Origin: Candidatus Bathyarchaeota archaeon | GTDB taxonomy: Archaea; Thermoproteota; Bathyarchaeia; 40CM-2-53-6 | DNA: 32,699 nucleotides | NCBI GenBank assembly: GCA_005881615.1 | Contig: VBBR01000136.1 | Coordinates: 1-32,699, forward strand | Direction: 5' to 3' | In this document: positions 1 through 32,699 of the stretch, piece by piece | Position numbering within the stretch: position 1 is the first letter of the stretch | Layout: every line of letters starts with the position of its first letter | Notes under the pieces: model-generated | Seen by the model: only the letters and a program-made list of their open reading frames with translations | What the model was told of the DNA's origin: nothing | Databases searched by the model: none | Position numbers and translations under genes: made by a program

Positions 1-191
1 GAGGCGTAGTGGTCGTGATCGCAGGCGCACTGATGATCCTTCCGGCTTATCTGAACTACGAGCTATTCCACCGACTTAACCTCGACATCACAGTCTCAAT
101 GTCGATCAGCCTCACATCCTTCGCTCTCGGAATACTCATCTTCATCCTTGTCGTGGGCAAGGAAAGAATCGAGGGAACAAAGAAACCATAA
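1..191 (+). CDS. C-terminal end of a membrane protein, partial
   Basis: The reading frame is open to the left edge of the window and closes at a TAA at 189-191, so this is probably the 3' end of a longer gene; a GTG at position 9 could also be a start, so a short complete protein cannot be excluded. The visible 60 or so residues form two hydrophobic helices (about residues 1-16 and 27-49) followed by a charged tail rich in K, R and E, as in the end of an integral membrane protein. No family can be named from so short a piece. The next gene begins 75 bases downstream on the same strand. Confidence 0.5.
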   Translation, partial: GVVVVIAGALMILPAYLNYELFHRLNLDITVSMSISLTSFALGILIFILVVGKERIEGTKKP

Positions 192-266
192 TCGCACAGT
201 GAGACCCGCCGTATCGTTTCTCGGTCAATACCCTTATCTTCGCCCCGAATTTCCGGGACCCTACTC

Positions 267-1700
267 ATGAAACAGTACGACCTGATCATAATTGGTACGG
301 GATCGGCCATGAACATCGTCGACCCGATGATCCAGGAGAATCCGAACATTCGGATCGCGGTCATCGACAAGGACGAGCCCGGAGGTATCTGCCTGACCCG
401 TGGCTGCATTCCCTCGAAGATCCTGTTGTACCCTGCAGAACTGGTGAGAACGATCGAGAACGCGCGTGAGCTAGGAGTCGATGCGAAGATCGCTAGTATT
501 AATTTTCAGATGGTCATGGAGCGGATGCGGACCCTCATCAACCGGGATATCGATCAAATAAGAGAAGGCTTGTCGAGCTCGAAGAACATAGACTACTACC
601 ATGCTCCAGCAGAATTCGTTTCACCCTACGCAATGAAGGTCAATGATACCGAGATTTCGTCTAAGATGATTTTTCTCTGTATAGGGTCGAAGATCATCAT
701 CCCAAGCATCAAAGGGCTTGACAAGGTCAACTACCATACAAGCGACACGGTCCTCAAGCTGACGAGGCTGCCCGAGAGTATCGCGATCATTGGCGGCGGC
801 TACATCGCCGCCGAATTCGGCCATTTCTTTTCAAGCATGGGCTCGAAAGTAACCATTGTCGGTAGAAATCCACAATTCTTGCCGGAAGAAGAGCCGGAAG
901 TCTCCGCGTTGGCGAAGAAGGATCTCGAAGGGCACATGACGATTCTGACGAACCAGGAAGTGAGAGAAGTCAGGGAAGTCGGAGACAGGAAGGAGCTTGT
1001 CGCGGTCGACCGGAAATCGGGAAAGAATACGACAATAGCTGCCAAGGAGATCATGGTCGCGACTGGAAGAGGTCCGATCACGGACATTCTCCATCCGGAG
1101 AAAGCTGGGATCCGGCTTACAAAGGAAGGCTGGATAGAGGTAAACGAGTACCTGGAGACATCGCAACCGAACATATGGGCGCTCGGAGATGCGGACGGAA
1201 AATATCCGTTCAAACACGTCGCGAACTATGAATCAAAGATCGTCTACTACAACGCAATACTGAAACAGAAGGTCAAAGTCGACTACCACGCAATTCCGCA
1301 CGCGGTCTTCACCTACCCAGAAATTGCTAGCGTCGGGTTGGGAGAAAAGGAGGCGCTAGAGAAACTCGGAGAGGACAAGGTACTGATCGGGTTCCAGAAG
1401 TATGAGGACACAGCCAAGGGTGAGGCGATGAACGTGAAAGACTACTTCGTCAAAGTTATCGTCGAGGCAGAAACGATGAGAATCCTTGGAGCACACATCG
1501 TCGGACCGTACGCGTCAATCCTCATTCACGAAATCATACCGTTGATGTATACAGGTAGTGGATCGTATGAGCCGATTAGCGACTCGATCCACATTCACCC
1601 AGCTCTCAGCGAGGTGGTCGATAGAGCTTTCCAGTCTCTCGTGCCAGCGGAACACTATCAGCACATGAAGCAGCACTCTCACGAACTCGTCGCCGCATAG
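267..1700 (+). CDS. FAD-dependent pyridine nucleotide-disulfide oxidoreductase, dihydrolipoamide dehydrogenase-like
   Basis: A 477-residue class I flavoprotein disulfide reductase, close to the usual family length. An N-terminal FAD Rossmann motif reads GTGSA (residues 10-14), less glycine-rich than usual. The redox pair is Cys42 and Cys47 in CLTRGC, the spacing of dihydrolipoamide dehydrogenase and mycothione reductase. The second dinucleotide fold has GGGYIAAEFG (176-185), and the C-terminal dimer domain carries the catalytic His-Glu dyad in HPALSE (His444, Glu449). It therefore should move electrons between NAD(P)H and a disulfide substrate in the cytoplasm. No 2-oxoacid dehydrogenase subunits or lipoate genes lie nearby, so the substrate (lipoamide, a low-molecular-weight thiol disulfide, or another) is open. 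ATG start. Confidence 0.88.
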   Translation: MKQYDLIIIGTGSAMNIVDPMIQENPNIRIAVIDKDEPGGICLTRGCIPSKILLYPAELVRTIENARELGVDAKIASINFQMVMERMRTLINRDIDQIREGLSSSKNIDYYHAPAEFVSPYAMKVNDTEISSKMIFLCIGSKIIIPSIKGLDKVNYHTSDTVLKLTRLPESIAIIGGGYIAAEFGHFFSSMGSKVTIVGRNPQFLPEEEPEVSALAKKDLEGHMTILTNQEVREVREVGDRKELVAVDRKSGKNTTIAAKEIMVATGRGPITDILHPEKAGIRLTKEGWIEVNEYLETSQPNIWALGDADGKYPFKHVANYESKIVYYNAILKQKVKVDYHAIPHAVFTYPEIASVGLGEKEALEKLGEDKVLIGFQKYEDTAKGEAMNVKDYFVKVIVEAETMRILGAHIVGPYASILIHEIIPLMYTGSGSYEPISDSIHIHPALSEVVDRAFQSLVPAEHYQHMKQHSHELVAA

Positions 1701-1785
1701 ACTTCCAACATGAACGAAGCCGTCTGACCACTCTCACGTCGTAAAACGCTTGAAACATATTGGCTAGGAACGTGGCCACAAACCA

Positions 1786-1794
1786 GAATATACC
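1786..1794 (+). promoter_or_regulatory. TATA box for the GT2 glycosyltransferase
   Basis: GAATATACC lies about 30 bases before the TTG start at 1823, the spacing expected for an archaeal TATA box and a nearly leaderless transcript. This also supports the TTG as the start. Confidence 0.45.
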
Positions 1795-1822
1795 GGTCTA
1801 GACTCGTCGTCCTGGGACAAGC

Positions 1823-2521
1823 TTGCGAATAAGCGCGGTAATACCGGTCTACAACGAGGAGGAGGTCATAGACGAGTTCTCCTCCAGACTCGTGTCCGCG
1901 CTCGAAAAGATCGATCCTGATTATGAGGCAATATTCATCGTCGAAGGAACAGACGCCACTCTCGTCAAACTCACCGCCCTATCGAAAGAGAATCCCCGGA
2001 TTAAGATCCACTACAGTCAGGAAAGAATGGGACTGGGAAAAGCGATGAAAAAGGGATTCGGACTAATCGACGAAGACACCGAATATGTCGTCACGATGGA
2101 CGCAGACCTTAACCACCAACCGGAAGAAATACAGAATCTGATGGCGGCGGCTAAGACTGCAGACATCGTCGTGGGAAGTCGGAATACGAGCAAGGGAATG
2201 GTCGAAGAACTACCCTTGGTCAAGAGAATGATAAGCGCCAGCACCAACTGGACAATGAGGAAGATCTTCCACATACCCTCAAACGATGTTACATCAGGAT
2301 TCAGAGTCTACACATGCCAAGCTGTAGATGCTCTCAGAGACGAAATCGTAGCGAAAAACTTCGAGATTCAACCAGAACTCCTAATCCGAGCCAGAAAGAA
2401 AGGCATGCCCATCACCGATGTCCCGATCACATTCCTACCGCGACCGCGCGGAACAAGTAAGCTCAGCTTTGTCAAAAGCGGAATCGGATATGCAATGCTG
2501 ATCATAAGACTCGGACTCTAA
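1823..2521 (+). CDS. GT2 family glycosyltransferase, dolichol-phosphate mannose synthase-like
   Basis: A 232-residue GT-A fold glycosyltransferase starting at TTG. It opens with the family signature SAVIPVYNEEEV (4-15), has the DAD metal and nucleotide-sugar motif in TMDADLNHQPEE (91-102), and a C-terminal block similar to the dolichyl-phosphate mannose or glucose synthases (PRPRGTSKLS near residue 210-220). These enzymes transfer a sugar from GDP or UDP to a polyprenyl phosphate at the membrane for N-glycosylation or glycolipids. This copy ends soon after the catalytic domain and has no C-terminal GtrA-type membrane helices. Its TAA interlocks with the TAG of the convergent nucS gene (overlap 2518-2521). 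The exact sugar cannot be read from sequence. Confidence 0.85.
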   Translation: MRISAVIPVYNEEEVIDEFSSRLVSALEKIDPDYEAIFIVEGTDATLVKLTALSKENPRIKIHYSQERMGLGKAMKKGFGLIDEDTEYVVTMDADLNHQPEEIQNLMAAAKTADIVVGSRNTSKGMVEELPLVKRMISASTNWTMRKIFHIPSNDVTSGFRVYTCQAVDALRDEIVAKNFEIQPELLIRARKKGMPITDVPITFLPRPRGTSKLSFVKSGIGYAMLIIRLGL

Positions 2522-3285
2522 AGCCAACTCTTCAACGCCTGCTGATTAGACCTCGCATACTTTTGCAAGACCTCAACAGCTTTCTGCAGAGTCAACTGCT
2601 TGAACTCAATCCCCGACTTTGCCAGTGTAGACTGGGACCCCTTCGCAACACTAGGTGCCACTATCATTGGACGTAACTTCTTGCCCTGCGGAGGTGGAAG
2701 ATACTTCAGATACTCCAAAAGTTGCTTGATCGCCGGGAAACCCGCGGGATCTTTCTTGATCTCGATAACGATCGTGTTGCCCTCACTATCAATTCCATAA
2801 ACATCTACAAAGCCGGGAGGCACTTTCTTCTCATGGTCCAGAATCTTGAATCCCGGTTCGATGATTTCCGGCTGGAGAATGATGGCTCGCTGCATCTCCT
2901 CCTCACTTGCATGGAGAATGAACTCCGCGCTGTCTTGAAGCAGAAAAGTGCCGAGAAACTGAACCTGTCTCACCACGAGGGTCAAGCTCTCAAGCGGACT
3001 CGGACGAACCGCCTTCAGAACAAGAGTCCCATTGCCTGCCTGGGCTTGAATGATGCACCCTGACGGCTGCCAGTTGACAGGCTGATAGTCACGTCCACGG
3101 TGAACCAGTATGCAACCATCTCCCTTCACAATTATCAACCGCTCACCCTCCCCCAGGTGACTCCCGGTCCGACCCGAGTACTCGACGGTACAGGAAGCAA
3201 CCATGACCAGCAGCCTCCGAGCCTCAAGACCGATGACCAATTCCCTGCGAGCCTCCTCAAGGCTTGGGGAGATTAGGACCGGCAA
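2518..3285 (-). CDS. nucS: Endonuclease NucS/EndoMS, mismatch-specific
   Basis: A 255-residue protein of the NucS/EndoMS family, which cleaves both strands at mismatches and replaces MutS-MutL in many archaea and actinobacteria. The N-terminal DNA-binding and dimerisation half is followed by a RecB-like nuclease domain with the catalytic set Asp161, Glu175, Lys177 (in GFVDVYG and VIEIKK) and Gln188-Leu-Leu-Glu-Tyr after it. The last eight residues, QQALKSWL (248-255), fit a PCNA-interacting (PIP) box, as known for archaeal NucS. The start is TTG. A TATA-like AATATA element at 3323-3330, read on this strand, lies about 40 bases upstream. The gene is convergent with the glycosyltransferase, and the two stop codons overlap. 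Confidence 0.92.
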   Translation of the reverse strand: MPVLISPSLEEARRELVIGLEARRLLVMVASCTVEYSGRTGSHLGEGERLIIVKGDGCILVHRGRDYQPVNWQPSGCIIQAQAGNGTLVLKAVRPSPLESLTLVVRQVQFLGTFLLQDSAEFILHASEEEMQRAIILQPEIIEPGFKILDHEKKVPPGFVDVYGIDSEGNTIVIEIKKDPAGFPAIKQLLEYLKYLPPPQGKKLRPMIVAPSVAKGSQSTLAKSGIEFKQLTLQKAVEVLQKYARSNQQALKSWL

Positions 3286-3322
3286 CTTGGTTAACCCGAA
3301 AGGTTCATTGCACTAACGGAGC

Positions 3323-3330
3323 AATATATC
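3323..3330 (-). promoter_or_regulatory. TATA box for nucS
   Basis: The nearly symmetrical AATATATC sits about 40 bases before the nucS TTG on the reverse strand, which fits a TATA box with a short leader. It is only about 10 bases before the forward methyltransferase start, too close to serve that gene from the chosen TTG. Confidence 0.4.
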
Positions 3331-3339
3331 GGCATACCT

Positions 3340-3918
3340 TTGCCTGCCAAGGACACTGAAACTATTACGAAATGGTACGATGCGCTATCTGCAGGTTATG
3401 ACGAGCTCTACGGCGAGGAGCAAAACAAGAAGCACGCGAAAGTATTGCAGGTCATCGGAAAAAGAGAGTTCAACATAATCGTCGACGTAGGATGCGGAAC
3501 AGGCAAACTTCTCGAACTCATCGCCCCAAGAAGCAAACTTGCCTTGGGAATAGACATGTCCGTTGAAATGCTGCGCAAAGGCAAGCAGGGAAAAACAGGC
3601 CTTGGTATACAGTGGATCCGTGCAGATGCTTCTCATCTGCCATTGCAAGATCGTATTGTAGACGGAGTTACCTCCGTATCTATGACAGAGTCAGGTCCTG
3701 TCCTCGATGAACATTTCAATGAAATTTCGAGAATCGCAACCGAGGACGCCGTGGTAGCAATAACGATTTTCGGGGACAAAGATCGAACCTCTTGGAGACA
3801 ATCGAAAGAAACGGGAATCGCACTCATTGACACGTTATCGGATAGGGAACAACTTTACTTGCTTGACAGGGCGAATCATCGAGTCAGGGCATCTCCCGAA
3901 TCCTCGGCTCTAGTTTAA
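3340..3918 (+). CDS. Class I SAM-dependent methyltransferase
   Basis: A 192-residue protein with the Rossmann-like SAM-binding fold: motif I VDVGCGTGKLLEL (48-60), the acidic residue ending strand 2 in GIDMS (Asp72), and a motif IV-like region around residue 92-108 (RADASHLPLQDRIVDG). It resembles the UbiE/Methyltransf_11 group that methylates small molecules. At 192 residues it is short for the group and has no extra substrate-recognition domain, so the acceptor is unknown. The start is TTG and is the least certain part. It is divergent from nucS with only 54 bases between starts. Confidence 0.8.
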   Translation: MPAKDTETITKWYDALSAGYDELYGEEQNKKHAKVLQVIGKREFNIIVDVGCGTGKLLELIAPRSKLALGIDMSVEMLRKGKQGKTGLGIQWIRADASHLPLQDRIVDGVTSVSMTESGPVLDEHFNEISRIATEDAVVAITIFGDKDRTSWRQSKETGIALIDTLSDREQLYLLDRANHRVRASPESSALV

Positions 3919-3950
3919 GAATAACCTGCAGCCCATTATAGTTGACAATA

Positions 3951-4091
3951 ATGGCAGGATGTTCCCACCAATGGCGGGGAAGAGGACCGATGACGCGTTG
4001 TATCAGATGCGGAAAACTCAAATCCGAGTTTAGGAAAGAGCAACATACTCAAAAAATGATGGCTAGAGAGAACTCCGAATCGGAAGAATAA
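3951..4091 (+). CDS. Small zinc-ribbon-like protein, 46 residues
   Basis: A short open frame ATG 3951 to TAA 4091 encodes 46 residues. It contains a CxH pair followed by a second metal knuckle (C4, H6, then C17 and C20 in TRCIRCGK) and then a strongly charged, K/R/E-rich tail. The arrangement suggests one bound zinc and a nucleic-acid or ribosome-associated role, but no family is recognised with certainty. It lies in an otherwise empty 280-base gap between the methyltransferase and the LSm gene. The composition of codons (many GAA, AAA, AGA) resembles the neighbours. It could be a chance frame; the paired metal ligands are the reason for calling it. Confidence 0.5.
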   Translation: MAGCSHQWRGRGPMTRCIRCGKLKSEFRKEQHTQKMMARENSESEE

Positions 4092-4160
4092 ATCAGTCAT
4101 TCGGCACTATTCATTTTTCGGTACCCGATCTCCTCGGGTCCGCTCGTTTTTATCCAAGAG

Positions 4161-4168
4161 TTTTTATG
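4161..4168 (+). promoter_or_regulatory. TATA box for the LSm gene
   Basis: TTTTTATG centred about 36 bases before the TTG start at 4201; transcription would begin near 4190, giving a leader of about 10 bases. Confidence 0.45.
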
Positions 4169-4200
4169 CCCTATAGTGGGTCGTCCTCGCAAGGCGCCAA

Positions 4201-4440
4201 TTGGAACCCTCAAGAAAACCGCTGAACCTGCTCGTGCGAAAGTTGCAAGCCGACGTCTCGGTCCGACTGAAGAATGACGCAGAGTACAGAGGCAAAATGA
4301 TTGACTGCGACAGCCACATGAACATCATCCTGGACGGAGCAAGAGAATACCGAGGAGGAGACCCATCCACGAACTTCGGCAGCCTAATTGTTAGAGGAAG
4401 CAACGTCCTCTACATTTGCGTAACCGAGCCTACGCCTTAG
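4201..4440 (+). CDS. Archaeal Sm-like protein (LSm)
   Basis: A 79-residue Sm-fold protein, full length for archaeal LSm. The Sm1 motif runs through residues 18-45, including the conserved Asp-x-x-x-Asn arrangement in DSHMNIILDGA (37-47), and Sm2 is GSLIVRGSNVLYI (61-73) with the RG that contacts RNA. Archaeal LSm proteins form hexa- or heptameric rings that bind U-rich RNA and take part in RNA processing. The TTG start is chosen because the TATA box is placed correctly and the N-terminus matches the family. In many archaea ribosomal protein L37e follows; here it does not, and the next gene is convergent. Confidence 0.92.
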   Translation: MEPSRKPLNLLVRKLQADVSVRLKNDAEYRGKMIDCDSHMNIILDGAREYRGGDPSTNFGSLIVRGSNVLYICVTEPTP

Positions 4441-4451
4441 ACCGACTAGAG

Positions 4452-5051
4452 TTAGGATTTCTCGCCCGCGAGCTTTGCCGTGGCAGGCGAAATCGCAGGA
4501 AGAGAATTTATCAAGTATCGAGAAACGGGTCCACCAATTAGTCCACCTGCTACCACTTGTAAAATGTCAAAGGGGACCTCGTAGAGACCAGCAAGCAGTC
4601 CGAATCCTAGTCCTATCCAGTTGGTCAGAAAGTATCCCCCTACCATAACCGTGCTGGCAAGGATCCAGGATAGAGTGCGCCGACTAAAGACGGTCTGGGA
4701 TTTTGCAGAAGAAGGGACACTTCTGGCGATGTATCCCGCGAGCAATCCTTCTGTTCCCTTAATGACTAGAGTGAAAGGTGCAAAGGGACTCGGTATCGAG
4801 GCATCCGATAGTCCGGATCCTACGCCTCCGGCGAAGGCGCCGATACCCGGTCCAAACGTCCAGGCGACTGTAAAGATCATGACGTCTCCAAGATCGAACT
4901 CTTGACCATTGAACGCCGAAATCGGTACAGCGGCAAATTTTGTAACGATGAACACTAGGACAGTCGATACGGCGAGGAACGCGATTCGTAGTACAATCTT
5001 CGACTGTCGGGCGCCGGTACTCATGCCCGAAGATTGTGAGTTCAATGTCAT
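4452..5051 (-). CDS. ECF transporter substrate-binding S component
   Basis: A 199-residue integral membrane protein with about six hydrophobic segments and glycine-rich turns (GPGIGAFAGGVGSGLSDA around residues 66-83 of the chosen start), typical of the S components of energy-coupling factor vitamin importers. The ATG at 5051 is preferred because it overlaps the TGA of pyrG as ATGA, indicating translational coupling; the frame continues 23 codons further upstream inside pyrG but those residues are unlike a membrane protein N-terminus. S components need EcfA, EcfA' and EcfT, none of which is in this window. Co-transcription with CTP synthase may point to a nucleotide-related or vitamin substrate, but this is only inference. 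Confidence 0.78.
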   Translation of the reverse strand: MTLNSQSSGMSTGARQSKIVLRIAFLAVSTVLVFIVTKFAAVPISAFNGQEFDLGDVMIFTVAWTFGPGIGAFAGGVGSGLSDASIPSPFAPFTLVIKGTEGLLAGYIARSVPSSAKSQTVFSRRTLSWILASTVMVGGYFLTNWIGLGFGLLAGLYEVPFDILQVVAGGLIGGPVSRYLINSLPAISPATAKLAGEKS

Positions 5052-6700
5052 TTTCTCGCTCGCGAAGATTGCGCAACTAGTTGTTCTGAGGTCACTTCCT
5101 GCGGTTCCGAGGCTATGCAAGCTCGAACGAATCCGAAGTAAGGTGGAGACGGGCGTCCAGGTCTGGACTTGAATTCCGCATGGAACTGTGTTGCAAAGTG
5201 GAATTTGTTAGATGGAACTTCAAGGATCTCCATCCTTCGATTAACATCGCTTTTCCCTGAGAACTTCAACCCGTTAGATATGAGTTCCGGAATGTACTTC
5301 GGATTTACCTCGTATCGATGACGGTGTCGCTCCCAAATTTTCCCCTTCTGGTAAAGGGATGAGGCCATTGTTCCTTCGTCCACTATGATCTCATGGGCAC
5401 CTAACCTCATCGTGCCACCCTTCTCTAACACACCATTTTGTTCTGGCATCAGATCAATAACAGGGTTCTTTGAAGCCGGATTGAGTTCGGAGCTTGCGGC
5501 GTCTCCAATCCCTATGTGTCTCGCATACTCGACAACGGCTAGTTGGAACCCGTAGCAAATGCCCAAGAATGGAATGTTGCGGGATCGGGAATATTCGATG
5601 GCCAGAATCTTCCCCTCTGCCCCCCTTACGCCGAATCCCCCTGGAACGAGGACTCCATCGAACCGAGAGAGTAGGCGGACCCTTTCTGGCTGTTTCTCAA
5701 AGTCATCAGTTTCGATCCATTCTAGATGGACCTTGGCGCCTGCCGATGCTCCCGCGTCCTTGAGGGCATCATTGACGCTTACATAACAGTCGGCGAGTTC
5801 GGCATACTTCCCGCAGATCGCGACGTTGACTTGTTTGGCTGGTGTTAGATGCTCTTCAAGCATTTTCTTCCAAGAAGTCCACTGGGGCGTGTTCTCGGGC
5901 AACCTAAGACGGTGTGTGATGAATGTGCCGAGCCCTTGCTGGTCTAAGAGGAGAGGGGACTGGTAAATGCTGTCCATGTCTTGGGAAGTGTATACGGCGG
6001 ACTCTTCCACGTTGCAGAATAAAGCAATCTTACGCCTCGGCTCCTGTTTGAGGGAGGCCTTGCTTCTCGCGACTATGATGTCAGGCTGCACTCCGATTCT
6101 GCGGAGCTCTTGGACGCTATGCTGAGTGGGCTTGGTCTTCTGCTCCCCCACTACATCCAAAACAGGAACGAGGGTAACGTGGACATTGAGAACGTTCTCG
6201 CCGCCCTCTTCCAAGCGAAGTTGGCGTGCAGCTTCGAGATACGGCAGGGATTCGATGTCGCCGACAGTACCACCTATTTCCACCAACACTAAGTCAACTC
6301 CTTCTTCCTTGGGAATCCTACGGAGTCTATCCTTGATCTCATCGGTTATGTGGGGGATGATCTGAACGCACTTACCGAGAAAGTCGCCCTTGCGCTCTCT
6401 CTCGATGACGGAGAAATACACTTGTCCGGTTGTTATGTTGTGACTCTTTGGAACGTTGATGTCTAGGAACCTTTCGTACGTCCCAACGTCCATGTCTGTC
6501 TCTCCTCCGTCTTCCGTGACGAAGACCTCGCCGTGGATGTACGGGTTCATCGTTCCTGCGTCGTAATTGAGGTAAGGATCGATTTTGACGGCGGTAACTT
6601 TGAGGCCGCGTACCTGAATTATCTTTCCGATAGAAGCGGCGATAACCCCCTTGCCTATTCCGGACATTACGCCGCCCGTGACAAAGACGTACTTAGTCAA
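5048..6700 (-). CDS. pyrG: CTP synthase (glutamine hydrolysing)
   Basis: A 550-residue CTP synthase of standard length that makes CTP from UTP, ATP and glutamine in the cytoplasm. The N-terminal synthetase (amidoligase) domain has the P-loop-like SGIGKGV (13-19) and the conserved [16 protein letters not shown] region (56-71). The C-terminal class I glutaminase has PGGFGVRG, the nucleophile cysteine in GICYGFQ (usually GICLGMQ, so Tyr replaces Leu beside the active cysteine), and the His-Glu pair in FHAEFKSRP. The start is TTG. Its TGA overlaps the ATG of the ECF S component, so the two are one transcript. Confidence 0.96.
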
Positions 6701-6800
6701 AGGGTAACAGTGAGAGCAATCACAGGTTCCTCAAAAGGCTAACGTTCACCACGTACACGCGAGATCGTAGGACAAGAGCCCCGGTGGCAGGGTGCGGGAC

Positions 6801-7505
6801 TCATGCTCGCTGAACTAGAGGTCTTGCCTTTGTGGGAAGAGATCCACGTCCAGGAAGTTTCAAACCGGCCTTCTGCCAATCGTCAAGAAAACGCTTCAGA
6901 CCAATATCAGTAAGCGGATGCTTCACCATCTTTTCGAGAACATCAGGCGGCATTGTCGCGACATGGGCTCCTAGCTTCGCAGCATCAACTACGTGGACAG
7001 GGTGGCGAATGCTTGCCACCAGGACCTGGGTTTCGATCTCGAAATTTCGGTAAATCTGCAATGTATCCTCAATTACCTTCATTCCCTCGTGTCCTGCGTC
7101 GTCCAATCGGCCAATGAACGGGCTAACATATGTAGCTCCGGCTTTTGCGGCAAGTAGGGCTTGATTAGGCGAGAAAACGAGTGTAACGTTGGTGTTGATT
7201 CCTTCTTTGCTGAGCGTCTTCACCGCTACTAAGCCCGCGCTGGTCATTGGACACTTGACAACCACGTTAGGGCTTAGAGATGCCAAGTTGTGAGCCTCTT
7301 GTAGCATTCCCTCAGTGTTCTGACTCACGACCTCAAGGTTTACTGGGCCTTGCACGATCTCAAGAATTTCTGACACGAGCTCCAGAAAGTCTCGGTTCTC
7401 CTTCGCAATGAGCGTCGGATTAGTGGTGATGCCGTCAAGCACTCCCATATCTGCGAAGGTTTTGATCGAAGCAACGTTGGCCGTGTCAAGGAATATCTTC
7501 GAAAT
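6801..7505 (-). CDS. tal: Transaldolase, TalC/MipB type, with non-canonical start
   Basis: A small (about 234-residue) single-domain transaldolase of the TalC/fructose-6-phosphate aldolase family. The Schiff-base lysine is in VVVKCPMT. The catalytic aspartate and the first strand (KIFLDTAN) lie upstream of the first ATG (7448), so that ATG cannot be the true start. In frame above it there is no ATG, GTG or TTG before the stop codon of the transketolase C gene; the only candidate near the expected N-terminus is ATT at 7505, or the gene has a one-base shift: a GTG at 7512 overlapping the transketolase TGA would give MTYF then KIFLDTAN if one base were removed. It is the last gene of the pentose phosphate operon and should interconvert sedoheptulose-7-P plus glyceraldehyde-3-P with erythrose-4-P plus fructose-6-P. 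Confidence 0.88.
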   Translation of the reverse strand: MSKIFLDTANVASIKTFADMGVLDGITTNPTLIAKENRDFLELVSEILEIVQGPVNLEVVSQNTEGMLQEAHNLASLSPNVVVKCPMTSAGLVAVKTLSKEGINTNVTLVFSPNQALLAAKAGATYVSPFIGRLDDAGHEGMKVIEDTLQIYRNFEIETQVLVASIRHPVHVVDAAKLGAHVATMPPDVLEKMVKHPLTDIGLKRFLDDWQKAGLKLPGRGSLPTKARPLVQRA

Positions 7506-7508
7506 AGG

Positions 7509-8450
7509 TCACCTGGAATCGACGAGATGTTTCGCGGCGCGAGTTATTTCTTTTGAAGTCAGGCCGTACTTGGCCATTAGCTCTTTGTGCTCTCCTGATT
7601 CTCCAAAGGTATCCCTAACTCCAATTCTCGAAACGGGAACTGGGTATGATTCAGTAACAGCTTCGGCGACGGCGCCTCCTAAGCCCCCGATTATATTCTG
7701 TTCTTCGGCTGTCACGAGTGCTCCAGTCTTCTTTGCAACCCGAATAATTGTCTCGGAATCCAGAGGTTTCACGGTGTGAGAGTCCACAATCTCCGCCGAG
7801 ACTCCTATCTTCGAGAGGGCTTCTGCGGCCTCCATTGCCTCATTGACCATTATTCCACAGGCTACGATGCCGACGTCCGAACCTTCCTTGAGGATCTTGG
7901 CCTTTCCAATCTCCACATCCTTGGAGGCCGAGTAGATCGTGGGGACACTGGGCCTGCTGAGACGGATGTAGAAGGGACCAAGGGTCCTGCACGCTTGTGC
8001 AACCAAAGATCTGGTGGAGGGAGCATCGGCAGGGACGATAACATGCATTCGGGGGACAGCTCTCATCGCTGCCACATCCTCTATCGTCTGATGCGAAGCC
8101 CCGTCTGGTCCGACTGTCAAACCGCCATGCGAAGATACGATTTTCACGTTGAGATTGGGATAGGCTATCGCGTTGCGAATCTGGTCGAGGCACTTGCCTG
8201 GCACGAAAGCCGCATAGGTTGTGACAAAGGGTATCTTCCCGGTGAGCGCTAGCCCTGCCGCTATGCCCATCATGTTGGCCTCAGCGATTCCAACATTGAA
8301 GAACCGATCAGGGTAGCGATCCCCAAACAGGCTAGTCTTGATGGATACAGACGTATCGGCGCCTACAACAACGACCCTAGAGTCTTCCTCCCCCAGCTCT
8401 AACAGAACCTCAGCGTACGCATCGCGCATGGAAGCGAGCTGGACGAGCAT
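7509..8450 (-). CDS. Transketolase, C-terminal subunit (pyrimidine-binding and C-terminal domains)
   Basis: A 313-residue protein equal to the second half of transketolase. It has the pyrimidine-binding (Pyr) domain with the conserved glutamate region (FFNVGIAEANMMGIAAGLAL, 50-69) and the transketolase C-terminal domain (DSHTVKPLD, about 219-227). With the separate N subunit it forms the thiamine-diphosphate active site that moves two-carbon ketol units. Its ATG overlaps the TAA of rpe by one base (TAATG), so it is translationally coupled. The split form is usual in archaea and in some bacteria. 1-deoxyxylulose-phosphate synthase is unlikely because archaea use the mevalonate route and no such partners are nearby. 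Confidence 0.93.
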   Translation of the reverse strand: MLVQLASMRDAYAEVLLELGEEDSRVVVVGADTSVSIKTSLFGDRYPDRFFNVGIAEANMMGIAAGLALTGKIPFVTTYAAFVPGKCLDQIRNAIAYPNLNVKIVSSHGGLTVGPDGASHQTIEDVAAMRAVPRMHVIVPADAPSTRSLVAQACRTLGPFYIRLSRPSVPTIYSASKDVEIGKAKILKEGSDVGIVACGIMVNEAMEAAEALSKIGVSAEIVDSHTVKPLDSETIIRVAKKTGALVTAEEQNIIGGLGGAVAEAVTESYPVPVSRIGVRDTFGESGEHKELMAKYGLTSKEITRAAKHLVDSR

Positions 8451-9136
8451 TAGGCTGGAACCTCTCCTATCGTCCTCTGGGCGACGGCTCTCATTTCCTG
8501 GAGAGCGGATTTAACATCACCTCTCCGAAAGATAGAAGCTCCTGCGACCAACACAGTAGCTCCTGCTTCAATTATTGCCGACGCATTCTCCAGGTCCACT
8601 CCCCCGTCAACTTCAACGTCCATTAATCTCGAGTTGGCGAGCTTTGCAACCCTCCTCACTTTGGGAAGAACGCTCGGCATGAATGACTGACCTGGAAATC
8701 CCGGGTTGACGGAGAGGACGAGAATAACGTCAAAAGGGTTCGTTTCCTTTCCTAGCCAAGATGGAATTGAGGTGGACGGCTTTAGCGCTAGACCAAGCTT
8801 CTTGTCTTTCCGGTGAACTTCCTTTGACAACTTGTTGAGAAATGAGCGGCTGGTAGCCTCTGCATGCACTGTTATGATGTCACTTCCTGCTGAGAGAAAG
8901 GGCTCGTAGAATTTCTCGGGGTTCGTTATCATCAGATGCGTGTCGAGAGGGAGTCTCGTCACTTTGCGAATTGCCCGGACAGTGTCTGGTCCCAGACTTA
9001 TGTTGGGAGCGAAGTGTCCATCTGCAACGTCTACGTGAATCATATCAGCGCCAGCTTCCTCAACTCTGCTAATCTCCCCCTTTAGGTCCGCATGGTCGGC
9101 CGCTAGAATCGAGGGTGCGATCTTGACTCCTCTCAT
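8450..9136 (-). CDS. rpe: Ribulose-phosphate 3-epimerase
   Basis: A 228-residue TIM-barrel epimerase that interconverts ribulose-5-P and xylulose-5-P. It begins MRGVKIAPSILAADHADL, the family's first strand with the catalytic serine and aspartate region, and has the metal-binding HVDVADGHF block, HLMI (dHLM motif with metal histidine), LVLSVNPGF and DVEVDGGV (the second catalytic aspartate and glycine phosphate loop). The frame is open for 75 codons further upstream inside the transketolase N gene, but the ATG at 9136 forms an ATGA overlap with that gene's TGA and gives the standard length. It sits between the two transketolase halves. Confidence 0.95.
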   Translation of the reverse strand: MRGVKIAPSILAADHADLKGEISRVEEAGADMIHVDVADGHFAPNISLGPDTVRAIRKVTRLPLDTHLMITNPEKFYEPFLSAGSDIITVHAEATSRSFLNKLSKEVHRKDKKLGLALKPSTSIPSWLGKETNPFDVILVLSVNPGFPGQSFMPSVLPKVRRVAKLANSRLMDVEVDGGVDLENASAIIEAGATVLVAGASIFRRGDVKSALQEMRAVAQRTIGEVPA

Positions 9137-9960
9137 TCTTCCAACATCGTCTTGACGAGCTTGCGAACGGTGTCTTTGTCTGGTGCTTTGCCGTGGTATG
9201 CGGGGTCCCATTCCATGAAGGAGACTCCTTTCCCTTTGACGGTATGGGCGATAATTACAGTTGGTCTGTTTCTCATGTTCTCCGCTTTTTCCAAGGCGTC
9301 GATTACTTGACGAAAGTCGAAGCCATCGACTTCTAGGACATGCCAGTTGAACGCTTTCCACTTGTATCCAACGGGCTCCATTGGCATGATTTGTTCCGTC
9401 AGACCGTCCTGTTGGATCCCGTTTCTGTCGATGATTGCGGTAAGATTGTCAAGTTTGAATTTCGGCGCGGCCATCGCCGCCTCCCAAGTTTCTCCTTCAT
9501 CCATCTCGCCATCGCCGAGGAGGGCGTATACTCGATAGTCTTTCTTGTCCACCTTACCCGCGAGGGCCATACCTATTGCGGCGGAAAGACCAATTCCCAA
9601 CGAACCTCCAGGAAATTCTACACCTGGGACCCTATGGTCGGGGTGGCCTTGTAGACGGCTGTTGATCTTCCGTAGAGTTTTGAGTTCGCTTGTTGGAAGA
9701 TAACCAGCTTCTGCTAGGGTCGAAAAAAGGACTGGTGCAGCGTGTCCCTTGGACAGGACGAACCGGTCACGATCTGGCCAGTCTGGGCGCTTGGGGTCAT
9801 GTCGCATCTTGTAGAAAAATAATGAGACGAGGATCTCGACGGCCGAAAGGCTTCCGCCAGGATGCCCTGACTTCGCCTCTGCCACCATCTCAAGAATATG
9901 GGCTCGAATCTTAGCTGCTTTCTGTAGAAGCATACCGATGGGAATCGATTGCTCTTCCAT
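9133..9960 (-). CDS. Transketolase, N-terminal subunit (thiamine-diphosphate binding)
   Basis: A 275-residue protein equal to the PP domain of transketolase. SGHPGGSLSAVEILVSLFF (31-49) is the family's first signature; GDGEMDEGETWEAAM followed by IIDRNGIQQDG is the GDG-to-N thiamine diphosphate and magnesium site; RFVLSKGHAAPV gives the conserved histidine. It needs the C subunit encoded two genes further on. The ATG lies 2 bases after the TGA of the sugar kinase, so the genes are one operon. Substrates are xylulose-5-P with ribose-5-P or erythrose-4-P. Confidence 0.94.
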   Translation of the reverse strand: MEEQSIPIGMLLQKAAKIRAHILEMVAEAKSGHPGGSLSAVEILVSLFFYKMRHDPKRPDWPDRDRFVLSKGHAAPVLFSTLAEAGYLPTSELKTLRKINSRLQGHPDHRVPGVEFPGGSLGIGLSAAIGMALAGKVDKKDYRVYALLGDGEMDEGETWEAAMAAPKFKLDNLTAIIDRNGIQQDGLTEQIMPMEPVGYKWKAFNWHVLEVDGFDFRQVIDALEKAENMRNRPTVIIAHTVKGKGVSFMEWDPAYHGKAPDKDTVRKLVKTMLEE

Positions 9961-9962
9961 AA

Positions 9963-10988
9963 TCAGTGGACCGGAACCTGAACTATCTGCTCTGCAAGCT
10001 CAAGTGTTGAGTTGGCTTGAGATCGAAGATCGTTCAGGTCTACAACAACAGTGCCAAGATTGTCCGCATGCTGTGACGCAGCAAGTCCCGCGAGCAAGAC
10101 AGCCTCTCCTATTGGTGCCTCACCAACAATGGACATGGCTAGAACTGCTGTCATGCAGTCCCTTACTCCGACGGCGTTGAACCCAGGCTTGGGACCCTTG
10201 AAAGGCGGAAAACTCGTAATATTCTTCTTCTCAAAGAGGATCATGCCTTGTTCGCTTCGGGTGAGAAGTAAAGCCTCACATTCCAAGCGCGTCATGAGGT
10301 TGTGGCCCATATTCCTTAGCGAAGTATCGTTGACCATGGAAACACCCGTCGCTATCGTTGCCTCGCGGACGTTAGACTTCACCATTGACACTCCCACGTA
10401 GTCGAGGTAGTGCCGGACTTTGGGTTGAGCGACGACTTTCTTCTCCTGGACTCGGCACCCCTCAACGACATTGCTTATGAGTTCAGGGGTGATGACCCCC
10501 TTGTCGTAGTCAGAGAAGACCACGCCGTCAGCATCCTCTAGTAGGTCATCCAAGGAGTAAAGGAACTGTTTTGTGACATGCGACTCGACATCCGTCCGTG
10601 ATTCTTTGTCAATTCTAAGGTATTGGCGATGGTTCAGAATGAATCGGGTTTTCAGGCTTGTGGGGCGGCTGTTCACAACGGTACCTGAGATGTCTACCCC
10701 CTTCTTCTCCAGCTCCTCTTGGAGCCACTTTCCCGGCTCATCGTTTCCCACGACACCCAACACGCGGACTTTCGCTCCGAGTGCGACCAGGTTGTTGGCG
10801 AGGTTCGCGGCACCCCCGAGCACTAGTTCCTCGGAGATGAAATCTGCAACCGGGACAGGTGCTTCTCTCGAGAGTTTTCGCCCTTGAGAGCGAACATAGC
10901 GGTCGACCATCAGGTCGCCTATGACCAAGATTGTCTTGTCCTGAAAGCCGTCGATTATTCTTGTCGGATCGGAGACGGCCAGTGTCAA
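9963..10988 (-). CDS. PfkB-family sugar kinase, RfaE/HldE kinase-like
   Basis: A 341-residue ribokinase-fold protein. The N-terminal signature LVLGGAANLANNLVALGAKV (about 55-74) and the preceding ILVIGDLMVDRY with SREAPVPV are characteristic of the heptose-7-phosphate kinase (RfaE1/HldE) branch. KSNVREA provides the family N-x-x-E metal motif. The C-terminal GAGD motif, holding the catalytic base, reads GVRD here: the aspartate is kept but an arginine replaces the anion-hole glycine. It is the first gene of the pentose phosphate operon, so a phosphorylated heptulose, heptose or pentulose is a reasonable substrate, by inference only. The nucleotidyltransferase half found in bacterial HldE is absent. 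TTG start; a TATA box at 11021-11030 is correctly placed. Confidence 0.82.
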   Translation of the reverse strand: MTLAVSDPTRIIDGFQDKTILVIGDLMVDRYVRSQGRKLSREAPVPVADFISEELVLGGAANLANNLVALGAKVRVLGVVGNDEPGKWLQEELEKKGVDISGTVVNSRPTSLKTRFILNHRQYLRIDKESRTDVESHVTKQFLYSLDDLLEDADGVVFSDYDKGVITPELISNVVEGCRVQEKKVVAQPKVRHYLDYVGVSMVKSNVREATIATGVSMVNDTSLRNMGHNLMTRLECEALLLTRSEQGMILFEKKNITSFPPFKGPKPGFNAVGVRDCMTAVLAMSIVGEAPIGEAVLLAGLAASQHADNLGTVVVDLNDLRSQANSTLELAEQIVQVPVH

Positions 10989-11020
10989 CTAGGGCTCTGA
11001 GAGGAGCGGAGACTAGCGAT

Positions 11021-11030
11021 GTTATTTAAG
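11021..11030 (-). promoter_or_regulatory. TATA box of the pentose phosphate operon
   Basis: Read on the reverse strand CTTAAATAAC lies about 37 bases before the TTG of the sugar kinase. It is the only good promoter before the five-gene run of kinase, transketolase N, epimerase, transketolase C and transaldolase, whose internal gaps are at most a few bases. Confidence 0.5.
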
Positions 11031-11084
11031 ATTGTCAGAAATGGGCATCCACACAGGGGCCCACACGCGGGCTAAGGTGATGCG

Positions 11085-11249
11085 TTACTTGACGTCTTCG
11101 GCCCGCTTTACCAGCCGCACTCTACACATGACATGGTCCCCATCTTTCACTCCGAAAATCTTTCGAATCTCTTCAGGGATCGTTATCCTTCCCCCAGCTA
11201 TTACTTCGGCAAAGAAGGGAATGTCCTCCTCATCGACCTGAATTGGCAA
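11085..11249 (-). CDS. AbrB/SpoVT-AbrB type DNA-binding protein, 54 residues
   Basis: A short frame from TTG 11249 to TAA 11085 encodes 54 residues that match the swapped-hairpin AbrB fold: the core AGGRITIPEEIRKIFGVKDG (18-37) is the classic GRITIPKEIRKxLGIKxGD signature of archaeal AbrB-type regulators and antitoxins. It follows a TATA box (11284-11291) and precedes the pentose phosphate operon by 96 bases in the same direction, so it may regulate that operon or itself. No PIN or MazF toxin gene is adjacent on this strand, so a transcription-factor role is preferred over an antitoxin role. Confidence 0.82.
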   Translation of the reverse strand: MPIQVDEEDIPFFAEVIAGGRITIPEEIRKIFGVKDGDHVMCRVRLVKRAEDVK

Positions 11250-11283
11250 AGCGATCGCCGCGCAGGCGAAAACATTCGGCCGG

Positions 11284-11291
11284 TAATATAA
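11284..11291 (-). promoter_or_regulatory. TATA box for the AbrB-type gene
   Basis: TTATATTA on the reverse strand, about 39 bases before the TTG start at 11249. It lies just outside the right end of the repeat copy at 11298-11650. Confidence 0.45.
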
Positions 11292-11297
11292 CGTTTT

Positions 11298-11650
11298 GAG
11301 GTCTACCTAGTGTTCGGTCTGTTTTTGCACTCGGCTTGCTCTCATCGACTCCTGGGATTACCGTCGTCGTCGGGTTCCCCTTCACTGCTTCACCTGAGAG
11401 CCCTTGCCCCTCAGAGACTGGTAATCTCTTCTCGACAGGGAACGGGTCGAACCTCAACCGCCCCCTCACGCCCGTAGAGTGGTAGCTCGGCCCATTGCCA
11501 GGCAAGGATTTTACGGTGGCCAACCAGCCGGCTATCCCAGTTCATACCCGTCACATGGTCGGAGTCATTCCCCTCATCCCAACGTGACAGGCTCGTACGA
11601 CAACCGCCCTGGCAATCATACTATGTCCCTAACTAATATTCACTAGAGAT
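11298..11650 (-). repeat. Repeat copy 1: tnpB 3'-end/omega-RNA-like element
   Basis: About 353 bases that align over their whole length with 14451-14804 (roughly three-quarters of bases equal by eye) and then stop aligning on both sides. Read on the reverse strand, the right half still reads as the C-terminus of an IS200/IS605-type TnpB: GEAVKGNPTTTVIPGVDES, which is shared with the deleted tnpB at 18792-19075. The left half contains stops and no TnpB zinc finger. A long imperfect hairpin (arms CCTGTCACGTTGG and CCGAC-CAT-GTGACGGG) and a short one (AGAGAT-TACCA-GTCTCT) are conserved with copy 2. No transposase gene is present. The left end supplies an AT-rich TAATATT at 11634-11640 just before the acyl-CoA dehydrogenase region. 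Confidence 0.72.
11634..11640 (+). promoter_or_regulatory. Possible TATA box at the repeat edge, facing acyl-CoA dehydrogenase
   Basis: TAATATT lies about 25 bases before a TTG at 11662 that is in frame with the acyl-CoA dehydrogenase. It falls inside the left end of repeat copy 1, so the element may supply the promoter. Confidence 0.3.
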
Positions 11651-11790
11651 TCCAAAAACCATTGGTACGCGTCAACCGAAGATTTTACAGTGATCCTTTT
11701 TTTGACAAAACTCACATTAAGGACGAGGGTGACGAGAGATTGTTTCGATTGAAGACTGTTGTAGACTCGGGTAGTGAAGATCTCTCTAAG

Positions 11791-12975
11791 ATGAATTTCG
11801 ATGTTTCAGACGAACAAAAGCTTGTCCTAGACGAGGTTGACCGGGCTTGCCGGGAACTCCGCCCGCTGGAGGACCAGGCTTACTTGGCGGGAAAATTCAA
11901 CGATCACCTTGTACCCATTTTCAAGAAAGCCCAGCTCCTCGGGCTTCCCATATCGAGACGCTACGGTGAGGGCCAAGGCGCCGACATTCTCACATATGCC
12001 CTGGCTTTGGAGAGAATTGGCCGAGAAGGAACTGGGGTCCGAACGTTTCTCTCCGGACACGTTTCACTAGGCCAGTTGACAGTGCAAAAGTGGGGCAATG
12101 AGGATCAGAAACAACGCTATCTTCCGCAGGCGACAAGAGGGGAAAAAATAATGTGTTTTGGGTTAACCGAGCCCACCGCGGGCAGCGATCCCACCTCGCT
12201 CCGAACCTCATTCGAGGACAAGGGAACCCACTACCTCTTAAACGGAAGCAAAGCCTGGATTTCCAACGGCAGCATATCCGACACCTCGGTAATATTCGCA
12301 TACCCGAAAGGCAAGCATGATGGAATGTGCGCCTTCATAGTTGAGAAAGCATTCGAAGGCTACTCATCGCAACAACAGAAACACAAGCTAGGAATGCCAA
12401 CCTCGGACACAGGCTCGATCTTCCTAGATAACTGCAGGGTCCCGAAAGAGAATCTTCTCGGCCCTCTTGGAAAGGGTCTGGGTGTCGCCTACTCTGGGCT
12501 AATGAGTGGCAGACTCAGCGTCGCCGCAGGGTGCTTGGGAGTCATCGACGACTGCATTACAGAAGCCGTCAACTACTCGAAGCAGCGAGTACAACACGGC
12601 AAACCGATCGGAAAACACCAACTCGTTCAACGACACATTGGAATCATGTCAACGAATCTGGAAGCGGCCAAGAACCTCGTTTACAAGGCAGCACTACTCA
12701 AACAACATAGTGACGAGGAACCAGAAAACAAAGAACTTCGCGAACACGCAGACATCACCATTGCCCAGGCAAAATATTTCGCCTCAAATGCATCATTCGA
12801 CGCCGCGGACCGAACCGTTCAGATATTCGGCTCAAGCGGATACAGCTTCGAAACCCGAGCGCCCAGACACCTGGTTGACACGAGGGTCTGCCGAATCTAC
12901 GAAGGAACAGACGAGATCATGGTCCAGAAGATCGCAGTGAACCGCCTCGGACAAGACTTCGAAGCATACCGCTAA
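11791..12975 (+). CDS. Acyl-CoA dehydrogenase
   Basis: A 394-residue flavoenzyme from the ATG at 11791, the usual family length, starting MNFDVSDEQKLVLDEV as in the first helix of the family. The FAD loop CFGLTEPTAGSD and the WISNGS strand are present, and the catalytic base is the glutamate in RIYEGTDEIM near the C-terminus. It oxidises an acyl-CoA to the 2-enoyl-CoA and passes electrons to electron-transfer flavoprotein, which the fixABCX cluster 2 kb downstream could provide. The frame is open upstream to a TTG at 11662, adding 43 polar residues; a TATA-like box fits that TTG, so the longer form is possible. The acyl chain specificity cannot be read. Confidence 0.93.
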   Translation: MNFDVSDEQKLVLDEVDRACRELRPLEDQAYLAGKFNDHLVPIFKKAQLLGLPISRRYGEGQGADILTYALALERIGREGTGVRTFLSGHVSLGQLTVQKWGNEDQKQRYLPQATRGEKIMCFGLTEPTAGSDPTSLRTSFEDKGTHYLLNGSKAWISNGSISDTSVIFAYPKGKHDGMCAFIVEKAFEGYSSQQQKHKLGMPTSDTGSIFLDNCRVPKENLLGPLGKGLGVAYSGLMSGRLSVAAGCLGVIDDCITEAVNYSKQRVQHGKPIGKHQLVQRHIGIMSTNLEAAKNLVYKAALLKQHSDEEPENKELREHADITIAQAKYFASNASFDAADRTVQIFGSSGYSFETRAPRHLVDTRVCRIYEGTDEIMVQKIAVNRLGQDFEAYR

Positions 12976-13122
12976 TTCCATACTCAGGGACTGCAGTAGG
13001 CACAACGCTAGTCCCATATGGACACACCACTTTTGGGCAGACTTATTTCCGAGACACGCCGATCTTACCCTTAGAGCCGCGCAGAGTATCGTTTCTTCAA
13101 GAGCTGATCAAGCACGATCCAA

Positions 13123-13497
13123 GTGTCCAGAAAAGCACTAGTGATAGGAGTTCAGTCGGCTCTGAACGTTTTCTTAGCCACATGGCTCTACAATGAATAC
13201 GTTCACAACCAATTCATGCAAGACTACCTAGCCAGCACATTCTCATCTATGAGCTTCGCGCTACCTGTTGGACTACTTGCATCTGCTGCCATTGCAGGAG
13301 GCTCCCTCACCGCTTACTCCAGAAGACACCAAGTCACAAGAGGGCAGATCGCACCGGGTCTGAAGACAGAAGCGTTTGCTGGATCGGCTGAGAAATTAGC
13401 GACCCTAGATACATGTCCGTTCTGCAGCATACCGCTCAAGAATATCTCGGAAAACCGTTTCCAATGTAGGAAATGCCGTAGATACTTCAAGAAATAG
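13123..13497 (+). CDS. Membrane protein with C-terminal zinc ribbon, unknown function
   Basis: A 124-residue protein starting at GTG. Two hydrophobic segments (about residues 5-24 and 43-63) are followed by a basic linker and a C-terminal zinc ribbon with CPFC at 97-100 and CRKC near 115-118. The layout, membrane anchor plus cytoplasmic or extracellular zinc ribbon, is common among small archaeal proteins without assigned function. It lies 147 bases after the acyl-CoA dehydrogenase and upstream of a PIN-like gene. A role cannot be assigned. TatC at 19530-20420 has a similar C-terminal zinc ribbon. Confidence 0.72.
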   Translation: MSRKALVIGVQSALNVFLATWLYNEYVHNQFMQDYLASTFSSMSFALPVGLLASAAIAGGSLTAYSRRHQVTRGQIAPGLKTEAFAGSAEKLATLDTCPFCSIPLKNISENRFQCRKCRRYFKK

Positions 13498-13587
13498 GAT
13501 TCTCTACTCTTCCCCAGAACCATCGACCCGAGAAAGCTTCTAAGGAAGCGTTCGTCGAACCTTTGGGAAACGAAGCGCGCACAAGAA

Positions 13588-13869
13588 ATGCATAGACCTA
13601 CAGTTCTCCTTGACGAACAACTGTTCGGGCTAGATGAATACCTGAGAGATCTCGGTTGGTCAACAACGAAGGTAACCCCGGGAATCACTGACGATGAAGT
13701 CGTCAACCTCGCGAAGGACAACAAATACATCGTGGTAAGCCTCGACAAGAAGCTTCTCAGCAGATGTAGAGTGATGGGCATCCCCTCCGTTGACCTCGGA
13801 CTTGAGGTGCAAGCCAAGATCGTACATGAGTCCCTTCAGAGAATCATAACCAACCAGGTGCCTCCTTGA
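13588..13869 (+). CDS. PIN-like (DUF5615/Mut7-C type) protein
   Basis: A 93-residue protein starting at ATG. It resembles the small PIN-like proteins of the DUF5615/Mut7-C group: VLLDEQLF near the N-terminus gives the first acidic residue, TDDEVVNLAKDNKYIVVSLDKKLL (about 44-67) gives the middle acidic residues and the VVSLDKK strand with a further aspartate. These are predicted metal-dependent RNases, often toxins paired with a small DNA-binding antitoxin. The gene downstream (13904) has a helix-turn-helix-like N-terminus but is larger than typical antitoxins, so the pairing is a guess. Confidence 0.65.
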   Translation: MHRPTVLLDEQLFGLDEYLRDLGWSTTKVTPGITDDEVVNLAKDNKYIVVSLDKKLLSRCRVMGIPSVDLGLEVQAKIVHESLQRIITNQVPP

Positions 13870-13886
13870 ACAATTGTAAGTCACAT

Positions 13887-13892
13887 AGGAGG
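13887..13892 (+). promoter_or_regulatory. Shine-Dalgarno sequence before the 13904 gene
   Basis: AGGAGG lies 11 bases before the TTG at 13904. Strong ribosome-binding sites are rare in this window, and this one supports the TTG start and translation from a shared transcript with the PIN-like gene. Confidence 0.5.
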
Positions 13893-13903
13893 CAGCTCCA
13901 TCA

Positions 13904-14413
13904 TTGAATGCTCAGAAACAAGACGACGCTTCTCAGTATCTTCAAGAAGCGTGTTACTATCTGCTCAAGAAGGGTCTGACAATTGAACAGGTATCAAAAG
14001 CGCTTGAGATCTCAGAGCAAGAAGCGACCCAGCTTCGTCAACAATTCGAATCAAGGCTAGCCACTGGTGACTCAGTCGAGAACGAAGTCGACAGAAACCT
14101 CTGGGAAGATGTCTACAACGACTCTGTCGGCAATGAAAAGATAACCTTCGTGAGGGACAAAGGATTCTATCATTGCAGACGAGACGACTTAGACAAAATG
14201 GAGTCTCCCGCGCTCATGGCAATTTTCGAAACAAGCAAGAAATTCCTGGACTTTGACATGTACAGAAGATACCTGGACAGCAAACCACCAGCTGGGTACG
14301 ATCCGATGGCAATGCAGAGGCAGGTCAAAAGAGCTGTCGACTTGATCGAGCAGATATTGAAACAGAGATGGGAGACCGAAAAATCAAAAGGGAATGACAG
14401 CACGAAAAGCTGA
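13904..14413 (+). CDS. Conserved-looking protein with N-terminal helix-turn-helix, unknown function
   Basis: A 169-residue soluble, highly charged protein starting at TTG behind a strong Shine-Dalgarno site. Residues 17-46 (YYLLKKGLTIEQVSKALEIS) look like a sigma-70 region 4-type helix-turn-helix, and the rest is predicted helical with no recognised motif except a central WEDVYND and a cluster of aromatic residues around 125-130. It follows the PIN-like gene by 34 bases in the same direction. A regulator or adaptor is plausible. The family could not be named, and the downstream end abuts repeat copy 2 by 37 bases. Confidence 0.6.
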   Translation: MNAQKQDDASQYLQEACYYLLKKGLTIEQVSKALEISEQEATQLRQQFESRLATGDSVENEVDRNLWEDVYNDSVGNEKITFVRDKGFYHCRRDDLDKMESPALMAIFETSKKFLDFDMYRRYLDSKPPAGYDPMAMQRQVKRAVDLIEQILKQRWETEKSKGNDSTKS

Positions 14414-14450
14414 CTTTCGAGCCGCCGGAGATGGACCCAGAGCTAAACCC

Positions 14451-14804
14451 GAGGTTCTGTCGAGTCTTCGGTTCGTTTTGAAGACTAGACTTGCTCTCAT
14501 CGACTCCGAGGATTACCGTCGTCATCGGGTTCCCTTTCATTGCTTCACCTGAGAGCCTTGCGCCTCAGAGACACGTGGTCTCTTTTCGGCAGGGAACGGT
14601 CGAACCTCAACCGCCCCCTCACCCCCGTAGCGTGGTAGCTTGGCCCATTGCCAGGCAAGGATTTTACAGTGGCCAACCAACCATCCAACTCGGTTCACGC
14701 CTCTCAGGCGGTCGGAGTCGCTCCCCTCATCCCAACTCGAGAGGCTCATATGACGAACCGCCTTACACGTAATGAGTCATCCCACGAACATAATCGTTAG
14801 AGAT
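14451..14804 (-). repeat. Repeat copy 2: tnpB 3'-end/omega-RNA-like element
   Basis: About 354 bases matching 11298-11650 end to end in the same orientation. Compared with copy 1 it has small insertions and deletions that break the TnpB C-terminal frame (for example one base lost in the GGTTCGACC stretch), so it does not encode a protein. The same hairpins are kept: CCTCTCGAGTTGG pairs with CCGAC-CGC-CTGAGAGG, and AGAGAC-CACGT-GTCTCT. One base pair of the long stem is G-C in copy 1 and C-G here. It separates the HTH gene from fixC. No transposase gene or target-site duplication was identified. Confidence 0.72.
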
Positions 14805-14839
14805 GACCGAAGCTGCGCCAAACAACAACCAACGCTAAC

Positions 14840-14856
14840 CATGGCCATGGCGCCAT
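14840..14856. promoter_or_regulatory. Overlapping palindromes before fixC
   Basis: CATGGCCATG (14840-14849) and ATGGCGCCAT (14847-14856) are two perfect 10-base palindromes sharing three bases, placed just upstream of an AT-rich ATAAACC (about 14867-14873) that could serve as the fixC TATA box. This is the position of an archaeal operator, but no regulator is identified. Confidence 0.35.
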
Positions 14857-14901
14857 GCTAAACCCGATAAACCCCACGACCAGCGCCAAATAGAGACAGA
14901 G

Positions 14902-16182
14902 TTGTCATTAGAAGGATTCGAAGTCGCAGTCGTCGGAGCAGGTCCGGCTGGAAGCGCAGCCGCTTTCACGCTCGCTCGAGAAGGGGTCCAAGTTCTGCTC
15001 GTTGAACGTGGAACGTTTCCCGGTTCGAAGAACGTCTTTGGTGGACGAATTTACAGTTACGCCCTAAGACGCCTCCTTGGAGACCGATGGAAAGACGCGC
15101 CCGTTGAACGCTTTGTGAGAAAAGAGGGAATCACCTTCATGACGGCTGACAGCTCGTTTAGCGTCGAATACGAATCGAAAGATCCGACGGGAAGCTTCAC
15201 TTCTATCCGAGCCAAGTTTGACAAGTGGCTGGCAGAGCAGGCAGAGAAAGCAGGAGCCTCGCTGATTACAGATTCAAGAGTAGACGACCTAGTGATCGAG
15301 GGTGGACGAGTAAAGGGAATAATCGCGGGTCAGGACACAATTCCAACTGATGCTGTAATCGCGTGCGATGGAACCACGACGAGCCTCGCCCGAAAGGCGG
15401 GACTCGCGACGATGTTAGAGCCTCAAGAGGTGTCGATGGGAATGAAAGATGTTGTTGAACTTCCAGCCGACACGATTGAGGATCGCCTTGGGCTTGAGCC
15501 CGGAGAGGGTGCTGCCCACGTTTTTGTTGGTGACTGCTCCGGCGGACTTCGAGGAGGAGGCTTCCTCTACACGAACAAAGACAGCCTGGCTCTGGGAATG
15601 GTTGTCGGGGCTGATGATACTTCAACTAAAGCAGTTCCGTCCCACACACTGATGGATAAACTGCGAAACCACCGCAAAGTCCGACGGCTCATAAGAGATG
15701 GAAAGACGATCGAGTACGATGCTCATATGATCCCGGAAGCTGGGCCTAAGATGTTGACGAGACCCTACACAGGAGGCATGCTGGTAGCAGGAGACGCAGC
15801 TGGACACCTACTCAATAATGGTTACACCTTCAGAGGCGTGGACATGGCAATTGTCTCCGGCATTGCCGCAGCCCAAACAATTCTCGAAGCCCGCAAAAGA
15901 AAAGACTACTCGACTCAATCACTCCAAACCTACGAGCGAAAGCTGAGAGAGGAGCCGGCCCTCAAAGACATGTACACTTTCAGCAAAGTCCCAAGATACT
16001 TACGCAACAACAGGCTCTACAATGTCTACCCTGAGCTAGTTTGCAACGCTGCAGAAGCAGTCTATCGCGTTGATGGAAACGGAAAGCGGAAAATCTACAA
16101 GGAGCTTAGGGCGCAGACGAAAGGTAAGGTCTCGACGATCAGCTTGATACGAGACCTTCTTGCCGGAGCGAGGACATTCTAG
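14902..16182 (+). CDS. fixC: FixC, electron transfer flavoprotein-quinone oxidoreductase
   Basis: A 426-residue FAD-dependent oxidoreductase of the FixC/ETF-QO group, starting at TTG. The N-terminal Rossmann motif AVVGAGPAGSAAAFTLAREG (9-28) binds FAD; a central membrane-facing quinone-binding region and the second FAD contact VAGDAAGHLLNNGYTF (about 293-308) are typical. In FixABCX the FixAB flavoprotein splits electrons from NADH, sending one to FixCX and quinone and one to ferredoxin or flavodoxin. fixX follows after 2 bases, so the two are co-transcribed. The FixC length is normal and no inactivating change is seen. Confidence 0.93.
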   Translation: MSLEGFEVAVVGAGPAGSAAAFTLAREGVQVLLVERGTFPGSKNVFGGRIYSYALRRLLGDRWKDAPVERFVRKEGITFMTADSSFSVEYESKDPTGSFTSIRAKFDKWLAEQAEKAGASLITDSRVDDLVIEGGRVKGIIAGQDTIPTDAVIACDGTTTSLARKAGLATMLEPQEVSMGMKDVVELPADTIEDRLGLEPGEGAAHVFVGDCSGGLRGGGFLYTNKDSLALGMVVGADDTSTKAVPSHTLMDKLRNHRKVRRLIRDGKTIEYDAHMIPEAGPKMLTRPYTGGMLVAGDAAGHLLNNGYTFRGVDMAIVSGIAAAQTILEARKRKDYSTQSLQTYERKLREEPALKDMYTFSKVPRYLRNNRLYNVYPELVCNAAEAVYRVDGNGKRKIYKELRAQTKGKVSTISLIRDLLAGARTF

Positions 16183-16184
16183 AA

Positions 16185-16481
16185 ATGTCCGCAAAACAAG
16201 AGGAGATGAGTCTCGACAAACGGTTGGCCCTAGTTAGCTTCAGCAGAGACCCCGAACCGTTCATCGTAGTAGACACTAAACTCTGCCAAGAATGTGAAAA
16301 GAAGCCATGTCTCTATATTTGCCCAGCTGAAGTCTACTCTTGGCAGGACCAGCTGACTTACAATACGGAAGGCTGCATGGAAACGGGCGCCTGTCTGATC
16401 GTTTGCCACAAGATTGGAGCCAAGGCCATAAGCTGGAAGTATCCCTCCGGTGGGAAGGGAGTAAGTTTCAAGCTAGGCTGA
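16185..16481 (+). CDS. fixX: FixX, ferredoxin-like partner of FixC
   Basis: A 98-residue iron-sulfur protein, ATG 2 bases after fixC. The first cysteine group CQECEKKPCLYICPAE (34-49) and the ending WKYPSGGKGVSFKLG are typical of FixX. The second group reads GCMETGACLIVC, where the usual GCLECGTC has a threonine (ACG codon) instead of the middle cysteine. In ETF-QO and FixX that cysteine is a 4Fe-4S ligand, so one cluster may be three-cysteine ligated, altered or lost. The protein should carry electrons from FixAB to FixC and quinone at the membrane. Confidence 0.93.
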   Translation: MSAKQEEMSLDKRLALVSFSRDPEPFIVVDTKLCQECEKKPCLYICPAEVYSWQDQLTYNTEGCMETGACLIVCHKIGAKAISWKYPSGGKGVSFKLG

Positions 16482-16492
16482 GCTTGGAAACC

Positions 16493-16501
16493 CTCTTAAC
16501 C
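16493..16501 (+). promoter_or_regulatory. Possible TATA box for the 16536 gene
   Basis: CTCTTAACC about 38 bases before the ATG at 16536. It overlaps the end of the fixX intergenic gap, so the small gene may also be read from its own promoter. Confidence 0.3.
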
Positions 16502-16535
16502 AGCAACCTATTGCCTTCGCAGTTAGGAGACAGGA

Positions 16536-16904
16536 ATGAGCAGCCAAATGGTCGAGATCGCCCACGAACCGCTTAAGCGGATCGTCATCCGGGAACTTGT
16601 CAAATACGACAACCCCCAACAACTCGTGAATGCTTTATCGTTCATCATGAAGATGGGACAACCCGTGCTACTGACATGGGCAGATAGCATGGTGTTTGTA
16701 TCACAGCCAATCCCGCCATCCGACATGCCGGAGGAATATGCCCGTGGGGAGCTCTACATCGCATCCATAAGCTACGCGCCGATGGCAGAATTTGTCCACA
16801 ATGTGAAGGCAGGAAATGTTGAGATGCCTGTGATCGACGTTTCTAGGAGCCCGCTTAGCCAGGAACTTGCAAGATTCCTAAAATCGAAGCTCGACGACGT
16901 CTAA
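16536..16904 (+). CDS. Uncharacterised protein of the fix cluster
   Basis: A 122-residue soluble protein starting at ATG, 54 bases after fixX and ending 9 bases before the convergent fixB. No motif of a known family is recognised. It has no cysteine, no signal peptide and no membrane helix; the pattern of alternating strands and helices (LKRIVIRELVKY, PVLLTWADSMVFV, LYIASISYAP) suggests a compact alpha/beta domain. Its position between the two fix halves suggests an accessory role for the electron-bifurcating complex, by context only. Confidence 0.72.
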   Translation: MSSQMVEIAHEPLKRIVIRELVKYDNPQQLVNALSFIMKMGQPVLLTWADSMVFVSQPIPPSDMPEEYARGELYIASISYAPMAEFVHNVKAGNVEMPVIDVSRSPLSQELARFLKSKLDDV

Positions 16905-16913
16905 CAAACCAGT

Positions 16914-17246
16914 TCAGTTTTTTCCGTAATACTTCTTCATCTCTTGAGTAAGAGCCGGGACGACCTCGAAAACATCCCCGACGATTCCGTAATCCGCGAA
17001 CCCGAAAATCGGCGCCTCAGGGTCCTTGTTAATCGCGACTATCACTTTCGAGTTTATCATGCCTACTCTGTGTTGAATGGCTCCAGAGATGCCGCATGCG
17101 ATGTAGAGTGTCGGGGAGACGGTTCTTCCTGTCTGTCCAACCTGGTCCGAGTGCGGCCTCCAACCGGCGTCGACAGATGCTCTTGAGGCTCCGACCACTC
17201 CGCCCATGACGTTAGCGAGTTCCTCGAGAATCTCGTAGTTCTCAGG
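16914..17246 (-). CDS. fixB: FixB/EtfA C-terminal part, downstream of an in-frame TGA
   Basis: The C-terminal FAD domain of the electron transfer flavoprotein alpha subunit. It continues in the same frame from the TGA at 17247-17249: [20 protein letters not shown], then [27 protein letters not shown] and [21 protein letters not shown], all of which are family-conserved. A separate start is possible at the ATG in VMGG (17207), but that would omit the first FAD-contacting strand. It should only work as part of one protein with the upstream half. See the entry at 17247-17897. Confidence 0.85.
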
Positions 17247-17897
17247 TCATCCCATCCCTCTTCCCCCAGAAACGATGACTCCCGCCTCGGTGAGGTCTTG
17301 TTTTTTTGCTCCGTGGGTGACGAACTCCTTCATTGTCATTTTGGTGGTTGGCTTCTCGAACGAGAGATGTTCGATCGACGGGCTGATTCCAGGAACTTTC
17401 TCCTTGGCGGTGAAGACGTTTGGGCGAAGGGTTGCAACCTTGGGAATTCCCTTCATTTTGATCTTAAGCAACACCTTGCCGGCATAGGCAGGGCGCGTTG
17501 CAACCAAATCATCGTCTCTGATTTCCAGCTCAGTGCACTCGGTCGCGACATCTGTGTTCAGATGGATTGCGAGACGAGGGGCTAAGTCCTTGCCAGTCGA
17601 GGTGGCCGGTAGAAGAATGACGCATGGGTTAATCTTCTTCGCCAAGTCGAGGGCAATCTGTCGATAGAAGTCCGGTTGGAAGAGCTTCAACGACTCGTCG
17701 TCGGCGACCGAAACCCTGTCAGCGCCGAACTTGCCGAGAGAGCCTGCCTGGTCCTTTATTCTGTGACCTATAGAAAGCGCGTGAACCTCGGTCTTGGATA
17801 GGTCGGCCAGCCGTCTAGCTTCCGTTACCGCTTCGAATGCGGATTTTCGGAACTCGCTCCCTGAAGACTCCGCGAAAACTAGTATGGGACCTTGCAC
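17247..17897 (-). CDS. fixB: FixB/EtfA N-terminal part, ending at an in-frame TGA
   Basis: The N-terminal two-thirds of the FixB/ETF alpha subunit, starting at GTG 3 bases after fixA. It has the ETF alpha/beta domain (ILVFAESS, HALSIGHRI, VILLPATSTGKDLAPRLA) and runs into the FAD-domain signature VIVSGGRGMG. There the frame meets TGA, and the next codons continue the same protein without a shift ([11 protein letters not shown]). The expected residue is commonly glycine, and GGA to TGA is a single change. Full length across the stop is about 327 codons, normal for EtfA. It may be a recent nonsense mutation, a sequence error, or recoding; TGA is used as an ordinary stop by several neighbours here, so a changed code is unlikely. 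Confidence 0.85.
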   Translation of the reverse strand: MQGPILVFAESSGSEFRKSAFEAVTEARRLADLSKTEVHALSIGHRIKDQAGSLGKFGADRVSVADDESLKLFQPDFYRQIALDLAKKINPCVILLPATSTGKDLAPRLAIHLNTDVATECTELEIRDDDLVATRPAYAGKVLLKIKMKGIPKVATLRPNVFTAKEKVPGISPSIEHLSFEKPTTKMTMKEFVTHGAKKQDLTEAGVIVSGGRGMG

Positions 17898-17900
17898 TTG

Positions 17901-18650
17901 CTAGATCACTTTGGCTTCTTCGTGCAGAACTTTGACCAATATTGGAACAGCCTCTACGCCCCTCCCAAGAACCCTGCCCGGGGGTCGAGGCGGAGGATAT
18001 TGAACTGAGACAATTTCAAACGTGCCCGGAAACGGTTGAGGCTCTTTCACGAGAATGGGTTTCTTTCGAGCCGCAACCAATTCTCTAAGCGAGGCGTATC
18101 GAGGGACTGTCAAGTCTTTTTCGGCGGTGAACGCAGAAGGCAGTGTTGTCTCGACGACGATTGCTCCTCCTTCAACTTCTCGATGAGCGAGCGCCTTGCC
18201 ATCGGAAATCTCAAGTTTGACGACTTGAGTTACGCACGGGACTCCAAGAAGCTCAGCTACCATAGGCCCCACTTGTTGATTGTCGTCATCAACTCCCTTC
18301 TTGCCAAACAAGAGAACGTCGAATTCGAGCGATTTTAGTTCCGCAGCTATTGCCCGGGCAACAGCGCTTGGATCATCTGGAAAATTTTCGCTCCTAAGGT
18401 GAATAGCCCTGTCGGCGCCAAGCGCGAGAGCTTTCAGGATCACACTCGTTGACTTCTCCGGTCCGAGGGTGAGAACTGTGACTTCTCCGCCGTGTTTCTC
18501 CTTCAGCTGTACGCCTTGTTCTAGGGCATATTCCTCATAGGGGTTGATTACGAACTCTGCATCGTTTGTAAGAATCGACCTCCCGTCGGGCGCTAGCTTG
18601 ATGCGCGTTGCTGTATCAGGGACGCGTCGTACGCACACGACTACCTTCAG
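17901..18650 (-). CDS. fixA: FixA/EtfB, electron transfer flavoprotein beta subunit
   Basis: An ETF beta subunit of 249 residues if started at CTG 18650, or 245 from GTG 18638. The N-terminus KVVVCVRRVPDTATRIKL matches the family's first strand, which the GTG start would cut away. Between the in-frame TAA at 18654 and the GTG there is no ATG, GTG or TTG, only CTG, so CTG is chosen. NPYEEYALEQGVQLKE and VTVLTLGPE are characteristic; the adenine-nucleotide region VDDDNQQVGPMVAELLG is also present. It forms the bifurcating FixAB with the next gene. A TATA-like CCTTATTCTT at 18685-18693 fits a start near 18650. Confidence 0.92.
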   Translation of the reverse strand: MKVVVCVRRVPDTATRIKLAPDGRSILTNDAEFVINPYEEYALEQGVQLKEKHGGEVTVLTLGPEKSTSVILKALALGADRAIHLRSENFPDDPSAVARAIAAELKSLEFDVLLFGKKGVDDDNQQVGPMVAELLGVPCVTQVVKLEISDGKALAHREVEGGAIVVETTLPSAFTAEKDLTVPRYASLRELVAARKKPILVKEPQPFPGTFEIVSVQYPPPRPPGRVLGRGVEAVPILVKVLHEEAKVI

Positions 18651-18684
18651 TTCTTAGCCGCCTAGCCGGACACGGCTTGGGCCG

Positions 18685-18693
18685 AAGAATAAG
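18685..18693 (-). promoter_or_regulatory. TATA box for fixAB
   Basis: CTTATTCTT on the reverse strand, centred about 39 bases before the CTG at 18650 and 51 before the GTG at 18638. It fits the longer fixA with a leader of about a dozen bases. Confidence 0.35.
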
Positions 18694-18791
18694 GTTTCCT
18701 TGAACACACAGGGTTTTTGTACCAATCATGCAAACAGTCTCGTCAACTCATCGTCGGATGCCTCTCTGACTTATGATTAGGATTTTGGCTT

Positions 18792-19075
18792 TTGTCGTTT
18801 AATGTGTTGGCTGTTAAGTCGGTCTGGCAATACTACGTTTCATCTAACGATATTCTAGGCCTGCTGGGAGTGTTCAGGAGGATAGTTAACGAGTCTCTGC
18901 GGATAGGCATAGCCAACGATGCATCATCGCTGAGAAAGCTCTCACTCCTCTCCTACAACCAGCTCGCCCGTTAGAGGCGCAAGGCGGAGCAGTTGAAGCC
19001 GTGAAGGGGAACCCGACGCCTACGGCAATCCCCGGAGTCGATGCCCCGAAGCTAACTCAACCAAACAAGAGTTAA
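18792..19075 (+). pseudogene. tnpB (IS200/IS605 family) with internal deletion
   Basis: From TTG 18792 to TAG 18974 the frame encodes 60 residues resembling the N-terminus of archaeal TnpB proteins (LLGVFRRIVNESLRIGIAND, then SSLRKLSLLSYNQLAR). Directly after the stop, in another frame, 18974-19075 encodes the C-terminal tail EAQGGAVEAVKGNPTPTAIPG-VDAPKLTQPNKS-stop. A complete TnpB is roughly 400 residues, so some 300 residues including the RuvC-like and zinc-finger parts are missing, and the junction near 18970-18976 is out of frame. The tail matches the protein-like end of the repeats at 11298-11650 and 14451-14804, in opposite orientation, which ties the three together. TnpB is assigned from the pattern of residues, not from a search. 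Confidence 0.6.
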
Positions 19076-19089
19076 CAGAACCGTAAACA

Positions 19090-19097
19090 GTTAAAGC
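19090..19097 (+). promoter_or_regulatory. TATA box for tatA
   Basis: GTTAAAGC about 37 bases before the tatA ATG at 19130. It lies just beyond the end of the tnpB remnant. Confidence 0.35.
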
Positions 19098-19129
19098 TCG
19101 GGAGCGTAGACGCTTAAAGTGAGTTAAAC

Positions 19130-19414
19130 ATGGCTTTAACAGACCCGATCAACATCCTACTCGTACTGGGCGTTCTGGCAATCATACTGATCTGGGGCCC
19201 ACAGAAGATACCGGAGCTGGCAAGGTCTATCGGTAGAGCACGTAAGGAGTTTGACGACGCTTCTAAGGGACTGACGAACCCGACCGGATCTCTTCAGCAA
19301 GGGGTTTCTGCTTCTGACGCACTGGTAGATACCGCGCAAAAACTTGGGATCAGTACTCAAGGCAAGACGCGTCAAGAGATATCCGACGAGATCGTCGCAG
19401 CAAAGTCGAAATAG
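19130..19414 (+). CDS. tatA: Twin-arginine translocase subunit TatA
   Basis: A 94-residue TatA/B protein: a short N-terminus, one membrane helix (about residues 6-22), the hinge WGPQKIPELARSIGRARKEFDD with the amphipathic helix, and a polar C-terminal tail. TatA forms the pore that carries folded proteins across the cytoplasmic membrane when TatC recognises a twin-arginine signal. tatC lies 115 bases downstream. The glycine-proline hinge is intact. The C-terminal tail (TRQEISDEIV) has a sequence seen in other archaeal TatA proteins. Confidence 0.92.
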   Translation: MALTDPINILLVLGVLAIILIWGPQKIPELARSIGRARKEFDDASKGLTNPTGSLQQGVSASDALVDTAQKLGISTQGKTRQEISDEIVAAKSK

Positions 19415-19529
19415 CTGAACTGATTCATATCGGCAACTAGGCCTAAGCGTCGCTTGCGGTGGGGCCAGTCGAGTATGAGATATGATCTTGTAGAGTCCTA
19501 GTCAGGCCTGCAGAGGACATCAGGAGCTC

Positions 19530-20420
19530 TTGCCCGAGGACGAGTCACACGAAAGAGTTCAACCTCTTTGGGACCACATTGAAGAGCTTTCGAGACGAGC
19601 GAAAGTTTGGATTTACTCTTTTGTAATTTCGACGCTTCTATACCTCCTAATCCCAGCTGATCCTTCTTTTCTGCAAAACCCGTTTCAAGGCTACCATCCT
19701 ATTATCACAGCCATCCTCCTCGGAATCAAAACAAGGCTGTTACCTTCACAATACATTCTGGTTGGAGGAACTGTTACAGCGCCTCTGGAAATAATCCTGG
19801 TGGCGGCGGCCGTGTTCGGATTCGCCACGAGCGTCCCTGTGCTTGCGTACGAGATCTACAAATTCATAGATCCCGCTATCAAGCCCAACGAGAAGCAATC
19901 AGTCTATCCGTTCGTCGCAGCGTTCTCAATTCTCTTCTTCGTAGGCGGTGCGTTCGCGTTTTTTGTCCTTCTGCCCTTTGTATTCTTCTTCTCTCTTCCC
20001 TTCTTCACCGGTCTCGGAATATCCCCGTTCATCTACGCGGACCAATTCTACAACCTGATTTTCTTCGTCATCGTTGCCGCAGGTTTCGCCTTCACGATTC
20101 CCGTGTTCTTTGTCCTCCTCGTCAAATTACACGTTCTCGGGACGAAGATGCTTACAAAGAATCGAAAATATGTTTGGGCGGTAACCTTGATTCTAACTGC
20201 GATCGCTTCACCCGATGGCGGCCCTCTCGCGGACATTGCCTTGTTTGTTCCGATAATCATACTCCTCGAAGGCTCAATCTGGTATGCAAAGAGATACGAA
20301 AAGGACAGCGGCAAAGAGGAACCGAAGATCGTCATCACTCTAACGACATGCACCTTTTGTGGCGGAGACATGGATGCAGGGGGCGTGTTCTGTGGCCGCT
20401 GCGGAAGATCAAGGCTCTAA
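19530..20420 (+). CDS. tatC: Twin-arginine translocase subunit TatC with C-terminal zinc ribbon
   Basis: A 296-residue TatC starting at TTG. The N-terminal motif PLWDHIEELSRR (13-24) contains the conserved glutamates that bind the twin-arginine signal, and six membrane helices follow (about residues 27-45, 87-107, 126-155, 168-195, 214-232, 236-252). Family members end soon after the sixth helix near residue 250. This one has an extra tail with a zinc ribbon, CTFC at 274-277 and CGRC at 288-291. The tail would be on the cytoplasmic side. tatA is just upstream, and a Tat-signal gene lies 1.1 kb downstream. Confidence 0.93.
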   Translation: MPEDESHERVQPLWDHIEELSRRAKVWIYSFVISTLLYLLIPADPSFLQNPFQGYHPIITAILLGIKTRLLPSQYILVGGTVTAPLEIILVAAAVFGFATSVPVLAYEIYKFIDPAIKPNEKQSVYPFVAAFSILFFVGGAFAFFVLLPFVFFFSLPFFTGLGISPFIYADQFYNLIFFVIVAAGFAFTIPVFFVLLVKLHVLGTKMLTKNRKYVWAVTLILTAIASPDGGPLADIALFVPIIILLEGSIWYAKRYEKDSGKEEPKIVITLTTCTFCGGDMDAGGVFCGRCGRSRL

Positions 20421-20685
20421 CCCTAACTCCATCCTTTCACCGGAAAACTTCCAGATCGGTTAAAAAGAGGGTGATTCGAGTTTGGACTTAGATGATGAAT
20501 TTCCGCAAAACATGCGGACGGAGCGTTCTCAGCCGACGCAATGACGAACGACATCGGGCGGGCTGATAATTCAAGATTGTCCGCCCGAATCCTATTCTCA
20601 CCGAGTTTTCATTCAGACATAATCGTCCTATTTCATAGGAGGAGTTGTCATGACAGATGTCCGATCTCAATATCAAATTCGACGA

Positions 20686-20694
20686 AATATTATA
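20686..20694 (+). promoter_or_regulatory. TATA box before the winged-helix gene
   Basis: AATATTATA in a gap of about 317 bases with no convincing gene. It lies 44-52 bases before the GTG at 20738 and ends in a TAA that closes the short ATG frame starting at 20657. A strong Shine-Dalgarno sequence, AGGAGGAG, precedes it at 20637-20644. Confidence 0.35.
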
Positions 20695-20737
20695 ACGGGA
20701 CGAAAGAGACAGAATTCGAACGTACTCGCTCAACATC

Positions 20738-21178
20738 GTGTGGACGATTCGATTGATAACGCAAAAGTCGCAACTGCTTCCTCAACTCAGTCGACTATTT
20801 CACGACATTCCATTCCTGCTGGCGACAGCAAAGGAAGACCCCAAGGCATCGCTCCATGGTGAGAAGTACCTCAAACGACTCCTTTGGTACCTGTTCGCAG
20901 GAACGCGAGGAGGGCCTAGCAGGGCCGAGATCATTAGGGCTCTTCAAAATCGTCCTTGCAACGCCAATCAACTTGCGCAAGTTCTTCATGTTGATTACAA
21001 AACAATTCAACACCACGTTAGGGTTCTCGAAGAGAATGGCTTGATCGTGCCATCAGACAAGGGAACCTACGGCGCTGTTCTCTTTCTTACTCCCAAGATG
21101 GAGGAGGCACTTCCAATCCTTGACGAGATTTGGAGTAGAATTGGAAGAAGAAAGATAAGCGAACAAAAAACGGAGTAG
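20738..21178 (+). CDS. Winged helix-turn-helix transcriptional regulator
   Basis: A 146-residue protein from GTG 20738. The core LLWYLFAGTRGGPSRAEIIRAL (about 48-69), then NANQLAQVLHVDYKTIQHHV (75-94) and LEENGLI, is a winged helix of the ArsR-like type common in archaea, with the recognition helix at YKTIQHHVRVL. The N-terminal 40 residues are unlike the family and have no internal start codon. The gene is followed after 11 bases by a small membrane protein, a pairing often seen in archaea and suggestive of a membrane-linked regulator. The regulated genes are unknown. Confidence 0.82.
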   Translation: MWTIRLITQKSQLLPQLSRLFHDIPFLLATAKEDPKASLHGEKYLKRLLWYLFAGTRGGPSRAEIIRALQNRPCNANQLAQVLHVDYKTIQHHVRVLEENGLIVPSDKGTYGAVLFLTPKMEEALPILDEIWSRIGRRKISEQKTE

Positions 21179-21189
21179 AGTGACCGAGC

Positions 21190-21492
21190 TTGGGTTTTGC
21201 ATTGTGGGCTAGCGCGATAGTCGCTTTTGCAAACATCGCTATGACCCTCGCTTTGTTGGCAATTTACCTCGGGACATACAGAAAAGTCAAGTCTTCCTTC
21301 ACCATGGGTCTCGTTCTCTTCGGTAGCTTTTTCGTAGTTTTGAACCTGGCAATTCTCGTATTCTGGCTCTTTCTATTCGAAAATGTCAGTTCAGCGGGTA
21401 ACTTTGTGGATCAAGCGTCAACCTACATGCTCCTAGTGAATGTCGGGGAAGCCCTAGCTCTGGCTAATCTGCTTAGAGTTACCTGGAAATAG
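21190..21492 (+). CDS. Small membrane protein paired with the winged-helix regulator
   Basis: A 100-residue protein from TTG 21190, with three hydrophobic helices (about residues 3-25, 38-63 and 76-95) joined by short loops, one of them basic (YRKVKSS). No catalytic motif is seen. Adjacent winged-helix and small membrane protein genes are a common archaeal pair, and the membrane protein may act as a sensor or anchor for the regulator, which is inference. A hairpin follows at 21502-21532. Confidence 0.75.
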   Translation: MGFALWASAIVAFANIAMTLALLAIYLGTYRKVKSSFTMGLVLFGSFFVVLNLAILVFWLFLFENVSSAGNFVDQASTYMLLVNVGEALALANLLRVTWK

Positions 21493-21501
21493 AAGCATGA
21501 A

Positions 21502-21532
21502 ACCCGGTAGCCGGCTCTAGCTATCCCCGGGT
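21502..21532 (+). other. Stem-loop between the membrane protein and Tat-signal genes
   Basis: ACCCGGTAGC pairs with GCTA-TCC-CCGGGT: ten base pairs with a three-base bulge on the 3' side and an eight-base loop. It ends 3 bases before the ATG at 21536, so it may end the upstream transcript, stabilise its 3' end, or mask the start of the next gene. Confidence 0.4.
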
Positions 21533-21535
21533 AGA

Positions 21536-21919
21536 ATGTGGGCTAGATTCCGGGGAGATTTGGAAAAACCGTTAAGAATCAATCCAGGCCATGTCAGCCA
21601 GAAATCCTTGAAACAGAATAAGAATACTGACGAGAAAACTGAGTCCGAACGCGACTCAAACAACAAGATATCTCGAAGAGACTTCTTGAAATTCGGCGTG
21701 GGAGCGGCCGCGGTGGCGGCAGGCGGCACAGCCCTCATGGGTAAGATCCCCATTCCGGCAGAGCAGCCGAAAACGCCTGCGGTAAACGACAGCGCAGAGC
21801 CGATTGTTGCCTCTGTAAGTGGTGATCAACTAACAGTCATGAGTGGACAAGTTTCTGTTAAAGTGAAAGATGCAGGGTTGGCCGCGCAGATTGCGGACAA
21901 GCTAAGGGCAGGGAGCTAG
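21536..21919 (+). CDS. Small protein with Tat signal peptide
   Basis: A 127-residue protein starting at ATG. The signal SRRDFLKFGVGAAAVAAGG (about 46-64) has the twin-arginine motif S-R-R-D-F-L-K, a hydrophobic core and an alanine-rich end, placed behind a long polar extension (45 residues) that is unusual. A start closer to the signal is possible. The mature part (about 60 residues) has no catalytic motif and predicted strand-rich folds (VASVSGDQLTVMSGQVSVKV). The gene lies 3 bases before a DUF4331 protein with no signal of its own, and 1.1 kb after tatC. Confidence 0.82.
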   Translation: MWARFRGDLEKPLRINPGHVSQKSLKQNKNTDEKTESERDSNNKISRRDFLKFGVGAAAVAAGGTALMGKIPIPAEQPKTPAVNDSAEPIVASVSGDQLTVMSGQVSVKVKDAGLAAQIADKLRAGS

Positions 21920-21922
21920 ACG

Positions 21923-23353
21923 ATGACATCGCACAGAGAAGCGCCCAAAATCTCTAGGGATCCAGTGGCTGACAACACCGACCTCTACGCCTTTGTTAGC
22001 CCGGACAAGCCTGACACTGCAACTATCCTAGCTAACTACATTCCGTTGGAGGAACCAGCGGGAGGCCCCAACTTCAACACCTTCGGGGACGACGTGCTCT
22101 ACGAGATAGTAATAGACAATAACGGGGACGGAGTCGAAGACATAACCTACCAGTTCAGATTCAACACCAAGATCGGGAACCCTGACACTTTCCTCTACAA
22201 CACCGGACCCATTGGATCCCTCACGGACCCCTCCTGGAACGTGAAACAATCCTACTCAGTCACAAAAGTGGTTGGACCCCGAAGGACTGGCGTATCCACG
22301 ATTCTAGGCAGAAACCTCCCAACTCCGCCCGTCAACATCGGACCAAGGTCAACACCGAACTATGCGAATCTCGCAAACGCGGCCATAAACACTTTGAGCG
22401 ATGGCTCGACCGTGTTCGCCGGCCAGAGAGACGAAGCGTTTTTCGTAGATCTTGGATCGATATTTGACCTCGGAGCTCTGAGACCTGTCCAGAATTTCCA
22501 CCTCATACCCACACCGGCGGCGACAGGCGTTGACGCCACAAAGGGGTTCAGCGTTCATAGTATCGCAATACAAGTAGCCAAGAAGCAACTGACGTCGGAC
22601 GGATCAAACCCCACTGACCCGCTGGGAAGGAATTCAACGATCGGAATATGGGCATCAGCAAGTAGACGAAGGGCAGCCATCCTTCCGACCGATGGAGACG
22701 ACAACCAATCAGGCGACAACCAGTCTGACGGAGTCGTCACCGGACCCTTTACGCAAGTGTCCCGGCTAGGAATGCCTCTGATCAATGAGGTAATCATCCC
22801 GTTGGGGAAGAAAGACTTCTGGAACACTTCGCTCCCTAGGTTCGACTCTCAGTTCCTCAAATATTACCAGACACCAGAGCTTCAGAAACTACTCCCTGTG
22901 CTCTACCCCGGAGTTTTCCCGAACTTGGCATCTGTAACGGAAGCGCGCGCAGACCTCATCGCAATACTCCTGACAGGAATACCAGCGGGCATAATTGCAG
23001 GGTTCCAGAACTTCACAGGACCCCTACAGGCTGACTACCTCCGCCTCAACCTTGCAATTCCTCCGAATACGACGAACCCCAACCGGCTAGGACTAGTTGG
23101 CGGAGACCCCGCAGGATTCCCCAACGGCCGAAGAGTGCTGGACGATGTCGTGGACATTGAGATCAAGGCGATAGCCGGCGCGACCTTACCACTGGTAGAC
23201 AAGAACTTCACGACAGACGGCGCAGTAAGTCTAGTGACGCAGGGCATCCTGGCAGGCAACCCTGTCCAGCCACCAAATACCGAGTCGTTCCTGTCGGTAT
23301 TTCCCTACCTCCCGCACCCAGTCCCCGGCTACGAACACTCCCACGACCCATAA
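21923..23353 (+). CDS. DUF4331 family protein
   Basis: A 476-residue protein starting at ATG, 3 bases after the Tat-signal gene. It begins MTSHREAPKISRDPVADNTDLYAFVSPD, the N-terminal signature of DUF4331 proteins (SHREAP, then the D-x-T-D-x-Y pattern), and continues with the family's beta-rich repeats (DGVEDITYQFRFNT). DUF4331 proteins are usually secreted or periplasmic, and their function is unknown. This one starts directly at the mature domain with no signal peptide, while the preceding small protein has one. It may be exported together with that protein. Two NQSGDNQSDG-like repeats near residues 260-270 are a local oddity. Confidence 0.88.
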   Translation: MTSHREAPKISRDPVADNTDLYAFVSPDKPDTATILANYIPLEEPAGGPNFNTFGDDVLYEIVIDNNGDGVEDITYQFRFNTKIGNPDTFLYNTGPIGSLTDPSWNVKQSYSVTKVVGPRRTGVSTILGRNLPTPPVNIGPRSTPNYANLANAAINTLSDGSTVFAGQRDEAFFVDLGSIFDLGALRPVQNFHLIPTPAATGVDATKGFSVHSIAIQVAKKQLTSDGSNPTDPLGRNSTIGIWASASRRRAAILPTDGDDNQSGDNQSDGVVTGPFTQVSRLGMPLINEVIIPLGKKDFWNTSLPRFDSQFLKYYQTPELQKLLPVLYPGVFPNLASVTEARADLIAILLTGIPAGIIAGFQNFTGPLQADYLRLNLAIPPNTTNPNRLGLVGGDPAGFPNGRRVLDDVVDIEIKAIAGATLPLVDKNFTTDGAVSLVTQGILAGNPVQPPNTESFLSVFPYLPHPVPGYEHSHDP

Positions 23354-23364
23354 ACTGGAACAAA

Positions 23365-23385
23365 GTGTGGCCTTTCTGGCCGCAC
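23365..23385 (+). terminator. Stem-loop after the DUF4331 gene
   Basis: GTGTGGCC-TTTCT-GGCCGCAC forms an eight-pair stem with one G-T wobble, 11 bases after the stop codon. There is no run of T after it, so it may be a 3'-end stabiliser rather than an intrinsic terminator. Confidence 0.35.
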
Positions 23386-23471
23386 TCACCATTGTTTCTC
23401 CAGCCAATTCTAGAACCTACCGCGTCCCCCCTCTATGCCCGTTAAGTCGAGAGGCTTCTCATCCCGCACGC

Positions 23472-23529
23472 AATGATTCGGCAGATCGCAGATCTACGCT
23501 AGATCAGAACTAGCTTTCAGAGAATCATT
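23472..23529. promoter_or_regulatory. Inverted repeats upstream of purA
   Basis: AATGATTC at 23472-23479 and GAATCATT at 23522-23529 are an exact inverted pair. Within them GCTAG-ATCAGAA-CTAGC (23498-23514) is another, and AGATC appears three times. They lie immediately before the TATA-like CTTATT at 23538, where an operator would be expected. No regulator is known for them. Confidence 0.3.
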
Positions 23530-23575
23530 TCAAAAGTCTTATTCTACCGTAGTTCTACTCTACTCGGAAACCAGT

Positions 23576-24625
23576 TTGCCCTGCACCGTCATTGTCGGCG
23601 GATTCTTCGGAGACGAAGGGAAGGGAAAGATAGCCGCCTATCTTGCAATGAAGGACAAGCCCGACTTATGCGTCAGGGGCGGGAACGGACCCAACGCCGG
23701 CCACACTGTGATCCACGGTGGAGTCCAGTACTCCCTCAGGCTCATCCCAAGCGGCTTTGTCAACCGCTCAACACGACTTCTCATTGGACCCGGAGTCCCC
23801 GTTGACCCGACCGTACTGCTCGACGAGCTCCGGAAAACCGACTCAGAGCGAAGATTCGAGGTTGACAATCAGTGTCCCATCGTTGAACCACGCCACAAAG
23901 AGCAGGAATCACGATCAGACCATCTCTCAAAGAAAGTGGGCTCTACCAAGAGCGGAGTAGGAGCATGTAACGCAGAACGAGCCTTGAGAATGGTGAAATT
24001 GGCTCAGCAGATTCCAAGCCTCAAACCGTATGTAGGCGACACAGTCGGGGAAATTCAGGAAGCGCTTGCACAAAACAAGTACGTTGTGATTGAAGGGACC
24101 CAGGGCACCTTTCTCAGTCTTTATCACGGAACTTACCCATATGTCACATCCAAGGATACGACTGCTTCAGCGGCTTGCGCTGATGTCGGGGTCGGTCCCA
24201 CTCAAGTTGACGATGTCATAGTCATCTTCAAGGCATACGTAACACGAGTAGGCGAAGGACCACTTGAAGGCCAACTAGATCGCGAGGAAGTCGCACGCCG
24301 CGGTTGGACAGAGTTTGGAACTGTTACCGGACGAGAGAGAAGAGCCGCACCTTTCGATTTCAGGCTCGCAAGAAGAGCCGTTCAACTTAACGGGGCCACT
24401 CAGATAGCGTTAACCAAGCTCGACGTACTCTTCCCTAGCGCCAAGGGAGCCCACGAGTTAGCAGACCTTGACGAGAAGGCGAGGACGTTCATATCAAAGA
24501 TCGAACAAGAGACAGGCGTGCCAGTCACTCTGATCGGAACCGGTCCGGCCGAGGCCGATATCATAGATCTGAGAAACTCGAACAAACCCATTAAGGCGAA
24601 GCCGTTGCTGGTTCAGCGAAGGTAA
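23576..24625 (+). CDS. purA: Adenylosuccinate synthetase, archaeal short form
   Basis: A 349-residue enzyme starting at TTG, matching the short archaeal form that is about 80-100 residues smaller than bacterial PurA. The GTP-binding P-loop-like GGFFGDEGKGKI (8-19) and GNGPNAGHTV (36-45) are present. The IMP-site segment EGTQGTFLSLYHGTYPYVT (about 174-192) and TEFGTVTGRERR are conserved, as is the guanine-binding ALTKLDVL. It joins IMP and aspartate using GTP in AMP synthesis. It is convergent with an ECF S component after 18 bases. Length and motifs are complete. Confidence 0.95.
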   Translation: MPCTVIVGGFFGDEGKGKIAAYLAMKDKPDLCVRGGNGPNAGHTVIHGGVQYSLRLIPSGFVNRSTRLLIGPGVPVDPTVLLDELRKTDSERRFEVDNQCPIVEPRHKEQESRSDHLSKKVGSTKSGVGACNAERALRMVKLAQQIPSLKPYVGDTVGEIQEALAQNKYVVIEGTQGTFLSLYHGTYPYVTSKDTTASAACADVGVGPTQVDDVIVIFKAYVTRVGEGPLEGQLDREEVARRGWTEFGTVTGRERRAAPFDFRLARRAVQLNGATQIALTKLDVLFPSAKGAHELADLDEKARTFISKIEQETGVPVTLIGTGPAEADIIDLRNSNKPIKAKPLLVQRR

Positions 24626-24643
24626 GGCTCAGAAAGCCCGGAG

Positions 24644-25255
24644 CTATTTACGAGCTCTCAATGGTATCAAAAGCCGTCCTGCAGGAACGAACTTCTCTAG
24701 AAAGATCTTGAACGCCTCGTTACCGACAAGTGCGACGGTTAGGAACCCAATTATGGTCATTTCAAACCATCCCTTAATCAAGACTGGAATGGCCAGGGCA
24801 GGGGCCCAGAAACTGCCCCCAGAGACGAATAAGGGAACGAGATTCTGGAAGTAGAACCACGTGAGCACCGCTTCTGGAATGAACCCGATCCACACGGCAA
24901 GGAGAACGACGTAGCTCCTCTGCCTGTAATCTGACTTGAGCGATTGAGCTATTATTCCGATCGCAAAGCCTGTTATCGCCTTTCCGACAGGAAATAGGAT
25001 AGTTATCGGACCCGTGTTCGATGCGAACATGATAGCTGGACCTATGCCAGCGATCAGTCCGGTGAGAGACCCCAATCTCCAGCCAAAGAAAATAGCCATT
25101 ACTACAATCGGAACACTGGAAAAATCGAGCGCGACCTGGCTAACGCCAGGAGTGGGAATCCGTCCCAACGCGACCGAAACGACCCCCAGTAGGTTGCCTA
25201 AAGCAGCCATTGACGCGACCAAGGCCAACGAGCTGATGGATGTTTTCCTTTCCAA
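24644..25255 (-). CDS. ECF transporter substrate-binding S component, second copy
   Basis: A 203-residue integral membrane protein from TTG 25255 with about six helices. The N-terminal block LALVASMAALGNLLGVVSVALG, the glycine-rich GWRLGSLTGLIAGIGPA and the family-like spacing are typical of ECF S components for vitamins or related nutrients. It is not closely similar by eye to the first S component at 4452-5051. No EcfA or EcfT genes are in the window, so both depend on an energising module elsewhere. It is next to purA (convergent) and cofC (same strand, 73 bases further upstream), so neither context gives the substrate. Confidence 0.75.
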   Translation of the reverse strand: MERKTSISSLALVASMAALGNLLGVVSVALGRIPTPGVSQVALDFSSVPIVVMAIFFGWRLGSLTGLIAGIGPAIMFASNTGPITILFPVGKAITGFAIGIIAQSLKSDYRQRSYVVLLAVWIGFIPEAVLTWFYFQNLVPLFVSGGSFWAPALAIPVLIKGWFEMTIIGFLTVALVGNEAFKIFLEKFVPAGRLLIPLRARK

Positions 25256-25328
25256 GCCTACCGGCTCGGCAATGAGCTACTCATAAAAGAGTTTCTACCC
25301 AAGAATGAGTAGCAAGGCTGGTGCTGAC

Positions 25329-25997
25329 CTACTTGGAGCTTCGGGCAAGGACGTGAAGCAATGTCATTTCTTGAAGACACTTTGCAGTGCGAGTTTTTCC
25401 ATGAGGATCCTTTCTCGCTAGGGCGATCAGATCTTCGAGAGTGTCAACGTCGAACGACAGGCGCGGGTTAGAGATGGAATACACAGCAAATCCTGTCTTC
25501 TGTGCTGCTCTAAGATGTGTGCTAAAGCTCCATCTTCCATACGCAGGTGCTATAATGTTAGGAGGCTCTCGCACCATCACATTGGTTCCGCCCTTCATGG
25601 AAGGGGCCAAGATGACCTTCTCAGCGGGACCTCCGACTGAGTATAGCTCTTTCAAATCCCGTGGTTCTAGCATTGGGATGTCGGCTAACAGGACAGCCAC
25701 AGACGATGCCTTCTCGCGCATAGCAAAGAGGGTTGACTGTCGGATGCCTGCGTTGAGCCCCTGTCCCTCTTGATGGAGAAATGTCCCGTGAGGCAAGTTT
25801 GCCTCTTTCTCGACATTGGGGTCAGGGGAGACAACTAGGACTCGGCTGAAAAGCTGAGACTCTTTGACTGCAGCTAACACGTCTTCCAATAGTGCAAGGA
25901 TGAGTTTCTCCTTGTCTTCTGGACTAAGGGAGCGGGCAAGCCTGCTCTTGCTTTCGACCAGCCCTTTGACTGGAATGATTGCAAGGTTTCCCGTCAA
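25329..25997 (-). CDS. cofC: 2-phospho-L-lactate guanylyltransferase CofC
   Basis: A 222-residue nucleotidyltransferase for coenzyme F420 synthesis, which activates 2-phospholactate (or phosphoenolpyruvate or phosphoglycerate in some lineages) with GTP. The N-terminal IPVKGLVESKSRLA (8-21) is the nucleotide-binding signature, ADIPML is the metal-binding motif, and GGTNVMV with YGRWSFSTHL is typical of CofC. TTG start, overlapping the TGA of cofD (TTGA), so the two are coupled. The product is used by CofD. Exact substrate choice cannot be read. Confidence 0.92.
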   Translation of the reverse strand: MTGNLAIIPVKGLVESKSRLARSLSPEDKEKLILALLEDVLAAVKESQLFSRVLVVSPDPNVEKEANLPHGTFLHQEGQGLNAGIRQSTLFAMREKASSVAVLLADIPMLEPRDLKELYSVGGPAEKVILAPSMKGGTNVMVREPPNIIAPAYGRWSFSTHLRAAQKTGFAVYSISNPRLSFDVDTLEDLIALARKDPHGKTRTAKCLQEMTLLHVLARSSK

Positions 25998-26932
25998 AGA
26001 GTCTCCGCCAGCCTCAGGGTATCTTCTGCCAACCTGGCCCTCGCTGCCGATGAATCCATTATTGTCTGGGTCGATGCTACCTTCATTCCAAGGCTGCTAA
26101 TCTTGGAAGCAACAGACTTGTCGACCTCATCGATCACGAAGCCTCTCAAGAGCCCCTTGTAGAGCTGGGCCACCCCGAGGGGCGAGACTTCCAATCCCAA
26201 GTGGCGCATGATACGATCCAATGGACCCTTTATCGACCTTCCCCCAACGATCGGACTGATACCGAGAATCCGGCCCTTGGTCTTCGCTAGAGCATTGCGA
26301 ATTCCGGGGATGGCGAGTATTGGTCCGATGCTAAGGATGGGGTTGCTGGGGCAGAGTATGATGACTTCCGATTTTTCTATCGACTCTACAACGCCTGGAG
26401 CCGGTAGCGCCACGGTTGCGCCCTCGTAGCTCACATCTTCCACGTTATCCTCGAACTTTCTCTTGACAAAATACTCCTGGAAATCCAGTAGTCCGGCAGA
26501 AGTCTTGATCTTGGTAGCCACCATCTGGTCAGTCATAGGCAGGATCCTGACCTTCACGCCCAGGAACATTCGAATTTTCTCAGTCAACTCCGATTGGCTG
26601 AATCCCTGTTGGAGAAAGGCTGTCCTGAGAAGGTGCGTTGCGAAATCTCTGTCACCTATCCGGAACCATGTTTCCGCAGAATAGCGTTCGAGCTGCGCCA
26701 TGCAGTTGTACGTGTCCCCTGCGATCCCGTACCCCTTCTCTTTGTCAACAATACCCGCGAGAGTGTAAATGACTATGTCAATGTCGGGGCTAATGTGTAC
26801 ACCAAGATAATCAAGGTCGTCTCCAGTGTTAACGATCGCCGTGACCTTTTCCGGCGGATAGACTTGCGCAAGGCCGTCCAAGAAACGTGCCGCTACTACC
26901 CCGCCTGCGAGGCATACAACTGATCTGAACAT
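25994..26932 (-). CDS. cofD: 2-phospho-L-lactate transferase CofD
   Basis: A 312-residue transferase that joins the activated phospholactyl group to the deazaflavin Fo to make F420-0. The N-terminal LAGGVVAARFLDGLAQV (8-24) and NTGDDLDYLGVHISPDIDI (35-53) are the CofD signatures; LCPSNPILSIGPILAI is a typical nucleotide-contacting segment. ATG start. With cofC it forms a two-gene unit, and the presence of both marks this organism as an F420 user. Fo synthase and the glutamyl ligase are not in the window. Confidence 0.94.
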   Translation of the reverse strand: MFRSVVCLAGGVVAARFLDGLAQVYPPEKVTAIVNTGDDLDYLGVHISPDIDIVIYTLAGIVDKEKGYGIAGDTYNCMAQLERYSAETWFRIGDRDFATHLLRTAFLQQGFSQSELTEKIRMFLGVKVRILPMTDQMVATKIKTSAGLLDFQEYFVKRKFEDNVEDVSYEGATVALPAPGVVESIEKSEVIILCPSNPILSIGPILAIPGIRNALAKTKGRILGISPIVGGRSIKGPLDRIMRHLGLEVSPLGVAQLYKGLLRGFVIDEVDKSVASKISSLGMKVASTQTIMDSSAARARLAEDTLRLAETL

Positions 26933-26982
26933 GCTGAAGCGCCTGCGAGAGGGCTTGCGCCAAGCCAGCCTCTAGATAAAGA

Positions 26983-27375
26983 CTAGCGCTTCTTCGCACC
27001 AGCTTTTTCGAGAATATGGTGCGCTTGCCTCAACTTGTAGACCGTTGTCCTGAGATATTGGTACCCTTCCAAGGGAGATTTGCCGCGAAGCTCTGTCGCG
27101 TGACGCAGCGATTCCGAAGATTCCTTGACCAGCGGGATAGGCTCAGCGTTCCTCTTTCGCACTGGGGCAGGGGGATCCACGTCCTCAAGGTTGTATGTGA
27201 GGGAATAGAGGAGGCTACTGTATTCGGCGGCTTCCTCGGCCAACCAGACCTTCTTTTCGAGGTCCGTCCCATCTCTGGACACATGATCGAGAACAGCGTC
27301 GAGCTTGGCTCTCGCTTCCTCCAAAGCCTGGCCCGCTTTCTCCTCTAGCATTCGCTGTTCTTCAGCAGCATCCAT
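26983..27375 (-). CDS. Helical, coiled-coil protein of unknown function
   Basis: A 130-residue protein from ATG 27375 (a TTG at 27378 would add one residue). It is rich in Glu, Lys, Arg, Ala and Leu, with heptad-like spacing in residues 1-50 and again at 90-130 and a proline-rich linker (DPPAPVRKRNAEPIP) between. No motif of a known family was seen. It lies 50 bases upstream of cofD on the same strand and 19 bases downstream of glmS, so it is probably in one run with glmS. A structural or regulatory role is possible but unsupported. Confidence 0.68.
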   Translation of the reverse strand: MDAAEEQRMLEEKAGQALEEARAKLDAVLDHVSRDGTDLEKKVWLAEEAAEYSSLLYSLTYNLEDVDPPAPVRKRNAEPIPLVKESSESLRHATELRGKSPLEGYQYLRTTVYKLRQAHHILEKAGAKKR

Positions 27376-27394
27376 CAACGCGACCTTTAAGCGA

Positions 27395-29221
27395 CTATTC
27401 TACCGTGACGCTCTTAGCCAGATTTCTTGGATAGTCTGGGTCGTGGCCTAGAATTACCGACATGTAGTACGCTAGGAGTTGAAGGGGAACGACGTAGACA
27501 ATTGGGGTTGCGAGGGATGGGAGAGATTCGGGTATTTCGATTACATCGTCAGAAAGGTTTCGGATCTCTGCATCCCCTTCTTCTATGATCGAGATTATTC
27601 TTGCTCCGCGTGCCTTCATCTCCATAATGTTGCCGATTATTTTCTTGTGAGTCTCATCCCTCGGGGCCACGAATACTACTGGAAATCCTTCTTCGACAAG
27701 TGCGATGAAGCCGTGCTTGCTCTCGCCTGCCGGATACGCCATTGCTGGGATGTAGCTTAGCTCTAGGAGTTTCAATCGTCCTTCCAGGGAAGTGGGGACG
27801 CTGATTCCCCTGCCGAGGAAGCAAATACTGGATGCGCTGCTACAGCTTTCGGCAATCTTTTTCACGTTTTCAACAGCCGTCGTCAACAAGCTCTGTATGA
27901 TAGCAGGGGTCCGGTGGATAGCGTCTTCTAGTTCGCTGATCTCTTTCGATGAGACTTCCCCTTTCTTTCTGCCGATCGCGATCGCGAGTCTGAGGAGAAC
28001 TGTGACCTGTGAAGTGAACGCTTTTGTTGAGGCGACTCCGATCTCCGGTCCCGCGTTCTGTCCGATATACACGTCGGACAATCGCATCAACGTAGAACCG
28101 AGGACGTTTGTTATGCTGACAATTGAGGCTCCCCTGGCCTTCGCGTCTCTAACCGCGTTTAGAGTGTCCATGGTCTCGCCGGACTGGCTTACAGCGAGGA
28201 TTGCTGTTTTGGAGTCGACGAGGTCTAGGGCTTCGTCTGAGAACTCGGATGCCACTACGACTCGAACGTTCATTCCGGCTAGTTTCATGAGCGCTTGTGC
28301 TCCTACGAGCCCGGCGTGGTAGGATGTTCCGCAGGCGACGATGAACACTTTCTCCGCGTCCATCAGCTTGCTTGCGAGAAGATCATAGTAGATTTCGTGG
28401 GTTCCCACCGCATCCCTTATCGTATGCACTTGCTCGTGGATTTCTTTGAGCATGAAATGTGGGAAACCCTGTTTCTTGGCGGACTCTGGGTCCCAAGTTA
28501 TTGTGATAGGATCTCTCTTCACCGCGACCCCGTTCTTCGCTTTGAGAATCTTGATCCCGTTCGGGTCGAGAAGGGCCATTTCTCCCTCTTCAAGTATCAA
28601 CGCTCTCCGGGTCAAGGGTAGGAAAGCGGCTATGTCACTGGCGCAATAATATTCGCCATCTCCTAGTCCAAGGACGAGAGGGCTTTCTTGGCGGGCGCAG
28701 AGAATAGTTTTCGGTTTCTCCACACTTGTCAGGACGATGGAGTAGGCTCCTTCCAGACGATTGATGGTCTTCCTGAATGACTCTTCTAGGCTGAGTCCTT
28801 GGCTGAGATATTCCTCAACCATGTGGGGGACAACTTCAGTATCTGTTCGAGAGGCGAACCGGTGTCCCTTGGATTCTAGCTCGCGTTTGAGGTCGAGATA
28901 GTTCTCTATGATACCATTGTGGACGACGGCAATTCGGGATTTACAATCGACAAGAGGATGAGAGTTTTCCTTGACTGGCCTGCCGTGTGTCGCCCACCGA
29001 GTGTGTCCAACGCCCACTGGTCCCGGTAGAAGGTCGAGGTTATACTTGGCATGGACTTCGTCGAGTCGTCCGCTATCCTTCTTCACCGTCAGGGTCCCAT
29101 CGGATATGGTCACCTCGCCGACAGAGTCGTAGCCCCGATATTCTAGGCGTTTGAGGGCGGCGTGGATGAGCGGAGCGGCTTCTTTACCGTCGTGGAGGAC
29201 GCACCCGAATATTCCACACAA
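27395..29221 (-). CDS. glmS: Glutamine-fructose-6-phosphate aminotransferase (isomerising)
   Basis: A 608-residue GlmS, near the 609 residues of E. coli. The N-terminal glutaminase begins CGIFGCV, and its cysteine must be the first residue after Met removal; this fixes the start at the TTG at 29221. The frame is open 10 codons further upstream to an ATG at 29251, but that would bury the cysteine and would overlap the TATA box. HTRWATHG, NGIIEN and GRTDTE-like (SRTDTEVVPH) are glutaminase motifs; two SIS isomerase domains follow, with CGTSYHAG, SQSGETMDT and the C-terminal LAKSVTVE. It makes glucosamine-6-P for amino-sugar and glycan synthesis. Confidence 0.95.
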   Translation of the reverse strand: MCGIFGCVLHDGKEAAPLIHAALKRLEYRGYDSVGEVTISDGTLTVKKDSGRLDEVHAKYNLDLLPGPVGVGHTRWATHGRPVKENSHPLVDCKSRIAVVHNGIIENYLDLKRELESKGHRFASRTDTEVVPHMVEEYLSQGLSLEESFRKTINRLEGAYSIVLTSVEKPKTILCARQESPLVLGLGDGEYYCASDIAAFLPLTRRALILEEGEMALLDPNGIKILKAKNGVAVKRDPITITWDPESAKKQGFPHFMLKEIHEQVHTIRDAVGTHEIYYDLLASKLMDAEKVFIVACGTSYHAGLVGAQALMKLAGMNVRVVVASEFSDEALDLVDSKTAILAVSQSGETMDTLNAVRDAKARGASIVSITNVLGSTLMRLSDVYIGQNAGPEIGVASTKAFTSQVTVLLRLAIAIGRKKGEVSSKEISELEDAIHRTPAIIQSLLTTAVENVKKIAESCSSASSICFLGRGISVPTSLEGRLKLLELSYIPAMAYPAGESKHGFIALVEEGFPVVFVAPRDETHKKIIGNIMEMKARGARIISIIEEGDAEIRNLSDDVIEIPESLPSLATPIVYVVPLQLLAYYMSVILGHDPDYPRNLAKSVTVE

Positions 29222-29248
29222 GGACGCTGCCCTAGGGAGGCAGGTTGG

Positions 29249-29257
29249 CATTAAGAG
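29249..29257 (-). promoter_or_regulatory. TATA box for glmS
   Basis: CTTAATGCC on the reverse strand, centred about 32 bases before the TTG at 29221. It supports that TTG over the ATG at 29251, which lies inside it. The gap 29258-29571 shows no gene that can be supported. Confidence 0.4.
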
Positions 29258-29571
29258 TTCTTGAACGAATCACGAAGGGCGCGGCGCGGGAAAGTCAGCT
29301 ATCCCGGGGGGTCGCATAATAGTTAGCTGAAAACAGTAGTTACCGGAAAAGAAGAGTTAGCAACAGGAAATGTCTGCGAAATGAGTCGTGAGCAAAGTAG
29401 CATCTTTGGGGGCCATAGACCGATTTGGTTTCGAATTACCCCGGCATGTATCTTCAGCCCGCTCGAAGAAGGTCGGGGTAGAACTTCTCGTGCATGTTCG
29501 CAATAAGGGTGACAGTGCCTTGCTATAGGATATTTTCTACGAAAAAAAGTACAATGGATGTTCGAGTGGCA

Positions 29572-29582
29572 TATCATAATAA
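29572..29582 (+). promoter_or_regulatory. TATA box for the 29616 gene
   Basis: TATCATAATAA centred about 39 bases before the ATG at 29616. Confidence 0.4.
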
Positions 29583-29615
29583 CCAGTCGCTTCAACGCCT
29601 AACCGGGTCCAGCAT

Positions 29616-30143
29616 ATGGCTGCTGATGCTACATTCATCGTTCTATTGATCCTCCATGTTGGCGCGATAGTAGCTTGGATGGGAGGCGCTGCGTTATTCG
29701 TCTCCGTGATTATTCCCTCACTCTCGAAAATGTCTCCGACCTCCAGAGCTGAATTTGTCCAGTCCGCCCTACCGAGGTACCTTAGGTTCATTACCGGAAG
29801 CTCGATCCTCGCGATAGTGGCCGGACTGGTCCTCTACGGGTATGCGACGACCCAGACAACAAGCTCATTTGCCCTTGCCGAGCCGGGACTCATGTACATC
29901 AATGCAGGGGCTGTACTAGGCTTAATTGTCCTCATCATTGCCCTCGGAATCCTAGTCCCAGCAGGCCGAAAATTCATTTCACTGACAAAGCAAGCTCAGA
30001 AACCTCCAGCACAATCATCGGCTCAAGATCCGATGGCAGCGCAACTCGCGAGCCTCCAGAAGAGAATGGGGATAGCTGGACGCTTGGGAGTGGCCTTGCT
30101 AGGGATTGCGCTGATCCTGATGGTCATCGGCGCCAGTATCTAG
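29616..30143 (+). CDS. Four-helix membrane protein, CopD/DUF2269-like
   Basis: A 175-residue protein starting at ATG with four hydrophobic helices (about residues 5-32, 55-76, 90-113 and 150-174) and a polar stretch with PPAQSSAQDP (about residues 128-138) between the third and fourth. The pattern VLLILHVGAIVAWMGGAALFV at the N-terminus, with a membrane histidine (His14), recalls the CopD/DUF2269 group of small membrane proteins. No copper-binding motif beyond the histidine is clear. The function is unknown. It is a single gene with its own promoter and precedes lysC by 133 bases. Confidence 0.72.
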   Translation: MAADATFIVLLILHVGAIVAWMGGAALFVSVIIPSLSKMSPTSRAEFVQSALPRYLRFITGSSILAIVAGLVLYGYATTQTTSSFALAEPGLMYINAGAVLGLIVLIIALGILVPAGRKFISLTKQAQKPPAQSSAQDPMAAQLASLQKRMGIAGRLGVALLGIALILMVIGASI

Positions 30144-30182
30144 ACACGATCGCAAAACCAGGAAAAACGCCCACCTTCTTCT

Positions 30183-30196
30183 TCTTCTCGAGAAGA
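30183..30196. promoter_or_regulatory. 14-base perfect palindrome upstream of lysC
   Basis: TCTTCTCGAGAAGA is its own reverse complement and lies about 28 bases before the lysC TATA box, preceded by a run of C and T. It could be an operator for the lysC-asd operon, or a short stem at the end of the upstream transcript. Confidence 0.4.
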
Positions 30197-30223
30197 GGAC
30201 GTGCGGGAACGGTTTCCATAACG

Positions 30224-30232
30224 CTAAATAAG
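30224..30232 (+). promoter_or_regulatory. TATA box for lysC-asd
   Basis: CTAAATAAG about 49 bases before the GTG at 30277; transcription would begin near 30255. Confidence 0.4.
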
Positions 30233-30276
30233 CGGGCAGCCTAGTTGGAACTCATCTCTGGTGTGAACGGGGATGG

Positions 30277-31623
30277 GTGGTCATCTTTACTGGCATAAGC
30301 CTGCTCCAGAGACCCTCATCCAGGTCTAAGCACCAGAATCAGACTACCGTTTTCACAACAACCGAGCCGGGATACCGACCAACTAGGGCGCTGCGAAGGC
30401 GTCAACGCCGCCGCCTGATCATCGCAAAATTCGGCGGGTCCAGCCTATCCAACGGGAAAAAGGTCAGTCTCGCCGCAGAATCAGTTGCCAGAGAATACTC
30501 CAAAGGAAACAGACTAGTCGTGGTCGTCAGCGCCGTCGGGAGAACCACCGACGAGCTTCTCGAACTCACAAACCATGGCGCAGGAATAGTAGAGACCGAC
30601 AGAGACGATATTCTCGCGATGGGCGAGAGAACCAGCGCCAGGATCTTCGCAGCATCACTGAAATCACGCGGGATACAAGCCCGCTACTTTGACCCATCGG
30701 ACCGAGACTGGCCAATCATCACCGACCATGACTTTTCAAACGCCAACCCACTGAGAACCTCGAGCATTCAACGAATACGAAGATATGTAAAACCCGTAGT
30801 TGAAGACGGAATTATCCCGGTTATTGGTGGTTTCATAGGCCGGACCAGAGACGGACGAATTAGCACGCTGGGACGCGGGGGAAGTGATACCACTGCCCTC
30901 CTCTTAGCAACGGCACTCGGAGCAGACGAGGTCGTCCTAGTAACCAGTGCGCCAGGAATTCTTACGGGAGATCCGTTCCTGATCAGGAACGCTCACGTTC
31001 TCAGATCGATCGATATGAAAGCGCTAATCGGAATAGCGGATAGCGGAACAAAATTCATCCATCGAAAAGCGCTACGATACAAAGATCCAGCGATCAGCAT
31101 CCGAGTCATACCCAGCGCCTCAGGCAGACTCGACGCGCAGGGGACGCAGATCACGGGCGGACCATTGCCCGAGTTGGAGGTGAAGATCCATAATCCAGAC
31201 CCTGTCGCCTCTATCACACTGGTGGGAAGAGACCTGCCCCAGAATCCAGAACTTATCAGGAAAGTCACGAGGATTATCAGAACGAATCTGGTCGCTATCT
31301 CGCAAGACAGCGATAGCGCGATACTCTACCTCAGCCAGGCACCAAGCCTGCGAGGACAGATTTCCAGACTCCACGACGTTGTTGCAAAGGATCCTCACGG
31401 CCTTGCTCTTGCGGCCCGGATGGGCATGGCGCTCATCACCGTTAAGGGAGTCGGCTTGGAAGAGACGCCTGGAGTGGTTGCGAGAATAAGCGACGCTTTG
31501 CGGTCGAGTGACATCAACATATTCGGTGTCCTCACCATAACATCCTCCGTCCTTATACTCGTCGACTGGAAGGTCAGGAAACAAGCCGGAAAGTTGATCA
31601 GAGACTCACTGGAGAATAACTAG
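30277..31623 (+). CDS. lysC: Aspartate kinase
   Basis: A 448-residue aspartokinase from GTG 30277. The kinase domain begins IIAKFGGSSLSNG (48-60), includes ERTSARIFA and TSAPGILTGDP, and two C-terminal ACT domains follow (about residues 300-448; VAISQDSDSAILYLSQ and DINIFGVLTITSSVLILV). It phosphorylates aspartate as the first step to lysine, threonine and methionine. The first 46 residues are an extra Arg/Thr-rich extension; the kinase could instead start at a CTG (30415), giving the usual N-terminus, but the TATA box fits the GTG better. It is one base from asd, so the two form an operon. The ACT domains suggest end-product feedback. Confidence 0.93.
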   Translation: MVIFTGISLLQRPSSRSKHQNQTTVFTTTEPGYRPTRALRRRQRRRLIIAKFGGSSLSNGKKVSLAAESVAREYSKGNRLVVVVSAVGRTTDELLELTNHGAGIVETDRDDILAMGERTSARIFAASLKSRGIQARYFDPSDRDWPIITDHDFSNANPLRTSSIQRIRRYVKPVVEDGIIPVIGGFIGRTRDGRISTLGRGGSDTTALLLATALGADEVVLVTSAPGILTGDPFLIRNAHVLRSIDMKALIGIADSGTKFIHRKALRYKDPAISIRVIPSASGRLDAQGTQITGGPLPELEVKIHNPDPVASITLVGRDLPQNPELIRKVTRIIRTNLVAISQDSDSAILYLSQAPSLRGQISRLHDVVAKDPHGLALAARMGMALITVKGVGLEETPGVVARISDALRSSDINIFGVLTITSSVLILVDWKVRKQAGKLIRDSLENN

Positions 31624-31624
31624 A

Positions 31625-32674
31625 ATGGTGAACAGGAGAAAGGTAGCGGTCCTCGGCGCGACCGGAATGATGGGTCAGAAATTCGTCCAGCTACTAGCCC
31701 ACCACCCATGGTTCGAGGTCAGCGCTGTTGCGGCGTCCGATAAGAGCGTTGGCAAAACATACGCATCCTCGATAGGATCAAGAAGAGAAGCAAACCTCCC
31801 CGATGAGCTCGGAGGGCTCGTACTTACAGAACCCAAGCCGCGAACCCTAGACGACCCGGACCTCGCCTTCTCCGCCCTTCCTGCCGAAGTCGCAGGGCCG
31901 GTGGAAGAAGATTTTGCCAAAGCTGGGATTCCCGTCTTCTCCAACGCATCATCCCACAGAATGGACCAGTACGTCCCGCTCCTGAATCCGGAGGTAAACC
32001 CTGAGCATGCTGTGATGGTAGAAGAACAGAAACGAAAGACGAAGACTGACGGTATTATCGTCGCCAACCCCAACTGCACCACCGCCATCCTCACCCTATC
32101 TCTCAAACCCCTCAACGACAAGTACGGCTTAGAAACTGTCGTCGTATCTTCAATGCAAGCCGTATCCGGTGCAGGCTACCCCGGAGTCGCATCACTCGAC
32201 ATCATGCAGAACGTTATCCCGTTCATCAGGAACGAGGAGGAAAAAGTCGAACATGAAACCAACAAGATACTCGGAAGCATGTCGAAACCCGCCGGGATTA
32301 CTGTCTCCGCGAGCTGCAACAGAGTCCCAACACTCCATGGACACATGGAGGCAGTCTTCGCCAAAACACGATCAGCCGCGACACCTAACGAAATCGTCAA
32401 GGCGATGAGAGAGTTCAAGGGAACTCCTCAACAGCTCAAGCTCCCCTCAGCACCCCAGCATCCGATTATTGTTCGGGAAGAGGAAGATCGTCCACAAACC
32501 CGGCTCGATGTCGATGAGGGAAACGGAATGACCGTAACGGTCGGACGGGTCCGGCGAGACCCGGCATTGAACGGCGTCAAGTACATGGCCCTCGGCCACA
32601 ACCTCGTCCGCGGAGGAGCCGGATGCTCCATCCTCAACGCCGAACTCTTCCTCGCAAAGAAGATCATCAAGTGA
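31625..32674 (+). CDS. asd: Aspartate-semialdehyde dehydrogenase
   Basis: A 349-residue enzyme of the archaeal/fungal Asd class, starting at ATG one base after lysC. It has the NADP-binding VAVLGATGMMGQKFVQLLA (7-25), the catalytic cysteine in VANPNCTTAILTL (about 140-152) and the C-terminal KYMALGHNLVRGGAGC. It reduces aspartyl phosphate, made by LysC, to aspartate semialdehyde. A histidine in CNRVPTLHGHMEAVF is the expected acid/base region. Translational coupling to lysC is likely from the one-base gap. The window ends 25 bases after its stop. Confidence 0.95.
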   Translation: MVNRRKVAVLGATGMMGQKFVQLLAHHPWFEVSAVAASDKSVGKTYASSIGSRREANLPDELGGLVLTEPKPRTLDDPDLAFSALPAEVAGPVEEDFAKAGIPVFSNASSHRMDQYVPLLNPEVNPEHAVMVEEQKRKTKTDGIIVANPNCTTAILTLSLKPLNDKYGLETVVVSSMQAVSGAGYPGVASLDIMQNVIPFIRNEEEKVEHETNKILGSMSKPAGITVSASCNRVPTLHGHMEAVFAKTRSAATPNEIVKAMREFKGTPQQLKLPSAPQHPIIVREEEDRPQTRLDVDEGNGMTVTVGRVRRDPALNGVKYMALGHNLVRGGAGCSILNAELFLAKKIIK

Positions 32675-32699
32675 TCCAAGAAAAATGGAAACGGGAAAA

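Follow-up and report, generated by a model that had tools for sequence, protein, structure and literature searches.

The closest precedent for the elements described here is provided by the eukaryotic Fanzor 'ghost' loci. The ghost Spu-1 elements of Spizellomyces punctatus have inverted repeats and the omega-RNA/right-end region but no nuclease gene; transposase-less copies that do carry the nuclease, with related inverted repeats, occur in the same genome, and ghost omega-RNAs are reported to function with nuclease supplied in trans (PMC10432273). In eukaryotes and their viruses, Fanzor1 travels in mariner, IS4-type and Sola2 transposons, which have inverted repeats, form target-site duplications (TSDs) and sometimes lack a transposase (PMC3627910); no prokaryotic TnpB-family passenger of such transposons was found in the literature searched. 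The tnpB elements of IS200/IS605 have internally deleted short derivatives that keep the ends, the PATEs (PMC3119063); their omega-RNA is expected from the tnpB 3′ end and the right end, and a 5′ T-rich motif lies beside the target. IS200/IS605 elements and PATEs are devoid of inverted repeats and TSDs, and the motif is recognised by their Y1 transposase. A TnpB gene drive, in which the guide preserves a record of where the element inserted and the element spreads through the cutting of empty sites, has been shown for IS200/IS605/IS607, where the transposase picks the TAM (PMC11870625). Members of IS6/IS26 and archaeal IS6-like elements have terminal repeats that start with GG and carry G at position 7 (PMC6807381), and an 8-bp TSD where one has been recorded.

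The window analysed here, a stretch of 32,699 nt from a Bathyarchaeota contig, contains two copies of a repeat. They run in the same direction and can be aligned from one end to the other, in segments of 166 nt (83% identity), 74 nt (91%) and 44 nt (84%). The first-pass annotation had described them as collinear copies of about 350 bases, divergent outside, at 11298-11650 and 14451-14804. Collinearity and outer divergence were borne out by the alignment; the limits were not, since terminal inverted repeats, TSDs and empty orthologous sites, by which the boundaries of both copies were fixed, delimit a wider element of ~395 bp with its sense on the minus strand (Table 1). The search for further copies that it had proposed returned 33 matches in the same genome, far above chance; 13 of them (window copy included) span most of the element. 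The family is thus multi-copy: this genome has at least 12 more near-full copies, and an alignment across the genus comprised 42.

The element terminates in inverted repeats, GGCACTGTCAACTC..GACTTGACAGAACC, and is flanked by 8-bp TSDs. Inverted repeats of ~20 bp with an exact 8-bp TSD were found for 11 elements of this genome and 32 overall, L124, L093 and L268 having been removed from the element table as chance pairings. Short, multi-copy, polymorphic for insertion and bounded by terminal inverted repeats and TSDs, the element is a MITE that encodes neither transposase nor nuclease. Precise empty sites for the insertions exist in sister species: copy 1 is present in G014, G015 and G017 and absent from G013, G004, G005, G006 and G010, and copy 2 is present in G014 and G013 and absent from G004, G005, G006, G010 and G015. 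The ends of copy 1 are degraded (GGTCTACC / ACAGTGATCC), its left-side TSD at ~11697-11705 has decayed, and its empty site in G013 and G004 reads, in sense orientation, GTGAGTTTTG, TCAAAACG, TTATATCAC without interruption. G004, G010 and G007, where the site of copy 2 is empty, have its TSD, AAACCCGA, only once. Unpaired inverted-repeat ends, sought in the same genome as scaffold-free controls, gave no convincing pairs.

Table 1. Features of the three elements in the window (window coordinates; sense, tnpB-sense strand).
Feature	Position	Strand	Basis or detail
Copy 1, ~395-bp element	11300..11696	-	Right end (guide side) at 11300; left end ~11696
Copy 1, tnpB-3′-end-derived region and right end (putative omega-RNA scaffold)	11300..11465	-	Alignment to tnpB 3′ ends; conservation
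Copy 1, TSD, right-end side	11292..11299	.	Plus strand CGTTTTGA = sense TCAAAACG
Copy 1, TAM-like TTTTG (sense), directly 5′ of ancestral TSD	11706..11710	-	Direct reading; same in G013 and G004 empty sites
Copy 2 of element	14453..14859	-	Right end GGTTCTGTCGAGTC at 14453; left end degraded, ~14859
Copy 2, tnpB-3′-end-derived region and right end (putative omega-RNA scaffold)	14453..14617	-	Alignment; conservation
Copy 2, TSD AAACCCGA, 8 bp, right-end side	14445..14452	.	Exact 8-bp match to 14860-14867
Copy 2, TSD AAACCCGA, 8 bp, left-end side	14860..14867	.	Exact match to 14445-14452
Copy 2, TAM-like TTTA (sense), directly 5′ of TSD	14868..14871	-	Direct reading; kept in empty sites
Third, related element (internally deleted tnpB element)	18738..19082	+	BLAST to L033; tnpB N-terminal match

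The last ~165 nt of the MITE originate from the 3′ end of tnpB, with 70-91% identity to the 3′ ends of tnpB elements over up to 165 nt. Mean identity among the 42 copies was 91-95% in the 3′ half versus 75-85% in the 5′ half, and most copies have an open C-terminal frame; the 3′ conservation could in part be inherited from the coding sequence. Both hairpins that the first-pass annotation had read from the two window copies, with a compensatory G-C/C-G change in the first, persist over the 42 copies. Hairpin 1 (CCTGTCAC/GTGACGGG) is 92% paired, with two-sided changes at 3 pairs, among them the G-C to C-G swap, seen in 4 copies; hairpin 2 (GAGAC/GTCTC) is 97% paired, with two-sided changes at 2 pairs, one of which is A-U in 26 of the copies and G-C in another 8. 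In a four-helix structure that includes both of these hairpins, 35 double-change cells were counted; shuffles gave 14.1 ± 3.0 (none of 500 reached 35) and a control with slid partners 5-17, all counts coming from related copies and hence not being independent. An RNAalifold fold of the whole alignment was long-range with little covariation support, so local hairpins alone are claimed, and Rfam searches in gathering and E-value modes gave no match to the element. For the 5′ half (first ~225 nt), an origin from the N-terminus of an IS6-like transposase (VKSxxGNG similarity) or of tnpB was considered, and neither gave a significant alignment. The element has conserved hairpins and derives from the 3′ end of tnpB plus the right end, as an omega-RNA does. 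At the sequence level there is good support for describing it as an omega-RNA-like remnant that lacks the nuclease.

The window copies encode no TnpB; intact tnpB genes, for which the first-pass annotation had advised looking, were found at other places in the same genome with catalytic residues present. A profile search with PF07282 identified 12 places in this genome, and the OrfB_IS605 Pfam model PF01385 had no match there. Full-length relatives show the RuvC D-E-D triad, Cys4 zinc finger and TNB domain, and are similar in sequence to the ISDra2 TnpB structures 8h1j and 8bf8. Some homologues contain stops; among the 25 open copies checked, the catalytic D-E-D and zinc finger are kept in nearly all. 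The tnpB elements are ~1.28 kb long, with a single ORF and without a Y1 (HUH) transposase gene, tnpA, inside, and tnpB genes also lie in inverted-repeat elements with an 8-bp TSD and the same ends as the MITEs.

These ends match, near-identically and with the same TSD length, those of IS6-like DDE transposons of related archaea, GGYWCTGTYAAC ends (GG start, G at position 7) and an 8-bp TSD being found in both sets. The ends of the IS6-like elements were located by end motif in larger regions, since automatic searches of 1.5-kb flanks returned mostly noise. The putative partner elements are 2.5-5.7 kb long with cargo genes, and carry a DDE (IS240-type) transposase with an N-terminal SWIM zinc finger, whereas the MITEs and tnpB elements have no transposase. 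A PF13610 transposase is present in congener G005, and none was found in the own assembly (89% complete). An IS200/IS605 identity is ruled out by the ~20-bp inverted repeats, the 8-bp TSD and the lack of a Y1 tnpA within the elements, in spite of the likenesses to PATEs in tnpB ancestry, internal deletion and a 5′ T-rich motif. What survives of the earlier proposal is a mobile, multi-copy, nuclease-less element with a tnpB 3′ end, right end and covarying hairpins; its implied IS200/IS605 vehicle does not. Like Fanzor ghosts, the MITEs are nuclease-less inverted-repeat elements with a putative omega-RNA/right-end region in a genome that has transposase-less nuclease copies with related repeats. 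The ghosts are eukaryotic, with Fanzor and a mariner-like TA TSD; the MITEs are archaeal, with IS6-like ends, an 8-bp TSD, a putative TAM footprint outside it, and a nuclease that is archaeal TnpB (PF07282, similarity to 8h1j/8bf8).

A TnpB with a right-flank guide requires its TAM directly 5′ of the site that the guide matches, which for these elements is directly 5′ of the TSD. At exactly this offset (tnpB-sense), TR was found in 32/32 and TTR in 28/32 elements with an exact TSD, including 17/19 short elements, and on the opposite side in 0/32 (P about 4e-36). Since TTR occupies the offset predicted for a guide from the right-end boundary, strong new support is provided for an omega-RNA role. 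The motif is required by the transposase itself in IS200/IS605, where a TAM at the site is therefore uninformative about TnpB. We know of no motif requirement of the IS6-like carrier transposon, and the motif is still there, always on the guide side, nuclease-less elements included. Among MITE copies beyond the exact-TSD table, TTR was present in 12/21 (some left ends automatic, two of the 21 near-repeats of tabulated insertions), and among tnpB elements without an exact TSD, whose left ends were called automatically, in only 5/31. The putative guide of copy 1 would be the minus-strand reading of the bases at plus-strand positions lower than 11300.

The main rival explanation, which we consider unlikely, is that TTR reflects a target preference of a trans-acting IS6-like transposase that treats the two element ends asymmetrically and so leaves TTR always at the tnpB-left end, the omega-RNA region being merely inherited. 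Slight differences between the left and right inverted repeats are frequent (GGCW versus GGTT), and 8/21 tnpA-bearing IS6-like elements without tnpB have TTR on one side, mostly as TTTG and above chance (P 8e-5), such that the transposase may contribute. However, the other 13/21, including all five of the same order, have no TTR (tnpB-derived versus tnpA elements, Fisher P 2.6e-4), and the orientation of tnpA does not determine the TTR side in tnpA elements, whereas this side is fixed in 28/28 TTR-bearing tnpB-derived elements. Several tnpB elements with near-identical ends still have TTR on the left only, and the motif stays left across element families between which inverted-repeat positions 13-16 are swapped. 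It is improbable that a TnpB-transposase complex picks TTR sites at insertion, making the motif a sign of targeting rather than of retention or homing: such a choice would also yield a strong oriented motif at a fixed distance, and in IS200/IS605 the transposase couples TAM and insertion site (PMC11870625), but the guide for a new copy would be absent before insertion, the MITEs encode no TnpB, and no physical partnership of TnpB with the transposase appears to be known. Neutral decay of dead tnpB deletion products, with hairpins and conservation left over from common descent, would suit the degraded ends of both window copies, the decayed TSD of copy 1 and covariation counts that are not independent among kindred copies, yet is very improbable given ~40 copies across many species with insertion polymorphism and exact TSDs, a better conserved 3′ half, covariation above all shuffles and slid controls, and TTR in 17/19 short elements.

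The reading we prefer, with a probability of roughly 0.7, is that of a nuclease-less MITE keeping a putative omega-RNA scaffold, mobilised in trans by an IS6-like transposase and using TnpB from its relatives. By its anatomy the MITE is a non-autonomous offshoot of a family of tnpB-only transposons in soil Bathyarchaeia, and the inverted repeats and TSD length that it shares with the IS6-like elements point to mobilisation by their DDE transposase (IS240-domain, SWIM zinc finger). We propose that the tnpB 3′ end and right end have been retained because a functional omega-RNA scaffold is encoded there. A predicted transcript leaving the right end would take adjoining host sequence as guide, matching the unoccupied site with TTR directly 5′, both of which are observed. 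TnpB from intact relatives, with MITE RNA, would then cut empty alleles, repair from the occupied copy would restore or spread the element, and insertions that lack the motif would have a lower chance of being kept. The motif at the insertion sites thus suggests that the element borrows TnpB made elsewhere to persist and spread. The proposed benefit is that of the TnpB gene drive, except that a motif-indifferent transposase is expected here and the MITEs would borrow TnpB. For the wider proposal, that archaeal TnpB moved from Y1 transposons into IS6-like inverted-repeat elements and that RNA-guided cutting, in trans too for the MITEs, selects the insertions that persist, leaving as footprint a TAM set off from the element by exactly the length of the TSD (8 bp), we consider the odds somewhat better than even.

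If correct, the elements would be a natural experiment on how TnpB serves the element that carries it and a prokaryotic counterpart to Fanzor ghost loci. Genome sequences would then suffice to test the retention/homing hypothesis and the idea that guide-RNA elements parasitise TnpB, and the family could supply small TnpBs whose motif is a relaxed (T)TR.

The third element in the window fuses the first ~60 tnpB codons to the last ~110 nt of tnpB and the right end. Its TSD, GCAAACAG/GTAAACAG, lies at 18730-18737 and 19083-19090, and its site is empty in six sister species, the empty site having been read in G013 and G005.

Self-comparison confirmed the two-copy repeat that a first-pass annotation had described as an omega-RNA-like remnant without its nuclease; both copies stood, but the limits proposed for them were too narrow, the true spans being somewhat wider. 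When copy 1 was searched against the organism's own assembly (G000; 2.23 Mb, 193 contigs), in which the window corresponds to contig C137, 33 matches were obtained, 13 of which, including copy 1 itself, span most of the element. The remainder form a series of ~70-bp matches that adjoin tnpB genes or are tnpB remnants. In tnpB sense, the element begins with GGCACTGTCAACTC... at its left end and finishes with ...GAAGACTTGACAGAACC at its right.

Elements located in the window
Feature	Position	Strand	Description
Copy 1	11300-11696	minus (sense)	
Copy 2	14453-14859	minus (sense)	
Third element	18738-19082		plainly an internally deleted tnpB element

By sequence comparison, the source of the ~350-bp MITE is a tnpB element. 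Its initial ~20 nt match tnpB-element left ends and its final ~165 nt align to the 3′ ends of tnpB and the right ends; no source was found for the stretch between. Intact tnpB occurs in the same genome on contigs C43, C47 and C178 as single-ORF elements of ~1.28 kb, with ends of the MITE kind (GGYTCTGTTAACTTATCGTCGG ... GAGTTAACAGAACC) and exact 8-bp duplications. The products match Pfam TNB (PF07282) and are similar to the solved ISDra2 TnpB, and the RuvC D-E-D and Cys4 motifs are kept in nearly all 25 open copies of the family. Elements organised alike were found, going by the labels of the records, in soil Bathyarchaeota MAGs, in Thaumarchaeota and in an Asgard MAG; from these matches the host is presumably a soil bathyarchaeon. 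The tnpB-only architecture, with GG..CTG ends, an 8-bp duplication and TTG 5′ of it, was seen at Asgard loci L160 (2945-4168) and L172 (1145-2360) and at thaumarchaeal L157, L163 and L167, the duplication at L163 being a 7/8 match.

The elements are mobile; inverted repeats bound them and target-site duplications (TSDs) of 8 bp flank them: pairing of ends in own-genome regions gave 11 exact duplications of 8 bp and none of 9 or 10 bp. Among orthologous loci of the genus, the copy 1 insertion is present in G000, G014, G015 and G017 and absent from G013, G004, G005, G006 and G010; that of copy 2 is present in G000, G014 and G013 and absent from G004, G005, G006, G010 and G015. At the empty sites (sense; GTGAGTTTTG|TCAAAACG|TTATATCAC for copy 1, GGGGTTTA|TCGGGTTT|AGCTCT for copy 2) the 8 bp duplicated at insertion occur once. 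A second, 351-bp MITE family has three very similar own-genome copies (L052 2303-2653, L052 9684-10034 and L065 on contig C152), two with exact duplications, which suggests recent movement. A small ORF in the window (13123-13497) has hydrophobic stretches and a possible zinc ribbon (CPFCSIPL...FQCRKCRRYF), and had no match in Pfam.

The mobiliser of the MITEs is probably IS6-like. In relatives of the same class, elements of 2.5-5.7 kb encode an IS240-type DDE transposase that has a SWIM zinc finger, and they share the MITE ends (e.g. GGCTCTGTTAACTCTT ... GAGAGTTAACAGAACC at locus L269) and exact 8-bp duplications. In IS6/IS26, GG opens the ends and position 7 is a G; 8-bp TSDs are on record for members (PMC6807381). 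Since no gene for an IS240-type DDE transposase was found in the own assembly, while congener G005 has one, we infer mobilisation in trans by an IS6-like transposase. The 2.5-5.7 kb elements also bear cargo, and none of them was seen to contain tnpB.

In 32 tnpB-derived elements with exact duplications (about 30 independent events, as L284/L289 and L131/L152 are orthologous insertions), the bases directly 5′ of the left-side duplication were T in 28/32, T in 32/32 and purine in 32/32. This T-T-purine (TTR) motif never occurred at the corresponding position of the opposite flank (0/32); given a background of 0.038 per position, P is about 4e-36. It was present in 17/19 short nuclease-less elements and in 11/13 full ones; L289 has GTG where its ortholog L284 has TTG. 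TTR was also found in 12 of 21 MITE copies outside this set, two of the 21 being near-repeats of tabulated insertions, and in only 5/31 tnpB elements lacking an exact duplication, whose left ends were called automatically. The predicted guide beyond the right end corresponds to the duplication plus right flank at the empty site, with TTR directly 5′ of it. If the guide starts, as in IS200/IS605 (PMC10711439), with the base that immediately follows the right end, TTR would sit where the TAM, the motif TnpB needs beside its target, belongs.

That the motif reflects mere target preference of the transposase is unlikely. A mild preference is possible, since TTR flanks one side of 8/21 elements carrying the IS6-like transposase gene tnpA, more often than chance predicts; however, 13/21 lack it, including all five of the same order, and the two element sets differ (Fisher P 2.6e-4). 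In tnpA elements the side bearing TTR does not follow tnpA orientation; tnpB-derived elements invariably have it on the left, even where both ends are near-identical. The eight tnpA elements with TTR (L227, L248, L249, L250, L258, L259, L266 and L269) have no tnpB and mostly carry TTTG 5′ of the duplication.

Conservation of the putative RNA was assessed in an alignment of 42 copies, in which mean identity is 91-95% in the 3′ half (positions 181-360) versus 75-85% in the 5′ half. In four local hairpins 90.6% of cells are paired, and changes on both sides occur in 35, versus 14.1 ± 3.0 with shuffled partners (0/500 shuffles reached 35) and 5-17 with partners slid. Both hairpins proposed in the first-pass annotation are among these four. 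The covariation is good evidence of RNA conservation, but not final, because kinship among copies inflates double-change counts.

A guide function for the MITE would operate as follows. Its transcript would exit via the right end into host DNA and be processed and bound by TnpB of an intact relative, which could then cut insertion-free chromosomes beside TTR; repair off the occupied copy would restore or spread the element, and motif-less insertions, being unprotected, would be lost more often. The same advantage is reported for elements of the IS200/IS605 and IS607 types (PMC11870625). The open-access literature searched yielded no case of a prokaryotic TnpB borne by a TSD-forming element with inverted repeats, which does not prove novelty. 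The closest precedent for a nuclease-less MITE with a putative guide RNA is the Fanzor ghost elements, which have functional omega-RNAs and no nuclease (PMC10432273).

Two different IS6-like transposons lie head to tail at L239 (315-4408 and 4417-7501) and, in a second genome, at L240 (4228-9543 and 9552-13174). Each pair has one 8-bp duplication in common, between and around both members (AGCGAAGA; TGCCGCGA), as though the second transposon had integrated precisely at the boundary of its neighbour. Sizeable cargo was seen in archaeal IS6-like transposons at L241 (2375-7637), L266 (2113-7775) and L269 (2112-6524): the L241 ORFs resemble, by eye, a DNA methyltransferase and specificity subunit, those of L266 are of similar size, and L269 has an 857-aa ORF.
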